Shown here piece after piece: positions 1 through 64,000 of a stretch of 64,000 nucleotides of DNA (its first letter is position 1; the number at the start of each line of letters is the position of its first letter). Source of the stretch: Thermobaculum terrenum ATCC BAA-798 (GTDB lineage Bacteria; Chloroflexota; Chloroflexia; Thermobaculales; Thermobaculaceae); contig NC_013526.1 in NCBI RefSeq assembly GCF_000025005.1, positions 496,001-560,000 of the forward strand. Direction: 5' to 3'. The notes under the pieces were generated by a model. That model worked only from the letters and a program-made list of their open reading frames with translations, ran no database searches and was not told the origin of the DNA. The position numbers were made by a program, and so were the translations under genes.

Positions 1-307
1 CGGCCATGGGTCTGGGGTCAGCTACCGCCCAGACGTTGAAGTGGTTCAGCAGCTTCCGGGTGACCAGCTCCGTGGTGGAAGCTCTGCCGAAGGTCCCATC
101 ACCCTCCTGCAGGGTGCCGTCGGGATTCATCCCCAATCCGGTGTGGAACAGCATGCCGGCCTTCTCCTCCAGGGTCATGCGTCCCAGGAGGTCCTCGATG
201 CGAGCCTCCACCGGCAGCCTGGGATCCTCATAAGGGTCCAGCTTGCCGTTCTTGTTGAGGTCTCGGTACGTGACGCCGTCTTCTCGTCGCCATAGTGCTG
301 ATGCCAT
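1..307 (-). CDS. Glycoside hydrolase family 3 (beta-glucosidase-like), N-terminal part only
   Basis: The gene runs off the left edge, so only about 102 N-terminal residues are visible. They read MASALWRREDGVTY, then YRDLNKNGKLDPYEDP, then a segment with IEDLLGRMTLEEKAGMLFHT, which is the usual opening of bacterial GH3 beta-glucosidases/beta-xylosidases that remove terminal sugars from oligosaccharides. The start ATG has AAGGAG eight bases upstream and lies 13 bases after the stop of the esterase gene, so it is probably the last gene seen of the efflux/hydrolase operon. The catalytic domains are outside the window, so substrate cannot be judged. Confidence 0.85.
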   Translation of the reverse strand, partial: MASALWRREDGVTYRDLNKNGKLDPYEDPRLPVEARIEDLLGRMTLEEKAGMLFHTGLGMNPDGTLQEGDGTFGRASTTELVTRKLLNHFNVWAVADPRPMA

Positions 308-320
308 GTGCGTTGCTCCT

Positions 321-1145
321 TCAGGATGTGATCTGCTCGGCTCGCAGCCATTGGTAGAAAAGCTCTATCCAGTAGTCGCATGGCAGACCTTGCCGCCTCA
401 TGCTGAAGCCGTGCCCGCCTCGCGAGAACACGTGTAGCTCGGCGCTCTTCCCAGCTTCCCGCCAGGCACCGAACAGCCGGAGGCAAGAATCGATGGCTAT
501 CTCGTCGTCCTGCGCGACCAGCGCAAAGAGCGGAGGGGCATCCTCGGGCACCGCTATATCCTCCCAGTGGACGCCGTAGATGAAGCCGGCAAACGCCGGC
601 CTGGTGGCCTCGTCGTGGCGTAGGGCCACGCCCGAGGTGACTCTCCCGCCAGCCGAGAAGCCGAGGAGCCCCACCATGGAGGGATCCAACCCCCAGCCGG
701 GTGCGCGTTCCCTCACGATTGCTATCGCCCTGCGAGCGTCCTCCTCTCCCAGCTCCGTCACCCATGACATGATCTCGGCCATCTTGGTGCGATCGGAGGT
801 ATGGGCCTCAAGCTGTGCCATGAACCCTTGCCTGTCGGCGGGAGTGGGGGCCACTCGGTACTCGAGGACGAACGCCGCGATCCCCCGCCCGCATAGCCAG
901 CGCGCGACCTCGGTGCCCTCATAGTTAATGTTGAGGAAGTGGAAGGCCCCTCCCGGGCACACCACCGCCGCGGCGCCCGTTGGCTTCTCCGGCAGGTAAG
1001 GGTGCATCACGGGGCGCACCACGTTGCGCACCATCAGGAAGTCGAACGGAGGCTCCGGAGGCTCCTCGACGCGCTCGTGGCTCCATCCCTCCGATCCTGG
1101 GGGAGTCCCATCCCATACATCTATCTGCTCTGCTATGTCTGCCAT
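321..1145 (-). CDS. Alpha/beta hydrolase, acetyl-xylan-esterase/BD-FAE-like
   Basis: A 274-residue cytoplasmic alpha/beta hydrolase. The nucleophile elbow GFSAGG puts Ser at about residue 164, the acid is in the AQDDE segment (about 213) and the His in RGGHGF (about 245). CPGGAF near residue 63 corresponds to the HGG-type oxyanion loop of the COG0657 group. No signal peptide is seen. Start ATG follows GAGAGGAGAGT. It sits 11 bases after the MFS gene and 13 bases before the GH3 gene; next to a GH3 glycosidase it may deacetylate plant-type oligosaccharides. The fold is clear; the substrate is inference. Confidence 0.85.
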   Translation of the reverse strand: MADIAEQIDVWDGTPPGSEGWSHERVEEPPEPPFDFLMVRNVVRPVMHPYLPEKPTGAAAVVCPGGAFHFLNINYEGTEVARWLCGRGIAAFVLEYRVAPTPADRQGFMAQLEAHTSDRTKMAEIMSWVTELGEEDARRAIAIVRERAPGWGLDPSMVGLLGFSAGGRVTSGVALRHDEATRPAFAGFIYGVHWEDIAVPEDAPPLFALVAQDDEIAIDSCLRLFGAWREAGKSAELHVFSRGGHGFSMRRQGLPCDYWIELFYQWLRAEQITS

Positions 1146-1156
1146 ACTCTCCTCTC

Positions 1157-2383
1157 CTACATGTGTTGTTCTGAAGCCAGCGCTCGCTGCCCCGAGGTCA
1201 TCGCGACGGCGATGGAGGCCAGCAGGACGCAGGCGGTTATCACGAGGGCGAAGGGCACTGCTGTGTCGGGGCCGGCCACGCCCACGAGCGGGGAGGTCAG
1301 GCTACCGAGGAGGAAGCGGGCCAGCCCCAGCAGTGCCGAAGCGCTGCCGGCCGCCTCGGGATGACCCGACAGCGCCAGCGCAGCCGTGTTGGGGTTGATC
1401 ACGCCAAGGGAAGATATGAAGACGAGCACCGGCAACACCACCCCCAGCAGCCCGAGGTCGAGCCACACGGAGATCGCCAGCGCCGCTGCCGCCAGCAGGC
1501 TCACCCCCATGGCGGTTTGCAGCAGGCGCTGAGGGGAGTATCTCTCCACCAGGCGGCCATTTAGCTGGCTGAGAGCGATCAGCCCCACCGCGTTCAGGCC
1601 GAACATCAGGCTGAAAGCCTGAGGCGACAGCCCGTAGATGCCCTGGATCACGAAGGGATAGCCCGAGATGTAGGCGAACATGCCGGCCGTGCACAGCCCG
1701 TTGGCGAGCGCGTAGCCCGCAAAGACTGGGTCTCGCACGAGCCGGGCAAAGGTCGCCAGCGTCCGGCCGATGCCCAGCGGCTTCCTGCGGCCCAGCGGCA
1801 GCGTCTCCTGCAGGCCGAAGCTCACGGCCAGCGCCAGCAGGGCTCCCACGATCGCCAGCACCACGAACACCACCCTCCACGAGCCCAGCTGCAGTATCTG
1901 GGCGCCCAGGATCGGTGCCAGGATCGGCGCCAGCCCGGTCACGAGCATGAGGGTGGAGAAGAAGCGAGCCGCAGCGGCGCCCGAGTGCAGGTCACGCACG
2001 ATCGCGTTAGCTATCACCACGCCGGCGGCGCCGGTGGCGCCCTGCACGGCCCGCAGGATGGTGAGCGCCGTCACCGAGGGCGCCAGCGCGCACAGCAGCG
2101 AGGCCAGGGCGTAGCCCGCTAGCCCCAGCACCAAGGGGACCTTTCTCCCCAGCGAGTCGCTCAGCGGCCCGGTGATCACCTGCCCAAGCCCCAGCCCAAA
2201 GAGGCAGGCGCTGAGGGTGAGCTGTGCCTGGCTTGGCCCCGTCGACAGGTCCCTCGCCAGCTGCGGCAGCGCCGGCAGGTAAGTGTCTATGGACAGAGGG
2301 CCTATGGCCGTCATAGCCCCCAGGATGAAGATCACGAGGGGGGTGTGCGGGCGTGTGCGGGATGTGGTCTCTGCCCTGGCCAT
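1157..2383 (-). CDS. MFS drug-resistance transporter, Bcr/CflA type
   Basis: A 408-residue, 12-helix major facilitator. The N-terminal helix carries MTAIGPLSIDTYLPALPQL and loop 2-3 carries GPLSDSLGRK, both typical of the Bcr/CflA drug:proton antiporters of the inner membrane. Start ATG follows AAGGGGGAGAC, 9 bases after the MATE stop, so the two pumps are co-transcribed. The first bases of this gene also occur in the rearranged copy at 44.4-44.7 kb. Substrate unknown; bicyclomycin or chloramphenicol-like compounds are typical for the family. Confidence 0.9.
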   Translation of the reverse strand: MARAETTSRTRPHTPLVIFILGAMTAIGPLSIDTYLPALPQLARDLSTGPSQAQLTLSACLFGLGLGQVITGPLSDSLGRKVPLVLGLAGYALASLLCALAPSVTALTILRAVQGATGAAGVVIANAIVRDLHSGAAAARFFSTLMLVTGLAPILAPILGAQILQLGSWRVVFVVLAIVGALLALAVSFGLQETLPLGRRKPLGIGRTLATFARLVRDPVFAGYALANGLCTAGMFAYISGYPFVIQGIYGLSPQAFSLMFGLNAVGLIALSQLNGRLVERYSPQRLLQTAMGVSLLAAAALAISVWLDLGLLGVVLPVLVFISSLGVINPNTAALALSGHPEAAGSASALLGLARFLLGSLTSPLVGVAGPDTAVPFALVITACVLLASIAVAMTSGQRALASEQHM

Positions 2384-2880
2384 GTCTCCCCCTTAGATCA
2401 GCCTGGTGATCTGCTTGTGCCGCCAGACGTAGCGGTAGTAGAGGTACTGCATCCCCAGGTTGGCCAGGAAGGCCGCGGGATAGCCCAGCCATATCCCCCT
2501 CAGCCCCAGCCCAGTGTAGGTCGACAGGACGTAGGCCACAGGCACCTCCACCCCCCAGATGGCCACTATCCCAAAGGTCGTGGGCCACAGCACCACCCCG
2601 CTCGCCCTCATCAGCGCCGCGAACACCTGGGCATGCCCGAACACCAGGTAGCCCCACAAAGTGATGTACAGCAGCTCCCTGGCTATCTCCAGCGTCCTCC
2701 CATCGGTCAGAAACAGCCCCAGGATCTCCCTGGCAAACAGGTACACTCCCACCACCAGCATCCCACCCACCAGGTAGTTGAGCCCCACCCCGCTGCGCAG
2801 CACCCTACGCAGCCTCTCCAGCTTGCCTGCTCCTATTGCCTGGGCACCGAAGATGGACACCGTGATCCCCAGGCTGACGG
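2356..2880. repeat. Segment duplicated in inverted orientation at 44412-44718
   Basis: Read on the minus strand, 2880-2597 (inside the MATE gene) matches 44412-44695 on the plus strand with about nine mismatches counted by eye, and 2377-2356 (start of the MFS gene) matches 44697-44718 exactly. The 219 bases between the two blocks (2378-2596) are missing from the distant copy. This copy lies in intact genes and is therefore the likely source. Confidence 0.9.
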
Positions 2881-3823
2881 CCGGGAACTGCACGTAGCTG
2901 ACCACCTGGTTGACCGCTCCATAGGCAGCCGTGGCGGATGCACCGTAGCGGTTGACCAACGAGATCACCGCCAGCTCCGACAGCGACACCAGGATGAGGT
3001 TGACGCTGGAGGGGATGCCGAGTTTGAGCAGCAACCCCAGCAGCCTGGGATCGATCCACAGATGCCGGATCACCAGGGAGTCCAGCTGCAGTGGGTGTTG
3101 GCGCAGCCTCAGGTACACCAGCATCGCCACCAGGGAGGCGGTGGACCCCAGCACGGTGGCCCAGGCGGCCCCGAACATCCCCAGCCTGGGTGCGGGGCCC
3201 CAGCCAAACACCAGGACGGGCAGCAGCAGCAGGTTGACCCCCGTGCTCACCCCCAGGAACAGCGTGGGGGTGCGAGAGTCCCCTGTGCCGCGGATGAAGG
3301 TGGTGTACGCGAAGTACAGAAACAGCAGGGGCAGACAGCTGAAGATGATGCGCGCGTAGCTGACGCTGTCGGCGATGATGGTCTGGGGCGTGCCCAGCAG
3401 GCGCATGAGGTCCCACACCAGCAGGTTGCTCACGATCGCCAGCCCCGTCCCCAGCAGGCACACGAAGGCCAGGGTGGTACCCATCACCGCTCGCATGCGC
3501 TCGTAGTTCCTGGCCCCCCAGGCCTGCCCTATGAGGATGGAGGCGCCCGAGCCCACCCCGATGACGAAGGAGTTCATCAAGAAGAAGACGGGGAAGAAGT
3601 TGGCCACGGCCGCCAGGGCACCCACGCCTATCCACCTGCCCAGCACGATGCTGCCCGCCAGCTGCCCCACTGACTGCAGGGCGTTGCCCAGGATCAGCGG
3701 TAGCAGGAAGCTCAACATCTGCCTCCATATCGACCTGCCATCCTCCAACAGCCTTGCTCTGGCGGGAGCTCGGGTCTCTCCCTCGGCCACCTCCGTGGTG
3801 TGAGCCGCCGTATCAGCTTCCAA
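2393..3823 (-). CDS. MATE family multidrug efflux transporter
   Basis: A 476-residue, about 12-helix MATE exporter (NorM/DinF superfamily), which expels cationic drugs in exchange for Na+ or H+. The two pseudo-symmetric halves are visible: LILGNALQSVGQLAGSIVLG in the first and LGITVSIFGAQAIGAG in the second. The start appears to be TTG at 3823, eight bases after GGGAGGT; no better ATG fits the spacing. It is 48 bases after the hydrolase gene and 9 bases before the Bcr/CflA pump. A 284-base piece of it is duplicated at 44.4 kb. Confidence 0.92.
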   Translation of the reverse strand: MEADTAAHTTEVAEGETRAPARARLLEDGRSIWRQMLSFLLPLILGNALQSVGQLAGSIVLGRWIGVGALAAVANFFPVFFLMNSFVIGVGSGASILIGQAWGARNYERMRAVMGTTLAFVCLLGTGLAIVSNLLVWDLMRLLGTPQTIIADSVSYARIIFSCLPLLFLYFAYTTFIRGTGDSRTPTLFLGVSTGVNLLLLPVLVFGWGPAPRLGMFGAAWATVLGSTASLVAMLVYLRLRQHPLQLDSLVIRHLWIDPRLLGLLLKLGIPSSVNLILVSLSELAVISLVNRYGASATAAYGAVNQVVSYVQFPAVSLGITVSIFGAQAIGAGKLERLRRVLRSGVGLNYLVGGMLVVGVYLFAREILGLFLTDGRTLEIARELLYITLWGYLVFGHAQVFAALMRASGVVLWPTTFGIVAIWGVEVPVAYVLSTYTGLGLRGIWLGYPAAFLANLGMQYLYYRYVWRHKQITRLI

Positions 3824-3871
3824 GATGCGTTACCTCCCTATCTGCGCGACGTCGGCCGCGCCCTCGCGATG

Positions 3872-4699
3872 CTACCTGGACTCCGTCCACCTCTGCAGGA
3901 AGCCCCTCACGGCGCTTATGAAGGGCTCGAAGCCCTCGCGGCGGATGTTGTGCCCCGTGCCCGGGACGTGCACCACCCACAGGTGAGGGACGAGCGAGCG
4001 CAGGGCCTCGGCTTGCTCTGGCGAGACTATCGCTCCCTTATCGTTGTCGCCCGTGACCAGCAGCGCCGGGCACCTGACGGCCCTCGCGGTCTTCTCCCAA
4101 TCTATCCCGGGCGGATCGGCTCGGTTGAGCACCTTTTCGCTGAGCCGCAGCTTTGAGTCAGCCCACGGGCCCAGCTCCTCCTCGGGCCAGGATGGGTTCT
4201 GCTGCCTGCACTCCTCGATCAGCTGCTCGCGGGTCTTGCTCTTGAGGCTCCTGATCCACTCCCGCATGCGCATCTGCCAGTTGGGGTCAAAACCACTGGC
4301 GCTGCCGGGCATCCACCAAGCGGGGGGATCCTCCAGCACGATCGCGCCGGGCACCTCCGGGTAGGTCCCGGCGAGCACGAGCGTCGTGGCTGCCCCCATC
4401 GAGTGGCCGATCACCGCGGGCCGATAGAGCTCTAGGGCCTCGATCACGGCCCGCAGGTCGCCCGCCTGTGTGAGGGGATCGTACCCGCTCTCGGGCGCCT
4501 CGGACAGCCCATGACCGCGCGCGTCGACCATGATCACGTCGTAGTCTGCCTCCAGGGCCTTGGCGACGGGCGTCCAGCAGAGGCCGTCGTCCGAGAAGCC
4601 GTGGGCCAGCACCACCGGGGGCTTGTCTCCATCTCCGGTGCGGTAGTAGTGAATCTTGATGCAGTTGCCCTCCACATAGCCGTCTTGCCAGTTGCTCAT
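3872..4699 (-). CDS. Alpha/beta hydrolase
   Basis: A 275-residue single-domain hydrolase. It shows the oxyanion segment LAHGFSDDGLCW (about residues 31-42), the nucleophile elbow GHSMGA (Ser about 99), a VTGDNDKG acid region and the terminal GTGHNIR histidine. This layout fits the epoxide hydrolase / haloperoxidase / C-C hydrolase group. ATG follows GAGGAGGGG. Inside the MarR-led operon it could detoxify or modify a pump substrate, but nothing in the sequence fixes the reaction. Confidence 0.85.
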   Translation of the reverse strand: MSNWQDGYVEGNCIKIHYYRTGDGDKPPVVLAHGFSDDGLCWTPVAKALEADYDVIMVDARGHGLSEAPESGYDPLTQAGDLRAVIEALELYRPAVIGHSMGAATTLVLAGTYPEVPGAIVLEDPPAWWMPGSASGFDPNWQMRMREWIRSLKSKTREQLIEECRQQNPSWPEEELGPWADSKLRLSEKVLNRADPPGIDWEKTARAVRCPALLVTGDNDKGAIVSPEQAEALRSLVPHLWVVHVPGTGHNIRREGFEPFISAVRGFLQRWTESR

Positions 4700-4736
4700 T
4701 ACACCCCTCCTCTGAAATGTGATAGATATCAGGATA

Positions 4737-5297
4737 TCAGCCTGCCTGAGCTAGCTCTTCGTCCTCCAGCCAGCTTAGGACGCCGTCGGTGAAAGCTCGT
4801 AGCTCCTGGGCGACCTCGTCCACGAGGGAGCCGTCCTCGGCGAACCGCTCGCCGGCGCCCGACATCTGGACCTGCGCCGACTCGAACACCCGCGCGCCGA
4901 TCCTGGAGAGCACGAAGCGTAGATGCTCCTGCGCGCGCTGGGTGGCACCTCGACCGGTGCTGGCCCCCAGGATGGCGACGGGCTTGTTCCTCAGCACACT
5001 CTGGCCCGCCGGGCGAGACAGCCAATCGATCGCGTTCTTGAGCACCCCGGGCACCGAGCCGTTGTACTCCGGGGTGGCGAATATCACGGCGTCCGCCTCG
5101 ACCACCCGACGCTTGAGGTCGCGCACCACCTCGGGGCCGCCGTCGACGTCTATATCTTGGTTGTACATCGGTATGGGGTGGAGGTCAAATATCTCCACCT
5201 CGGCGCGGCCGCGCAGGGCCTTGGCGATCTCCAACAGCAGTCGCCTGTTATACGAACCTAGCCTGAGGCTGCCAGGTATAGCTAGGATCCTCTTCAC
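4737..5297 (-). CDS. NADPH-dependent FMN reductase (quinone/azo/chromate reductase-like)
   Basis: A 186-residue flavodoxin-like protein. The N-terminal GSLRLGSYNRRLL is the FMN-phosphate loop and TPEYNGSVPGVLKNAID is the conserved second flavin motif of the FMN_red family (YieF/SsuE-type), which reduces quinones, azo dyes or metals with NAD(P)H. The start is taken as GTG at 5297, because GAGGAGGT lies nine bases upstream. The in-frame ATG at 5366 would overlap the preceding ABC gene and has no ribosome site. It belongs to the stress/efflux operon. Confidence 0.88.
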   Translation of the reverse strand: MKRILAIPGSLRLGSYNRRLLLEIAKALRGRAEVEIFDLHPIPMYNQDIDVDGGPEVVRDLKRRVVEADAVIFATPEYNGSVPGVLKNAIDWLSRPAGQSVLRNKPVAILGASTGRGATQRAQEHLRFVLSRIGARVFESAQVQMSGAGERFAEDGSLVDEVAQELRAFTDGVLSWLEDEELAQAG

Positions 5298-5334
5298 TGC
5301 GTTCTTACCTCCTCGGATTGGGTGTGGTCCACGC

Positions 5335-7197
5335 TCATGAAGCCAGGGACTCCTCTTCCTGGGCACCTGCGGGTATGCCCAGCGTGAACTGACGGGAGTA
5401 CAGCTTGTAGTAGAAGCCCTCCATGGCCATCAGCTCCTCGTGTGTGCCGCGCTCCACGATCTCGCCGTGGTTGACCACCAGGATCTGGTCGGCATCGCGG
5501 ATGGTGGAGAGCCTGTGGGCGATCACGAAGCTGGTCCTGCCCTCCATCAGCCGGAGCATGGCTCGCTGGATATGCCTCTCGGTGCGGGTGTCCACGCTGC
5601 TCGTGGCCTCGTCCAGGATGAGGATGGACGGGTCGGCCAGCACCGCTCGCGCGATCGCCAGCAGCTGCCTCTGGCCGTGGCTGAGGTTGCTCCCTCGCTC
5701 GGTCAGCATGGTGTGGTAGCCGTCGGGCAGGCGATGGATGAACTGGTCGGCTTCGGCGAGCTTGGCGGCCGCGATCACCTCCTCGTCGGTCGCGTCCAGG
5801 CGGCCGTAGCGGATGTTGTCCATCACGGTGCCTGCGAACAGGTAGGTGTCCTGGAGCACCACGCCCAGCTGCCGCCGCAGGTCGTCCTTGCGGATGTCGC
5901 GGATATCCCGACCATCGAGGGTGATGCGGCCGCTGTCCACCTCGTAGAAGCGCGCCAGCAGGTTGACTATCGTCGTCTTGCCGGCCCCTGTGGGGCCCAC
6001 CAGCGCTATGGTCTGCCCGGGCGCCGCACGCAAGTTGATGTGCTTGAGGACGGGCGTCTTGCCGTCGTAGGAGAAGCAGACGTCCTCGAACACCACCTCC
6101 CCGCGGATGCGGCCGAGGGGAGCGGCGCCAGGGGAATCCACCTCCGGCTCCTCATCGATTACCTCGAACACCCTCTCGGCGCCCGCTATCGCGGCCTGGA
6201 TCTGGTTGTAGAGGTTGGCCAGGCTGTTGAGGGGGCGCTGGAACTGCCGGGCGTAGTTGAGGAAGCTGGCGATCGTGCCCGGGGTGGCCGCTCCCCTCAG
6301 CGCCAGCCACCCGCCGAACCCGGCGATCACCGCCAGGCTGGTGTTGCCCACGAAGTTCATCATCGGCCCCATGAAGCCCGCGAAGATCTGGGCGCGCGTC
6401 GCCGCGTGGCGGTACTCGGTGTTGGCCACCGAGAACTCGGCGATCTTGTCCGCCTCGCGGTGGTAGGCCTTCACCACCTTCTGGCCGGAGATGGTCTCCT
6501 GGATGATGCCGTTGAGGCGGCCGAGCGTGGCCTGCTGTCGCCTGAAGCCCTCGCGCACCCTGGAGGCTATCCCCCGGTTGATGCCCAAGCTGAGCGCCGT
6601 CATGATCGCCAGCGTGACCACGCCCAGCACCGGGTTGATGGCCAGCATGACGATCACCACGCCCACGCCGGTGAGCGTGCTCGATATGACCTGGGTGAGG
6701 CTCTCGGTGAGCACCAGGTTGATGTTCTCCACGTCGTTGGTGAGGCGACTCATCAGCTCCCCGTGCGCCCTCTGGTCGAAGAAGCGCAGGGGCAGCACCT
6801 GCATCCTCTCAAACAGGTCCTGCCTGATGTCCCTGACGGTCCTCTGGGCTACGCCCGCCATCACGAAGGCCTGCGCCCAGGTCAGCACCGAGCTGCCGAC
6901 GTAGACGCCCAGCAGCAGGGCGCTCAGGCGCGCCAGCCCCGGTACGTCCTTCCGGAGGATGTAGGCGTCGATCGCCCTGCCCAGGAGCCAGGTGCCCAGC
7001 AGGTCCAGGAGGGTGGAGGCCACCACCGCGAGGCAGGTCAGGGTCAACCCCCACCTCTGCCTGCCCAGGTAGCTCCACAGCCTCAGGAGGGTGCCGCGCA
7101 CGTTTCTGGCACGCTGGACCTCCCCGGGGATGCGCGGTCCCCCTCTCGGTCCCATGGGCATTGGTGGGCTCTGCGTCTGGTTTCTAGGCTGCGTCAT
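5335..7197 (-). CDS. ABC exporter half-transporter, subunit 2 of a heterodimer
   Basis: A 620-residue type-IV (ABCB-like) half-transporter: six-helix domain at about 40-340, nucleotide-binding domain at about 370-605. Walker A is GPTGAGKTT, Walker B is ILILDEATSSVD with the catalytic Glu, and the signature is LSHGQ instead of LSGGQ. The partner gene overlaps its start by 14 bases and has the complementary defect in Walker B. That pattern is what heterodimeric exporters with one degenerate ATP site (BmrCD, TM287/288) show. It is probably a MarR-controlled drug or lipid exporter of the inner membrane. Confidence 0.93.
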   Translation of the reverse strand: MTQPRNQTQSPPMPMGPRGGPRIPGEVQRARNVRGTLLRLWSYLGRQRWGLTLTCLAVVASTLLDLLGTWLLGRAIDAYILRKDVPGLARLSALLLGVYVGSSVLTWAQAFVMAGVAQRTVRDIRQDLFERMQVLPLRFFDQRAHGELMSRLTNDVENINLVLTESLTQVISSTLTGVGVVIVMLAINPVLGVVTLAIMTALSLGINRGIASRVREGFRRQQATLGRLNGIIQETISGQKVVKAYHREADKIAEFSVANTEYRHAATRAQIFAGFMGPMMNFVGNTSLAVIAGFGGWLALRGAATPGTIASFLNYARQFQRPLNSLANLYNQIQAAIAGAERVFEVIDEEPEVDSPGAAPLGRIRGEVVFEDVCFSYDGKTPVLKHINLRAAPGQTIALVGPTGAGKTTIVNLLARFYEVDSGRITLDGRDIRDIRKDDLRRQLGVVLQDTYLFAGTVMDNIRYGRLDATDEEVIAAAKLAEADQFIHRLPDGYHTMLTERGSNLSHGQRQLLAIARAVLADPSILILDEATSSVDTRTERHIQRAMLRLMEGRTSFVIAHRLSTIRDADQILVVNHGEIVERGTHEELMAMEGFYYKLYSRQFTLGIPAGAQEEESLAS

Positions 7198-8929
7198 GTA
7201 CTACCGCTCCGTGCTCCATCTGTGATTCGTAGATCTCCCGATAGGCCGGGCTGGTCTGCATCAGCTCGTCGTGGGTGCCCTGGGCAACTATCCTGCCGTC
7301 CTCGAGCACCAGTATCTTGTCCGCGGGCATCACCGAGCTGATGCGCTGGGCCACCACGAACCTGGTCTGGCGCAGCTCCCGCAGGGCCGCCTGGATCCTG
7401 GACTCGGTCTCGGCGTCCACCGCGCTCGTGCTGTCGTCGAGCACGAGCACCTTGGGCCGCACCAGCAGGGCGCGTGCGATAGCTAGCCTCTGCTTCTGCC
7501 CTCCCGAGAGGTTGACTCCGCGCTGCCCCACGACCGAGTCGTACCCATCCGGGAAGCTCATGATGAAGTCGTGCGCCTGCGCGAGCTTGGCGGCCCACTC
7601 CACCTCCTCGTCCGAGGCCTCCGGCCGACCGAAGCGGATGTTGTCGCGGATGGTGCCGCTGAACAGCACCGCCTCCTGGAGGGCCACCCCCACCGACCTG
7701 CGGAGCAGCTCCTCGTCCATCTCCCGCACGTCGACCCCGTCCAGGAGCACCCGCCCACAGGTGGGATCGTAGAAGCGAGGTATGAGGCTCACCAGCGTGG
7801 ACTTGCCGGACCCCGTCGGCCCGATGATGCCTATCATCTGGCCGGGCTCGGCGACGAAGGAGATGTCGCGGAGCACGGGATCTCCCCCGCTGTGGTCGTA
7901 GCTGAAGGTGACGTGCTGGAACTCCACCCTCCCCTGGACCTCCACGTCGCGCACGGGCGAGGTCGCCACCGCCAGGTCGGGCCGCTCGTCCAGCACCTCT
8001 GAGATGCGGTCGGCCGAGGCCTCGGCTCGGGAGAGCCTCACGATCAGCATGCTCACCATCATGAGGGACATCAGGCTCTGCACCAGGTAGGAGACGAACG
8101 CCACCAGCTGGCCGACTTGGAGGGAGCCCCCGATGGCCCACCGCCCGCCGAACCAGACCACGGCCACTATCCCGCCGTTGAGCATCAGCATCATGAACGG
8201 CATGCCGAAAGATATCAGCCGGATGGCGGAGATGTTGGCCTGTGCGAAGCCCTCGTTGACCTCGCGGAAGCGGTTGATCTCGAAGTCTCGCCTGGCAAAC
8301 GCCCTGATCAGCCTTATGCCCGCCAGGTTCTCCTGCAGCACCGTGTTGATCCTGTCGAGCATGGCCTGCACCCTGCTGAACAGGTTGTAGCCCATCCGCA
8401 GCAGCACCGCCATCACCGCCAGCAGCACGGGCATGATCACGAGGAACATGAGCGAGAGGCGAGGGCTCGTGATCACCGCCATCACTATGCCCCCCACGAG
8501 CATGATGGGGGCCCGCCACAGCATCCTGAGCATCATCATCACCACGTCCTGTATCTGGGTCACGTCGTTCGTCAGCCTGGTGATGAGGTTCCCGCTCTCG
8601 AGCCGGTCGAGGTTGCCGAAGGAGAAGCTCTGCACCCTGCGGAACAGCTCGGCGCGCAGGTCCGCGCCCATCCCCATCGAGGCAAGGAATGCAAACACCG
8701 TGCAGGCCATGCCCCCCGCCAGGCCAACCACCGCCACGACGACCATCAGCAGGCCCGTGTGGGTCACCGTGCGCATGTCCGAGCGCAGTATGCCCTCGTC
8801 GATGATCTGCTGCACCAGCCTGGGCTGCAGCAGGTCCATCAGCACCTCCAGGATCATCGACAGGGGAGCGAGCAGCGCCCACAGCCAGTAGGGGCGAATG
8901 AACCTCAACAGCTTCCTGGTGGATCTCAA
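7184..8929 (-). CDS. ABC exporter half-transporter, subunit 1 of a heterodimer
   Basis: A 581-residue half-transporter with a six-helix domain (about 15-310) and an ATPase domain (about 340-570). Walker A is GPTGSGKST, the signature is a normal LSGGQ, but Walker B reads VLVLDDSTSAVD, so Asp replaces the catalytic Glu. Together with the LSHGQ of the downstream partner this predicts one degenerate and one active ATP site. The start is TTG at 8929, nine bases after AGGAGG and 21 bases after the MarR stop. It overlaps the partner start by 14 bases. Confidence 0.92.
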   Translation of the reverse strand: MRSTRKLLRFIRPYWLWALLAPLSMILEVLMDLLQPRLVQQIIDEGILRSDMRTVTHTGLLMVVVAVVGLAGGMACTVFAFLASMGMGADLRAELFRRVQSFSFGNLDRLESGNLITRLTNDVTQIQDVVMMMLRMLWRAPIMLVGGIVMAVITSPRLSLMFLVIMPVLLAVMAVLLRMGYNLFSRVQAMLDRINTVLQENLAGIRLIRAFARRDFEINRFREVNEGFAQANISAIRLISFGMPFMMLMLNGGIVAVVWFGGRWAIGGSLQVGQLVAFVSYLVQSLMSLMMVSMLIVRLSRAEASADRISEVLDERPDLAVATSPVRDVEVQGRVEFQHVTFSYDHSGGDPVLRDISFVAEPGQMIGIIGPTGSGKSTLVSLIPRFYDPTCGRVLLDGVDVREMDEELLRRSVGVALQEAVLFSGTIRDNIRFGRPEASDEEVEWAAKLAQAHDFIMSFPDGYDSVVGQRGVNLSGGQKQRLAIARALLVRPKVLVLDDSTSAVDAETESRIQAALRELRQTRFVVAQRISSVMPADKILVLEDGRIVAQGTHDELMQTSPAYREIYESQMEHGAVVHDAA

Positions 8930-8950
8930 CCCTCTTGCCCTCCTGCCTGG

Positions 8951-9472
8951 TTACTGGTTCCCGCTTGGGAAGTCGAACAGCTTGCGGAGCACTGGCAGGG
9001 CCATCGCGAGGCGTGCCCTGTCCTCGGGGTCCAGCCGGTCCAGCCGCTGTTGCAGAGCGGCCGTCCTCTCCCTGTGGTGCTGGGTGATGGCCTCCTGCCC
9101 CTGTGGGGTCAGCTCGACCCACACGGTGCGCCAGTCGCTCTCGTCGTGCACCCGCCGCACGAAGCCCTGCTCCACCAGCCGCTTGACCATCCCGGTCACG
9201 GTGGGAGGGGTGACCCCTAGGTGGTCGGCCAACCCTTGCATGGTCATCCTGCCGTGCTTGAGGAGGATGAACATGAGGCGGCTCTGGCCGCGCTTGTCCT
9301 GGAGGTCGCTGCCTGGCCCGTGCCTGTGCCTGCCTTCCCCCTCGCACTCCGGCAGCCCGTGCGTCATGAACCGTCGGAGCATATGGAGCACCTCCAGCAG
9401 CTCCTCGGCCACCAGCTGCCCGTGCTGCACATCTCCCCGTATCGCGCGCTCTCCGCAATCCATCGTGCCCAT
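8951..9472 (-). CDS. MarR family transcriptional regulator
   Basis: A 173-residue winged-helix regulator. The recognition helix region is GLADHLGVTPPTVTGMVKRL, followed by the wing VHDESDWRTVWVELT, both classic for MarR. It opens a leftward operon with the two ABC exporter subunits directly behind it. Two palindromic elements lie 27-61 bases upstream of its start, so autorepression released by a toxic ligand is likely. The N-terminus (MGTMDCGERA) is uncertain; an ATG nine bases further in is also possible. Confidence 0.9.
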   Translation of the reverse strand: MGTMDCGERAIRGDVQHGQLVAEELLEVLHMLRRFMTHGLPECEGEGRHRHGPGSDLQDKRGQSRLMFILLKHGRMTMQGLADHLGVTPPTVTGMVKRLVEQGFVRRVHDESDWRTVWVELTPQGQEAITQHHRERTAALQQRLDRLDPEDRARLAMALPVLRKLFDFPSGNQ

Positions 9473-9498
9473 CTCGCCTCTGTGTACGTCTATGCTAA

Positions 9499-9533
9499 TA
9501 CTTAGCTGAGCAATTACTTAGCTTAGCTAAGTA
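9499..9533. promoter_or_regulatory. Putative MarR operator, two tandem palindromes
   Basis: Positions 9515-9533 form a perfect 9-1-9 palindrome, TACTTAGCT-T-AGCTAAGTA. A second copy of the left arm (TACTTAGCT) starts at 9499, with a degraded right arm reaching 9516, so the two sites are 16 bases apart. They lie just upstream of the MarR start in A/T-rich DNA. An 18-20 base palindrome next to its own gene is typical for MarR autoregulation; the binding itself is inferred. Confidence 0.7.
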
Positions 9534-9575
9534 TAAACCGGACTAAGTGGGATGTCAAGCCCGAGCGAGGCAAGC

Positions 9576-11630
9576 CTATGCCCGCGCCGGCAGGCGGCCA
9601 TCGGGCAGGAGGGGCAGGGAGCGCAGTCGCTGGCCGGTGGCATCGAAGATGGCGTTGGCCAGCGCCGGGGCCACGCACACCAGCGGTGTCTCTCCGGCCC
9701 CAACGGCAGGCAGGTCCCGGCGGTCGAGCAGCACGACCTCGATGCTTGGCAGGTCGGTGAACCGGGGGACCCTGTAGAGCGACAGGTGGCCGTTGCAGAT
9801 GTTGCCCCCCTCGATCCGCACGCGCTCGTACAGCGCTCCCCCCAGCCCCTGCACGATGGCCCCTTCCACCTGGTTGCGCAGCAGGTCGGGGTTGTGGATG
9901 GCCCCGCACTCGAAAGCTTGGACGATGCGCACCACCCTAACCTGCTGGGTGTCCGGGTCGACCTCCACCTCCGCGCAGGTGGCCACGTAGCTGCCCTTCT
10001 CCGTGCCGCAAGCCAGACCGTGACCTCTGTGCCCCCTCCGCCGGCGGCTCACCCAACCGTACGCCTCGGCGGCCGCGAGCAGCACGGCTCGGAGCCGCCC
10101 ATCGGAGGTGTTGTCCAGCCTGAACTCCAGAGGATCCACCTCGAGCATGTGGGCCAGCTCATCCATGTGCGACTCCCGGGCGAAGTGGTTGGCGGTCGCG
10201 GCCAGGGCCCTGTACGATCCCTGCCGCAGCGGGGACCTGCAGAGGTGGTACTCGATGTGCTGGTGTGGCACGTCGTACGGCGTCATGATGGCCGCCGGCC
10301 CGGAGTTGTAGTTGTGGAACTCCCAGGCGCGCAGCTTGCCATCTCGCGTGGCGCCGCTGCGCACGTCGATCACTCCGGCCGGTCGGAAGTAGGCGTGAGT
10401 CAGCTCCTCCTGCCGAGTCCAGTGCACCTTCACGGGCACGCCCAGGGCGCGGGCGACGCGTGCGGCCTCGATGGCTGCCTCTCCCGTGTGCTTGCCGCCG
10501 TAGCCGGAGCCCGCGTCGGGCACGATCACGCGCACCTGGTCCTCCGGTAGCCCGAAGAAGGCGGCCAGCTCCGCGCGCACCCCGAACGGCCTCTGCGTGC
10601 CCGTCCACACCGTCAGGCGTTCCCCCTCCCACACGGCCGTCGCGGCCCTGGTCTCGGGCGGCACGTGCGCGATGTAGGCCACCCTGTACTCCGCTGCGTG
10701 CCTTACCTCCGCCTCCCCCAGGCCCAGCTCGAGCGATCCCTGCTGATGCAGCAGCGGTTGGGGGAACGGGCGATCGGGATCCGGCTCCATGGGGTGCGCC
10801 TTGAGGTACTCGTACAGCTCCTCATCGGACGGCACCTCCGGGCGCTCCCACTCCGCCCGCACGGCCGCAGCTGCTTGGCTCGCAAGGAAGCTGTCCTCGG
10901 CGGCCACCGCCACGAAATCCCCGTCGCGCACCACCCGCACGCCCTCCATGGCCTCCGCCTCGGTCGTGTCCACGTGCAGCAGCCTGCAGCCGGGGAGCGG
11001 CGGCCGCACCACCTTGGCGATGAGCATGCCCGGCAGGGCCACGTCGGAAGGGTAGCGATGGCTGCCCGTGACCAGCGCCTCCATGCGCGCCCTCGGCAAC
11101 GGCCTGCCCAGTACCGACCAGGACGACGGGGGAGTCAGGGGCGCATCTTCCCGGTAATCCTCCGCAAGCTCCTCCCCGCCGGCGAGCTCGGCGTAGCCGA
11201 GGCTCCTGCCGCTGGGGGGATGGGATACCCTGCCCTCAGCGGCCACGAGCTCCGATCTCGGCACGCCCAGCCTCTCGGCGGCCCTGTCCAGGAGCACCTC
11301 CCGGGCGGAGGCAGCCACCAGGCGCAGGGTGTGCGCCATCGTGGGGGTCGTGCGGCTGCCGAACGTGCCCGCATCGAAGGGCACCAGGGCCGTGTCGGCC
11401 ATCACCAGCCGCACCATCTGGGGCGGCACGCGCAACTCCTCGGCGACCGCCTGCGCCAGGGAGGTCCGGATGCCCTGGCCGACCTCCACCTTGCCGGTGA
11501 ACACCGTCACCCCGCCATCGGGATCTATCCTCAACCAGTCGCCGATGCGTCGGGTCTCGGCATCGCGGGGCATCTCCCTCCTGCTGCCGCTCTGCCCCTC
11601 GAGTCCGGCAGGATACCTGCGCGTCTCCAT
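9576..11630 (-). CDS. Molybdenum hydroxylase large subunit (aldehyde/isoquinoline oxidoreductase type)
   Basis: A 684-residue molybdopterin-binding subunit of the xanthine dehydrogenase family. It begins DWLRIDPDGGVTVFTGKVEV, typical of the IorB-like branch. GSGYGGKHTGE is a cofactor-binding loop and VGAGETP near the C-terminus supplies the catalytic Glu. The ATG shares its A with the TGA stop of the [2Fe-2S] gene, so translation is coupled. No FAD subunit is present, as in IorAB-type enzymes that pass electrons to a membrane cytochrome. It hydroxylates an aldehyde or N-heterocycle; substrate unknown. No Tat signal is seen on it. Confidence 0.92.
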   Translation of the reverse strand: METRRYPAGLEGQSGSRREMPRDAETRRIGDWLRIDPDGGVTVFTGKVEVGQGIRTSLAQAVAEELRVPPQMVRLVMADTALVPFDAGTFGSRTTPTMAHTLRLVAASAREVLLDRAAERLGVPRSELVAAEGRVSHPPSGRSLGYAELAGGEELAEDYREDAPLTPPSSWSVLGRPLPRARMEALVTGSHRYPSDVALPGMLIAKVVRPPLPGCRLLHVDTTEAEAMEGVRVVRDGDFVAVAAEDSFLASQAAAAVRAEWERPEVPSDEELYEYLKAHPMEPDPDRPFPQPLLHQQGSLELGLGEAEVRHAAEYRVAYIAHVPPETRAATAVWEGERLTVWTGTQRPFGVRAELAAFFGLPEDQVRVIVPDAGSGYGGKHTGEAAIEAARVARALGVPVKVHWTRQEELTHAYFRPAGVIDVRSGATRDGKLRAWEFHNYNSGPAAIMTPYDVPHQHIEYHLCRSPLRQGSYRALAATANHFARESHMDELAHMLEVDPLEFRLDNTSDGRLRAVLLAAAEAYGWVSRRRRGHRGHGLACGTEKGSYVATCAEVEVDPDTQQVRVVRIVQAFECGAIHNPDLLRNQVEGAIVQGLGGALYERVRIEGGNICNGHLSLYRVPRFTDLPSIEVVLLDRRDLPAVGAGETPLVCVAPALANAIFDATGQRLRSLPLLPDGRLPARA

Positions 11631-12106
11631 CAGCCCCTCACCTCCTTGGATATCTCCGCGGCGCGCATCACGGCCTGGAGGATGCGTGGGTACGTGCCGC
11701 ACCGGCAGATGTTCCCCTCCATGTAAGCCTCGATCTCCGACCTGGTGGGCGATGGGTGCCCCCGCAGCAGCCCCACCGCGCTCATGATCATGCCCGGGGT
11801 GCAGTAGCCACACTGCATGGCTCCGAGCTCGATGAAGGCGCGCTGCACGGGATGCAGCTCTCCGCCCACGGCCAATCCCTCTATCGTCGTCACCTCCCGC
11901 CCCTCCACGGACACCACCGGCAGGAGGCACGAGCGCCGGGGCTCCCCATCCACCAGGACCGTGCAGAACCCGCAGACCCCCTCTCCACATCCGGGCTTCG
12001 CGCCCGTGAGCCCGAGCTCCTCGCGCAGCACGAAGAGCAGCGGCTTGTCGGGGCAGGTGCTGACCCTGCTCTCCCGGCCGTTGACAACCAGGGTGATCTC
12101 TCTCAT
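11630..12106 (-). CDS. Molybdenum hydroxylase [2Fe-2S] small subunit
   Basis: A 158-residue iron-sulfur subunit, the normal family length. The plant-ferredoxin-type cluster is GCGEGVCGFCTV plus a later Cys, and the second cluster uses QCGYCTPGM and CRCGTYPRI. It transfers electrons from the Mo subunit encoded directly downstream. The ATG at 12106 is chosen because GGGAGGAGAGGAG precedes it and the domain starts at once (REITLVVNG); a longer frame to 12181 adds an unconserved leader. Confidence 0.93.
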   Translation of the reverse strand: MREITLVVNGRESRVSTCPDKPLLFVLREELGLTGAKPGCGEGVCGFCTVLVDGEPRRSCLLPVVSVEGREVTTIEGLAVGGELHPVQRAFIELGAMQCGYCTPGMIMSAVGLLRGHPSPTRSEIEAYMEGNICRCGTYPRILQAVMRAAEISKEVRG

Positions 12107-12210
12107 ACTCCTCTCCTCCCGAGAAGCTGCGATACGTCCCTTGCATTCTATATTATTTCGGTGCTCACGAACATATCGCACCGACCCAAGCGCTTATAAG
12201 CCACAAAAAA

Positions 12211-12233
12211 GGCTGGGGAGTTAGTCCCCAGCC
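12211..12233 (-). terminator. Rho-independent terminator of the PhyH-like gene
   Basis: A nine-base-pair stem GGCTGGGGA / TCCCCAGCC with a five-base loop. On the minus strand it is followed at once by TTTTTTG, the U-tract expected for a terminator reading leftward, 20 bases after the stop of the dioxygenase gene. Confidence 0.85.
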
Positions 12234-12252
12234 GCTCGAGGGAAAGGGCCGG

Positions 12253-13035
12253 TTACCTGCGCTCGCCCACGCGCGGGAACAGCTCCCCCTCCAAGGTCTG
12301 TCCCGGCGACAGCGCGAGCGGGTCGGTAACCACGTGCGGTTGTCCTGTGTAGATGGTGTCGGCGTCCATGTAGATGATCACGTACGCCACCCTGGGCTCG
12401 TGGGTGACGTTGGGGTTGGCCATGTGGGCGCACCTGCTGTGGTGGAAGGTGCAGTCGCCCGCCCTGAGCGGGAGCGTCACCCTGGCGTCCCACTCCAGGT
12501 CGGGACATAGGCTGAAGAGGCTGCGCGGGTCCTCCAGGTTCTGCGCGGCCAGCTCCGTGCGGGTGTGCGAGCCCGGGATGAACGTCATGCACCCCCTCTC
12601 GACCGGCACGTCGCACAGCGCCACCCAGGCCGAGAGCGAGTGCGCGGAGCGCGCGTGCGGCCAATAGGGCTGATCCTGATGGAACTCGGTGGCCGTGCTC
12701 TTCTGGGGTTGCTTGATAAGCACCTGATCGTGCCACAGGCGTAGGGGCACGCCCGCGAGCGCCTCAGCTATCCTGGCCAGCTTGGGGTACAGGGTGAGCT
12801 CGCGCAGCACCTCGTCCTCGCGCCAGGCGTTGACGAGCTGTGTGAAGACCGAGCCCTTGTGGAGGCTCTGCATGCGCTCGGAGAGCCTTAGCGCTGCCTC
12901 TCGAAACCTCTCCACCTCCTCCGGAGAGAGGACGCCGCGCACCCTGATGAAGCCCTGGCTGCGGTAGAGCTGCACCGCCTCGTCGGTGATCTGGTCGGCC
13001 GTGGTGGTATGGGTGATCTCCACTGTGTCCAGCAT
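12253..13035 (-). CDS. Phytanoyl-CoA dioxygenase (PhyH) family protein
   Basis: A 260-residue Fe(II)/2-oxoglutarate oxygenase with the jelly-roll fold of PhyH. The iron ligands are visible as EFHQDQPYW (H-x-D) and HHSRCAHMANPN (distal His); RVAY further on carries the 2-oxoglutarate Arg. The start ATG at 13035 has AAGGAGGT seven bases upstream; the frame continues to 13128 without a second ribosome site. It is divergent from an AraC regulator with 115 bases between and has its own terminator, so the regulator probably controls it. Substrate unknown. Confidence 0.88.
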   Translation of the reverse strand: MLDTVEITHTTTADQITDEAVQLYRSQGFIRVRGVLSPEEVERFREAALRLSERMQSLHKGSVFTQLVNAWREDEVLRELTLYPKLARIAEALAGVPLRLWHDQVLIKQPQKSTATEFHQDQPYWPHARSAHSLSAWVALCDVPVERGCMTFIPGSHTRTELAAQNLEDPRSLFSLCPDLEWDARVTLPLRAGDCTFHHSRCAHMANPNVTHEPRVAYVIIYMDADTIYTGQPHVVTDPLALSPGQTLEGELFPRVGERR

Positions 13036-13150
13036 CTGTGCTACCTCCTTCCTGTAGCACGATCTTCTCACAGCCGCAGGGCCTCCACTAGACGGAAAGG
13101 CGCTAAAAGTAGCACAATATTGACTCAAAGGATCCTTGGGGAGGACTCAG

Positions 13151-14041
13151 GTGGAAGGTTGGTCCAGGCTGCCCAGGCAGATGGTGTTCAAGGGAGAGCA
13201 CTGCCCGCTGGACGTCAACTTGCATAAGCTGGACGCGCCTTGTCAGCCGCACGCCCACGATTTTCTCGAGATAGCCGTGATCTTCGGCGGCGGGGGCGTG
13301 CATCGCACCATCCGAGGCGACCTGCCGGTGTCGCGAGGGGACGCCTTCATCCTCTGGCCCCAGAGTTGGCACGCCTTCCTGGACTGCCGCGGCCTGGAGG
13401 TGTACAACTGCTGCGTGGGCCCCGAGCTGCTGCGCCGGGAGCTGGCCTGGCTGAGGGAGGATCCCGTCGCCGGTTGCATCTTCGGGGACGACTCTCACGC
13501 CGAGGCGGAGATCGTGCACGTCAAGCTGACGGAGGATGATGCGGAGATCGCCAGGGGGCACTTCGAGGCCCTGCTCGGGCTCTCCGAGGACTCGGCCTTC
13601 CACCGGGTGGAGCGCCTGGGGCACCTGCTGCTGTTGTTGGGGTTGCTGGCGCGGCGCTTCGTCGCGGAGGCGATCGCCGGACGCCCCAAGCAGCACCCGG
13701 CGGTGAGCCGAGTGGTGCAGCTGCTGCGGGCCGAGGCGGATCGCGACTGGACGCTGCGCGAGCTGGCGGGAGAGGTGGCGCTCGAGCCCTCGTACCTGGT
13801 AAGGCTGTGCAAGGCACAGCTGGGGCTGCCTCCGATGGCCTATCTGGCGAGGCTGCGCCTGGAGAGGGCGGCCCACCTGCTGCTGCGCACCGACCTCAGC
13901 ATCACGCAGATCGCTGCCGAGGTGGGCTGGCCCGACCCCAACTACTTCTGCCGCAGGTTCAGGGCTTACTTCGGCCTGCCCCCAACCCTCTACCGCAAGC
14001 AGCTGGCGAGCGGTGGGGCAGATCGAGGGCCCCACCCCTAG
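13151..14041 (+). CDS. AraC family transcriptional regulator
   Basis: A 296-residue regulator: an N-terminal cupin sensor (CQPHAHDFLEIAVIFGGGGV, then RGDAFILWPQSWHAF) and a C-terminal double helix-turn-helix (LRELAGEVALEPSYLVRLC, then ITQIAAEVGWPDPNYFCRRF). GTG at 13151 is chosen because GGGGAGG lies six bases upstream; a TTG at 13136 is the alternative. It is divergent from the PhyH gene, which it probably regulates in response to a small ligand such as a sugar. Its last four bases overlap the convergent TauE/SafE gene. Confidence 0.9.
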   Translation: MEGWSRLPRQMVFKGEHCPLDVNLHKLDAPCQPHAHDFLEIAVIFGGGGVHRTIRGDLPVSRGDAFILWPQSWHAFLDCRGLEVYNCCVGPELLRRELAWLREDPVAGCIFGDDSHAEAEIVHVKLTEDDAEIARGHFEALLGLSEDSAFHRVERLGHLLLLLGLLARRFVAEAIAGRPKQHPAVSRVVQLLRAEADRDWTLRELAGEVALEPSYLVRLCKAQLGLPPMAYLARLRLERAAHLLLRTDLSITQIAAEVGWPDPNYFCRRFRAYFGLPPTLYRKQLASGGADRGPHP

Positions 14042-14805
14042 AACATTCGGAGCAGCAACCTTATCCCCACCAGCATCAGCCCGAGCGCCAGAGCCCTCAG
14101 AATAGTCTTGCCCCCCAGCCGCTGCGACAGCCTCGCTCCCACCGGCGCACCCGCCAGCACCCCCATCCCGAGCGCGAGCGTGCGCCTCCAGCCGGTGGTG
14201 AACTCCCCAGTGACTATGTGGGTGACGGTGCCCACGAAGCTCATGATCGCCAGGATGAAGTGGGAGGTGGCCGTGGCGATGTGCGTGGGATAGTCCAGCA
14301 GCTGCACGAGCAGCGGCACGTGGATGATGCCCCCGCCGATGCCCAGCAGGCTGGAGAGGAACCCCACTCCGAAGCTGAGCACCGCTCCCAGGGGGACGTT
14401 GACGTGGGCCGGGCGAGAGCTGCCCTCGGGAGCCTTGCCCCGCACGAAGATATAGGTCGATAGCGCCAGCAGCACGAGCCCAAACAGGGGGTCGAACACG
14501 CTGCGGGGTATGTAGCGGGTCACCAGCGCCCCCAGGACCGCGCCGGGGGCGCTGGCCACGGCGAAGATGGTGCCCCGGTGGTAGTCTATCCTCCGCATGC
14601 GCGCGTAGGCGACGGAGCCCGCGGTAGCGTTCAACCACACCACGGCTAGGGAGATGGCGGTGATGGTCTTGGCCGACTCGTGTGGATACATCAAGAGGAG
14701 GATAGGCACTAAGAGGAAGCCCCCGCCCGCGCCTATGAGCGTGCCCAGGGCGCCCACGCAGAACCCGATGATCACCAATCCTCCCCAGGGCCATAGCAGC
14801 GACAT
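14038..14805 (-). CDS. TauE/SafE family sulfite/anion exporter
   Basis: A 255-residue membrane protein with about eight helices. The two family repeats are visible as GTLIGAGGGFLLVPILL near the N-terminus and SLLGIGGGIIHVPLLVQ in the second half. The family (former DUF81) exports sulfite, sulfoacetate or related C1/C2 anions. It is convergent with the AraC gene, overlapping by four bases, and no sulfur-metabolism gene lies beside it. Confidence 0.9.
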   Translation of the reverse strand: MSLLWPWGGLVIIGFCVGALGTLIGAGGGFLLVPILLLMYPHESAKTITAISLAVVWLNATAGSVAYARMRRIDYHRGTIFAVASAPGAVLGALVTRYIPRSVFDPLFGLVLLALSTYIFVRGKAPEGSSRPAHVNVPLGAVLSFGVGFLSSLLGIGGGIIHVPLLVQLLDYPTHIATATSHFILAIMSFVGTVTHIVTGEFTTGWRRTLALGMGVLAGAPVGARLSQRLGGKTILRALALGLMLVGIRLLLRMF

Positions 14806-15136
14806 GTACCATATCCCTCCAACTCATACTAATCCATCAAACCGATGGACGACCAGAAGCTGACTGCACCCAGGGTCGCAAATATATCGTATGTCCCTCC
14901 AGGTGCTGGCAACACGTACCAGCTGGGATTCAGGCAGAGGGCCGCCGGTCGAACTCATACCTCGTGCGCGATCCTCAAAACCTCTCTCGATGATAGTGGT
15001 CGGAAGGCCAGGCGTGCCGGTCGGTGTCAAGTTACAGGCAGTGGGAGTAGGACTCCAAGGCGGGAGCACTCCCTGCCTTTCCATCTGTCCCACTCCTATC
15101 CTACCCCTTGGCACTGCCCTGTCGAGATCCAAGCTC
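14806..15136. other. Intergenic stretch without a convincing gene
   Basis: This is the promoter side of the TauE/SafE gene and the downstream side of the glycosidase-like lipoprotein. Open frames here lack ribosome sites and recognisable motifs. An imperfect inverted pair (GTGGGAGTAGGA near 15040 and CCCACTCCTATCCT near 15090) could form a weak hairpin; no U-tract follows. Confidence 0.5.
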
Positions 15137-16597
15137 TTACTCCTTGCGGAAGAGCTCATCCGGGTACTGCAGCGCGGCATCCCAGTAGATCCAGCCGTGG
15201 GCGCCGGCATCCTCAGCGGCCCGCTTCTGTGCAAGCCATTGTGGCAGACCGAAGGGCTGGCCATACTGCGTGTCCGGAAAGGCCGATAGATAGGGTCGCA
15301 CCAACGTGTTCACGTTGTCCCCCCTAAGGCGACGCTTGGCCCTGACGACGGATTCGTAGATGATCTCGTAAGGATGGGCGGAGGGTATCCTGTAGCCGCC
15401 AGTGCCCGGGGCGAAGTGATCTGGGTAGATCATGGGAGAGTAGTAATCCAAGTAGGGAGCGAGCCGCTCCAGCACCTGCCCGGTCCCCTGCTCCTTCTCG
15501 CTCCAGACGGTGAGGCCATAGGTGTCCGCCGAGATGAACACTTTGTGAGGCCTAATCCTGCTGGAGGCGTACCTGAGGAAGGCCTCTATCGTATCGGGAC
15601 GGTTGTAGCGTGTGCTGGGGGTGAGGTACTCCACCTTGCTCAGGTCTCCGTCCACGGGGAACCTGACGTAGTCAAACTGGATTTCGTCTATACCACTCGC
15701 CGCTATCTCTTCGAGCAGATCTCCAAAGTATCTCCATACCTTCTTATTGAACGGGTCCACCCAGCGATGACCTTTGTTGTCCTCCCAAACGCCTCCCCGG
15801 ATATCGCGCACCGCCATGTCCGGGCGCGCAGTCGCCAGCGTCGGGTCTCGGAAGGTAGTGAACCTGCCTATGACATAGATCCCGCGGCGGTGCATGTCGC
15901 GCACAAACTCCTGGAGGTGGAAGTCCTCGTAGCTGGCACCTATCTGCCTAGCGAGGGGCACCTTGCTCGTCCACACCTTGCCGTCGTCGTTCTTGACGTT
16001 GATGACGATCGCGTTCAGCTCGGTCTCCTCGATGAGCCTCATGAACCTTCGGTAGACGTCGGGATCGCCGATGCCCGAGACGTACACGGCTTTGGCGACG
16101 AACGGCGTGAGTGAGACGTCTCCCAGGTTGGGATCCGCGATCTTGCGCGTGAGTTTCCTGTAGCCTGGAGCCATCACAGTGAGCTCCCTCGCGTCAGCTG
16201 GTGCCTGTAGTGCGAACTTACCGGCTTCGTCCGTTCTTCCTATAGCTTCATCCACGTAGACCCAGGCTAACCTCACCGGCTTGCCATCTTCATCCAGCAC
16301 CCTGCCGGTGTAGGTCGCGTGCCCGCGCGTGCGTGCAGCCTCCCGGGGTTCGACCGTCGGGGAGGGCATCCTAGACTTCTCTCCTGATGGTCGTGCCGCA
16401 GGAGTGGAGCTTGGGTCCGGGGTGGCGGTGGGATCGCTCGGGACCATGGAGGCTGTGGGTGTGTGCTGGCTGGTCATAGTAGGGGTTGGGTTGGCATTAT
16501 TGGAGGTGTTGGTGTTTCCAAAGCCGCATGCGGTCAAAAGCATAGACAAGATCGACAGAGAGACCACAAAATATGCTAACTTATCTCGCACCAACAA
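15137..16597 (-). CDS. Lipoprotein with putative glycoside hydrolase (DUF4015-type) domain
   Basis: A 486-residue surface lipoprotein. A signal peptide ends in the lipobox LLTAC (Cys about 24), followed by a Thr/Pro/Ser-rich linker, a carboxypeptidase-regulatory-like beta-sandwich (about 96-160) and a TIM-barrel region with NAIVINVKNDDGKV, RGIYVIGRFTTFRD, EIQFDYVRFPVDG and GWIYWDA. The last pattern is that of the putative glycosyl hydrolase family DUF4015 (PF13200), whose activity is unproven. Start is TTG at 16597 (or GTG three bases later) behind AGGAGAG. Confidence 0.85.
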   Translation of the reverse strand: MLVRDKLAYFVVSLSILSMLLTACGFGNTNTSNNANPTPTMTSQHTPTASMVPSDPTATPDPSSTPAARPSGEKSRMPSPTVEPREAARTRGHATYTGRVLDEDGKPVRLAWVYVDEAIGRTDEAGKFALQAPADARELTVMAPGYRKLTRKIADPNLGDVSLTPFVAKAVYVSGIGDPDVYRRFMRLIEETELNAIVINVKNDDGKVWTSKVPLARQIGASYEDFHLQEFVRDMHRRGIYVIGRFTTFRDPTLATARPDMAVRDIRGGVWEDNKGHRWVDPFNKKVWRYFGDLLEEIAASGIDEIQFDYVRFPVDGDLSKVEYLTPSTRYNRPDTIEAFLRYASSRIRPHKVFISADTYGLTVWSEKEQGTGQVLERLAPYLDYYSPMIYPDHFAPGTGGYRIPSAHPYEIIYESVVRAKRRLRGDNVNTLVRPYLSAFPDTQYGQPFGLPQWLAQKRAAEDAGAHGWIYWDAALQYPDELFRKE

Positions 16598-16692
16598 TCA
16601 CTCTCCTGCTACTCATGGCGAAGTAGACGACTTTGAATTGTAACTGCAAAGGCTTGGCATCTGCAAGCGTAAGCAAGAACCGGATAGGGGGG

Positions 16693-17469
16693 ATGTTAGA
16701 GGTGAAGCTACCCAACAAGATAGCGCTCGTTACCGGAGCGAACAGCGGTATAGGCAGGGCGATAGCATTGCTCTTCGCGCGCGAGGGCGCCGACGTCGTA
16801 GTGCACTACTGGCAAGACGTCGATGGGGCTCAGCGCACTGCGACGGAGATCCGTGCGTGTGGCAGACGGGCGGAGATCGTGCAGTCGGACCTGTCCGAGC
16901 CTCAGAACGCCTCCAGGATGTTCGATAGGGTCCTACAGATCGTCGACAGGATAGACGTGTTGGTCAACAACGCCGGCACCGGCTCGGCCTATCCCGACTC
17001 CCTATCCACGCCCCTGGAGGACTTCATGCGGGTGATGAACGTTAACCTTGTTAGCCCCTGGGTGTTGTGTCAAAGAGCTGCGACTCTGATGGCGGAGAGG
17101 GGTGGAGGCGTGATAATCAACATCAGCTCGGTGCACGAAGATACTGCTACCCCAGGGGGGGCGGCTTACGGCGCCTCTAAGGCGGGGCTTCGCAGCATCA
17201 TGCGCACCCTAGCGGTAGAGCTAGCACCCCGCGGGATCAGGGTAAACAACATCGCTCCTGGCACGATTGTCACGCCGATGACGGAGGCCGCGCTGCTCGA
17301 TCCTGGGACGATGGAGTACGTCCGCCGCAGGATACCGATGGGCAGGCCTGGTATGCCGGAGGAAGTAGCGAACGTGGCACTCTTTCTGGCGTCCGATGAT
17401 GCCAGCTACGTCACCGGCGCCACCTACTACGTGGACGGAGGACTATTGCAGCGTATGGGCGGCGTGTGA
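16693..17469 (+). CDS. Short-chain dehydrogenase/reductase
   Basis: A 258-residue classical SDR. TGANSGIG is the NAD(P) loop, NNAGTG the second motif, INISSV holds the catalytic Ser and YGASK the Tyr/Lys pair; SDDASYVTGATYYVDGG is the usual C-terminal signature. It resembles FabG/glucose-1-dehydrogenase-like enzymes that reduce a ketone or oxidise an alcohol. The start is either ATG at 16693, which sits immediately after AGGGGGG, or GTG at 16702, whose spacing is better. It is convergent with the CcdA-like gene. Confidence 0.9.
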   Translation: MLEVKLPNKIALVTGANSGIGRAIALLFAREGADVVVHYWQDVDGAQRTATEIRACGRRAEIVQSDLSEPQNASRMFDRVLQIVDRIDVLVNNAGTGSAYPDSLSTPLEDFMRVMNVNLVSPWVLCQRAATLMAERGGGVIINISSVHEDTATPGGAAYGASKAGLRSIMRTLAVELAPRGIRVNNIAPGTIVTPMTEAALLDPGTMEYVRRRIPMGRPGMPEEVANVALFLASDDASYVTGATYYVDGGLLQRMGGV

Positions 17470-17470
17470 G

Positions 17471-18334
17471 CTACAGCAGCCCTCCCAAGGTCAGCCAATA
17501 GTACACGATGTACCCACCAGCGAGCAGCAGGAGCACAGCCGAGGCGGGTTGCACCCAGCGCGACAAGGTCCTTACCCTGCGGATGGCGGTGCTAGAGAGG
17601 ACGGCCGCAGCTAGCGTTAGGGCCGCCAGCACAGCTCCCATCCCGAGGGCGTAGCTCACAAACTGCCACAACCCTCTCACAAGATCGCCTGCGCTGAGGG
17701 TACCACCTACTACTATCAGGAAGATGGGCAAGGTGCACCCGAGAGAGCAGGCTCCATAGGCCAGGCCATACAGGAAGTAGGCCCCTAGGTTGCGCCCTCG
17801 CGCCCGGCTGCCGATGCGGTCGGCTACCCTTTCTCCCAGGCTGGAGTAGACCATGTGCCCGCCAAGCATCCGGCCACCCAGGAAAACTAGTGCGATGCCC
17901 ACGATGAGCCCCACCCAGGGGAACACGCCGGCGACGCTCGTGGTGACGGCCGCCAGCACCACGCCCATTGTGCCGAACAGGAGCACGAAGCCCAGTGTCA
18001 CCATCGCGCTGATCCCCAGGGCTCGTCCCAGCTGAGCTCCCTTGCGCTTGGTGTCGTCTCCGAGATAGTACGCCAGGTACGCGGGCAGGAGCGCGAACCC
18101 ACAGGGGTTGACCGCGGCCACCATGCCGGCGACGAAGGCGTAGCCGAGGGGCAGCGCGCTGCCCAGCGAGCTTATGAGCCTGCTCCAGCTGAAGGCTATC
18201 GCCTCTACCCCGCCCGTGACCTGGCTGAAGCGGTTGCCGGTAGCGATCGCCGCTGCCAGGGCCACTATCAGCACCAGGAGCGAGGCGATGAGGCCGTACT
18301 GCTCCCTCCGCTGGTCGACTCCGAAGGCCCTCAT
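17471..18334 (-). CDS. ccdA: CcdA/DsbD-type thiol-disulfide membrane transporter
   Basis: A 287-residue membrane protein of the cytochrome c biogenesis/DsbD family. The two conserved Cys-containing helices are visible: VAAVNPCGFALLPAYLAYYL and GACSLGCTLPIFLIVVGG. These relay electrons from cytoplasmic thioredoxin to the outside. It starts two bases after the stop of the GAF-domain methionine-sulfoxide-reductase-like gene, so the two are co-translated; this suggests a shared redox-repair role. No haem-maturation genes are near. Confidence 0.88.
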   Translation of the reverse strand: MRAFGVDQRREQYGLIASLLVLIVALAAAIATGNRFSQVTGGVEAIAFSWSRLISSLGSALPLGYAFVAGMVAAVNPCGFALLPAYLAYYLGDDTKRKGAQLGRALGISAMVTLGFVLLFGTMGVVLAAVTTSVAGVFPWVGLIVGIALVFLGGRMLGGHMVYSSLGERVADRIGSRARGRNLGAYFLYGLAYGACSLGCTLPIFLIVVGGTLSAGDLVRGLWQFVSYALGMGAVLAALTLAAAVLSSTAIRRVRTLSRWVQPASAVLLLLAGGYIVYYWLTLGGLL

Positions 18335-18336
18335 CT

Positions 18337-18789
18337 CTACCCAACCCTCTCGGCGATCATCGCCGCCACCGACTCGAGGAACCTACGGTCCTCCTCGGTG
18401 AACGCGGCTAGCTCGTCGGAGTCTATGTCGATCTCCCCGAGCACCTGGTGCCCCTTCTTGATCGGCACCACGATCTCCGATCTGGTGCCGGGAAAGCACA
18501 TCAGGTAGCGCGGGTCTTGGCTGACGTCGTCCACGACCTCCGTCTGGCCGCTGGCTGCGGCGGCGCCGCAGACTCCCTGCCCTATGGGGATGATGACGTG
18601 CTCCGTGGCCTGAGGTCCCCGCCAGGCCTCCAGCACGAGGTGGTCCCCCCGCACCATGTATATACCCGTCCAGTTGTAGTGGGGGAAGCTGTCCTGGAGG
18701 ATCTCTACGACCCGCTGCAGGAGCGCCTGCCCCTGTAGAGTCTCCACCGCTTTGGCTATCTCCGCCTTGGCGTTGCTGTAACTTATCAT
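18337..18789 (-). CDS. GAF-domain protein, free methionine-(R)-sulfoxide reductase-like
   Basis: A 150-residue single GAF domain. IGQGVCGAAAASGQ and YLMCFPGTRSEIVVPI keep the two Cys that in fRMsr (MsrC/YtsP) form the catalytic pair, and VLGEIDIDSDE matches the family end. The region between differs from E. coli MsrC, which has FPGHIACDAAS there, so the third Cys is absent. It is followed two bases later by the CcdA-like gene. Likely role: reduction of free methionine-R-sulfoxide; a ligand-sensing GAF protein is the alternative. Confidence 0.72.
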   Translation of the reverse strand: MISYSNAKAEIAKAVETLQGQALLQRVVEILQDSFPHYNWTGIYMVRGDHLVLEAWRGPQATEHVIIPIGQGVCGAAAASGQTEVVDDVSQDPRYLMCFPGTRSEIVVPIKKGHQVLGEIDIDSDELAAFTEEDRRFLESVAAMIAERVG

Positions 18790-18793
18790 GCCT

Positions 18794-19735
18794 CTATCCT
18801 CTCGCTCTCACTTTGACCAGGTAATTCGCAGCCCCGCTGACGGCCTCGCCTGCGATCCGTAGCGCAGACTTAACCTGCATCTGTATCATTTTACCTTGCG
18901 CGGGATCGAACAGCAGGGTGGTATCTGCCCTCCCCTGGGCTTTCCCCCCGAAGATCTCCGCGCTGACTGGAGAGCTGGCGGTGATCACCACCAGCCGCCT
19001 GCCCTGGACGTATCGCGTCCCCTCCAAGGTGTACTCGGTGACTCCCTCCGGGGACGTCGACCGCCAGCTGTCGCCGGGCTGTAGGGCGCCCTCCGGCAGC
19101 TCCACACCGAACAGGGCACCTCCCTGCAACGTGCTGGCCACCGGTGACATGGCCTCCGAGCTGGCCTCCAGGCTCAGTACCCGGCCTCGCGAGTTGACCT
19201 GCAGCCTCATGTCCAGCGCCCTCAGCTGCTCTGGGCTGGCGACCCATCGCCTGCGCTCTCCGCGCCGCCCTCCTGCCGCGGTCCATAGACCCTCGTAGCG
19301 CAGGGACAGGGTGGCCGTGCCGCCCCCGATGCGCTCGACCCGCAGGGTGTAGGTGTACTCCGCCTCAGTGCGCAGGGGGGAGCCGTCGCCAGCGGGATCG
19401 AACTCGATGACGGTGCTCCCGGTATAGGTATAGCTCTCTCCCGGCTCAAAGCTGTACCGCAGGGTCAGCCCCGCGGGCGTCGGAGTGGCTTGCGGGGTGG
19501 GGGTGGGCGGGGGCGTCGGAGTCACCGGCAGGTGTGGCGTGGGCACGGGGGGGCGCGTGGCCGTGGGGCTTGCGGCCGCTACGGTGGTGGAGCTACCCCT
19601 TGGCTGGGTGGGGTGGGGTTGCGTGGCCCTGCTCCCGAAAGGGGAGCAGCCGGCAACGGCCAGCGCGCACGCCAGCAGCAGCCCCAGCACCACTCGCCTA
19701 CTATCGCCTACGGACATCCTTGGTATCCCTTCCAT
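18794..19735 (-). CDS. Secreted lipoprotein of unknown function
   Basis: A 313-residue lipoprotein. The signal peptide ends in AVAGC, followed by a long Pro/Thr spacer (repeats of PTPTP) that would lift the domain off the membrane. The remaining beta-rich domain contains LRYSFEPGESYTYT, LQPGDSWRS and DTTLLFDPAQGKM. It recalls uncharacterised DUF6263-like lipoproteins, but the match is loose. The stop lies just after the upstream edge of the GAF gene (four bases), so it may be the first gene of that unit. Confidence 0.75.
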   Translation of the reverse strand: MEGIPRMSVGDSRRVVLGLLLACALAVAGCSPFGSRATQPHPTQPRGSSTTVAAASPTATRPPVPTPHLPVTPTPPPTPTPQATPTPAGLTLRYSFEPGESYTYTGSTVIEFDPAGDGSPLRTEAEYTYTLRVERIGGGTATLSLRYEGLWTAAGGRRGERRRWVASPEQLRALDMRLQVNSRGRVLSLEASSEAMSPVASTLQGGALFGVELPEGALQPGDSWRSTSPEGVTEYTLEGTRYVQGRRLVVITASSPVSAEIFGGKAQGRADTTLLFDPAQGKMIQMQVKSALRIAGEAVSGAANYLVKVRARG

Positions 19736-19858
19736 TATGAGGTTTGACGAAACAGTTGGAAGATTTTAACATACTGAGGGGCCCGACCTGGCCCATATCT
19801 GCCCCTGTGGGGGGTATATTGTATTTTGAGATCTCGGCTGTGTTCTGGAGGTGAAGGG

Positions 19859-21088
19859 ATGCCCGACAGGAAGTACGACCTAGTGGTGATAGGTGCTGGC
19901 ATAGTGGGGTTGGCCTCGGCGATGGAGATCCTCAAGCGACATCCAGCGCTGCGGCTGGCCGTGCTCGACAAGGAGGAGCAGATAGCCCAGCACCAGACCG
20001 GGCACAACAGCGGGGTCATCCACTCGGGCATCTACTACGCTCCAGGCTCCCTCAAGGCCAAGCTGTGTGTCTCGGGCAAGCAGAAGCTCATCCAGTTCTG
20101 CCAGGAGCACGATATCCCCTACGAGCTCTGTGGCAAGATCATAGTCGCCACCACGGAGGAGGAGCTGCCCCGCCTGCAGAACATCTACGAGCGGGGCCTG
20201 GCCAACGGCGTGCCCGGCGTGGAGCTGATAGGCCCGGAGCGCATCAGGGAGATCGAGCCGGAGTGCGAGGGCATCCGGGCCATATGGTCACCCACCACGG
20301 GGATCGTGGATTTCGGCCGGGTCGCGCTGGCCTATGCCGACGAGGTGCAGGCGCGCGGCGGCGAGATCTTGACGGGCCATGAGGTATTTGACATAAAGCA
20401 ACAGGATGGGGTGTACAATCTGGAGACGAGCCGTGGGGTGGTGGCATCGAAGTACATAGTGAGCTGCGCGGGGCTGTACGCCGATCGCATCGCCGAGATG
20501 ACCGGTGCCCCCAAGTATCCGAAGATCGTGCCCTTCAGGGGCGACTACTACGTCCTGCGGCCCGAGAAGAGGCACCTGGTGCGGGGATTGATCTACCCCG
20601 TGCCCGACCCGCGCTTCCCGTTCCTGGGGGTGCACTTCACGAGGCGCATGGACGGCGAGGTGTGGCTCGGGCCGAACGCGGTGCTGGCGTTCGCCCGCGA
20701 GGGCTATAGGCGCACGGACTTCAACGCTCGCGACCTCCTGGAGGCCGTGACCTACCGAGGCTTCGGGTTGCTGGCCTGGCGGTACTGGCGCATGGGATTG
20801 GAGGAGATGTACCGCGACTTCAGCAAGGTCGCCTTCCTGGCCGCCCTCAAGCGGTACGTGCCGGCCATCAGAGCGGAGGACATGTTGCCCGGGCCCTCCG
20901 GAGTGCGCGCCCAGGCGCTGGCACCGGACGGCAGCTTGGTGGACGACTTCGTGTTCAACCGCTCGGGCAACGCCCTGCACGTGCGCAACGCACCATCGCC
21001 CGCCGCTACTTCCTCCCTGGCCATAGGCGAGGTGATCGCCGCCACGGCCGCCAAGGCGTTCGATCTGCCCACCCCGGTGGCGCACTAG
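19859..21088 (+). CDS. lhgO: L-2-hydroxyglutarate oxidase
   Basis: A 409-residue FAD enzyme of the DAO family. The N-terminal VVIGAGIVGLASAMEIL is the FAD dinucleotide-binding fold, and HNSGVIHSGIYYAPGSLKAK is the diagnostic LhgO (YgaF) block. It oxidises L-2-hydroxyglutarate to 2-oxoglutarate, passing electrons to the membrane quinone pool. The ATG at 19859 follows GGAGGTGAAGGG; the frame extends to 19826 without better signals. It is a single gene, divergent from the lipoprotein with 123 bases between. Confidence 0.93.
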   Translation: MPDRKYDLVVIGAGIVGLASAMEILKRHPALRLAVLDKEEQIAQHQTGHNSGVIHSGIYYAPGSLKAKLCVSGKQKLIQFCQEHDIPYELCGKIIVATTEEELPRLQNIYERGLANGVPGVELIGPERIREIEPECEGIRAIWSPTTGIVDFGRVALAYADEVQARGGEILTGHEVFDIKQQDGVYNLETSRGVVASKYIVSCAGLYADRIAEMTGAPKYPKIVPFRGDYYVLRPEKRHLVRGLIYPVPDPRFPFLGVHFTRRMDGEVWLGPNAVLAFAREGYRRTDFNARDLLEAVTYRGFGLLAWRYWRMGLEEMYRDFSKVAFLAALKRYVPAIRAEDMLPGPSGVRAQALAPDGSLVDDFVFNRSGNALHVRNAPSPAATSSLAIGEVIAATAAKAFDLPTPVAH

Positions 21089-21133
21089 CCATACCGCGTC
21101 ATCCGTGGTGACGGCCGCCGGTCCGCAGGGGAT

Positions 21134-22663
21134 CTAGGACCCCTTCGCGCCGGTGCCGTCCTGATCTGGACTTATCGCCTGGAGCTCCGCTGAGCGCTCG
21201 ACGTGCTCCCGCAGCCCCGGCACTCGCTCCAGCAGCTCGGCTATCTTCATCCCCGTGAGGCTCTCCACCAGGGTGGGCGCGATCGCGACCATCCTCGCCA
21301 GGTCCTGCATCACCTGGTTGACGCCCGAGCCGTTGGCGCCATCTCCGGTGGAGATCACGGTGATGCGGTCCACCTGCGACAGCGGCTGCGACATCTTGGC
21401 GAGCATCTCGGGCAGGTTCGTGATGATCTTATCCAGGATGGCCGCCTCGTTGTAGCCCTGGAAAGCCTCCGCCTTCAGGCGCATGGCCTCCGCCTCGGAG
21501 GTGCCCTTGGCCTTGATGATCTCGGCCTCGGCCTCGCCAGTGGCCCGGATGACCTCCGCCTGTGCTTGTCCCTTGACGCGGGCCACCTCGGCCTCCGCCT
21601 GTCCCTGCGTCCTGGCGGCCTCCGCCCTGCCCAGAGCCTCCAGGATCTGCCGCTGGCGCTCGGCCTCTGCCAGGAGCTGGATGCGCTGCCTCTCGGCCTC
21701 CGCGGCCTTGAGGACCGTCGCCTGGAGCTCGCGCTCCCTGCGGGCGATCTCGGCCTCCTGCACCTTGATCTGCTCCTCGCGCTCGATGCGCTGCACGCGC
21801 ACCTGCTCGGCCACCACCTGCTGCTGCATGACGTTGGCTTGGATGTCGTACGTCTTGTCGGCTATCGCCTGCTGCTTCTTGACGGCGGCCAGGTACTCGG
21901 CCTTCTTCAGCTCCAGGTCGCGCCTGGCCTCGGCCTGGCGGGCCTCGGAAGCGGTCTGCGCGATCACCGTCTCCTGCTGCGCGAGCGCCTGTGCCACGGC
22001 GGCCTCCCTGGCCGTCTCCGCTTGACGTATGGCGGTGTCCCTGGCCGCCTCCGCGGCCGCTATGTTGGCTTCCTTCTGGATGCGCGCGATGTCGGGCTTG
22101 CCCATGTTGGCGATGTACTCGTTCTCGTCGCGCACCTCCTTGATGGTGAAGCTCACGATCTCCAGCCCCATCTTGGACAGGTCCTCGGCCACGTTGGCGC
22201 GCACCCTGTCGGACACCATCTCGGGCTCCTTCACTATCTGCTCGACCGTGAGCTGCCCTATGATACCCCTCAGGTGCCCCTCCATCACGAGGCGGATCAG
22301 GCTCTCTCGCTCCTGCGGGGACTTGGTGAGGAACTGCTCCGCGGCCGTCTTGATGCTGGTGGGGTCGTTCTTGACCTTGATCTGGGCCACAGCCTCCACG
22401 TTGACCGCGACGCCCTGAGTGGTGTAGAGGTCCCGCTCGGGCGAGACGTCGAAGCTCATCAGCTCAAGGGAGAGCTCGCGCGCCGACTGCAGCATGGGGA
22501 TGACCAGCCTGCCCCCTCCCGTGACGATGTGAGTGCCCCCCAGGCCGTAGATGATCAGGGCCTGGTTGGGGCCGACCTTGCGGAACATCCGGGCGATCAG
22601 CGCCAGGATCAGCACCAGGACCAGCGCCAGGATGATCGCTATCGTGATAGCTATCGTGGTCAT
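21134..22663 (-). CDS. Flotillin/SPFH membrane-scaffold protein
   Basis: A 509-residue flotillin. An N-terminal helix (TIAIILALVLVLILALI) anchors it, followed by the SPFH/PHB domain (about 30-190) and a long coiled coil rich in Ala/Glu with repeats such as EAEVARVKGQAQAEV (about 200-410). The C-terminal oligomerisation part is also present. Bacterial flotillins organise functional membrane microdomains. Its start overlaps the NfeD gene stop by four bases, the usual flotillin-NfeD partnership. Confidence 0.92.
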   Translation of the reverse strand: MTTIAITIAIILALVLVLILALIARMFRKVGPNQALIIYGLGGTHIVTGGGRLVIPMLQSARELSLELMSFDVSPERDLYTTQGVAVNVEAVAQIKVKNDPTSIKTAAEQFLTKSPQERESLIRLVMEGHLRGIIGQLTVEQIVKEPEMVSDRVRANVAEDLSKMGLEIVSFTIKEVRDENEYIANMGKPDIARIQKEANIAAAEAARDTAIRQAETAREAAVAQALAQQETVIAQTASEARQAEARRDLELKKAEYLAAVKKQQAIADKTYDIQANVMQQQVVAEQVRVQRIEREEQIKVQEAEIARRERELQATVLKAAEAERQRIQLLAEAERQRQILEALGRAEAARTQGQAEAEVARVKGQAQAEVIRATGEAEAEIIKAKGTSEAEAMRLKAEAFQGYNEAAILDKIITNLPEMLAKMSQPLSQVDRITVISTGDGANGSGVNQVMQDLARMVAIAPTLVESLTGMKIAELLERVPGLREHVERSAELQAISPDQDGTGAKGS

Positions 22664-23307
22664 GCTTGCTCCCTCCCCTCCGGTTGACTTTGTGGGCCGC
22701 CCGCGCCGATCCCCTTCAGGTCACGCCCACCCCGATCGTGCTCCTCCAGCAGCTTCTCCAGCGGGCGGACGTAGGCTATCCCCCGCTCGTAGCGCAGGAT
22801 CACCACCTGCTCTCCACGGGGGATGGGAGAGCCGTCAGCGCTCCGGGCCCCCTCGCTGCGCGTGGTCCCGTGCTGCGTGAAGATGATCTCTCCGATGCGG
22901 CTGCCGGACATCGGGATGCTCACCCTCGCCAGCGTGCCCTCCAGCCTGTAGTCGCTGGCCCTGAGCGCGGGCGTCTGCCCGGGGAGTATCACCCGGTCCA
23001 GCAGGAGGAACACGAAGGATGCCCCCACCATGCCACCCAGCACGGCGATGGTGAGCACGGCCAGGATCCCCATCGCGCCCCACTGGGTGAGCAGGTAGCC
23101 TATACCGCCAAACCAAGTGATGAAGGCCATCAAGGTGGACACGTTCAAGGGGGATGCGTGGGCGGCGTCGGCCTCGGCGCCTGACAGATGGTGCGCGTCG
23201 TGGCCCATCCCGGGCAGGTGCAGCTCAGCAGCGGCGAACCCCAGCAGGAAGCTCAGGATCACGAAAGCGAGCCCGAATATAAAGAGCCCCAAGAACACGT
23301 ATGCCAT
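22660..23307 (-). CDS. NfeD-like membrane protein, flotillin partner
   Basis: A 215-residue membrane protein with three to four helices (about 3-25, 62-80, 82-110) and a C-terminal OB-like domain ([20 protein letters not shown], then [19 protein letters not shown]). It matches the short NfeD/YuaF type that works with flotillin. The ATGA overlap with the downstream flotillin gene implies translational coupling. The upstream 90 bases hold the promoter region but no clear consensus. Confidence 0.88.
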
Positions 23308-23398
23308 CTGTCTCCCGCCTACCAGCTATTTGTACCACAAGCCGGAGACCGCCGCAATAGTGACACTTAATGTCTCATTCATCAGGCAACCCTGGCAT

Positions 23399-23560
23399 GG
23401 GGGGTCTCTGGGGCTGAACAAGTTCGTGAGCCAGCACGGCACTGAGTGGGGAGCCCTGATGGCCGCCTCGACCATGGTCGCCGCCCCCATGATCGTGTTG
23501 TTCCTCGTGGCTCAGAGGTACTTCGTCCAGGGGATAGTGCTCACCGGACTGAAGGGCTAG
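23399..23560 (+). pseudogene. C-terminal remnant of a CUT1/MalG-type sugar ABC permease
   Basis: About 53 codons without a start: [20 protein letters not shown], then [20 protein letters not shown] and TAG. This is the invariant C-terminal end of MalG-family permeases, including the QRYFxxGxxxTGLKG tail. The upstream frame (to 23117) is antisense to the NfeD gene and not permease-like. The rest of the gene was lost, so a rearrangement breakpoint lies near 23.4 kb. Confidence 0.8.
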
Positions 23561-23610
23561 GGGCTGGCGCGCCGTCCCTGCAAGGGGGCATAATGCTCTG
23601 GGAGGTGCGC

Positions 23611-23853
23611 GTGTCGGAGCGACCCATACTGTATAGCCACGAGCGTTGAAGCCCCTGCAGGGCGGTCAAGGAGTTCCTTGGCCAACTGGGCGTAGCGTAC
23701 GAGTTGCGGGACGTCACCAGGGACCCTCGTGCCTTGGAGGAGTTCCTAAGTCTTGGCGCCCCCCTGCCTCCCGTCGTCCTCTACAAGGGGAGATGGGTGG
23801 CTGGCTACAAGCCGGACGAGATCGAGCACCTCCTGGCCGATCTGCTCGGCTAG
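23611..23853 (+). CDS. Glutaredoxin-like protein with in-frame TGA at the first active-site Cys (candidate selenoprotein)
   Basis: An 80-codon gene, normal length for small bacterial glutaredoxins. It reads VSERPILYSHER-[TGA]-SPCRAVKEFLGQLG, then AYELRDVTRDPRALEEFL, PPVVLYKGRWVAGYKPDEIE and LLADLLG. The TGA at 23647-23649 falls exactly on the first residue of the C-x-x-C motif, giving U-S-P-C if decoded as selenocysteine. Sixty-seven sense codons of clean glutaredoxin sequence follow it. GTG at 23611 has GGGAGG five bases upstream; an ATG at 23593 is the alternative. A hairpin fitting the bacterial SECIS rule follows the TGA. The other reading is a nonsense-mutated pseudogene, which the adjacent permease remnant makes plausible. 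Confidence 0.7.
23664..23683 (+). promoter_or_regulatory. Candidate bacterial SECIS hairpin
   Basis: GGTCAAGG pairs with CCTTGGCC over eight pairs (one G-U) around the four-base loop AGTT. The loop begins 23 bases after the in-frame TGA and has G in its second position. The published bacterial SECIS consensus asks for an apical loop about 16-37 bases downstream with a G in the first two loop positions. The hairpin also encodes conserved glutaredoxin residues, so it could be coincidental. Confidence 0.5.
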
Positions 23854-23983
23854 CCGCTTCGGGAGGCTGGACGCGGACGAAGAGCCCGCGTCCAGCTGGG
23901 AGGGCAGATTAGATCGCCTATGGAGAAGGGAGGACCCCATCGCCTGGGGTGGAGGGGAAGGCGATGGGGCCACAAGGAGGAGG

Positions 23984-24082
23984 ATGCACATGGGGGTGGT
24001 GCCCGTTGCTAGTTTAACATATAATGTGGCACTTGCGCTAGTACCTGCCCTAGGAATATTATGTATGCGTCGAATGATGTGA
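23984..24082 (+). CDS. Small hydrophobic peptide (32 residues)
   Basis: ATG at 23984 lies directly behind AAGGAGGAGG. The product begins MHMGVVPVASLTYNVALALV, continues PALGILC and ends in the basic tail MRRMM, so it would be one membrane helix with a positive C-terminus. The stop is 12 bases before the histidine kinase start, so it could be a small membrane partner or a translated leader. A TATAAT at 24020-24025 lies inside it and might instead be the kinase promoter. No homolog recognised. Confidence 0.4.
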   Translation: MHMGVVPVASLTYNVALALVPALGILCMRRMM

Positions 24083-24094
24083 TGTGGAGCCGAG

Positions 24095-27000
24095 ATGCCG
24101 GATAGCCTTTCTGACCCCGAGCGACTATCCGCTCTCAGCAGAATACGTGACCTGGGCGCGTGGCCCCGAGAGTCGCTTGACCGGCTCGCGCGGATAGCTG
24201 CGAGGCTGCTGCACGTCCCCGTGGCCCTGGTCTCTCTGGTGGACGACCGTGAGCAGTTCTTCGCGGGGCAGGTGGGTCTGGAGGAGCCGGTGGCCCTCGA
24301 GCGAAGGACTCCGCTCTCCCATTCCTTTTGCAAGCACGTGGTGCTCACCGACGAGCCGCTCGTGATCGAGGACGCTCGCCGGCACCCTCTGGTGATGCAC
24401 AACCCTGCCATACGCGACCTCAAGGTCGTGGCCTACTGCGGCGTGCCCATAAGAGCTAGCAACGGGGAGGTCCTGGGCTCGCTGTGCGCCATAGACCATG
24501 AGCCCCGGCAGTGGACCCAGGAGGACGTGGATACCCTGTCCGACCTGGCGAGCGCGGTGATGGCCGAGCTGAGGCTGCAGGAACTGCTGCTCAACGCCGA
24601 GCGCGAGAGGAGCGAGCGAGAGGCCCTGCTCCAGGCCGTCAGCGATGGCATCTACGTCATAGACACGGGTGGGGCGTGCACCTTCGTGAACCAGGCAGCC
24701 ACCGCCATGCTGAGGTACGAGGAGGGCGAGCTGCTGGGCAAGTACATGCACGGCCTCGTGCACCACCGTAGGCCGGACGGCACGGAGTACCCGGAGGAGG
24801 AGTGCCCTGTGCACCGCACCCTGCTCACGGGACAGCCCTTCCGCAACGTGGAGGAGTTTCTCTGGAGGAAGGACGGTACAGGCTTCCCGGCTGAGTACTC
24901 CTCCAGCCCCATCATCATCGGTGGGAAGATCGTGGGCGCGGCCGTCACCTTCAGGGACATCACACAGCGGCATGCGCTGGAGCGGGTGCGCAGGGAGTTC
25001 CTGCAGGAGATAGACGATGAGCGCCGGCGGCTGGAGACCATCCTGGAGAGCCTGCCTGTGGGGGTGCTGATAGCTGAGGCCCCCACAGGCAGAATAGTGC
25101 AGGGCAACGGGCAGGTCGAGGCCATCCTGGGCCACCCCGTGCTGGAAACCCTCCAGGTGGCGGACTACTCCAAGTGGCATGGCTACCACGAGGACGGCAC
25201 CCCTCTGGGCGCGGAGGAGTGGCCGCTGGCCAGGGCCGTCCTGCACGGCGAGACGGTGAACGGCCAGGAGCTCCTGTACCGCCGCCCTGACGGACAGGAT
25301 ATCTGGCTGAGCGTGAGCGCGGCACCGGTGCGCAACAGCGACAGGCAGCTCATCGGCGCGGTCGCTACCTTCCAGGACGTGACCGCGCGCAGGCGATCCG
25401 AGGAGGAGCGAGCCAGGCTCCTGGAGCGTGAACAGGCCGCTCGCGCCGAGGCCGAGAGGATAGCGCAGGCGCTGTGGAGGAGCGAGGAGCGCCTGCGCCT
25501 GGCCCTCGAGGCCGGCAGGATGGGCACCTGGGACTACGAGCCCGCGACCGACAGGATGAGCCTCTCCTCGACGATGGAGGAGATGCACGGCCTGCCGGTG
25601 GGGGGCTTTCGGGGAGGCTTCGAGGACTTCCTCCGGTTGGTGTACCCCGCGGACAGGCTCAGGTTGCGGGACGCGCTGGACTCCGCGGCGAGGCACGGGG
25701 GGAGCTTCCACTCCGAGTACCGGCTGGCGGCCGTGGAGGACGGCTTCAGGTGGATCGAGATCCGCGGCAGGGTGTTCTACGACCCCTCGGGCACCCCCGT
25801 GCGCCTGAGCGGCGTGTCGGTCGACGTCACCGATAGGCGCAGGGCCGAGGACTCCCTGCGCTTCCTGGCCGAGGCCGAGAGGGTGCTCGGGAGCTCCCTG
25901 GACTACGACTCCACGCTGCAGAGCATCGCCCAGCTGCCTGTACCTTTCCTGGCCGACTGGTGTGCCCTCGACCTGCAGGATGCGGACTCCCACTCCCGAA
26001 GGGTGGTGAGCGCCCGCTGGGACCCGGCCTCTTCCCAGGTGGTGGTGGAGGAGTGGGAGGGAGGCGAGAGCCCAGTGTGGCAGGCGGTGGTGGGCAAGAG
26101 CCAGCCCCTGCTCCTGCCAGAGGTGACCCAGGAGCTGCTGGATCGCTACCTGCCGAACGCTGAGCAGCAGGAGATGGTGGCCTCCCTGGGGGCGCGCTCC
26201 GTGATGGGTGTGCCGCTCGCCACTCGGGGGCGGGTGAACGGCGTGCTGTGGTTCTTGATCACCACTTCCGAGCGCATCTACACGGAGGACGACCTGGCGC
26301 TGGCCCTGGATCTGGCGCAGCGAGCGGCGCTGGCGGTGGAGAACGCGCGGCTGTACGATGACCTCCAGGAGCAGGCTGGGCAGCTGCAGCAGCTGGCTGA
26401 GGCCGCGCTGGTGATCAACGCCGCCACCTCCCTGGACGCCATCCTGCGGGCCGTCAGCGAGACCGCGCGCAACATCCTGGGCGCGCATCTGGGCCTGGCC
26501 TACCTGGCCGCCGACTGGGAGCTCGAGAAGGCGCTGGCCTCGCTCTCGTGCTCGGAGCGCTACTCGCAGTGGGCTGGGTGGACGCCCTCCCCGACGCTGC
26601 TGCGGTCCCTGGTCGGCCTCCTGGGGGAGTCGCGCACCGCGCGGCTGACCCTGGCCGAGATGCAGGCCGACGAGCGCTGCCTGCGGCTCCTCGAGGGTGA
26701 GCATGGTGACCCCCCGCTGCGTGGGCTCCTGCTCGCGGCCCTCACCGACAGGGAGGGCAACAGGATGGGCATGGTGGTGCTCGCGGATAAGCGGCAGGGC
26801 GAGTTCACGCTCCGCGACCAGGCCATGCTCCTCCAGATCGCCCAGCTGGCCTCGGTGGCCACGGACAACTTCCAGCTCCTGCGACAGACGCAGGAGGCGG
26901 TGCAGATGCGCTCCGAGTTCCTCGCGATGGTGTCCCATGACCTGAAGAACCCGCTGGTTTCGGTCAAGGGCATGGCTCAGCTGCTGCGTCGCCAGCTGGA

Positions 27001-27610
27001 GAGGGGCGACTGCCTGGACGTCCAGAGGTTGATCGAGGGGCTCGACAAGATAGACTCCGTGGCGACGCGGATGAGCGCCCAGATCAACGAGCTGTTGGAC
27101 ACGGCGCGCCTCCAGATGGGTGAGCCCCTGGAGCTTGACGTCCGTCCCTTTGACCTGGTATCTCTGGCTCGGCAGCTGGTGGAGCAGCACGCCCGCACGA
27201 CCAGCAAGCACAACGTCGAGCTGCGGACCGATCTGGGGGAGCTGGTGGGGGAGTGGGACCAGTTGCGGATCGAAAGGGTGCTATCCAATCTCCTGTCCAA
27301 CGCCATCAAGTACAGCCCCGAGGGAGGTGACGTGGTGGTGACCGTCCGCACGGAGGAGGCGGATGGGCGCAGCTGGGCAGTAGTTGACGTAACTGACCAG
27401 GGGCTGGGCATACCCGCCCGGGAGCTCCCCAGGATATTCGATCGGTTCTACCGGGCGAGCAACGTGGAGGGGAGGATAGGGGGTACCGGAGTGGGCCTGG
27501 CCAGCGTGCGCATGATCGTGGAGCAACACGGGGGGCGCATCTCCGTCACCTCGCAGGAGGGGCAGGGCTCAACCTTCAGTGTGTGGCTGCCCCTGCCGGG
27601 AGCGGCCTGA
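24095..27610 (+). CDS. Large GAF/PAS sensor histidine kinase
   Basis: A 1171-residue soluble sensor kinase. Order seen: GAF (about 25-165), three PAS-type domains (about 183-300, 310-440, 465-585), GAF (about 600-750), GAF (about 770-930), then the dimerisation domain with MVSHDLKNPLVSVKGMAQLL (His about 948) and the ATPase domain with LLSNAIKYS, DQGLGIP and GTGVGLASVRMIVEQHGG. No membrane segment and no receiver domain are present, and no response regulator lies beside it. The N-terminal GAF contains CGVPI and EVLGSLCAID. It shares block order and wording with the kinase at 29.5-31.6 kb. Confidence 0.93.
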   Translation: MPDSLSDPERLSALSRIRDLGAWPRESLDRLARIAARLLHVPVALVSLVDDREQFFAGQVGLEEPVALERRTPLSHSFCKHVVLTDEPLVIEDARRHPLVMHNPAIRDLKVVAYCGVPIRASNGEVLGSLCAIDHEPRQWTQEDVDTLSDLASAVMAELRLQELLLNAERERSEREALLQAVSDGIYVIDTGGACTFVNQAATAMLRYEEGELLGKYMHGLVHHRRPDGTEYPEEECPVHRTLLTGQPFRNVEEFLWRKDGTGFPAEYSSSPIIIGGKIVGAAVTFRDITQRHALERVRREFLQEIDDERRRLETILESLPVGVLIAEAPTGRIVQGNGQVEAILGHPVLETLQVADYSKWHGYHEDGTPLGAEEWPLARAVLHGETVNGQELLYRRPDGQDIWLSVSAAPVRNSDRQLIGAVATFQDVTARRRSEEERARLLEREQAARAEAERIAQALWRSEERLRLALEAGRMGTWDYEPATDRMSLSSTMEEMHGLPVGGFRGGFEDFLRLVYPADRLRLRDALDSAARHGGSFHSEYRLAAVEDGFRWIEIRGRVFYDPSGTPVRLSGVSVDVTDRRRAEDSLRFLAEAERVLGSSLDYDSTLQSIAQLPVPFLADWCALDLQDADSHSRRVVSARWDPASSQVVVEEWEGGESPVWQAVVGKSQPLLLPEVTQELLDRYLPNAEQQEMVASLGARSVMGVPLATRGRVNGVLWFLITTSERIYTEDDLALALDLAQRAALAVENARLYDDLQEQAGQLQQLAEAALVINAATSLDAILRAVSETARNILGAHLGLAYLAADWELEKALASLSCSERYSQWAGWTPSPTLLRSLVGLLGESRTARLTLAEMQADERCLRLLEGEHGDPPLRGLLLAALTDREGNRMGMVVLADKRQGEFTLRDQAMLLQIAQLASVATDNFQLLRQTQEAVQMRSEFLAMVSHDLKNPLVSVKGMAQLLRRQLERGDCLDVQRLIEGLDKIDSVATRMSAQINELLDTARLQMGEPLELDVRPFDLVSLARQLVEQHARTTSKHNVELRTDLGELVGEWDQLRIERVLSNLLSNAIKYSPEGGDVVVTVRTEEADGRSWAVVDVTDQGLGIPARELPRIFDRFYRASNVEGRIGGTGVGLASVRMIVEQHGGRISVTSQEGQGSTFSVWLPLPGAA

Positions 27611-28507
27611 TCACGGCGCGGTCCGGCAGCGCCGGTAGGCCTGCCTCGCGGCCCTGATGCCTTCCCGTAGAGAGGTAAGCAGCGCGGGTGGATAGGATGG
27701 GATCACGCAGCGAGCCATCTGCTCCAGGACGTCCCGACGCCCCACGAGCATCGGCCGGCTCCACGACTCCAGCCGTTGGCCGCGCAGCACGAGGAACCCG
27801 TCCAGCGGGAGCCATTTCCCCCGACGCCGGTCGTACCACAGGGCCCTCCCGCCGGCCGCCTCCAGGATCACGACCCCCCCGGCCACGTCCCAGATCTTTG
27901 GAGCCCGCAGCAGCGCGAAGTCCATCCAGCCCAGCGTCACCGCCGCCAGGTCGTAGGCTATCGAGCCGGTGGACCGTGTGTCCATGATGCGCAAGCCGGT
28001 GCCGGCCATCTTGGGAGTGGTCCTGAATCCGGGGTGCCTGACCCCGAGCAGGCCGGAACCGGGCACCTCCCGGGGATGCAGGGGTTGGTCGCGCACGTGC
28101 GCCATGCCTCCCCGCCTCGCGTGGAGCAGCTCTCCGGTGCCCAGCCATATGGCGCCCACTACCGGGACCCTCCTGTACAACACCCCCACCGAGATCCCGT
28201 AGAGGGGCAGCCCCTTGAGGTAGTTGATGGTGCCGTCTATGGGGTCGACCACCCACTGGTAGTCGGCGTCGTGGCCGAAGCCGCCTCCCTCCTCTCCTAA
28301 CATGCCGTGGTCGGGGAACTGAGTCCTGATGCTCTCGGCGAACAGCTGCTGGATCTCCCTATCTACCTGAGTGACGGGGTTGGAGACCCCCTGCCCCTTG
28401 TACTCCACCGCGAGCTTATCCCTACGAGCCACGGCCATCTCTGCTGCTTGGGATAGCATCCGGAGAGCCTCTAGCTCTATCAGTTGCAGGTCATTGAGTC
28501 CGCTCAC
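27611..28507 (-). CDS. Inositol monophosphatase family phosphatase
   Basis: A 298-residue Mg2+-dependent sugar phosphatase (SuhB/HisN/CysQ superfamily). Motifs: MLGEEGGG (metal Glu pair), DPIDGTINYLKG (metal Asp pair) and KIWDVAGGVVILEAAGG (third metal Asp). GTG at 28507 is chosen: GGAG overlaps the upstream TAA and the gap to the ChbG-like gene is four bases, so the genes are coupled. Likely substrates are inositol-1-phosphate, fructose bisphosphate or a related phosphate; the sequence does not decide. Confidence 0.88.
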   Translation of the reverse strand: MSGLNDLQLIELEALRMLSQAAEMAVARRDKLAVEYKGQGVSNPVTQVDREIQQLFAESIRTQFPDHGMLGEEGGGFGHDADYQWVVDPIDGTINYLKGLPLYGISVGVLYRRVPVVGAIWLGTGELLHARRGGMAHVRDQPLHPREVPGSGLLGVRHPGFRTTPKMAGTGLRIMDTRSTGSIAYDLAAVTLGWMDFALLRAPKIWDVAGGVVILEAAGGRALWYDRRRGKWLPLDGFLVLRGQRLESWSRPMLVGRRDVLEQMARCVIPSYPPALLTSLREGIRAARQAYRRCRTAP

Positions 28508-28511
28508 ACCA

Positions 28512-29411
28512 TTACTCCGTGGCTGCCTGCTTGTGCTTACGTAGAGCTTCCCTGATCTGTCTGTAGCCAATCAGCTGCACCCCTTCTGCCTCAACGAAGC
28601 TTGCCAGCTCGTCGCTCGTGAACGCCTCGTAGTCTGCTACTCTGGCTTGCCAGTCGGGAGCGATCGTTTCCAGCTCTGGAGTGGCGATGGCTGGGTGGAT
28701 GATCATCAGGGACAGTCCCTCTGGCAGATCGGCTATGGCCCGCTTGGCCTGCTCCACCCTGTCCTCTGGGTCGTCCAGCGGGAGCATCGTGAGATTGTCA
28801 AACGGGATAACGCCAGCAGTTATAGCGTCCTCATACACCTTCAGCATGAGATCGACGTCGAATCCGGGGTTGCTTCGGATCCACTCAGGAGTCTGTGATG
28901 CTAGGAAGGGCGGTATCTCGTTGTCCAACGCTAGATCGATGTAAGCCTGCGCGAAGCGAGGGTGGAACACCGTTCCCATGTGCGAGTCCAGGTGCGTGAC
29001 GTCTATGCCCGCAGCGAGCGCCCGCCCAAGCTGGCCCGAGAGCTCGTGGGCGACTGCGTCCTGGCTAGCGTCGGCCTGGATCCTCGCCGGGCTCTGTGGC
29101 ATGTATCCCTCCTCATCCAACAGGCCGCTGGCTGGGTCCGCCGTGGAGACCGGCCTCCATCTGTAGGTGGACCACTCGCAGTTGAGGGTGAGGTGCACGC
29201 CCATATCCGCCTCCGGATGCTCCCGGCAGTACTGGGCGACCGCCGGAAACCACGGGCAGGGCACCATCGTGGCCGCGCAAGTCACCAACCCCACGCTGAA
29301 CAGGTCCCTTATGGCCGGCAGGGTAGCGTGGCACATGCCCACGTCGTCGGCGTGCACCACTAGCAGCCTCGTGCCGGGTTCGTAGCCTAGTCTTGTCAGT
29401 GCGATGCTCAA
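28512..29411 (-). CDS. ChbG/HpnK-type carbohydrate deacetylase
   Basis: A 299-residue YdjC-fold hydrolase (PF04794). The metal and catalytic motifs are seen as VVHADDVGMCHAT, MGVHLTLNCEW and THLDSHMGTVFHP. Family members remove N-acetyl groups from chito-oligosaccharides or hopanoid precursors. It lies four bases upstream of the IMPase-like gene. The ATG at 29411 (MSIALTRLGYEPG) fits the start of the fold; AGGAGGAT lies upstream. Confidence 0.88.
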   Translation of the reverse strand: MSIALTRLGYEPGTRLLVVHADDVGMCHATLPAIRDLFSVGLVTCAATMVPCPWFPAVAQYCREHPEADMGVHLTLNCEWSTYRWRPVSTADPASGLLDEEGYMPQSPARIQADASQDAVAHELSGQLGRALAAGIDVTHLDSHMGTVFHPRFAQAYIDLALDNEIPPFLASQTPEWIRSNPGFDVDLMLKVYEDAITAGVIPFDNLTMLPLDDPEDRVEQAKRAIADLPEGLSLMIIHPAIATPELETIAPDWQARVADYEAFTSDELASFVEAEGVQLIGYRQIREALRKHKQAATE

Positions 29412-29454
29412 CTTATCCTCCTATGCTCCTATTGATGTCGTCCCCCGCGGGAGG

Positions 29455-31584
29455 TTAGGTCTCCTGGGGCAGAGATTCGGGTCCGCTAGCGGGCAACCGG
29501 AACCAGAACCTCGAGCCTTCTCCCTCGCGAGAGCTCATGCCTATCCTGCCCCCGTGGCGCTCCACGATGTTACGGCATATGTACAGCCCCAACCCCAGCC
29601 CTGAGTAGTGCCGTGGGGAGACGTTGCGCCCGCGGAAGTACAGCCCGAACACCTCGGGCTGCTGGTCCTCGGGGATACCTATGCCGTAGTCCGTGACGCT
29701 GACCTCCACCTCGGGGCCGTCCCGCCTCACCTCCACGATCACCCGCCTGGAGTTGCCCGAGTACTTGACGGCATTGGAGATGAAGTTGGCCACCACCTGC
29801 TGCAGGCGATTTCTGTCGCCCAGCACCCAGACGGGCTCAGCTGCCAAGAGCTCGATCTCGAAGCCGCTGGCCGCCTCCCTCTGGTCCATGACCACCTCCC
29901 GGACAGCATCGGTGAGCTCCACCTTCCTCAGGACCAACTCGAGCTTGCCGGCTTCTATCTTCGACACGTCCAACAGGTCGTTGATCAGCTCGGACATCCT
30001 GTCCACCTGGCGGTTGATGATCTCCAGGGGACGCCGCAGCACCCCCTCGCGGGACCTGTCCATGAGCACCTGCGCGTAGCCCTTGAGCAGGGTGATGGGG
30101 GTCTTGAGCTCGTGGGAGGCTGTGGCTATGAACTGGTTGCGCAGCTCCAGGGCGCTCTCGATCTGCCGCAGCAGCTCCGACCGCTGCTGCTCCAGCTGAC
30201 GCTGCTGCGTGATGTCGTCCACCAGCGCCACGGCGGCCACTATCTGCCCTCGATGGTCGCGGATGGGCACGGAGCTCACCTGTAGGTGCCGCCTCTCGCC
30301 GTCTGGCCTCTCCAACTCTAGCACCTCGCCCTGGACCGCTTCGCCCGCCCAGAGCGAGCGGTGCACCGGCCACTGGTCCATCGACAGCTCTTGACCTTCC
30401 TCGCTCCTCAGCACGTACCCGAGCTCACTTTGGTAGATGCTGCCGCTCCTGCTCTGGGGACCCAGGATCTCCACTGCCCGCTCGTTGGCCACCACCACTT
30501 GGCCTGCCCGGGCATCGATGATCAGCACGCCGACCGGCAGGTGGCGCAGCACGGTCTCCAACAGGTCCCGCCGGGCCTCCGATTCCTCCAGCGCTTGGCG
30601 CTCCCTCTCTGCTGCGCGGGCCAGCTCCCGCTCCGCCCGGGCCCTCTCCTCGAGCTCCCTGCGCGCGGTGGTGTACAGCTGGGCGTTGTCCAGCGCCATG
30701 GCCGCCATGTTGGCCAGCTGCTGGGCGAACGCCAGGTCCTCCTCCGTGTACCTTCTGCCCGATTCCGAGCTGGCCAGCGTGATCACCCCCTGCGTGCTGC
30801 CCCTAGCCCTGAGCGGCAGCACCATGCAGGATATCAGCCCCAGTCGCCGGATGAGGTCTACCTGTGCCTCGTCCTCCAGCAGCTGCCTCAGCACGTCCTC
30901 GTCGATCTCTCGCACCAGGAGCGGCTGCCCCGACAGCAGCATCTGCCGCACAGCGTCGCTCATCTGCCCTCGGCGCTCCCTGTACCCCTCCACCATCCGT
31001 ACCCTCTCGGCATCCATGTGGGCTATGGCCAGCCGCCGGAGCTCGCCCTCGTCGTCCAGCATGTCTATAGCGCACCAATCGGCGACGGCGGGCACCGCGA
31101 GGGCAGCCACCTGCCGCAGGGTGTCCCGATAGTCCAAGGAAGACCCCAGCATCAGGCTAGCCTGCACGAGGAACCTGCTGTTGACCTCCCTCCTGTGCTC
31201 CGCAGTGATGTCGCGGAATATGTGGATCACTGCCTCCACGTCCCCGGCATCCCCTCTTAGGGGGACGCACCTTAGCGTGGCCCATCGCTCCTCGTGTGTG
31301 GCCCTCGAGCGGTATCGCAGCTTATAGCTGCAGGGCTCGCCTGCGGTCAGCGCCCTGCGCCATGGGCTCACGGCGGGGTCTATAGCTGCGCCCGTCTCGG
31401 CGTCGAACACCTCGAACATCCTGTCTATCTCGTCTGGATGGGTCGACTGCAGGTGCGTAGGCGAGGCAAAACCCAGTATCTGGGCTGCCCTGTCGTTCGC
31501 GTAGACTATCTCGCCGGTGCTCGCCTGGACGGTCACTCCATCCTGGATGTGGTCGAGCACCTCCTGCCAGCAGCTATCCCTCAT
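29455..31584 (-). CDS. PAS-GAF-PAS sensor histidine kinase
   Basis: A 709-residue soluble kinase. PAS (about 5-130) with DGVTVQASTGEIVYANDRA, GAF (about 140-300), coiled coil (about 305-340), PAS (about 345-460) with PVGVLIIDARAGQVVVANER, dimerisation His in ATASHELKTPITLLKGYAQV (about 480), and ATPase motifs FISNAVKYSG, DYGIGIP, GLGLGLYICRNIVERHGG. No receiver and no adjacent response regulator. The GAF start (SLDYRDTLRQVAALAVPAV) closely resembles SLDYDSTLQSIAQLPVPFL of the 24.1-kb kinase, so the two are paralogues. Confidence 0.93.
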   Translation of the reverse strand: MRDSCWQEVLDHIQDGVTVQASTGEIVYANDRAAQILGFASPTHLQSTHPDEIDRMFEVFDAETGAAIDPAVSPWRRALTAGEPCSYKLRYRSRATHEERWATLRCVPLRGDAGDVEAVIHIFRDITAEHRREVNSRFLVQASLMLGSSLDYRDTLRQVAALAVPAVADWCAIDMLDDEGELRRLAIAHMDAERVRMVEGYRERRGQMSDAVRQMLLSGQPLLVREIDEDVLRQLLEDEAQVDLIRRLGLISCMVLPLRARGSTQGVITLASSESGRRYTEEDLAFAQQLANMAAMALDNAQLYTTARRELEERARAERELARAAERERQALEESEARRDLLETVLRHLPVGVLIIDARAGQVVVANERAVEILGPQSRSGSIYQSELGYVLRSEEGQELSMDQWPVHRSLWAGEAVQGEVLELERPDGERRHLQVSSVPIRDHRGQIVAAVALVDDITQQRQLEQQRSELLRQIESALELRNQFIATASHELKTPITLLKGYAQVLMDRSREGVLRRPLEIINRQVDRMSELINDLLDVSKIEAGKLELVLRKVELTDAVREVVMDQREAASGFEIELLAAEPVWVLGDRNRLQQVVANFISNAVKYSGNSRRVIVEVRRDGPEVEVSVTDYGIGIPEDQQPEVFGLYFRGRNVSPRHYSGLGLGLYICRNIVERHGGRIGMSSREGEGSRFWFRLPASGPESLPQET

Positions 31585-31682
31585 GAGCGATCATGACTCC
31601 CCGGTGGGCTCTCGAACCTCTCAGCAGGATCCGTACCTGCATAGCCTCTTGGTGGCGTGCTTAACCAAACTCTAACCTGCCT

Positions 31683-31728
31683 TTGACGTCTCTGGCCGTT
31701 GCCTGGATAATCTCTGTGAGATATTATC
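31683..31728 (+). promoter_or_regulatory. Sigma-70-like promoter with overlapping inverted repeat
   Basis: TTGACG at 31683-31688 and GATAAT at 31706-31711 are separated by 17 bases. The -10 element is the left arm of a near-palindrome, GATAATCTC and GAGATATTATC (31706-31728), so a repressor could cover it. It points to the small membrane gene starting at 31759. Confidence 0.5.
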
Positions 31729-31758
31729 TAGCATCCAGGTGGGATGCAAGGAGGTCGC

Positions 31759-31932
31759 ATGCTGCGTAGGCTGGGGATTCGGGAGGTGCACATCCTGCTG
31801 CTGCTCATAGCCCTCTGGACCGTGGCGCTCGTGCTGCTCAGGCCCCACGTGCGCGTGCAGCTGCTCGTGTGGCTGCTAGGTCTCGTGCCGATACTCGTCA
31901 TGCTCCTTCGGTACAGCGTCAGGCAGGATTAG
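31759..31932 (+). CDS. Small two-helix membrane protein
   Basis: A 57-residue protein, MLRRLGIREVHILLLLIALW and then a second hydrophobic stretch LLVWLLGLVPILVMLLRY. AAGGAGGT ends three bases before the ATG; an in-frame ATG at 31744 lies before that site and is less likely. It has its own promoter candidate. Its end overlaps the convergent kinase-like gene by 14 bases. No family recognised. Confidence 0.65.
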   Translation: MLRRLGIREVHILLLLIALWTVALVLLRPHVRVQLLVWLLGLVPILVMLLRYSVRQD

Positions 31933-32455
31933 CCAAACCCTGTATGTAGGTCAAGCATGCCTCGAGGCACTCCTGGAGGGGCCTGTCGGTATCCACTACC
32001 AGCTTCGGCTCTGAGATGGGCTCGAAAGATCTCTTGACCTCCAGGTACAGTTCGTAGCTGCGGTTGCCGGCTGGATGGTGTCCCTCGGCCTCATCGGCTA
32101 GCAGGCGCCTCCGGGCGGTCTCGTCGCTGCAGGTGCACTCTATGATGCCCAGCTGGACCCCCAGTGTCCTGGCCCATCGCCCAGCCTCTTCGACCTGGTA
32201 GCGGTGGGCGAAGGGCCTGCCATCGACGAGCACGACCAGCCCCGGGTGCCTGCCCAGCAGGTAGGCCGATGTCCTGTAGATCACCTCCATGCAGAAGTCG
32301 TCCTGCTCTCGTGAGTACTCGATGTACCTCGGGGGGAACAGCGCCGCGCGCACCACGTCCTTGTCCAGCACCACCGCCGCAGCTAGGTGCTGCGCGATCG
32401 CCCTGGCGAGCGTGCTCTTGCCTGTGCCCGGTGGACCCGCCATAAGCACTATCAT
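31919..32455 (-). CDS. P-loop kinase (zeta-toxin/chloramphenicol-phosphotransferase-like AAA)
   Basis: A 178-residue P-loop protein. Walker A is AGPPGTGKST at residues 6-15; LDKDVVRAALF follows as the substrate Asp/Arg region; VVLVDGRPF may be the second acidic strand; ARRRLLADEAEG is the lid with Arg residues. This fits small-molecule kinases of the COG0645/gluconate-kinase group. The ATG at 32455 follows GAGGGCAGGC. Substrate unknown; it ends inside the small membrane gene in opposite sense. Confidence 0.75.
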   Translation of the reverse strand: MIVLMAGPPGTGKSTLARAIAQHLAAAVVLDKDVVRAALFPPRYIEYSREQDDFCMEVIYRTSAYLLGRHPGLVVLVDGRPFAHRYQVEEAGRWARTLGVQLGIIECTCSDETARRRLLADEAEGHHPAGNRSYELYLEVKRSFEPISEPKLVVDTDRPLQECLEACLTYIQGLANPA

Positions 32456-32535
32456 GCCTGCCCTCGTAACTTGCAAAAGCTGCTACAGTTTATATATTGG
32501 CATCATGCGATATTATGACCTATAGGAGCATGGCT

Positions 32536-32736
32536 ATGAAGCTTAGGAGAGCCACTAGGGACAAATGGATCCTCGGGGTGTGCGGAGGGATAGCGCACAC
32601 GTTCGACCTGCCGCCGATGGGCGTGAGGTTGGCCACGGTGGTGCTGGCGATAATCATCCCGGGGCCCAGCCTGGTCGCGACGTTCGTGGCGTACCTGGTG
32701 CTCGGGCTGCTGTTACCTCCCAGCGATGAGTTCTAG
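32536..32736 (+). CDS. PspC-domain membrane protein
   Basis: A 66-residue single PspC domain: MKLRRATRDKWILGVCGGIA is the classic opening, followed by two hydrophobic segments. PspC proteins sit in the inner membrane and sense envelope stress, usually with PspA/PspB, none of which is near. AGGAG lies seven bases before the ATG; ATG at 32530 is an alternative. Confidence 0.88.
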   Translation: MKLRRATRDKWILGVCGGIAHTFDLPPMGVRLATVVLAIIIPGPSLVATFVAYLVLGLLLPPSDEF

Positions 32737-32778
32737 CGCGGTGTAGTCATGTAGGCCGCATGGGTTTATACTGCAGGT

Positions 32779-34026
32779 ATGAATCCCAACGGCCTGCTGG
32801 ATCGCCTGCTGCCCTATAGACCCAAGCTGCTGCTGCCCATAGTGCTGATCTCCCTGCCGTTCGGGGCGATCGGCTCATTTCTGCCCCTGTACGCGCACTC
32901 CCTCGGGGCTTCGGCCTTCGAGGTCGGCGTGGTGTACGGCGCGTTCTCTCTTGCTGGCCTGGTGTGCAGGCCCCTGGTGGGTGTGGGGGTGGACCGTCTC
33001 GGTCGGGAGCAGTTCGTCATCGCCGGCATGGTGGCCTACACCCTGTCGTTTGCTATGTTCTCCCTGCTCGACGGCGTCACGATGCTCGTGCTGGCCCGCG
33101 TGCTGCAGGGCGTGGCCAGCGCGGCCTTCTGGGTGGCCCTCTCCGTGCTCGCCGGTGACTGGTCGGAAGGGGGCCTACGCGGAGCCCTCTTTGGGGCACT
33201 GAACCAGGCGTTGAACATAGGCATGGCCTTGGGGACGGTGCTCTCCTACGGGCTGATAGCCTACATGGGCATCCAGAGTGGCTGGCGATGGACCATGGCG
33301 GCGTACGCGCTGGTGTCGGTGTGCGCGCTGCTCCTGATGCTGCGCTGGCTGCCGCGAGGGGTAGGACTCTCCGGACGGGGTGAGCCTGCGGATAAGCGCC
33401 CAGCATTGGACAAGCGCGGCGTGCGCGTGCTGTCGGAGGTGCTGCTGGTGCTGCTGGTGCTGTCCTCCTGCTACTCGATGATCACCCCCTTGCTGCTTGT
33501 GTACTTGGAGGAGCGCTTCGGTGTGAGCGAGTTCGTGATCGGGCTGGCCTACGCGCCCGCGGCGGTGGTGTACGCTCTCGCACCGGCGTATCTGGGGAGG
33601 CTGTCCGACCGATGGGGGAGGAGGCCGGTGATTTGCTTGGGTCTGCTGAGCAGCGGCCTCGTGGCCTGCTTCTTCCCGCTGGCACCTAGCCTGTGGGTGC
33701 TGAGCCTGGCATGGCTGGTGGAGGCGCTGTGCAGCTCTGCCGCGGTGCCCGCGCAGGATGCCCTCGTGTCCGACCTCACAGGGGGTAGCGTGCGCGGGCG
33801 AGCCTATGGGGTCTACGCGGCCACCACTGGCCTGGGATCCACCGTGGGCCCGCCCCTGGGGGGATGGCTGTACGATCACGTCTCGATGGCCGCTCCCTTC
33901 TGGGTCAACGCCGTGGTGCTGGTCCTGGGAGCCTTGGCCCTGTTCTACATACTGAGGCCCCTGCCTGCGTCCCTTGAGGGTCGAGCTAGGAAGGTCCGCG
34001 GCAGCCTAGGTCCTGCTGATCACTAG
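32779..34026 (+). CDS. MFS transporter
   Basis: A 415-residue, 12-helix major facilitator. GVGVDRLGREQF after helix 2 and LGRLSDRWGRRPV after helix 8 are the two halves of the MFS loop motif. The late TTGLGSTVGPPLGGWLYDH resembles motif C of drug antiporters, so an efflux role is likely. The ribosome site is weak (GCAGGT right before the ATG). Its 3' end overlaps the small minus-strand gene by 21 bases. Confidence 0.88.
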   Translation: MNPNGLLDRLLPYRPKLLLPIVLISLPFGAIGSFLPLYAHSLGASAFEVGVVYGAFSLAGLVCRPLVGVGVDRLGREQFVIAGMVAYTLSFAMFSLLDGVTMLVLARVLQGVASAAFWVALSVLAGDWSEGGLRGALFGALNQALNIGMALGTVLSYGLIAYMGIQSGWRWTMAAYALVSVCALLLMLRWLPRGVGLSGRGEPADKRPALDKRGVRVLSEVLLVLLVLSSCYSMITPLLLVYLEERFGVSEFVIGLAYAPAAVVYALAPAYLGRLSDRWGRRPVICLGLLSSGLVACFFPLAPSLWVLSLAWLVEALCSSAAVPAQDALVSDLTGGSVRGRAYGVYAATTGLGSTVGPPLGGWLYDHVSMAAPFWVNAVVLVLGALALFYILRPLPASLEGRARKVRGSLGPADH

Positions 34027-34155
34027 GTTCCAGAGAACGAGCACGATCGCGGCCACCAGCAGGATGTGAATGGCCGCCCCCAGCAGCTTGAGCGCTAGAC
34101 CTCCAGCCCACAGCACCAACAGCAGCACCACTATGCCCCATATCAAAGGTCTCAT
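34006..34155 (-). CDS. lmo0937-type (DUF5670) small membrane protein
   Basis: A 49-residue hydrophobic protein starting MRPLIWGIVVLLLVLWAGGL and ending LVLWNLVISRT, with two helices and a short loop. Length and pattern fit the lmo0937/DUF5670 family of unknown function that is common near stress genes. AGGTGA lies four bases before the ATG. The last 21 bases overlap the end of the MFS gene on the other strand. Confidence 0.65.
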   Translation of the reverse strand: MRPLIWGIVVLLLVLWAGGLALKLLGAAIHILLVAAIVLVLWNLVISRT

Positions 34156-34211
34156 GAGTCACCTGCCCCTTTTTCTTCTAATTTACCCGCTGAGTGGGGT
34201 GATATGCCATG

Positions 34212-35069
34212 CTAGCCAAGGCGATCTACCAGCTCATGGAGCCTAGCTAGCAGGCGTGAGGGCTGATCCTCGGCCTGCAGGAGAGGGGACCATCTGGTGA
34301 GGATCAGCCAGATCTCGGCCGCGGCCACCGCGCGCGCCAGCCCCGGCAGCGACGTGATACCCCTGGCCTCGGCGTAGACCTCCAGCACATCTTCCTCGGG
34401 GACCATGCCCCCCTCAGCCAGGGCAAGGCCTATGAAGGATGCGAGGTCCCAGGTGGGAGAGCCGCGATGGATCCCCTGCCAGTTAGCAAGCAGCAGGTTG
34501 CCCGCGCCATCCAGCAGGAAGTTCCCGGTGCGGCAGTCCCCATGACATATCCCATGAGATACACCACCAGCAACACCATAAAGATAAGAAGCCATGGACA
34601 CCACACGAGCCACAACAGGATCGATCCCGGCGATATCCAGCCACTCGCGCGCGACCTCGGCAGGAGGCGGGCCAGCCTCGAGCCAGGCAGGAGGCTGGCG
34701 GCCGTGGAGCCCCGCCAGCAACTGGGCGGCCCACACGTACATGCCCGGGGTCCAGGCCTCGGCCGGCAACGCAGGAGAATGTGCCTCCAGCAGGAGAGCG
34801 CAGCCCTCCACCCCCTCCCAGGAGGCCACCAGCCTTGGGGTAGCTATCGGCAGGGTGGGTGCAAGCTCACGGTAGAACGCCAGCTCCCTCCTAAGGTCAG
34901 CCTGCAGGCCCGGGCTCGCGTGAGCGAGAGCGTACTTGAGCACGTAGCGCTGGGGAGGAGCGATCACGAGCAGGGCATTATCGAGTGGGCCGGCCGTCGG
35001 GGCCAACTCCACCCCAGCAGGGTCGACGCCCAGCTTAGGCAGTATCGCAGCTAGCTCCGGCACCTCCAT
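34212..35069 (-). CDS. Aminoglycoside-phosphotransferase-like kinase with altered metal site
   Basis: A 285-residue APH-fold protein. The catalytic loop HGDCRTGNFLL is intact, and SPTWDLASF is the downstream structural motif. The strand that normally carries the DFG-like Mg2+ Asp reads LLLANWQGI, with Asn (codon AAC) where Asp is expected. It may therefore be a weak kinase, a pseudokinase, or use another ligand. The N-terminal lobe (APPQRYVLKYALAH) keeps the ATP-binding Lys. Substrate unknown; divergent from the VOC gene. Confidence 0.8.
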   Translation of the reverse strand: MEVPELAAILPKLGVDPAGVELAPTAGPLDNALLVIAPPQRYVLKYALAHASPGLQADLRRELAFYRELAPTLPIATPRLVASWEGVEGCALLLEAHSPALPAEAWTPGMYVWAAQLLAGLHGRQPPAWLEAGPPPAEVAREWLDIAGIDPVVARVVSMASYLYGVAGGVSHGICHGDCRTGNFLLDGAGNLLLANWQGIHRGSPTWDLASFIGLALAEGGMVPEEDVLEVYAEARGITSLPGLARAVAAAEIWLILTRWSPLLQAEDQPSRLLARLHELVDRLG

Positions 35070-35143
35070 GGTGCGAGTATAGCAAAAACCCTCTTGGTGC
35101 TATACTTTGGGTCACGCATGTTGTTATAGGAAGGGGAGGGAAC

Positions 35144-35944
35144 ATGGCCGGCAAGTTGATCACCCGACTGGATCACGTGGTGGTAGCCGTAAGGGACCTG
35201 GCTCAAGGCATCGCCAGGTACAGGGAGATGGGTTTCGACGTCCGACCCGGTGGCAGGCACGAGGGCAGGGGCACCGAGAACGCCATCATACGCTTCGGGC
35301 TGGAGTACATCGAGCTGTTGTCGGTGTACGATAGGGCGGAAGCCGAGAGCGCCGGCATAGGCAGGCGCACGCTCGTGGAGTACCTGGAGCAGTGGGACGG
35401 AGGGCTGATAGGTTGGGCCGCGGCTACCAACGACATAGATGAGGTGGCCGAGCGCCTCCGCAGGCTCGGCAAAAGCTTCGAGGGGCCCTTTGCCATGAGC
35501 AGGCAGAGACCTGACGGCACGAGGCTCTCCTGGAGGCTGCTGATCCCCGAGGGCACACCCTGGAGGCGTCCTTGGCCGTTCGTGATCTCTTGGGATATGT
35601 CGGACGAGGAGAGGCTCGCGCTCGAGGCCCCGGGCGATCACCCCAACGGCGCCACGCGCATCGCCTGCCTCAGCGTGGTGGTCAAGGACCTGGAGAGGAC
35701 GCTGGAGCTGTACCATGAGGCCCTGGGGCTCGTGGAGACCTCGGTATCGCACGTGCAGTACATGGGGGCGCGCAAGGCGGTGTACCTCATCGGCAACACG
35801 AGGGTGGAGTTGCTGTCGCCCACCCGTAAAGGGGTGATCGCCGCGATGCTCGAGGAGCACGGGGAAGGACCCGTGGGGCTGACGCTGGCCACCCCCAACA
35901 AGCTGTTCCAGCTAAGGGAATCCCCGGTCAAGGTAAGGTCTTAG
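35144..35944 (+). CDS. VOC superfamily (glyoxalase-like) protein
   Basis: A 266-residue protein with two vicinal-oxygen-chelate modules: the first starts ITRLDHVVVAVRDLAQGIAR, the second ATRIACLSVVVKDLERTLEL. This matches the glyoxalase-like domain group (PF13468 type), metal-dependent enzymes or binding proteins for small hydrophobic ligands. ATG follows GGAAGGGGAGGGAAC. It is 25 bases upstream of an MFS gene, with which it is probably co-transcribed. Confidence 0.82.
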   Translation: MAGKLITRLDHVVVAVRDLAQGIARYREMGFDVRPGGRHEGRGTENAIIRFGLEYIELLSVYDRAEAESAGIGRRTLVEYLEQWDGGLIGWAAATNDIDEVAERLRRLGKSFEGPFAMSRQRPDGTRLSWRLLIPEGTPWRRPWPFVISWDMSDEERLALEAPGDHPNGATRIACLSVVVKDLERTLELYHEALGLVETSVSHVQYMGARKAVYLIGNTRVELLSPTRKGVIAAMLEEHGEGPVGLTLATPNKLFQLRESPVKVRS

Positions 35945-35969
35945 GGGAGAATCCTGGTAAACTGGGACT

Positions 35970-37223
35970 ATGCAATCTCTCCCCGGGGGTAAAGAGTTGG
36001 TCCAAAGGCATACATCTGCACTCCGTCCCCAGGTGTGGATGCGGCTCTGCTACTGGTGGTGGTTTGCCGCGATCGGGGCTTTCACACCGTTCGCGTCTCT
36101 CTATTACAGGGAGATGGGGCTGGAGGGCATACAGATAGGGGTACTGACGGCGATGAGCTCCGTGGGCACAGCCTTCCTCGCACCTGTGTGGGGGGCGATG
36201 GCTGACAAGTACGCCGTGCACAAGGGGCTGCTGGGGGGGCTGCTGCTGGGCGGCGCCCTGGGAGCGTTGCTGCTGGCGAGGGCAGGAAGCTTCCCGCACG
36301 CCCTCCTGGCGGTAGCGCTGCTCGCCGCCTGCGTATCGCCGGTGCCCTCCTTCCTCGACTCCTACGCGGTCCAGATCAGCGAGCGCAGCGGCACATCCTA
36401 CGGTGCGATGCGCGTGTGGGGGTCCATAGCCTACATCCTGGCGACCTGGAGCTTGGGGCACCTCATGGGGGTGGAGGTATCTCGCCTCTTCATCTACTGC
36501 TACGCGGCCTGCCTGCTGCTGACAATGCTCTCGAGCTGGGGGCTGCCGAGGTTACGCGAGCACGCGGTGCACGCCATGTGGTCCAGCTTCAAGAGGGTGC
36601 TGAGCAAGCGAGCTCTGGTCGTGTTCCTGCTGCTGACCTACGTCATCGCCGCGGCGATGAGCACGATGTACTCCTTCTTCGGGATATACGTGAGGGAGAT
36701 AGGGGGCACGACCACCATGCTGGGGACGGCGTCCTCCCTGGCGGCGATCAGCGAGCTGCCGATCATCGCGGGCAGCGGCTTGCTGGTGCGGGTCCTGGGC
36801 CCTCGCAGGCTCCTGATGATCGCCGTGGCCTCGTACACCGTCAGGCTGGGGGTGTACGGCTTCCTCCCCTATACCCATTGGGTACTGGGCATCCAGCTCA
36901 TCCACGGGCTGTGCTTTGGCGCCTACCTGGTGTCCACGGTCACCCTCGCCCATCGGCTGGCGGGAAGGGAGCTGGCGGCCACCGCGCAGGCCATGCTGGC
37001 CTCCATATCCATGGGCTTCGGGAGCATCACCGGCTCCGTGATGGGCGGTGCCCTGCTGGACGCGCTGGGCACGGTGGGCATCTACAAGCTGGCCGCTGGG
37101 ATGATGCTGGCGGCGCTCGCCGCGCTCACTCTCAGCATGCACCTGCTGGAGGAGGGGGAAGAGACGCAAGCCACACCGGCGGAGGCCAGCGAGGCCGCCG
37201 CTAGCCCCACGGGGCAACCGTAG
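35970..37223 (+). CDS. MFS transporter, sugar/nucleoside-symporter-like
   Basis: A 417-residue, 12-helix transporter. MRLCYWWWFAAIGAFTPFAS in helix 1, WGAMADKYAVHKGLL after helix 2 and YGAMRVWGSIAYILATWSLG in helix 4 are features of the MFS_1-like/LacY-NupG group. The start is uncertain: ATG at 35970 has a weak ribosome site and ATG at 36039 begins exactly at helix 1. It follows the VOC gene. The Arg in MRVWGS matches that group. Confidence 0.85.
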   Translation: MQSLPGGKELVQRHTSALRPQVWMRLCYWWWFAAIGAFTPFASLYYREMGLEGIQIGVLTAMSSVGTAFLAPVWGAMADKYAVHKGLLGGLLLGGALGALLLARAGSFPHALLAVALLAACVSPVPSFLDSYAVQISERSGTSYGAMRVWGSIAYILATWSLGHLMGVEVSRLFIYCYAACLLLTMLSSWGLPRLREHAVHAMWSSFKRVLSKRALVVFLLLTYVIAAAMSTMYSFFGIYVREIGGTTTMLGTASSLAAISELPIIAGSGLLVRVLGPRRLLMIAVASYTVRLGVYGFLPYTHWVLGIQLIHGLCFGAYLVSTVTLAHRLAGRELAATAQAMLASISMGFGSITGSVMGGALLDALGTVGIYKLAAGMMLAALAALTLSMHLLEEGEETQATPAEASEAAASPTGQP

Positions 37224-37287
37224 GCCGCATCTCCCCGGTACAGGCCCTGAGCACCGCAAGGCGGAGAGCACCCAGGCACGCAGGGCG

Positions 37288-37940
37288 TCAGAGCAGTCCG
37301 TATGATACACAGCGTGCAGAGACCGTAGACACCACACGCACCCGGCTCCAGCATGGTACCTGAGGACGGAGACGTGCTTCGTGGCAGATCAGGTGGGCAT
37401 CGACGTACCGCAGATCCTGCGGCTGGTGGGTGGACACCAGGCAGCTCCTGCCATCCTCCACCAACCGCTGCAGCCTGCCCAGGATCCGCAGCCTGGAGGT
37501 GGGATCCACACCGCTGGTGGGCTCTTCCAACAGGTACAGCCGCCGATCGATCCTCGTCAGCAGCGTCACGAACAGCCACCTGGCTCCCCAGCGGAAGCCT
37601 TGCCCAGCTTGAGGTCCCACAGGTGGGCCAGCATCTCTCGCTCCCTGGCGTCCAATCCCTCCTGGTAGTCCTCCACCCTGTGGCTGGCCCTTAGCCCTCC
37701 CAGCCGGCAGAGGCACTTGGCCAAATCCCTACCTCGCATCTGTGGGGAGAAGAACAGCTCCTGGGTGAGGTACAGTATCTGGGCCATGGGAAGCAGCTCC
37801 ATCTGCCCGCTGGCTGGCAGGATGCCGGTCATGCAGTCCAGCAGGGTGATCCTATCAGCGCCGTGGGACTCCACCAGGACGTTGAGCTTGTCCGGCACCA
37901 GCCGGCAAGTCACCCCCCTGAGCGCGCCCTGCTCTGGCAA
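37288..37940 (-). pseudogene. Decayed ABC transporter ATPase
   Basis: Two frames together cover an ABC ATPase. The 5' part (37940-37566) has ALRGVTCRLVPDKLNVLV and LLDCMTGILPASGQ, but the Walker A segment reads ESHGADRIT instead of GPNGAGKTT and the signature reads KASAGE. A shift near 37600 leads into the second frame with LFVTLLTRIDRRLYLLEEPT, SGVDPTSRLRILGRLQRLVE and CLVSTHQPQDLRYVDAHL, a readable Walker B, D-loop and H-loop. Loss of both nucleotide motifs plus a frameshift makes it a relic. No permease remains beside it. Confidence 0.82.
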
Positions 37941-38023
37941 CTACCAGAACCCCAGGAGAGGTGATGGTCGATATCCGCCAGACCGGGAGGTAGGCATGGT
38001 CTTTGGAACAGGTCAGCTCTAAG

Positions 38024-38048
38024 GTGTTAGATGAGGCATGTCTAACAC
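38024..38048. repeat. Hairpin downstream of the LacI gene
   Basis: GTGTTAGA (38024-38031) and TCTAACAC (38041-38048) form a perfect eight-pair stem around a nine-base loop, 50 bases past the lacI-like stop. No U-tract follows on either strand, so termination is only a guess; an operator is the alternative. Confidence 0.4.
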
Positions 38049-38098
38049 AAGCGCTGAGGTGGATACCGGAAGCAGCCTCCACTATGTCCCAGCATAGC

Positions 38099-39139
38099 TC
38101 AGGGCAGCGTACACCGCTCCGACTCTTGATCAATGTTCCGACGACAGCCACAGGACTCCCTCAACATGAGCTGCGTAGGCAGTACAACCCTACGAGGCTC
38201 CCCCGTGTACTCCCCGTTCAGCCTCTCCAGCAACATGCGGGCCCCCAACCTACCCATCTCCTCAGTAGGCTGTCGTACCATAGTGAGCGTCGGGTGCAGG
38301 AGCTCAGCCAGCTCGAAGTCATCGAAGCCGACCAAGGTGACGTCTTCCGGTACCCTGAGACCGAGAGTTCGCAGCGTCTGCAGCGCCCCAAGTGTAGCTA
38401 GGTTATTTACGCAGAACAGCGCTGTAGGGGGCAACGGGAGCTCGAGCAGCCTGCGAGTGGCGGCTGCCGCCCTGGGCGCGTCCGGGGCATCTAGCTCCAC
38501 CATGGGCTCCAAACCCGACTCCCGAAGGGCCTGCTCATACCCCGCAAGCCTCTCGCGCACAGTGTAGAGCTGATGCTCAGCTCCCACAAAGCCAATCCTC
38601 CTGTGCCCGTGCAGGATAAGGTGCCGCAGGGCAGCATATGTGCCGCTGCGGTTCTCTACCAGCACAGTGTCCACGCCCAGCCCGTCCACTGGTCGGTCGA
38701 TCGCCACGACCACCAGTCCCGCCTGGATCTCCCGACGAAGGTAGTCATGCCCGTTAGGCGCCGGCACCAACAGCAGGCCCTCGAGTCGGCGCCGGAACAG
38801 CATCTCGACGTACTCTCGCTCCCTGTCCACGTCCTCGGAGGAGGCACACAGCACCAGCGAGTAGCCAGCTCGCCTCGACTCGTCCTCGACGGCCTTCGCG
38901 ATGGAGGCGTAGAAGGGATTAGAGATATCAGCGATCAGCAGGCCGAGCATGCGCGAGCCGCCGCCCTTGAGGCTGCGCGCTACCTCGTTGGGGCGGTAGC
39001 CCAGCCTCCTCACCGATGCCAGCACACGCTCCCTCGTCCCTGGGCTGACGTGCTCCTCGCCGTTAACGACGCGCGACACCGTCTTTATAGATACCCCGGC
39101 ATCCCGGGCGACGTCGTGTAGGGTCACCTGTCTCTTCAC
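38099..39139 (-). CDS. LacI family transcriptional regulator
   Basis: A 346-residue repressor. The helix-turn-helix is VTLHDVARDAGVSIKTVSRV with the hinge RPNEVARSLKGG, followed by the periplasmic-binding-like sugar sensor (ISNPFYASIAKAVEDESRRA, later GFDDFELAELLHPTLT). It lies 43 bases after the D-lyxose isomerase-like gene on the same strand, so it probably represses sugar use through that gene in response to a sugar. Confidence 0.92.
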   Translation of the reverse strand: MKRQVTLHDVARDAGVSIKTVSRVVNGEEHVSPGTRERVLASVRRLGYRPNEVARSLKGGGSRMLGLLIADISNPFYASIAKAVEDESRRAGYSLVLCASSEDVDREREYVEMLFRRRLEGLLLVPAPNGHDYLRREIQAGLVVVAIDRPVDGLGVDTVLVENRSGTYAALRHLILHGHRRIGFVGAEHQLYTVRERLAGYEQALRESGLEPMVELDAPDAPRAAAATRRLLELPLPPTALFCVNNLATLGALQTLRTLGLRVPEDVTLVGFDDFELAELLHPTLTMVRQPTEEMGRLGARMLLERLNGEYTGEPRRVVLPTQLMLRESCGCRRNIDQESERCTLP

Positions 39140-39182
39140 GTCCCACCTCTAGCAGCTCTATGGGACATTCTAGCTCAAATCG

Positions 39183-40082
<900 letters not shown>

Positions 40083-40706
40083 GTGAGCATGAGGATGCTG
40101 TATTGGGCCGCCGCCCTGCTGTCGATAGTGTTAGCTGTGGTGATCTATCTCAGCATGAGGGACGGAGAGGATGTCACGAGTAGAAGACACCCCCCAACCC
40201 CTACGTTTGTCTTGCTGCCGAGCCCAACGATCCGCGTGATCCCCACCGCGGTGCTTCCAAGTGCTATGCCTACTGTGTGGACGCCGACCCCAACCCCAAT
40301 GCACCTGGCCACTCCCACCCCGACGTCCCCTCCGGTTCCATCCGAAGATCAAGCGGAGAAAGTAGTGCACGCCTACTTTGAGTCTATCGACTCCGAGGAC
40401 TACGAGGGGGCGCTCGCACGAACTCACGGCAGAGCAAGGGAGCAGACATCACAGATCGTGGACGAGATCAGGAGCCAGGAGCAAGAGAGTGGACAGCAAG
40501 CGGACATCCGTGTCACCCAGCTCCAGCTAAGCTCTCAACCAGCGCATGGATCTGTCAGACCGGTGGACGTCGTGGCCACGGTTGGAGCCTATGCAGACCT
40601 GGGGATAGCGGAGGTAGAGGTCCAGGAGCTGCACACGGAGGCGGTGTTCGACGTCGCCTTGGTGGAGGGTGAGCCTAAGATAGTGGACATCCGGCAGCGC
40701 TCCTAG
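40083..40706 (+). CDS. Membrane-anchored protein with Pro/Thr stalk and NTF2-like domain
   Basis: A 207-residue protein. An N-terminal helix (YWAAALLSIVLAVVIYL) anchors it outside the cell, followed by a Pro/Thr-rich stalk (about 35-90) and a small domain beginning AEKVVHAYFESIDSEDYEGA, which looks like the DUF4878/NTF2-like fold. GTG at 40083 follows GGAAGG by six bases; ATG at 40089 is the alternative. Role unknown; similar linkers occur in the other lipoproteins of this window. Confidence 0.7.
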   Translation: MSMRMLYWAAALLSIVLAVVIYLSMRDGEDVTSRRHPPTPTFVLLPSPTIRVIPTAVLPSAMPTVWTPTPTPMHLATPTPTSPPVPSEDQAEKVVHAYFESIDSEDYEGALARTHGRAREQTSQIVDEIRSQEQESGQQADIRVTQLQLSSQPAHGSVRPVDVVATVGAYADLGIAEVEVQELHTEAVFDVALVEGEPKIVDIRQRS

Positions 40707-40764
40707 CTTCGCTCTACGTGTATGCTTAGGTATAAGGCAAGCCTCGTACACCAACCTAGATGCT

Positions 40765-40773
40765 TGCTATAAT
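40765..40773 (+). promoter_or_regulatory. Extended -10 promoter of the SAVED gene
   Basis: TGCTATAAT is an extended -10 element (TGnTATAAT) 54 bases before the SAVED start. The -35 region is poor (CGTACA), as is common for extended -10 promoters. Confidence 0.5.
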
Positions 40774-40827
40774 CGCATTACCGAGATTCAGCAGCAAAGT
40801 AGACACGGTATACCGAGTTTTCGGGGT

Positions 40828-41921
40828 ATGGGATTAGGACTTTACAGGACCAGGCTAAGATTAGGCTGGAACTCCCTCTCCAAGGCTTTCGAGAGGAACC
40901 AGACGCTTGTGGGCAACACCTTGGCCATCATCTTTGGTGTGCCCTTCCTGTCCTTTCTGCCGTCGGGTGTGCGCTGGGGAGTACCTATAGCTATGGTGAT
41001 GTTCACTATCTATAGGGTGCTGAAGGAGTACAGGATCATAAGGAACTCGCTAACAACCCCACATATTCCCCTTATAGTGATCGTTGGCAAGGAGAAGCAT
41101 GTGCGAGAGGAGATAGAGCGAGAGGTACGTGAGATATTGAGTCCACTAGGCTTTCGCCGGAGGACTATGAGCGCTGGTGGAAGTTGTCCCGTGAAGACTA
41201 CATCATCTATAAAGATGATGACCTGTCCAGAAAGATGCAAGAATGGGAGGCTTTGGTCAAGAAATTTCGCAAGGCTGTGGACCACATCGAATCTCGGGTG
41301 AGGAGAGACGTCGTGTTCCACATTTTCCTGAACTGTCCAGCTGCCCTGGCCGTGGGGCTTGGAGCGAGCATAGACTGTCTCAAGAAGGTGGTCGTGTACC
41401 ACTACAACGTCGCACCCGAACCAGTCTCAGAGCTCAACGGATCTCTATCTGGGAGTTATCGCTATCTGCGTGTCATAGATCTATCAAATATTTCCCCACA
41501 TATCCTGAAGCAACGGGTGGGCCCAAACTATGATTACATAAATAAGCAACAAGTACTGATTACTGATGGCAACGACGTGTGTATGGCTCTGGGCCTGAGC
41601 TCGCACAATCCGGGGGCTGCAGCTCGATCTTTCGCTCAGAAGAATAAATGGTCCCTCATCTGCTTGGACAACAAATATAATGGGCACTTGAGTAGAGACC
41701 AAGACTGGCTACAGGTGATGCGCGAGGTGGTGAGTGAGTTGCTGCGTCTGGGAGGGCAAGAGGGTGTTAGGATACACCTGGTGCTCAGCGCTCCCATCGC
41801 TATGGCGTTTGCTATAGGTATGGGGCTAGGGATGCAGATGCAGGTGACTGTGTACAACTGGTTTAGGGAAAGACAAACCTACATAAGAGTGCTGGACCTG
41901 AACAAACTCCAACTATTATAA
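40828..41921 (+). CDS. Two-TM SAVED-domain protein, frameshifted (CBASS effector type)
   Basis: Two overlapping frames make one protein of about 364 residues. Frame 1 has a two-helix hairpin (LAIIFGVPFLSFL and GVPIAMVMFTIYRVL, about 31-65). After GGC TTT at 41152-41154 the frame must step back one base, giving LGF-SPEDYERWWKLSREDY. Frame 2 carries two CARF-like halves: DVVFHIFLNCPAALAVGLGA with VVVYHYN, and RIHLVLSAPIAMAFAIGMGL with VTVYNWF. That is the SAVED fold, which binds cyclic oligonucleotides, and 2TM-SAVED (Cap14-like) proteins are membrane effectors of CBASS. No CD-NTase or CRISPR gene is visible nearby. The shift may be mutation, sequencing error or separate translation of frame 2. 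Confidence 0.7.
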
Positions 41922-42216
41922 GCTAGCACGACCAGCCTATTGAGTGGTTCTGAGGCACGAGACGCGGCAGAGTGGGGAAACTGGTTGTCTTCCACATGCG
42001 CACGACATTGCTGGGATGGTAATGCTAATCTGATGATATCCTAACCTGATAGATCTCAGGCTGAAGTGTTACTCTCTTAGAGTTCAGACAGTGCTTAGAA
42101 TGGCTTCGCGGGATAGCATCGATATGAGTCAGCCTCGAGCGCGCAATCTAGTTCCCGCGATAGCCTCTTAGACCAGTACTAGGGGGTTCCAAAGGATTAG
42201 TATGTTTACTTCTTGG
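41922..42216. other. Non-coding gap after the SAVED gene
   Basis: About 295 A/T-richer bases between convergent genes. No coding frame with a ribosome site, no attachment-site-like repeat and no tRNA were recognised. Confidence 0.5.
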
Positions 42217-42552
42217 TCAGGTGCCAAATCTGGCCTCTATATCCTGCAGGAACCTGCCCACACTTGACTCAGGCTTCACGATAGCGAGGCCTGACAGGAC
42301 CGGTATAAGCAGGTAGATCGGAGCTGCGGGCAGCAGGCACAGCATCCCAAGGCCAAGGGTGAAGATGGCACATCCTGCGGAGAGCAGGCCAAGAACCCAC
42401 CAACCAAGGAGCAGTGCCACGCCTAGTTTGATGGAGCTGCGGCGTTGCTCGCTGAAGCCCAGGATAATGTGACCCACCCCCAGGAAGCCCATCCAACCTA
42501 GCAGCACCTCGATTATGGCAGCAAAAAGCCTGGTGTTCCCCGAATCGTTCAT
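42217..42552 (-). CDS. Small membrane protein of unknown function
   Basis: A 111-residue protein with about three helices, beginning MNDSGNTRLFAAIIEVLLGW; later HIILGFSEQRRSSIKLGVAL and LLPAAPIYLLIPVLSGLAIV. The first loop recalls TM2-domain proteins, but the motif is incomplete. ATG at 42552 has AAGGAG six bases upstream; the frame runs to 42741 without a better start. It lies between the SAVED gene and the recombinase-like gene. Confidence 0.65.
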   Translation of the reverse strand: MNDSGNTRLFAAIIEVLLGWMGFLGVGHIILGFSEQRRSSIKLGVALLLGWWVLGLLSAGCAIFTLGLGMLCLLPAAPIYLLIPVLSGLAIVKPESSVGRFLQDIEARFGT

Positions 42553-42770
42553 GTAGACTCCTTCCCCCTCACTGAGATAGATAGCATCTAGTTTACAACA
42601 TCTCGTTGTTAGGTCGGTAAACTCGCGCCCAAGACGTGGGTTTCGTGGGGTGTGCGAGCGACCATGGTCTCCGTGTGAATGCTCTGGATGGGTCGCACCG
42701 TTTATTGTTGGGATGTACCCTGCTCGAAAGAGATTAGACATATCTGGCTGTGGAGGCTACAATCTATAGC

Positions 42771-43199
42771 ATGAGTACTCAGAGAGAAGACACGCACAAA
42801 GTCGGTGCTGGCCGCCTGGCGGCGATCTACACCAGGAAGCCTGTGGGCTCAGATCGGGACAGGACCCCTCCGGAGAGGCAGCGCGAGATGTGCGAGGAGC
42901 TGGCGGTGGACCTGGGATACACCACGAGCGAGGAGCTGGTGTTTGCCGACGAGGGGCCTCCCACCAGCGACTCGCGGCCCGGGCTGTTGGCGCTGATGCA
43001 GGCTCTAATAGAGGGCAGGGCATCGGCGGTGATCGTTGATCGGGTGGACAGGATAGCTCGCTACGAGACGAAGATGCTCGAGCTGTTCCTAAATGGCCTG
43101 CGTAACAGGCATATACCGATCTACGTAGCGAGGATGCCCAGGGGCTACAGGTATGACCTGGAGTCCGGCAGGATAGTGCAGGACGAAGAACGTGCTTAG
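42771..43199 (+). CDS. Stand-alone resolvase N-terminal domain with altered active site
   Basis: A 142-residue protein with the serine-recombinase catalytic fold: LAAIYTRKPVGSDRDRTPPE, RQREMCEELAVDLGY, then DSRPGLLALMQALIEGRASA and VIVDRVDRIARYE. In active family members the first block reads YxRVSxDxQ with the nucleophile Ser; here that position is Pro (YTRKP). The DNA-binding part is absent. It may be a dead fragment of a mobile element or a domesticated regulator. A GTG at 42750 could add seven residues. Its last four bases overlap the GH43 gene. Confidence 0.72.
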   Translation: MSTQREDTHKVGAGRLAAIYTRKPVGSDRDRTPPERQREMCEELAVDLGYTTSEELVFADEGPPTSDSRPGLLALMQALIEGRASAVIVDRVDRIARYETKMLELFLNGLRNRHIPIYVARMPRGYRYDLESGRIVQDEERA

Positions 43200-44254
43200 G
43201 GGATGGGCTGGGGCTCACAGGTGGGGCCCAGCACCTTGGGTTTGCCACGCTCTACAACGAGCCTGTTGATCCAGAGCACCCGTCCGGGCTCTATCGAACC
43301 TATAGCGTCAGGGTGCCAGGCGTGGTAGACGAACCAAGGTCGGCCCTGCTTATCTACCGTAATGGAGTTGTGACCTGGTCCGGCCGCGTCGCACCTTGAG
43401 CGCAGGATGGGGTTTTCTGGCGCCTTCTTGCATGGTCCTAACGGGCTCTGACAGGTGGCGTACCCTACGGCATAGTCCGAGGTGTTATAGGCGTTGGCAG
43501 AGTAGAACAGGTAGTATCGTCCCTCGTGCTTCCACATGAACGGTGCCTCGATCCAATTGATCTCCCAGTTGGGTTCTCCAGCCAGCAGGCGCTTGGGTTT
43601 GCCGACCATCCTGCGACCATCAGGGGAAAGCCTTACGCCGTAGATGTAAGTATTTATCCCTATCCTGTTGCCGTCATTCTTCCAATAAAGGTACAGACTG
43701 CCATCATCATCTCGGAAGGGGTCTGCGTCTATCGCCCCCCCCTCTTCCTGCTGACAGATGAATGGCTTCTTGCTCCGATCCACGTAGGGCCCCAATGGCC
43801 TGCGACTCTCCGCTATACCGATGCACTGCAGCCCGACGTCGATCCACTCCGCCGTGTAATACATGAGGTACAGACCATTGCGTAGCTTGAGCACCTCCGG
43901 TGCCCAGGTGTTGCCAGCCGTCCACTCGGCCATCTTGGGCATGGCATCCGGGCCCTCCTCCCAGTGCACTAGATCCTTGGATATAAGAGTGGGGTAGTGC
44001 TTGCCTCCCGAGGTGGTTGAGAAGGCATAGTAAGTGTCTCCCTCCTTGAGGACGAACGGGTCCGGGAAGTTGCTATCGTACACTGGGTTGGTGAAAGTCC
44101 CTGTCGGGGTGCCCATGTTACCCTCCTTTCTGGGGACCGTGGGTGTGGAAAGCAATGCTGTGTTCGTAGGTGTGCTGCTTGTGGGGGAAGTGCTTCCCCC
44201 ACAAGCAGCCAGCAGTACGCAGGCTGTCATCAAGATCCACTTTATGTGCCGCAT
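43196..44254 (-). CDS. GH43 family glycosidase, lipoprotein
   Basis: A 352-residue surface lipoprotein. The lipobox LLAAC places the lipid Cys at about 18, followed by a Ser/Thr/Pro linker and the five-bladed propeller. The catalytic residues are the Asp in SNFPDPFVLK, the Asp in GAIDADPFRDDDG and the Glu in WIEAPFMW, as in GH43 arabinanases/xylosidases. GPGHNSITVDKQGRPWFVYH is the usual last blade. The codons just after the lipobox form a 17-pair perfect hairpin. It probably trims arabinose- or xylose-containing glycans at the cell surface. Confidence 0.92.
   Translation of the reverse strand: MRHIKWILMTACVLLAACGGSTSPTSSTPTNTALLSTPTVPRKEGNMGTPTGTFTNPVYDSNFPDPFVLKEGDTYYAFSTTSGGKHYPTLISKDLVHWEEGPDAMPKMAEWTAGNTWAPEVLKLRNGLYLMYYTAEWIDVGLQCIGIAESRRPLGPYVDRSKKPFICQQEEGGAIDADPFRDDDGSLYLYWKNDGNRIGINTYIYGVRLSPDGRRMVGKPKRLLAGEPNWEINWIEAPFMWKHEGRYYLFYSANAYNTSDYAVGYATCQSPLGPCKKAPENPILRSRCDAAGPGHNSITVDKQGRPWFVYHAWHPDAIGSIEPGRVLWINRLVVERGKPKVLGPTCEPQPIP
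44174..44209. repeat. Perfect 17-bp inverted repeat inside the GH43 signal/linker codons
   Basis: GCTGCTTGTGGGGGAAG (44174-44190), two bases, then its exact complement (44193-44209). It begins 45 bases after the start codon in the mRNA and encodes AACGGSTSPTSS, the residues around the lipid-modified Cys. Such a stem would be very stable. Confidence 0.9.
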
Positions 44255-44411
44255 CTACCTCTTCCCATCAGGATAGTTGGCAGTATAGCATCAACGCGCT
44301 CCCCTGTCATGCAGGACGAGACGTAGACACCCTTGCTTTCGAGACCATATATCATCCCGAATGTGGTCTGCAGGAACTAGACCTGGTTCTTGCTATAGGC
44401 TAACCATGTGA

Positions 44412-44718
44412 CCGTCAGCCTGGAGGTCACAGTGTGTATCTTCGGTGCCCAGGCAATAGGGGCAGGCAAGCTGGAGAGGCTGCGTGGGGTGCTGCGCAGC
44501 GGGGTGGGGCTCAACTACCTGGTGGGTGGGATGCTGGTGGTGGGAGTGTACCTGTTTGCCAGGGAGATCCTGGGGCTGTTTCTGACCGATGGGAGGACGC
44601 TGGAGATAGCCAGGGAGCTGCTGTACATCACTTTGTGGGGCTACCTGGTGTTCGGGCATGCCCAGGTGTTCGCGGCGCTGATGAGGGCAAGTGGGAAGGG
44701 CAGAGACCACATCCCGCA
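44412..44718 (+). pseudogene. Rearranged partial copy of the MATE-MFS junction
   Basis: 44412-44695 repeats codons of the MATE gene (minus strand 2880-2597) with about nine differences by eye, including GAGKLERLRGVLRSGVGLNY and LYITLWGYLVFGHAQVFAAL. At 44696 it jumps to the first 22 bases of the MFS gene (2377-2356), skipping 219 bases. No start codon, no full domain; the open frame to 44929 is chance. High identity implies a recent event or gene conversion. Confidence 0.9.
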
Positions 44719-44801
44719 TACCCCCTTGGACCCTCATCCTAGGGTATCAAGCTGGCAGCAATCCCCACCAGGAGACCCACACAGGACCGGCTTGAGAGTA
44801 G

Positions 44802-45278
44802 TCAGGTTCGGACGCTCACTGCCTTGCGAACGAGTTCGCGTATCCTCTCCTCTACTTCGGGAGTCAGCTCCTGTAGTGCGAAGGATGTGGGCCACATATC
44901 CCCCTCATCGAGGTTGGCTACATCGCTGAAGCCCAGTGTTGAGTAACGCGACTTGAACTTCTGGGAGTTCTGGAAGAAGCAAACCACCTTGCCGTCCTTG
45001 GCGTAGGCAGGCATCCCATACCAGGTGCGCGGAGAAAGCTCGGGAGCAGCCTCCTTGATAAGGGTGTGCAGCCTCTCGGCCATGCTGCGATCGGGCTCCG
45101 GCATCTCGGCGATCTTCTCCAGCACGGCCGCCTCGCCATCGGTCTTGTTCGAGGAGCTTACTTCCCGGGCGCGCTCCCTCATGGCCGCACGCTCCTCTGC
45201 GGAGAAACCCTTAGAAGAAGCAGACCTTGCTCGCCCGCTGCGGGCGGATTCCTGGGGATTATCTTGCTCTGGCATCAT
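44802..45278 (-). CDS. DUF1801 / YdhG-like protein
   Basis: A 158-residue soluble protein. An N-terminal Ser/Ala/Arg-rich part (about 1-55) precedes the DUF1801 fold: [43 protein letters not shown]. Some relatives (B. subtilis Fra) act as iron chaperones; others are uncharacterised. TAAGGAGGC precedes ATG ATG at 45278/45275. Divergent from the methyltransferase gene. Confidence 0.8.
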
Positions 45279-45486
45279 GCCTCCTTACAATACAATACGA
45301 TATGATATATTTGTCCCAGCGCTGTGTGTGGGTGGGTCCAGTATAAACGTCCATCGGACCGGCGTCAACCATCCAATACGGTCGTACATACTTTACATAA
45401 AATGGCCGACTGGCATGCTGCCCGACGACACCTGCTATTGCCCCCCTGGTATCATAGAGAGACGTGTTTCCAGGAGAATATGTATT

Positions 45487-46113
45487 ATGAAGATAAGAGG
45501 CAGGCAACTAGCGTACTTGGCAGCCCTCATGGGAGGAGCTGTGGCCTTGGTGGGCGTCATCCGCGCCCGCTGTGCTCCGTCGGCTTGCCCCTACAGCCAA
45601 CGCGTCGTCCTAGAACTGCCGCGCCCGTTCTTGGGGCGTGAGCGGTTGAGGCGCATGCTCGAGCCCCTGCCGGGAGAGAGGGTGCTTGAGGTGGGGCCCG
45701 GATCAGGATACTATGCCCTCCACGCTGCCCAGTGGGTAGCTCCTGGTGAGCTGCACGCCCTCGACCTACAGCAGGAGATGCTCGATCTGATGATGCGGCG
45801 CGCCAGGGAGCGGGATATAACCAACATCTATCCTCAGCGTGGAGACGCTAGGGAGCTGCCGTACGCGGATGCCAGCTTTGATGCCGCCTACCTGGTCGCG
45901 ACCCTGGGTGAGGTGGAGGGTCAGGACGCAGCTCTGCGTGAGCTCCGTCGCGTGCTGAAGGCGGGAGGACGCCTCGTCGTCGGTGAGTCGCTGCCAGACC
46001 CGCATATGGTACCTTTCGGGTTGCTGCGCTCACGGGCTGAAGCTGCTGGCTTCCGCTTCCAGCGCAGGGAAGGGAGCAGCCTGGGGTACCTAGCGCTGTT
46101 CCGAGCCGGGTGA
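45487..46113 (+). CDS. SAM-dependent methyltransferase with N-terminal helix
   Basis: A 208-residue class I methyltransferase. VLEVGPGSGYYALHAAQ is the SAM loop, LHALDLQQEML the acidic strand end, and LRRVLKAGGRLVVGE the post-VI segment of the Methyltransf_11 group. An N-terminal hydrophobic stretch (YLAALMGGAVALVGVI) may anchor it to the membrane. AGGAG lies ten bases before ATG 45487. Substrate unknown (UbiE-like or lipid methylation are possibilities). Confidence 0.83.
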   Translation: MKIRGRQLAYLAALMGGAVALVGVIRARCAPSACPYSQRVVLELPRPFLGRERLRRMLEPLPGERVLEVGPGSGYYALHAAQWVAPGELHALDLQQEMLDLMMRRARERDITNIYPQRGDARELPYADASFDAAYLVATLGEVEGQDAALRELRRVLKAGGRLVVGESLPDPHMVPFGLLRSRAEAAGFRFQRREGSSLGYLALFRAG

Positions 46114-46143
46114 CCGCCTCTGCGAGGCCCTTGGAGTGGATAC

Positions 46144-46971
46144 CTAGCTCCGACGCAGCGGGATCCGGAAGATAGAGCCCGCCGTGCCATCGGTCACGTA
46201 GAGGGCATCCCTCCAGAATGCGAGGTTGGTGGGTGTGGGTCCTCCCGATGGGATGCTGCAGACGATTTCTCCCTCCAGGGTCAGGACTTGCACCACTCCC
46301 GCCCCGAAATGGGCCACGTACAGGCGACCATCTGGACCGAAGCGGATGCCGTCTGGGCCGCACTCCCGCCCTGAGCTGTTGTCGGATGCAGGCGACAGCT
46401 TGGCCAGTGGCGCGACCTCCAGCACGGTCCCGTCCTGCTGCAGGGCGTAGCGATGGAGGATGCCTGTGTGGGTCTCCGCCACCAGGAGCTCCCCTCCGTC
46501 CGGCGTGATGGCTATCCCGTTGGGGAACGCCAGTCCAGCGATCACACGCCTAAGCTCTCCTTGTGGGGAGAGCGAGTAGACGCAGCCTATGGGGTTGGAG
46601 GGGTTTGATCCCATGGGGTCGGTGAAGTAGAGGGTGCCGTCGGCGGCAAAACACAGGTCGTTGGGGCCTAGGAAGCGCCTGCCCTCGTACTCGTCCACTA
46701 CGACCTCCCAGGAGCGCGTCTGCGGATCGACGCACAGGATAGCCCGGAGGCCGTTGTCCGCCACGTAGAGCTTGCCATCGGGGCCAAGGCGCGAGCCGTT
46801 GGGACCTCCACCAGTGTGCACCAGCACCTCGAGTTCGCCTCTCGGGGGCATGATGCAGACGTTGCCTCGGTAGATATCGACGCAGTAGAGGGTGCCGTCG
46901 GGGCCAAAGTTGATACCCTCGGGGAACCCCAATCCGTCCAGGATCCTCACGGGTGGAGAGAAAGCCAGCAT
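46144..46971 (-). CDS. SMP-30/gluconolactonase-type beta-propeller
   Basis: A 275-residue six-bladed propeller. Repeated blades read FPEGINFGPDGTLYCVDI, GPDGKLYVADNG, GPNDLCFAADGTLYFTD and FPNGIAITPDGGELLVAET, with the acidic and Asn metal ligands of SMP-30/gluconolactonase/LRE-like enzymes. No signal peptide. ATG 46971 follows GAAGGAGGTAGC. It likely opens a sugar lactone; convergent with the methyltransferase. Confidence 0.85.
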   Translation of the reverse strand: MLAFSPPVRILDGLGFPEGINFGPDGTLYCVDIYRGNVCIMPPRGELEVLVHTGGGPNGSRLGPDGKLYVADNGLRAILCVDPQTRSWEVVVDEYEGRRFLGPNDLCFAADGTLYFTDPMGSNPSNPIGCVYSLSPQGELRRVIAGLAFPNGIAITPDGGELLVAETHTGILHRYALQQDGTVLEVAPLAKLSPASDNSSGRECGPDGIRFGPDGRLYVAHFGAGVVQVLTLEGEIVCSIPSGGPTPTNLAFWRDALYVTDGTAGSIFRIPLRRS

Positions 46972-47062
46972 GCTACCTCCTTCGATGGATATACAACCAG
47001 TATCCCACAAGGGCCCCGGCGATGCGCAAGGATATATACTAGCTATGGAAGGAGGTATCCTT

Positions 47063-47407
47063 ATGGTGCTGGTACGTAGGGTGTACGACGAGCCCGAGGA
47101 GGGCTACAGGGTTCTCGTGGACCGGCTGTGGCCCCGGGGAGTGAAGAGGGACTCCCTGCCTTTGGACGAGTGGCTCAAGGATCTGGCGCCGAGCGACGAG
47201 CTGCGCCGGTGGTACGGACATGACGTCGGGAAGTGGACGGAGTTCAGGCACAGGTACCGCCAGGAGCTGCTGTCGGAGGATCGTCAGCAGCTCCTCGATC
47301 ATCTTAGGCGTAAGGCGAGGGAGGGCCGCCTGGTGCTGCTGACCGCCACCAGGGACGTCGAGCACAGCAACGCCGAGGTCCTGCGCGAGCTACTGGAGGA
47401 GGAATAA
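47063..47407 (+). CDS. DUF488 family protein
   Basis: A 114-residue single-domain protein: VDRLWPRGVKRDSLPLDEWL, then LAPSDELRRWYGHD, WTEFRHRYRQEL and LVLLTATRDVEHSNAEVL. This is the DUF488 family (PF04343 type), function unknown. AAGGAGGT lies six bases before ATG. It ends five bases before the ABC ATPase gene, so the three rightward genes are probably one transcript. Confidence 0.88.
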   Translation: MVLVRRVYDEPEEGYRVLVDRLWPRGVKRDSLPLDEWLKDLAPSDELRRWYGHDVGKWTEFRHRYRQELLSEDRQQLLDHLRRKAREGRLVLLTATRDVEHSNAEVLRELLEEE

Positions 47408-47412
47408 GGGCT

Positions 47413-48315
47413 ATGAGCTACGCTATCGAGGTGACGCACTTCTCCAAGCGCTACGGCTCCCGACTGGTGGTGGACGACCTCTCCTTCCAGGTAAGGGAGG
47501 GAGAGTTCTTCGCGTTGCTTGGTCCCAACGGCGCGGGCAAGACCACGACGATCGAGACGCTGGAGGGCTTCAGGCGTCCGGACAGTGGGGAGGTTCGCGT
47601 GCTGGGGCTTGACCCCGTCCGTGACAAGCGGCAGCTGTACCGGCGGGTGGGGGTGATGCTGCAGGAGGGGGGACTCTACCCAACTGCTAAGCCCCTGGAC
47701 CTGCTGCAGCTGTTCTACGAGTTCTACCCGAATGCCGAGAGCCCCGAAGAGGTGGCCGAGCGCCTGGACCTTGGAGGATTTCTCCACACCCCAATTCGAC
47801 GCCTGAGCGGCGGGCAGCGCCAGCGTCTATCGCTAGCGCTCGCCCTGATGGGTAGGCCGTCGGTGCTGTTCCTGGATGAGCCCACCGCGGGACTCGACCC
47901 ACACACCAGGCGCTCCACCTGGGATATGCTCAGGGGGCTGAGGTCTGAGGGCACGACGATCATGCTCACCACTCACTACATAGAGGAGGCCGAGCAGCTG
48001 GCTGACAGGGTGGCTATCATAGATCGAGGGAGGCTAGTGGCGGTGGATACTCCGGGCGCGCTGATGGCGGGCGCCAAGAGCCGGATAGCCTGCCGCACCG
48101 ATCGGCCAGTGGATCTATCCCGTGTACGGTTGCCCTTGGAAGCGGGCGCAGATGGATGGTATACCGCGCAAGTGGAGGCGACGCCCGAGGCGGTTAGGGT
48201 GCTGGCGGAAGATCTGGCGCTGCAGGGAGTGCTCCTGCTGGAGATGCGCGCTGGTAGCGCATCCCTCGAGGAGGCTTTCCTGGAGCTCACGGGTGAGGAG
48301 GAGGCTGAGCTATGA
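47413..48315 (+). CDS. ABC-2 type exporter ATP-binding protein
   Basis: A 300-residue ATPase of the DrrA/CcmA group. Walker A GPNGAGKTT (about 38), signature RLSGGQRQRLSLALAL, Walker B VLFLDEPTAGLD, H-loop MLTTHYIEEAEQ. The C-terminal part (about 215-300) is the extension usual in this group. It starts after GGAGGAGGAATAAGGGCT and overlaps the permease gene by four bases. Likely exports a drug, lipid or pigment. Confidence 0.93.
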   Translation: MSYAIEVTHFSKRYGSRLVVDDLSFQVREGEFFALLGPNGAGKTTTIETLEGFRRPDSGEVRVLGLDPVRDKRQLYRRVGVMLQEGGLYPTAKPLDLLQLFYEFYPNAESPEEVAERLDLGGFLHTPIRRLSGGQRQRLSLALALMGRPSVLFLDEPTAGLDPHTRRSTWDMLRGLRSEGTTIMLTTHYIEEAEQLADRVAIIDRGRLVAVDTPGALMAGAKSRIACRTDRPVDLSRVRLPLEAGADGWYTAQVEATPEAVRVLAEDLALQGVLLLEMRAGSASLEEAFLELTGEEEAEL

Positions 48316-49037
48316 GGGCCACCTGGGCGCAGTTCAAGTTCGAGCTCAAGCTAGCCCTCCGTAGGGGGGAGGGCCTGTTGGTGACGATCTTCATTCCCCT
48401 GCTCCTATTGGTGTTCCTGGGGAGCGTCCCGTTCTTCTCACCCGACCGCAGCCGGCGCGTCGCGGAGGTCATGCCAGGGCTGCTGGCGCTGGCGGTGATG
48501 TCCACCGGCATGGTGAGCCTGGGGATAGCGACGGCCTTCGAGCGGCAGTACGGCTTCCTCAAGCGGCTAGGGGCAACCCCACTGACACGTCCACAGCTAC
48601 TGCTGGCCAAGGGATTGACCACCCTGCTGACGGTATGCTGCCAGGTGCTGCTGCTGTGGCTGGTGGGCTGGTGGGCCTTTGGCTGGCGCCCGCAAGGTGA
48701 GGTGTGGCTGGTCGCGATCTGGCTGTTGTTGGGGCTTGCGGTGTTCGTGGGCGTGGGCTTGTGGATGGCTGGGACGCTGCGGGCGGAGGCGACCTTGGCG
48801 ATAGCCAACGCGCTGTACCTGGTGCTCATGCTGCTTGGGGGAGTGGTCGTGCCGCTGAGCAGGCTGCCAGATGCCATCGGCTCGGTCGTCAGGTTCCTGC
48901 CCACGGCGGCGCTGGCGGAGCTGTTGCGGCAATCCCTCATCACCGGTGGCAGACCAAGCACGCTCAACGTGGTGGTTCTCCTCTTCTGGACGATCCTTGC
49001 CCCTGGGGCAGCTGTGACCACCTTCAAGTGGGAGTAG
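48312..49037 (+). CDS. ABC-2 type exporter permease
   Basis: A 241-residue six-helix permease. It starts with an amphipathic LALRRGEGLLVTIFIPLLLL segment, and ATAFERQYGFLKRLGATPLT is the conserved cytoplasmic coupling loop of ABC-2 exporters. The ATGA overlap with the ATPase gene indicates translational coupling and a two-component (DrrAB-like) pump. Confidence 0.92.
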   Translation: MRATWAQFKFELKLALRRGEGLLVTIFIPLLLLVFLGSVPFFSPDRSRRVAEVMPGLLALAVMSTGMVSLGIATAFERQYGFLKRLGATPLTRPQLLLAKGLTTLLTVCCQVLLLWLVGWWAFGWRPQGEVWLVAIWLLLGLAVFVGVGLWMAGTLRAEATLAIANALYLVLMLLGGVVVPLSRLPDAIGSVVRFLPTAALAELLRQSLITGGRPSTLNVVVLLFWTILAPGAAVTTFKWE

Positions 49038-49083
49038 CCCTTGGCGTGATCCTTGCGCAGTCATCTCCTGGAGGTGATATGAC

Positions 49084-49275
49084 ATGTCGCGCAAGGATAA
49101 GAGGCCAGAAAGCCAACCTGAAAGGAACACCGCTGAGGAGAAGAGTCGTAAGGCAACTGAGAAGGGCATCTTCGATGAAGAGCCAGGAGGGAGCCAAACA
49201 GAGGGTTCGGAGGAGAGAGGCCCCGATCCCGGGCAGTACACCGATAAGGGCTCTCCCGGCTACCTAGGGCGGTAG
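49084..49275 (+). CDS. Small hydrophilic, probably disordered protein
   Basis: A 63-residue protein, MSRKDKRPESQPERNTAEEK and later EEPGGSQTEGSEERGPDPGQ, ending TDKGSPGYLGR. It is charged, lacks hydrophobic residues and would not fold on its own, like small stress-protective or ribosome-associated proteins. CTGGAGGTGATATGAC precedes the ATG. Placed 46 bases after the ABC-2 permease, so possibly co-transcribed. Confidence 0.6.
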   Translation: MSRKDKRPESQPERNTAEEKSRKATEKGIFDEEPGGSQTEGSEERGPDPGQYTDKGSPGYLGR

Positions 49276-49504
49276 GGCGCTCACTGCCCAGCCATAGGGA
49301 TCTTGCGGGCGACGGGTATCCGTCCGGAGCTGTCGCCCCTTCACCTCGTCCTCTAGGCGGAGCATGAGCTTGCAGCCGTTCCGGATCGGGCCCTCACGGC
49401 AGGTGCCATACGGGCATTGGGTGTGGATCCGATTATCCTAGATCATCTATGGTGGATCTGAGGATGTGGTTGCCGGTGTCGACCTGACACGCTTGGGGTG
49501 CTCC
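49276..49504. other. Gap with an unsupported leftward frame
   Basis: On the minus strand 49440-49273 is open and reads CPYGTCREGPIRNGCKLMLR before a charged tail. The Cys pattern is protein-like, but a TAG lies directly upstream and no start with a ribosome site is present, so it may be a remnant. Confidence 0.3.
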
Positions 49505-49672
49505 TCATATGGCGTTGAAGAGCACGTAGGTACGGATAATCTCACGGAGCCTAGGGGTCTCTCGCTCTATGTTGGGGCTGACACATGCCGGACACACGGC
49601 GTCCCCCCACCTATTCCGCTTGGCGGCTCCCGCTGAGAACACATAACCGCAGCTCCGGCACCTGTATCGCAT
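49505..49672 (-). CDS. Small zinc-ribbon protein
   Basis: A 55-residue protein with MRYRCRSCGYVFSAG and later CPACVSPNIER, two CxxC knuckles that would bind one zinc in a rubredoxin/rubrerythrin-like ribbon. GAGAGGTGAGGCA precedes the ATG at 49672. Just downstream of the GH76-like gene. Function unknown. Confidence 0.7.
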   Translation of the reverse strand: MRYRCRSCGYVFSAGAAKRNRWGDAVCPACVSPNIERETPRLREIIRTYVLFNAI

Positions 49673-49743
49673 TGCCTCACCTCTCGAGGATTGTACCGCC
49701 CCTGAGAGGTCGCGACAAGTTCTCCCAGGGGCGGCTGAGCGCT

Positions 49744-50907
49744 CTAAGCCATCAGGTCGTAGTCCTGGGGCGACCACGCCAATGTGGCGTAGATCTGTAC
49801 CATCGCCGCGTGATACAGGAGGGAGGTGGGCTTGGTAGCCTCGAACACGAACAGCCCGGTCTCCGGGTCACGCGCGGACCGCCACATCTCATCAGCGTAG
49901 TCCTGCATCATCTTGCGATAGCGCTTGTCGTGGTTGATCGACTCCAGCAGCAGCAGGTTCTTGAAGAAGATAGCGTTGAAGGGTGGGTCCTGCCTGTACA
50001 GCCTACCAGCGCCTCCGTAGTACTCTAGAGCAGCATCAGCTATGGCCTCGGCCCTTCGGAGATACTGGCTATCACCGGTGATCCTGTAGAGCAGGACGCT
50101 GGCACCGATCATGGTACCCTGATTGTAGGACCACTGGGTCTTCTCGATGTTGCCGGCCAGGTCTATATGATCCCAGTACAGACCGTTGGGAGCCAGCAGG
50201 CAGGTATTTACCCAGTCATACATGCGCTTGGCCCAATCGAAGTAGTAGCGGTCGCCGGTGATCTCGTAGAGGTGCAGCCCAAGCTCAGCCCCAGGGGCGT
50301 TGCTCACGGTGTTGCGGTCTCGACTCCAGGAAGCCTGCGTCCAGAAGACCCCTCCGGGGCAGGGGTGCGTGGGATCGTTATCCCAACCGTACACCACCAG
50401 GTCGAAGACCTGCTTGGCGCGTGCTAGTGCCTGCTGGTCGCCGGTCATCCTGTACCACTGCACCTGCTCGAGCGCTATCCACTCGTTATCGTCGTAGAAC
50501 TTATCACCGCCCCAACCCAGTGGCGGGCGCACATAGGAGTCGTACCCAGGTGGGGTAGTGGTGTTGTTCCAGTAGAGCTCTACCCCCTCCAGCCTGTCGC
50601 CTACGTCGTCCTTGTACTGGGCGCCTATCTTACGGATACCGGCCAGGTCGATCGTTGCAGCCATCGCCTGGGAGAACGGCCACACGTAAGAATAGGGATT
50701 CTGTCCAGGCTGCTCTGGGTACTGCTCCTTGTAGAGCTTGACATCGGGCAAGTATAAGTAGCGCTGCATAGCATCATAGGAAGCTATAGCCCTGCGCAGG
50801 TTCTTCTCCTGCCCTGAGCGCGCGTCTGTGTCTGATGAGCTGTAGGCTACAGATACCACAGCCACGACGAGCGCCAAGCCTAGATACCACAACCTCCTGC
50901 CTACCAT
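49744..50907 (-). CDS. GH76-like glycosidase (alpha-1,6-mannanase type), exported
   Basis: A 387-residue protein with an N-terminal signal/anchor helix (LWYLGLALVVAVVSVAYS) and an (alpha/alpha)6 barrel. The catalytic pair of GH76 is visible as KFYDDNEWIALEQVQ, with repeated helices such as YRMTGDQQALARAKQVFDLV and YEITGDRYYFDWAKRMYDWV. GH76 enzymes cut alpha-1,6-mannan. ATG at 50907 follows CAGGAGGTTAAGCGA. A role in sugar scavenging alongside the GH43 gene is likely. Confidence 0.85.
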   Translation of the reverse strand: MVGRRLWYLGLALVVAVVSVAYSSSDTDARSGQEKNLRRAIASYDAMQRYLYLPDVKLYKEQYPEQPGQNPYSYVWPFSQAMAATIDLAGIRKIGAQYKDDVGDRLEGVELYWNNTTTPPGYDSYVRPPLGWGGDKFYDDNEWIALEQVQWYRMTGDQQALARAKQVFDLVVYGWDNDPTHPCPGGVFWTQASWSRDRNTVSNAPGAELGLHLYEITGDRYYFDWAKRMYDWVNTCLLAPNGLYWDHIDLAGNIEKTQWSYNQGTMIGASVLLYRITGDSQYLRRAEAIADAALEYYGGAGRLYRQDPPFNAIFFKNLLLLESINHDKRYRKMMQDYADEMWRSARDPETGLFVFEATKPTSLLYHAAMVQIYATLAWSPQDYDLMA

Positions 50908-51187
50908 TCGCTTAACCTCCTGCAGAACTTGTTGGATCACGTCCATGGCGTGCAGGATAACAGAGTTATACGATTAAGTGCAAGATATATAGGGCCCAAA
51001 AGGGTTATTATTTCAGGTGTTATAGATATAATTTTCGGGCGCTGGCCAGCGCCACATGGACTAGCGGTTCGATGGCAAGAGGCACACTCGGCGACGACTT
51101 TAGGCGCTGAAGAATCTTGTTCTAGGAGGTCTTCGCAGGCCGTACCGACGAACGCTCTGCACGCGCAGCATTCGACTTGGCTGGCGA

Positions 51188-51445
51188 TCATCCCGTTAAA
51201 AGGGCGAGCGCTTTCGAGGGTGGCAAACTGCTTGGCAGCATCCGGTGCTTCCTCCATGCTGCGCCAACGGACTCCCAGCCCATCATCACATCATACATTC
51301 GGTCCCCGTACAAATAGGTCCCGACGGACCGCAGGAGGTCATTGACAAAAGTGTGCGCCTCCTCGCTGGGCACAGCCCAATCGAAGTTCCCGTGCTCGTC
51401 CGCCACGTAGCCGTCGAGTGATGTGATCGCCGAATAGATTAGCAC
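51188..51445 (-). pseudogene. Truncated dihydrofolate-reductase-family (RibD C-terminal) gene
   Basis: GTG at 51445 follows GTAGGA and opens VLIYSAITSLDGYVADEHGN, then FDWAVPSEEAHTFVNDLLRS and TYLYGDRMYDVMMGWES, the N-terminal half of the RibD_C/DHFR-like family. At about residue 60 the similarity stops and an unrelated tail leads to TGA, so about two thirds of the usual 180-190 residues are missing. Confidence 0.75.
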
Positions 51446-51567
51446 TCCTACAGGGTATTGCTGCTGTTGTACAGCTTGCGACCCTTCGAGTGGCGGCGGG
51501 ATATCCAGACCTGAGGAGCGCGCCTGCAGCCAGGCTCTCGGCACATCAGCATCTTTGCCGTAAGCTC

Positions 51568-51603
51568 GTGCTATCTGTGAGCTGCACAGCTCACAGATAG
51601 CAC
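51568..51603. repeat. Perfect 16-bp inverted repeat in a non-coding gap
   Basis: GTGCTATCTGTGAGCT (51568-51583), four-base loop GCAC, then its exact complement to 51603. It lies in the 303-base gap between the DHFR-like fragment and the subtilase stop; the rest of that gap holds no recognised gene. Only TTT follows on the plus strand, so it is a weak terminator candidate; a mobile-element relic is possible. Confidence 0.8.
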
Positions 51604-51748
51604 TTTGGTCGCGTCAGCTGGTCGGTGCTCCTAAGATTGGCGGCTTTGAGGACTTGGGACAACGGCAGGTAGGGCCTTCGGAGTAGGAGTACCTCAGGCC
51701 CTTGCCCGGATAGGTGTGCGAGCTTAATCTATGTCTTGATCCTGGGAC

Positions 51749-54526
51749 TCACCTTACCCTGTAAAGCGCACTTGCGCCGCCGACCGTCTGACCCGCCTCG
51801 TTGCGCTGCGCGACGCTCACGAGATACTCCTCGCCACCTTGTGCTTCGCGTGGCACCTCTAGCCGCAGCGCCATTGGGTGAAGCTGGTTGGGCTGCTTCT
51901 CCACGCGGATAACCGCCTGTTCTTCCCGTACCTCCACCAACCGCTTGCCGCCGCGGATGATCACCTCTCCTCCCTTCACGCTTACCTCCCCGATACCCGT
52001 CGCCGACGGGCAGTCGAACCTCGATCCCTTCTCCAGGGTGAGGATACCCCGACAGCAGCCGAGCATGGCTTCCACGCGTGTGCGCTCAATGAACACCAAG
52101 CCCCCCTCCATCTGTTCATCACCTGGGGTTTTGGCAGTCAGGTCCACCTGCGGGAAAGCCTTGCCGTCCTCGTCAAGGCCGAGGTAGAGGGGGATAGCCA
52201 TCGGTAGCCGGCTCCGATCCACCAGGATCTCCATCGTGTGTTCGGAGTTGAACAGGTTGCCTGCGAGGAACGGGAAGGCGAGCGTAGTCGCCGAGAGCAC
52301 GTCGATTACCGATAGATTGCGTTGTGCCAGGTTGTTGCGCCTGACAACAAGCCCTCCTCCCGCGGTGCTCACCGTTGTGAAGGCATAGTCGTTATCGGCG
52401 TTCACCATCGCCAGCAAGCAGGGATGCCAGCTCATGCCGCTGATCCACCCCCACAAAGTATCCACCTGGGAGGAGGATATCGTGAACTTAGCGATCGCGC
52501 TACCCCCTGCGGGGATAGAGGGGAAGGTGGCAGTGACTGGCGTGGGCGCCACGTGCGTAGCATCTACCGATGTCCAATCGGCAGGGTAGACGAACTCCAG
52601 CCCAACATAAGGGGTGATGCGCGCGCTCACCGTCACGTTGCGCGCTTCCCTCGGGCCATTGTTGGTCACCCTTATGTACAGGTAGTTGGTCTGCCCACGC
52701 TCCACATTGCTGGACTTGCTGGGATCACCTGGGTCGAACACATTGTCGTCCGTGATGCGCACGACGATGTCGGAGAAAGTCCAGAAGTTACTGCCAGGAG
52801 GGGTAGAGGGTTCAACTCCCGTATCTCCCGTCCAATCTTTGATAAACACGTCGGAGAAGTCCAGTGCGCGTAGCATGTTGATGCGCCCGTACCCCATCTG
52901 GTTGTTGCGCGTGCCGTTTGGAAAGCCGGGTGCATCGGCATAAGCTCCCCCAACCTTGTCCGCCGTGCGCTCTATAATGTCTCGCACTTGCCCGGGTGTC
53001 AGCGCAGCATACTGGCTGCGGATAGCGCCGGCCAGTCCCGCCACGTGTGGGGTTGCCGATGAGGTGCCGTTGAACTGGAAGAAGTAGTCGCCGGCAGCAT
53101 CTCCACAGCTAGGGTAGTTCACGCATGCTACCAGCCGAGGACCACCATTGTTGGTGTTGTATCCACCTGCTCCCTGGATATCCGTCGTGGGGATCTGCAC
53201 GCAGGGGGCAACCACAGATATGCCAGGACCGAAGTTTGCGCCCCAGCACTCGCCGTCAGCGCTCATTGGGTTCTTGCGGTTATCTGCCTGGTCGGATCCC
53301 CCTACAGCTATCACCAGGGGGTTGCGGGCTGGATAGCGGTTGATGACGCCGGTGTTCTCGTTGCCGGTGGCAGCCACCAGCACGCACCCTCTGGTGTTGA
53401 CAGCGTTGTTGATCGCTGGATCGATTATGGCGAAATTCCACCCAGTGGGGCCGAAGCCATCGCCTGGGGCGTAGACACCGAAGCTCATACTGATGACGCG
53501 CGCGCCGTTGTTGGCCGCCCAGTTGATACCCGCAGCGCACTCCGCATCCGTCCAGTTCTGGAACGCCACCGGCATCAGGCTGCAGTTTCCCGCGACCCCC
53601 GCCACACCCGCCGAGTTGTTGAAGCGCCCTAGCACTATGCCAGCGCAGGCTGTGCCGTGCGGGCCTGTGGGTGATCCCGGCGGAGCCATAGTGCCTAAGT
53701 TGATGCCCTGGCCTGCTGCACCCGGAGCAAACTGGAGATCTGGGTGGGTCAGGTCACAGCCCTGGTCGAGCACGCAGACGATCGTCCCCGCTGCCCCCGT
53801 CGATATATCCCAGCCTGTGTTGCCGGGCCCCCCAGCCTGGATGCGCGTCATGTCCCATTGACGCGGGAAGAGTGGATCGTTGGGCACAGCCGTGATGGGT
53901 ACGACCATGGGCATGGTCTCGAACTGCACATCGCTGACCAACTCGCGTTCGCTCTCCAGCAGCATGCTCTGCAGCTCATACGCATTGCGGTCCTCGGGGT
54001 GATCGAGCACGTAGTAGCGGTACTCGCCAAGGTACTGTGACTTCTCCCGTACTTCTGACAGGCCATAGCGCTTCAGCCTGCGATCGAGGTTGCGCTGAAC
54101 CTCCTCCCCGGGCTGCGTCGTACGCAGCAGCAGGACGTTGGGCAGGGGACAGACCAGCCCCCCAAGCCCTGGCACATTGCCGAGCCGGTACACAGGGCCT
54201 ATCCATTCCAGCGCATCACCCATGGCGTTCTGTAGAGCGTTGAACCTCTCCTGGTCGATGCTCCCGGCTTGTGAACGCACCCAGAAGCGACGATCGGTGT
54301 GGTTGATGACCTCAAAAGGATTGGCCGGGCGCGGCACCCGCTCGAGACCGCGCTCAATCCCTGGTGTCGGTCCTCCTGGCGCTGCCAGCGCCATCCCATA
54401 CTCCCTCACCCGTTCCTCCACGTCTTGAGGGGATTGCGGCTCCCTGAACGAGAGCAACAGATGTGTGGGATCGAGCACCATGATCGCGCCCGACCCATGC
54501 CTGAGTTCCTTGGGAAACCTTTCCAT
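51749..54526 (-). CDS. Large S8 (subtilisin-like) serine protease
   Basis: A 925-residue subtilase. Catalytic residues: Asp about 254 in VCVLDQGCDLTHPDL, His about 290 in GPHGTACAGI, Ser about 488 in FNGTSSATPHVAG. The 230 residues in front hold no signal peptide (start MERFPKELRHGSGAIMVLD), and the about 370 behind include a CARDB-like beta sandwich (YLYIRVTNNGPREARNVTVS) and further beta domains. ATG 54526 follows GGAGGAGGATGCCAA. An intracellular protease or export by an unrecognised route are both open. Confidence 0.9.
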   Translation of the reverse strand: MERFPKELRHGSGAIMVLDPTHLLLSFREPQSPQDVEERVREYGMALAAPGGPTPGIERGLERVPRPANPFEVINHTDRRFWVRSQAGSIDQERFNALQNAMGDALEWIGPVYRLGNVPGLGGLVCPLPNVLLLRTTQPGEEVQRNLDRRLKRYGLSEVREKSQYLGEYRYYVLDHPEDRNAYELQSMLLESERELVSDVQFETMPMVVPITAVPNDPLFPRQWDMTRIQAGGPGNTGWDISTGAAGTIVCVLDQGCDLTHPDLQFAPGAAGQGINLGTMAPPGSPTGPHGTACAGIVLGRFNNSAGVAGVAGNCSLMPVAFQNWTDAECAAGINWAANNGARVISMSFGVYAPGDGFGPTGWNFAIIDPAINNAVNTRGCVLVAATGNENTGVINRYPARNPLVIAVGGSDQADNRKNPMSADGECWGANFGPGISVVAPCVQIPTTDIQGAGGYNTNNGGPRLVACVNYPSCGDAAGDYFFQFNGTSSATPHVAGLAGAIRSQYAALTPGQVRDIIERTADKVGGAYADAPGFPNGTRNNQMGYGRINMLRALDFSDVFIKDWTGDTGVEPSTPPGSNFWTFSDIVVRITDDNVFDPGDPSKSSNVERGQTNYLYIRVTNNGPREARNVTVSARITPYVGLEFVYPADWTSVDATHVAPTPVTATFPSIPAGGSAIAKFTISSSQVDTLWGWISGMSWHPCLLAMVNADNDYAFTTVSTAGGGLVVRRNNLAQRNLSVIDVLSATTLAFPFLAGNLFNSEHTMEILVDRSRLPMAIPLYLGLDEDGKAFPQVDLTAKTPGDEQMEGGLVFIERTRVEAMLGCCRGILTLEKGSRFDCPSATGIGEVSVKGGEVIIRGGKRLVEVREEQAVIRVEKQPNQLHPMALRLEVPREAQGGEEYLVSVAQRNEAGQTVGGASALYRVR

Positions 54527-54714
54527 TTGGCATCCTCCTCCTGCCGGTCTTAGCCAGCAGCTGTAATGCGTCAAGTGTAACCTTGAGTGATCTGCTCCAC
54601 AACCCTCCAAAGTATAGTTTTCGTGACCCTATTACCTGCACGGAAGTGTAGTTTTGGCATGTGCTGGATATCGATGGCCCACCATGAGCATCTGCAGCAG
54701 CTTTGCAACCCAAA

Positions 54715-54746
54715 GCGCCTTGGTGGAAAGACACCCACCAAGGCGC
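54715..54746 (-). terminator. Hairpin terminator after the ScyD/E-like gene
   Basis: GCGCCTTGGTGG (54715-54726) and CCACCAAGGCGC (54735-54746) give a 12-pair stem with an eight-base loop, 18 bases past the ScyD/E stop. On the minus strand only TTT follows, so termination is likely but the U-tract is short. Confidence 0.65.
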
Positions 54747-54763
54747 GATACCTTCAAGGGCAA

Positions 54764-55894
54764 CTAACGCTGAATGCGCAGCACCTCGCCCTTTCCTGGG
54801 AGTATGGCCCAGTTAGTCACGTAGATGGTGCCATCCTCGGCGACAGCTACTCCTCCTGGTGCATACAGACCCTCAGACATTACCGTTGTCCTGCTGCCGT
54901 CCGGCCTGATGCGCACAAGGCGACCCTGCAAGCTGGACGGATCCTGGGGATTGGCGTTGGCTAGGCTGTTCTTGAACATCTCGAGCACGTACAAGCTATT
55001 GTCTGGCCCCCAAGCGACGTCGATGATGTTGGTGAAGCGACGAGCGTACACCTCTCGCTCATGGCCGTACATCACGCGGTACACTCTCGCACCGAACTTC
55101 GGGAAAGGAAATCCTGTAAGCTCACCCACGTAGTAGGCCCTATCTGGGCCTTGATCCACGGAAGTTGGTACTGGATCCATTCTCACAAGTTGACCGTCCG
55201 GGCCGGGCACCATCCTCTTGGGGAAGGTCGCCAGAGTGGATATGCGTCCATCGGATCGACGGACTTTCAGAAGAGAATTGCCACCTGCGTCCGCGATTAT
55301 GTGCCGGCCGCGCAGCGTGAGCAGGGAGTACGGATTACTATCTGCGCCATCTCCTGCTGGATCATGCTGCTTCTCATAGGTCCACAGGTCGGCTTTGCTG
55401 CGCCTGACACCATCTGGTCGTATCTTGATCAATCTACCGAAGTTCACCCCTGACTTGCCCAAGGCAGGCCGTAGAAAGCCCCCGCCTATGAGCACGAAGT
55501 AGTCCAATGCCCGATGATCTTGCACCTGGATGCTTGACCAGATAGCGGATACATCGTGTGGGCCGATCGCGAAGGATCCATCGGGACTGGCCGCAGAGGG
55601 TAGACCCCTGACTACTCTGGCTTGCCCACCATGCCAGATCTTGGTGATAGAGCCTGTGTTGCCGAAGCAAGTCCTGCCCTCGGGACCGTTGACACATGGC
55701 CCTGACCCACCCTTGCCGGCCTCGGCTATGTATATGGCTCCATCTGGACCGAACGCCAGGTGGCGAGGATTGTTTAACCCGGTGGCTACTATCGTCACGG
55801 TTGCCGCTTGGGCGCTACTTGCTGGTGAGACCACACCGATCATCAATATCATGCATGCGAGGCCCCAAGTGGCGATATATCTAAGGTAAGACAT
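54764..55894 (-). CDS. ScyD/ScyE-type secreted beta-propeller
   Basis: A 376-residue exported protein. A signal peptide (LACMILMIGVVSPASSAQA) precedes NNPRHLAFGPDGAIYIAEAG, RLIKIRPDGVRR, YYVGELTGFPFPKFGARVYR and VAWGPDNSLYVLEM, the NHL-like blades of the ScyD/ScyE family. In cyanobacteria these relate to scytonemin synthesis, but most homologs have no known role. Own terminator downstream; divergent hairpins lie upstream. Confidence 0.85.
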   Translation of the reverse strand: MSYLRYIATWGLACMILMIGVVSPASSAQAATVTIVATGLNNPRHLAFGPDGAIYIAEAGKGGSGPCVNGPEGRTCFGNTGSITKIWHGGQARVVRGLPSAASPDGSFAIGPHDVSAIWSSIQVQDHRALDYFVLIGGGFLRPALGKSGVNFGRLIKIRPDGVRRSKADLWTYEKQHDPAGDGADSNPYSLLTLRGRHIIADAGGNSLLKVRRSDGRISTLATFPKRMVPGPDGQLVRMDPVPTSVDQGPDRAYYVGELTGFPFPKFGARVYRVMYGHEREVYARRFTNIIDVAWGPDNSLYVLEMFKNSLANANPQDPSSLQGRLVRIRPDGSRTTVMSEGLYAPGGVAVAEDGTIYVTNWAILPGKGEVLRIQR

Positions 55895-55971
55895 GATTGG
55901 CTCCTTCTATTTGTGCAACAGCTCACTAATAAGCGGCAAAGGTCTACGTGGTCATGAGTCGCCCCCTCCTT

Positions 55972-56044
55972 CCTCGGGGTACCGAGGGAAAGTCATCTGG
56001 CCGCCCACTTGCGGTGGGAGCTTGCACACCTCATGAGGTGTGCA
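55972..56044. repeat. Cluster of three palindromes upstream of the ScyD/E-like gene
   Basis: CCTCGG-GGTA-CCGAGG (55972-55987), CCCAC-TTGCG-GTGGG (56004-56018) and a perfect 22-base palindrome (56023-56044) with half TGCACACCTCA. They fill the 252-base gap between two leftward genes, so they could be terminator of the SH3 gene, operator or 5' leader structure of the propeller gene. Confidence 0.7.
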
Positions 56045-56146
56045 GATGACCGACAACTGACGTTAACTGTCACACCTGTAGGCAGCGTGTAGCAGTGGTG
56101 GATTAAAGGTGGTAATGAGGCTCTGATGTTGAGAATATAGCTGCTA

Positions 56147-57262
56147 CTAAGGTCTGAAAAGGTTCATGAATGGCCATAGTGCTTCTCCGGGTACGTAGCC
56201 TCTGACCCCTTTGAACTCAGCGTACGCCCACGAGCCCTCTTCCAGGAGATCCCATATACTCCGCTTGTCCACCCCTACTATGGACCCATTCGGGATCCTT
56301 GCTACTACTCGGTAATGTTTGCCCGGCCCAGCGTACATATCGACTGGCTGGCCGGAGAAGGATGGATCCTTCACCTTGTAGTACTCATCCCCCCAGAGCG
56401 GGGGCGCCGGAGTGCTGGGCTTATTTCCCAGCTATATCCAAAGCCTCCTTCTATGCTGCGGTTGTCCCTTGAGGTTGAGCGTGATGAGGTACCAGGTCTG
56501 GTTGGGTGCCACTTCAAACTGAAAGCTCCAGTGCCCAGTGCTGTCCACGGGTGCGTAGATATGTCTGTCCAACAGGAATGAGTTTGCGCAGAAGCAGTGT
56601 ACTATGGAGTCGGGAGGTGCGGTGCCCTCTATGGTCAAGCTGCTGCCCGTGGCCGCGGTGCCGCTTGCCGGTGAGGTGATCTCAAACGGCACACTCTTGT
56701 CTATCTGGGGTGTATAGCGCACCTCGTAGACCAACTTCGGAGCACAATCGGGCTCATCACATCCCAAGCTCACCACTATGCGATTGTCGCCGGGCACTAG
56801 GGGTACCGTTGCTGTCCAGTGCCCTTTACTATCTGATTTAGCGGACTCTGCCCATGGGTTGTCCAAGTCCAGGTAGTTGTAATAGTCTGCGCGCTGACCG
56901 AAGGTGTTCAGCACTTGGACTTCTAAGCCTGCAGGGCTGATAGTGCCAGCTAACCTCAAAGGAGAGCTCGTGACCTGCAGGTGCGACTTTGCTGGCGAGG
57001 TGATATGTAGCCTATATGCAGGTGGTGATGTCGGCCATACCAGACTTAGCAAAATTACCAGCAGCACGAAACCTATGCTCAGCGGCGACCACAAGCAGCA
57101 ACCACCGCCGCTAGCGGCGCTACCGTCCTCTCGGCTCGTACTGTTTCCCATATCAAACAGGAAGAAGAGTAGCAACAAGTCATCCAAGTTGTTACGCTCT
57201 TCCTCATGCGCTTCCATGGGATCACGTTCGCTCTCGTGCGTCTCCGTGTCGTGCTCGTACAT
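56147..57262 (-). pseudogene. Membrane protein with C-terminal SH3 domain, interrupted by one in-frame TAG
   Basis: One frame spans 57262-56147 except for a TAG at 56434-56432. The 5' part (276 residues) has a charged head, one helix (SIGFVLLVILLSLVWPT) and two beta-sandwich modules (TSSPLRLAGTISPAGLEVQV, TGSSLTIEGTAPPD). Past the TAG the frame continues through a linker (LGNKPSTPAPPLWGDEYYKV) into a bacterial SH3: PVDMYAGPGKHYRVVARIP, GSWAYAEFKGVRGYVPGEAL. The linker between looks coding, so the gene was whole until recently, or the amber codon is read through. Confidence 0.75.
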
Positions 57263-57372
57263 TTGGGTGATCGATATGCTTGCTTCTATAGAATATTATA
57301 TTCAGGAGACTATGGTGCACAAGCACCATGAGCCATCATGTTCCATAGAGTGGGAGTGCTAGGCGTGCTGCT

Positions 57373-60300
57373 CTATGGGTGGGTGCACTCGCCGCTAGGG
57401 GGGACGCTGCCGTAGACCTCTACGGTATGCCCATGACGCTCTCCAGCCCATATGAGCCGCGTGTAGCTCGGGCGCAGGAGCGCCTTCCATAGCAGCGATT
57501 GCTCGAACAGCTCCTCCTCGGGAGGTAGCAGATCGAACACCGAACGGGATGCCAGCAGGATGAGCTTCTTGCGCGCCCGGCTGAGGGCGACGTTGAGCCT
57601 GCGTGCGTCCAGGATGAAGTCGCTGCGCTGCAGCAGGTAGGCGGGATCGCTCTCGGTGGCGCTGACGATGATGACGTCTCGCTCATCGCCCTGGAAGCGC
57701 TCGACCGTGTCGACCGCAGATTTGACGATCTGCCTGGTCTCCGGATCCCGACGCACTATGTAGGGCACGTGCTCTCTGAGATCCATCCTCTGCATCCTAT
57801 GCGGCACGACCACGCCCAGGCCAGTGTCCACGTCGAGCTCCAGCGGTGGGGATGCGAGGACCCGCAGTACGGGTTCCAGCAGCTGGCACTCGAACTCGTT
57901 GCGCGTCTGGCTCTGGCTCTCGTCATGTAACACGACGGTCAGCGGGTGCTCAGGTGAGAGCACCGCTTGCACGAAGGGATCGTCCACATCCAGTGCTGGG
58001 AGGACGTCCTGGCGCTGAGAGTAGAAGTTGAGGTCGTCGTACCGCTTGTAGATCTGGTCGGAGAGGAACCGGGCGATGTCCTTGTGGAGGCGATAGCTGC
58101 GTTCGAACTTGATCATCTTCGGCCTGGGCTGCATCTCTGCGAGCGTTTGGAACAGGGAGCGGTAGGTCTTGAACTGCTGGAACGTGCGGCGGAGCTCGCT
58201 CTCCCAGTCGTGCTGGACTATGGGAGGCATCTGGCGATGATCGCCCACCACGATCAGTTGGCCGTCCAGCTTCAGGGGAAGGGCCGCCATAATCGCCTCT
58301 GGAATGTTCATCTGCGATGCCTCGTCCAGCACCAGGCACTCTATGAGGTCGTGACCAAAGAGGCAAGCGGGGTTGTCCAGCTTGCATCTCCAATGCTCAT
58401 ATATCATGCGCCTGATGGACGCTGGGGTGGCGCCGAGTACAGCCCAACTAAGGGCTTCTAGCTCCCGGGCAGCGTTCCGGCAAGCCTTGTTGCTCGTGTA
58501 GAGCTTGATGCGGGGGTGCTGGAGGGAGGAACTATCTTCTCTAGTGGTCACCCGCATCAGCGGGAGGGCCCACAGCCGCTTGTCAAAGTACTTGAAGAAG
58601 CGGTCCCTCTCGGCGGCAGGCAGCTGTGACCTGATGCTTTCCAGCTGTTCGAGCACCTCCGCCACCTTGCCAAGGAGCACGTCGGTGGCGGCGTGCGTCT
58701 TGCAGGATAGGAGCACCCTGAGGCGCATGTCCGCTGCCATGGCTCCTTGGATGCGCGCCAACACGGCGTACGCAGTAGTGGTGCTCTTGCCGGTGCCCGG
58801 AGGTCCCTGTACGAGCAGCAGGGAGGCTTCCCCGAGCTGCCCTACGTATTCCCGCTTGGAGGGTTCCATCTCGCCCAGGTATCCGATGCTCGCCAGCCAT
58901 TCCAGTCCCTGAAGGAAGAGCGCCTGCGCCTGGGCAGCCTCTTGTGGCCAGCATACCCTCTGCGCGCCTGGGGACACCAGCCGCTCATACAGAGCGTTCC
59001 TGCTCTCGCGCAGCCCTCGCACGACGAGCGCGCAGTACAGGCCATACCAATCATTGGGATCTTGATCGAGCACGTACTGCTGACCGTCCTGCAGGGGGGC
59101 AGCCATATCAGATTTGTCATTGGTGCCGAACACGTAGTGCTTGATGTTAAGAGGATTGACACCGTGCTCATTCCTCACCGTCACGTCGACGTAAGCCTCG
59201 CGCACCTGTCCCTGTTCGTCTCCCTCCGCCTCGATGTGGTCGATCTTGGCTCTTAGGCCGTACAGGATCTGCCTGAAGGTCGGGGCGAAAGGCTCCTTAT
59301 TGGTGGCATCGGGGCGCGTGTCGCGTGTCCATCTCGGGGAGATTATGACCTTGGAGTCCTCCCCCAGGTCGACCAGCGCCAGGATCTCGTCCACGCTGAG
59401 GTCGGTGCCCGAGGCGTCAACTATCAGTCGGTAGCGAGATGGGCTCTTACCCTTGGCCAACAGATCCTGTTGCTCCGCGAGCATCTCGGGTGGCTGCAGG
59501 CGCTCCTCGTAGCGCACGATCAGCGAGACGCCTGCAAGCACCCGATCCTCAGGCCGCCTCTGCACGTTCTCCTTCCATGTGGATAGCTCCACCATGCGCT
59601 CCATGGTAAGGAACTCCTCCAGCGCATCCGCCAGGGTGCGGGCCGACTCCACGTCCCGCAGGTCGGGCAGCCGGAAGCCTTTCTTAGTGGTGTACTTGTT
59701 GGGCTCCAGCGAGGAGGCGATGTGCTCTATAGCCTCCAGGCGCTTGACCTCGAACGCCCGCAACAGATCCAGCGTGATGCCCCTTCTGTACCCTGCGTAA
59801 GGATCTCCTCTGCCCTGGAAGTACTCCGGGGGATCCAGCCTTCCCCAGGCGGCGTAGGCGTACTCTAGGGGGATGTCGCTGCCGAAGCGTGGGCGTGACA
59901 TGTACCAGGAGGAGTCTTCCTGGTCTGAGAGCTTTCCCCAGCAGTCGAAGATGCCCACCTTGAAGATCTCCTTGAAATTCGGGTTCCCGTCCCATTGGAA
60001 GCGCTTGCCGTTGACCCACAGATCGCTGGCCACCATGTAGAGGCTTTGGCAATGGAATGGTAGGTTCTTGAAGCGCCTGATCTCCTCGCTCAGGAACGTG
60101 ACCATGGGCGAATCGAACGCTGCCACCTGGGTGATGAAGTCATGTAAGTTGGTAGCTCCAAAGATGGCGTCCAAGTGACGCCCAAGACTCTCCAGCAGGT
60201 GCTGCTGATCATCACGGTCATAGAACACCAGGTGTATGGGCGCCTCGCCGTTCTCGTTACGCACGGCCAGTTGATCCAACGCCACCAGGAGGTTCTTCAC

Positions 60301-61680
60301 CCAATCCAGGAAGAGCTCCCGCTCGCTGCTGGGGTCTGGTGGCCCCGAGGTGATGCGCACGACGTTGCCCGACCTGTGCTTCACGCCGCCCTTGTGGGCG
60401 ACGATGCGTGCCCCCAGCATGTATATACAGTCCTGGAGGTAGTCGTACTGGGAATCGATGTAGATCATCACCAGGTTGGGATGCATCTCCGGGGAGCAGA
60501 TCGGCAGGGACGAGTACCCGTTGTCGGGGATGTCGGACCGCACGCTCTCTCCCTGCTTGTACCTGTGACGCACATATCGCTTGGCGCGGTATATGAGCTC
60601 GTCGAGCCTGGAGGCGAGTGCCCAGGACCTCCGCAGGCTGCGTACTAGCTCCCTCTGCTCTGTGGGCGTCTGCAGTCGACCGTTTACGATCCTCTTGAGA
60701 TTCGCTACCTGCTGGACCTTCGTCAGCCCTGCATCCAGCAGGGCTGACTTCTCAGTGGTGGAAATGAAGGGGATCATGGAGAGATCATCATGCTCGTAGG
60801 CCCATTTGAGGCAGAAGCGGGAGTAGACGCAGGCATCACAACCGGCATTCAGGTGGAAGAAGACGTCCTCAAAGCGAGAGGCCAGCACCCTCTCGGCTCT
60901 GGAGTCCTCCCCGAGCAGGAGGCTGTCCAGCATCTGCGCGAAGACGTCGGGGTCTTCCACGATCTGTAGGCAGGCACCCTCGAGCCCAAAGAGCTGGAGT
61001 GCCTGCTCTCTCTCCTTTTCAAGTTGTCTCTTCGCCTCCTCATCCAGCGAATCGTCCGGCTCCGAGCATCTATAGATGATGCCCATGCGCAGAGATTTTG
61101 CCTCGATACCTGCGCTATCTAACAGCTGCCGGACCATCCGTTCGTAGCAGGCCAGCTGCAGCCGATGGTCTATGGTCACGACCGCCGAGTACTTGATATC
61201 GGCTATCAGGAGGTGTAAGCCTCCCCCGTAGTCGCGCTCCAGCCGCAGCAGGTCTGGCCTACCAGGGATCTGCCATCCCCTGTCGCTCTGGGCAAAGGTC
61301 ATCCCCGGCTGGTAGAGCACGCACACTTCGCCGGGCTCAAGCTCCTGGATGCACTTGATGATGTGGGCGCTGTGATCGGCATCCCCTTGGAAGGTTGCAA
61401 AGGATTCTAATCGGTAGTGCTCCCCGATCTTGCCGATTATCTCCTGCTCAAAGACGTTGCCGGCGGAGGTGAGCATCGGCGGCACCTTGTGAGGTGACAG
61501 GCCGCATCTATGCAGGAAATCGTCGGTGTTGCCCTGGTCGTGTAAGCGCAACCTCAGGAAGCGCTCGCACTGTCCCACGCGCACGAATTCCGCCAAGCTG
61601 GTGGGCGTGATCCTCCGCTCCCCTGGATAGGCATCCCGCCTATCGGCACTTGCCTGCACCACAGTCTCCTTCCTCTCCAT
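57373..61680 (-). CDS. Cas4/RecB-like nuclease fused to UPF1/Dna2-like SF1 helicase
   Basis: A 1435-residue protein. The N-terminal nuclease shows IPGRPDLLRLE and LIADIKYSAVV (PD-(D/E)xK acidic residues about 140-160), and Cys at about 38 plus NAGCDACVYSRFC (about 281-290), the four-Cys Fe-S arrangement of Cas4/AddB/Dna2. A long middle region (about 300-900) is unassigned. The helicase has VQGPPGTGKSTTTAYAVLA (about 958), LVLDEASQMNIPEA (about 1118), VVGDHRQMPPI, TVERFQGDERDVIIVSATES and LNVALSRARKKLILLAS. It resembles Dna2 in layout and may act in DNA repair or phage defence. ATG at 61680 is chosen ahead of the frame end at 61758; its ribosome site is weak. Confidence 0.88.
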   Translation of the reverse strand: MERKETVVQASADRRDAYPGERRITPTSLAEFVRVGQCERFLRLRLHDQGNTDDFLHRCGLSPHKVPPMLTSAGNVFEQEIIGKIGEHYRLESFATFQGDADHSAHIIKCIQELEPGEVCVLYQPGMTFAQSDRGWQIPGRPDLLRLERDYGGGLHLLIADIKYSAVVTIDHRLQLACYERMVRQLLDSAGIEAKSLRMGIIYRCSEPDDSLDEEAKRQLEKEREQALQLFGLEGACLQIVEDPDVFAQMLDSLLLGEDSRAERVLASRFEDVFFHLNAGCDACVYSRFCLKWAYEHDDLSMIPFISTTEKSALLDAGLTKVQQVANLKRIVNGRLQTPTEQRELVRSLRRSWALASRLDELIYRAKRYVRHRYKQGESVRSDIPDNGYSSLPICSPEMHPNLVMIYIDSQYDYLQDCIYMLGARIVAHKGGVKHRSGNVVRITSGPPDPSSERELFLDWVKNLLVALDQLAVRNENGEAPIHLVFYDRDDQQHLLESLGRHLDAIFGATNLHDFITQVAAFDSPMVTFLSEEIRRFKNLPFHCQSLYMVASDLWVNGKRFQWDGNPNFKEIFKVGIFDCWGKLSDQEDSSWYMSRPRFGSDIPLEYAYAAWGRLDPPEYFQGRGDPYAGYRRGITLDLLRAFEVKRLEAIEHIASSLEPNKYTTKKGFRLPDLRDVESARTLADALEEFLTMERMVELSTWKENVQRRPEDRVLAGVSLIVRYEERLQPPEMLAEQQDLLAKGKSPSRYRLIVDASGTDLSVDEILALVDLGEDSKVIISPRWTRDTRPDATNKEPFAPTFRQILYGLRAKIDHIEAEGDEQGQVREAYVDVTVRNEHGVNPLNIKHYVFGTNDKSDMAAPLQDGQQYVLDQDPNDWYGLYCALVVRGLRESRNALYERLVSPGAQRVCWPQEAAQAQALFLQGLEWLASIGYLGEMEPSKREYVGQLGEASLLLVQGPPGTGKSTTTAYAVLARIQGAMAADMRLRVLLSCKTHAATDVLLGKVAEVLEQLESIRSQLPAAERDRFFKYFDKRLWALPLMRVTTREDSSSLQHPRIKLYTSNKACRNAARELEALSWAVLGATPASIRRMIYEHWRCKLDNPACLFGHDLIECLVLDEASQMNIPEAIMAALPLKLDGQLIVVGDHRQMPPIVQHDWESELRRTFQQFKTYRSLFQTLAEMQPRPKMIKFERSYRLHKDIARFLSDQIYKRYDDLNFYSQRQDVLPALDVDDPFVQAVLSPEHPLTVVLHDESQSQTRNEFECQLLEPVLRVLASPPLELDVDTGLGVVVPHRMQRMDLREHVPYIVRRDPETRQIVKSAVDTVERFQGDERDVIIVSATESDPAYLLQRSDFILDARRLNVALSRARKKLILLASRSVFDLLPPEEELFEQSLLWKALLRPSYTRLIWAGERHGHTVEVYGSVPPSGECTHP

Positions 61681-61827
61681 GTCGCTCACCGGAGCGGCTA
61701 AACATCTGGATGTAAGAAACTTACACCAAAGCTCAGGTGCCGTCAAATAGCTCGCCAAGATCTAACCAAATATTAACCTATCTAGCGCTAATTGTTGTAT
61801 TATGTAAGGGCAAGCAAGGAGAGCATC

Positions 61828-62058
61828 ATGGAACACTCCGACGACCCACCGATCTGGCACCATCTGCTGCACGACGAGGGTTTGGAAGCCTCTCAGGGGT
61901 GCCCTCGGTGCGCACAGTACGAGCAGATGCTGCTGAGGCTAGAGGAGGAGCTGTCGAGCATCCGCCGCTATCTGCTGATCTCCGACACCCGCAACCAGCT
62001 TCGCTACCTAGCACTTCGCAGGCGCGAGCTGAGGGACGACCAGGATATAGTCAATTAG
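61828..62058 (+). CDS. Small CxxC protein of unknown function
   Basis: A 76-residue protein, MEHSDDPPIWHHLLHDEGLE, then GCPRCAQYEQMLLRLEEELS and a helical Arg-rich end. One CxxC could bind metal with the nearby His pair, and the centre looks like a short coiled coil. AAGGAGAGCATC precedes the ATG at 61828. Divergent from the nuclease-helicase gene, 147 bases apart. Confidence 0.6.
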   Translation: MEHSDDPPIWHHLLHDEGLEASQGCPRCAQYEQMLLRLEEELSSIRRYLLISDTRNQLRYLALRRRELRDDQDIVN

Positions 62059-62059
62059 G

Positions 62060-62533
62060 TTAGGCACCCACCTTATTGAGTATCCCCTGAGCCTCATCTC
62101 GAGAGGAGCCGGCGGCCACAACCACCACCGTCAGCCCTTGGGCGATCGCGCCCTCAACCTCGTCTATCTCCTCATCTGTGGCGCCCAGATCCTCTAGCAA
62201 CTCGTCTATGGCCGCGTCCGGCTGGTGTGCATAGGCCACTGCCAGCGGGCCACCCACAACGGCGCCTAGGTTTGGCACTAGGATGCCGGTGCTGCCCACG
62301 CTGATCCCCTCTCCAAACGGGACGTTCTCATCGGTCACCACCTCAAGCGAGCCCATGCGGCCTACCTCCATCTCCTCCTCGGAGGGTATCTGCTCCGGGT
62401 CTGCTGGGTTGGGCACCACTATGCTGATCTGTTCGGTGCTGAAGCCTCCATCGCTGAGGGCGCGCACGGCGTCCAGCGCCAACTGCTGGCTCTCAAATGC
62501 CCTCACCGCTACCCCTGGGATATCTTGGGCCAT
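62060..62533 (-). CDS. General stress protein 17M/YflT-like
   Basis: A 157-residue protein. GVAVRAFESQQLALDAVRAL and GFSTEQISIVV is the YflT/GSP17M opening; GAVVGGPLAVAYAH is the central Gly-rich hydrophobic loop and GLTVVVVAAG the ending. Such proteins are induced by heat or general stress; mechanism unknown. GGAGGTGATCGC precedes ATG 62533. Its stop is one base from the end of the CxxC gene. Confidence 0.82.
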   Translation of the reverse strand: MAQDIPGVAVRAFESQQLALDAVRALSDGGFSTEQISIVVPNPADPEQIPSEEEMEVGRMGSLEVVTDENVPFGEGISVGSTGILVPNLGAVVGGPLAVAYAHQPDAAIDELLEDLGATDEEIDEVEGAIAQGLTVVVVAAGSSRDEAQGILNKVGA

Positions 62534-62688
62534 GCGATCACCTCCCCATATGGATTTCTCGATGACCATTGAGCAACAAGCATACCAAGCCCCAAAGAGG
62601 TGGCAATGGCAGGGATAATACCTATAAGTGGTATCCTTCTTGCGATGTGGGGAGCGTCGCTTGTTGTACAGCCAATAGGAGGCGTGAG

Positions 62689-62859
62689 ATGGCTGCGACT
62701 GACGTGGTCTGTGGCATGCAGATCGATGAGGAGCAGGCAGAGGCTTCTGGCCTCACCAGCGAATATGGCGGCCAGACCTACTACTTCTGCTCGCCCGGGT
62801 GCAAGCAGACGTTCGATCAGAACCCCGAGGCCTACGCTGCTGAGCAATCCGGTATCTAG
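62689..62859 (+). CDS. YHS-domain protein
   Basis: A 56-residue single YHS domain: TDVVCGMQIDEEQAEASG, YGGQTYYFCSPGCKQTF, DQNPEAYA. The Cys residues fit a small metal- (probably copper-) binding module often found beside copper ATPases, none of which is visible here. AGGAGGCGTGAG precedes the ATG. Confidence 0.87.
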   Translation: MAATDVVCGMQIDEEQAEASGLTSEYGGQTYYFCSPGCKQTFDQNPEAYAAEQSGI

Positions 62860-63159
62860 ATGCTGGGGCGCCACGCACGTTTTGGGTGTGCGCGGGCCCC
62901 CTGCTTACCTGTGGACTTCCACGCCTTTCTGCCCTATAGGCAGTAATGTAAAGCCCCGAATGCAGGCCGAAGCCCCGTATTGAGCGTACGCACCGCGCAT
63001 ATCGAGCGCCCGCTTGCCACCCCAACCTGAGATTTCCTCCTGATTTGTGGTGTAGCATGACAGAACTTTCATCGGTTCCTGGCTTGGCTCTCATTGGTTG
63101 TTCATGGCCAGCAAATAAGATAGAAGGGTAATCCTAAGATAGAACAGGAAGGAAGCCCC
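62860..63159. other. Intergenic region before the metallopeptidase
   Basis: No gene recognised. The last 60 bases, rich in A and G, lead to the GGAAGGA ribosome site of the following gene. Promoter elements could not be assigned with confidence. Confidence 0.5.
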
Positions 63160-64000
63160 TTGCGCTGGATGCTGCTGACGCTCATGATGGCTGTGGCTCT
63201 TTACGCCGCCTGGATGCACGACACCAACCGTGCGCTGCCCTTTGCTAAGCTGCCGCCTGTCAGGGGCACAGAGATCGCTCGCGTGTTGCCCGATCCCACA
63301 GCCACACCGGTCAGCAAGGTACGCGTACCTCAAGGAGTGCCCATAAGACCGTCGCTGCAGAAGCAGGTAAACGCGTTGATGGCGGATGTAGAGCGGGTGC
63401 GAGGGCTGCGCTTTGAGCGCCGCATCGTCCCTCGCTTCCTCACCCCTGCCGATTTCAGGGTTTACTACAGCCATATGCTCGATAGAGAGTGGCCACAGGC
63501 CCAGCGGCAGGCTCAGGAAGACACCCTCATCATGTTCGGCCTGGCATCCCCTTCATTTAATATCAACCGTGTGTTGGAAGATGACCCCAGCAACTCCATT
63601 CTAGGTTTCTATGAGCTCGACAGCAAGCGTATGTTCATTATCGGACGACCCAACGATCTAGATCCGGCCAACAAGGTGACCTTGGCCCACGAGCTCACAC
63701 ACGCCCTGCAGGATCAGCACTTCCGTATCCAGTCCATGTATGAGCGAGCCCGCGACAACGAGGACGCCGAGCTGGCCCTCCGAGCGCTTGTGGAGGGCGA
63801 TGCCACCCTCTCCGAGATGCTGTACATGGGCGATACCAAGATCGATGAGTCCCGGGCGCAGGCCATCGCCCGTCAGGACGGTACCACGTTCACCAGCATC
63901 TCTACCGGTCCAGCTGTGCTGACCCTCAAGACCCTCTTCCCCTACCTGCAGGGAGCATCTTGGGTGGGGCAGCTGTACAGGAAGGGTGGGTGGGGAGCAG
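63160..64000 (+). CDS. Membrane-anchored zinc metallopeptidase (HExxH), 3' end missing
   Basis: Open to the right edge (280 codons seen). An N-terminal helix (WMLLTLMMAVALYAAWM) is a signal anchor; the metal site is VTLAHELTHALQDQHF (HExxH about residue 179), with DAELALRALVEGDATL after it supplying a further acidic ligand. This resembles uncharacterised HELTH-type peptidases of Chloroflexota lipoprotein/membrane class. TTG at 63160 has GGAAGGA upstream; ATG at 63169 is the alternative. Confidence 0.85.
   Translation, partial: MRWMLLTLMMAVALYAAWMHDTNRALPFAKLPPVRGTEIARVLPDPTATPVSKVRVPQGVPIRPSLQKQVNALMADVERVRGLRFERRIVPRFLTPADFRVYYSHMLDREWPQAQRQAQEDTLIMFGLASPSFNINRVLEDDPSNSILGFYELDSKRMFIIGRPNDLDPANKVTLAHELTHALQDQHFRIQSMYERARDNEDAELALRALVEGDATLSEMLYMGDTKIDESRAQAIARQDGTTFTSISTGPAVLTLKTLFPYLQGASWVGQLYRKGGWGA

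Follow-up and report, generated by a model that had tools for sequence, protein, structure and literature searches.

A predicted selenocysteine-containing redoxin of the glutaredoxin/NrdH type in the aerobic thermophile Thermobaculum terrenum

Introduction

Glutaredoxins with selenocysteine (Sec) in a UxxC active site are a listed class of prokaryotic selenoprotein (PMC13188914, PMC9312934, PMC1794560) that has experimental support (PMC13188914, PMC9312934), and searches of the Sargasso Sea set (PMC1088965) and of complete genomes (PMC1794560) have turned up members. Related glutaredoxin-like (seleno)proteins that carry U in this position are covered by the models for UXX-star families 1–3 (NF041114, NF041211, NF047338) and Uxx_star (NF041212); the motifs given for families 1 and 2 (UxxT and GxGU; PMC13188914) lack a second Cys. 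The bacterial SECIS (bSECIS) model specifies a stem of 4–16 bp and a loop of 3–9 nt with G in its first two positions, located 16–37 nt after the UGA and with a minimum free energy (MFE) ≤ −7.5 kcal/mol (PMC13188914).

According to a review, aerobes seldom keep selenoproteins (PMC13188914). Thermobaculum terrenum YNP1 is an obligately aerobic heterotroph with an optimum of 67 °C (PMC3035366), and a literature search of titles and abstracts found no paper linking Thermobaculum with selenoproteins. Its genome consists of two contigs of 2,026,947 and 1,074,634 bases (3,101,581 in total), equal in size to the published replicons (PMC3035366). Here we describe a small redoxin gene with an in-frame TGA in a 64,000-nucleotide stretch (the window) comprising positions 496001–560000 of contig C2, the GC-rich chromosome 2.

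Results

The redoxin gene and its in-frame TGA

The frame at 23593–23853 (+) translates as MLWEVRVSERPILYSHERUSPCRAVKEFLG...LLADLLG* and contains a single in-frame TGA, codon 19 when counted from ATG 23593, after which 67 codons stay open up to the TAG stop, just as an earlier note on this DNA had read it. That note had given the range as 23593–23853, with an ideal GGGAGG ribosome-binding site. The site is present (23600–23605, +), and the likely start is GTG 23611, because GGGAGG lies 5 nt before it; ATG 23593 is probably too far upstream of the site to serve. The coding sequence (23611–23853, +; supported by translation, Pfam, homologs and AlphaFold2) would then have the TGA as codon 13, and the protein has the 80 residues originally given. 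The homolog alignment confirms the note's placement of the TGA (23647–23649, +): it coincides with the column of the first Cys in C-x-x-C and so occupies the first position of a U-S-P-C motif. The resolving Cys of the UxxC is encoded by TGC at 23656–23658 (+) and is invariant in alignments A2 and A3; Pro54 (23770–23772, +), encoded 3′ of the TGA, occupies the cis-Pro site of the glutaredoxin fold and is invariant in 13 homologs.

The gene is flanked on one side by a divergent flotillin pair and on the other by a PAS/GAF histidine kinase, and stands alone between them. The pair consists of a flotillin/SPFH gene with a membrane-protein gene next to it and lies upstream of the redoxin and divergent from it (21134–23307, −). 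No promoter or terminator match was found near the redoxin, and at four orthologous loci the neighbours differ and no operon is shared with the window locus.

Selenocysteine machinery

The four components for which the earlier note had proposed searching are all in the genome: a tRNA-Sec gene (selC) with anticodon TCA (71.2 bits), selA (505.6 bits), selB (above its cut-off) and selD (L061, G000:C1:499779-500726, 365.7 bits). The selD gene has an in-frame TGA of its own, in ...ASCAGUAAKLG, at the place of the SelD catalytic Cys/Sec. Among the 101 genomes surveyed (T. terrenum and relatives), selA is over its cut-off in 84. It was detected in 15 of the 16 genomes with a TGA-containing glutaredoxin, the lone exception being a genome only 51% complete, versus 70 of the 85 others; since selA is nearly universal among the relatives, this association is uninformative.

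Fold and nearest known proteins

The protein matches Pfam PF00462 (Glutaredoxin) with 41 bits against a cut-off of 22.9, and AlphaFold2, run on the read-through protein with a 13-row alignment, gives a confident glutaredoxin fold (mean pLDDT 94.4). Among the best Foldseek matches in the PDB are BC3987, NrdH redoxins and C. (Alkaliphilus) oremlandii cGrx1, and the sequence search agrees. The nearest structures are NrdH-type redoxins and BC3987, not classical GSH-dependent glutaredoxins, a small correction to the earlier description of the product as a normal glutaredoxin.

The thioredoxin-like protein BC3987 (PDB 3zij/3zit) is the top fold match, and YruB (TIGR02196) is the top NCBIfam match, yet its 49.4–49.7 bits are under the cut-off of 88.55; both have C-x-x-C where the window protein has U-x-x-C. 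NrdH-redoxin (TIGR02194; PDB 4fiw, 1h75, 4hs1) is among the best sequence and fold matches, also under its cut-off (45.2–45.6 bits versus 85.75). It is similar in size and shares the G-[FY]-[KR]-P-[DE] tail region, but unlike it the window protein has Sec for the first Cys and its gene is not beside nrdEF. Scores against the UXX-star and Uxx_star models are 18.3–32.4 bits (cut-offs 66–100), and the window protein has a second Cys where the motifs given for UXX-star families 1 and 2 have none. No NCBIfam model claims the subfamily above cut-off, and it has no curated model.

The closest described systems are the Sec glutaredoxins (UxxC, PF00462), cGrx1 and Geobacter sulfurreducens Grx, which have in common with the window protein the fold, the first-position Sec and the SECIS-type hairpin. 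The structure of cGrx1 (PDB 7c10/7c12), presumably the Sec-Grx of Kim et al. 2011 (a study cited in PMC13188914), superimposes with a TM of 0.84–0.85 at about 30% identity. The window protein differs from these in belonging to a separate sequence subfamily, in its NrdH-like W-x-x-G-Y-x-P-D tail and in its aerobic thermophile host. The subfamily consensus is THERUSPC...PLPPVVxYKGRWVAGYxPD.

Conservation of the TGA and Sec/Cys exchange

A search for related loci in genome contigs returned no confirmed relatives; homologs were surveyed by genome search across the 101 genomes. Orthologs with a single TGA at the identical column (L015, L016, L017, L018) occur in four genomes of the same family (G001, G002, G003, G005). 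Three are complete and about 60% identical to the window protein, and the fourth (L018, in G005) reads N after the motif. Third-position changes dominate after the TGA, and comparison of the 67 post-TGA codons of the window gene with those of the three complete orthologs (Nei–Gojobori) gives dN of 0.27–0.37 and dS of 1.1–1.6; because dN is far under dS, this part of the gene is selected as protein. The alignment of close homologs that had been suggested thus finds the TGA kept in four relatives and the rest of the frame conserved, and the window gene has no further stops or frameshifts.

These data bear directly on the possibility that the gene is a pseudogene, an ordinary glutaredoxin gene in which a Cys codon recently mutated to a nonsense codon. 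TGA is one base from the Cys codons TGC and TGT, and 41 pseudogenes are counted in the published annotation of T. terrenum (PMC3035366), but the retention of this TGA in four further genomes of the family (about 60% identity), the purifying selection after it, the intact frame and the conserved TGA-linked hairpin (below) make this reading very improbable.

In more distant relatives the active-site column is either TGA or Cys (L020/L069 and L092 are among those with Cys). A 49-member tree built on 78 columns, with many forks left open, requires at least eight Sec/Cys changes, four of which are forced by well-supported branches. A supported clade unites the window gene, its family orthologs and a sister family of the same phylum, f52. 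Three members of f52 are Sec versions; the fourth, L092, is a Cys version with a short stem only and is nested among the Sec members. Such repeated changes argue that Sec and Cys are interchangeable at this column, a sequence pattern that would be expected of a real selenoprotein position.

One further locus, L045/L086 (G001:C53:8735-8929), is a second Sec-redoxin copy damaged at its 5′ end, without the UxxC motif and the upstream part, and is probably a decayed duplicate.

The hairpin after the TGA

A hairpin of the bacterial SECIS type, GGTCAAGG-AGTT-CCTTGGCC, follows the TGA at 23664–23683 (+; folding and homolog comparison). It has eight pairs, one of them G-U, and an AGTT loop (23672–23675) whose first base is the 23rd after the TGA, leaving a UGA-to-loop gap of 22 nt; G is the second loop base and the MFE is about −13.6 kcal/mol. 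These values agree with the bSECIS model as stated in PMC13188914, and every element of the hairpin that the earlier note described (eight pairs, AGTT loop, loop at base 23, match to the bacterial SECIS rule) was recovered. Of the 1535 TGAs in the window (all frames, both strands), only 9 (0.6%) are followed within the allowed range by a hairpin as good as this one, and the stem score of the gene is matched by 1 of 500 synonymous recodings of the stretch. An Rfam scan of the window at gathering level gave no matches.

By raw folding energy the Sec and Cys homologs are only weakly distinguished (the z-score of the hairpin region is modest, with means of −0.94 and −0.07 respectively), and we therefore adopted a fixed-position stem measure (range 16–31 nt past the TGA, a G being required among the first two bases of the loop). 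By this measure the mean score is 6.75 for Sec versus 3.14 for Cys loci (34 versus 29; Mann–Whitney p ~5e-10, not corrected for relatedness); the row of one Sec gene (L089), probably anchored wrongly in the computation, works against this contrast. Two Sec genes of the sister family (L094 and L095) have weak hairpins by this strict measure. All 30 Sec genes with stem scores of at least 5 have a loop whose first base is number 23 or 24 after the TGA. In most family members, then, the SECIS-type hairpin goes with the TGA and is missing beside Cys.

Alignment of 13 Sec genes reveals an eight-pair helix round a GTT-type loop, with changes on both sides at four of the eight pairs. Compensatory cells number 13 (3.5 in shuffles) and the covariation score is 0.359 (0.119 shuffled; none of 500 shuffles as high); slid registers of the helix score worse. 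A single shared register for all hairpins was tried and fails, as loop sizes differ by gene: the 4-nt AGTT loop is found in T. terrenum and L017, and most others have a 3-nt loop, one pair over.

Since UGA is read through at a low level in some bacteria, near-cognate read-through of the TGA as another amino acid (e.g. Trp or Cys), with no Sec involved, might also yield a full-length protein. The site needs a redox-active residue, the genome has a dedicated tRNA-Sec, SelA, SelB and SelD, and the hairpin accompanies TGA and not Cys; we consider this explanation highly unlikely. Termination normally competes with Sec decoding, but a TGA acting mainly as a regulatory stop, yielding a 12-residue peptide under selenium shortage with regulation as its output, has a negligible chance of being correct, given that the entire post-TGA protein is under selection as a glutaredoxin fold and that the four orthologous loci have no conserved downstream operon to regulate. 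The pseudogene, Cys/Trp read-through and regulatory-stop readings were all rejected on conservation grounds.

Discussion

The gene very probably encodes a glutaredoxin/NrdH-type selenoprotein in which UGA 23647 is decoded as Sec under the direction of the hairpin. The aerobic life of the host counts against this reading, given how seldom aerobes keep selenoproteins (PMC13188914), as do the modest folding-energy z-scores and the weak hairpins of L094 and L095. The earlier preference for a selenoprotein over a nonsense mutant is borne out by the machinery, the kept TGA, the purifying selection and the TGA-linked hairpin, and the redoxin adds a member to the already known UxxC selenoprotein class.

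From the gene, the machinery, the conserved TGA, the hairpin and the fold, all established by computation, we infer Sec insertion, a catalytic cycle, an electron donor and a client. SelB and tRNA-Sec(UCA) would decode UGA 23647 as Sec, directed by the hairpin at 23664–23683, to give a redoxin of 80 residues that has the thioredoxin fold and U-S-P-C at its active site. Its selenolate would attack substrate disulfides or similar oxidized thiols, and the resulting mixed selenosulfide would be resolved by Cys16. The oxidized redoxin would most likely be re-reduced by NADPH-thioredoxin reductase and not by glutathione. Thioredoxin reductase is present in the T. terrenum genome, whereas glutathione synthetase was not found there with PF02955, the only model used, which was positive in 9 of 14 controls. 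The former is therefore the likelier electron donor, and dependence of the redoxin on GSH is doubtful.

Ribonucleotide reductase (RNR) is a possible client, since three large subunits are present in the genome, one of the NrdE/NrdA type and two of the B12-dependent NrdJ type. For the NrdE/NrdA-type enzyme the class Ib model is far under its cut-off. One of these three, an NrdJ-type enzyme (616 aa; G000:C2:560966-562378), lies just past the end of the window.

More tentatively, and with doubt outweighing conviction, we suggest that the gene and its orthologs may constitute a distinct Chloroflexota subfamily of Sec-redoxins, NrdH-like and fed by thioredoxin reductase, in aerobic thermophiles lacking glutathione, where selenium would serve general disulfide reduction in the presence of air and at high temperature.

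If the selenoprotein assignment is right, this is a real selenoprotein gene that standard gene callers would miss or shorten, and T. terrenum, a cultivable aerobe growing at 67 °C, would be a handy system for asking why some aerobes keep Sec in small redoxins. The obligately aerobic host at this temperature and the lack of a curated NCBIfam model are points of mild note. The family also offers a good set of genes for testing Sec/Cys exchange, since the hairpin comes and goes with the TGA in most of its members.

Two more TGAs in the window, at 55955 (+) and 12766 (−), are each flanked by open frame and have a strong hairpin within the allowed range, but seem not to lie in known protein. Elsewhere among the surveyed genomes, three glutaredoxin–PDZ fusions (L031, L034 and L035, in G013, G022 and G016, respectively) carry a SECIS-type hairpin and have TGA in place of the codon for the first active-site Cys (U-P-Y-C). 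T. terrenum itself has a Cys version of this fusion (L011, G000:C1:563655) with the motif C-G-F-C, and Pfam identifies both the glutaredoxin and the PDZ domain in L034, L035 and L011.
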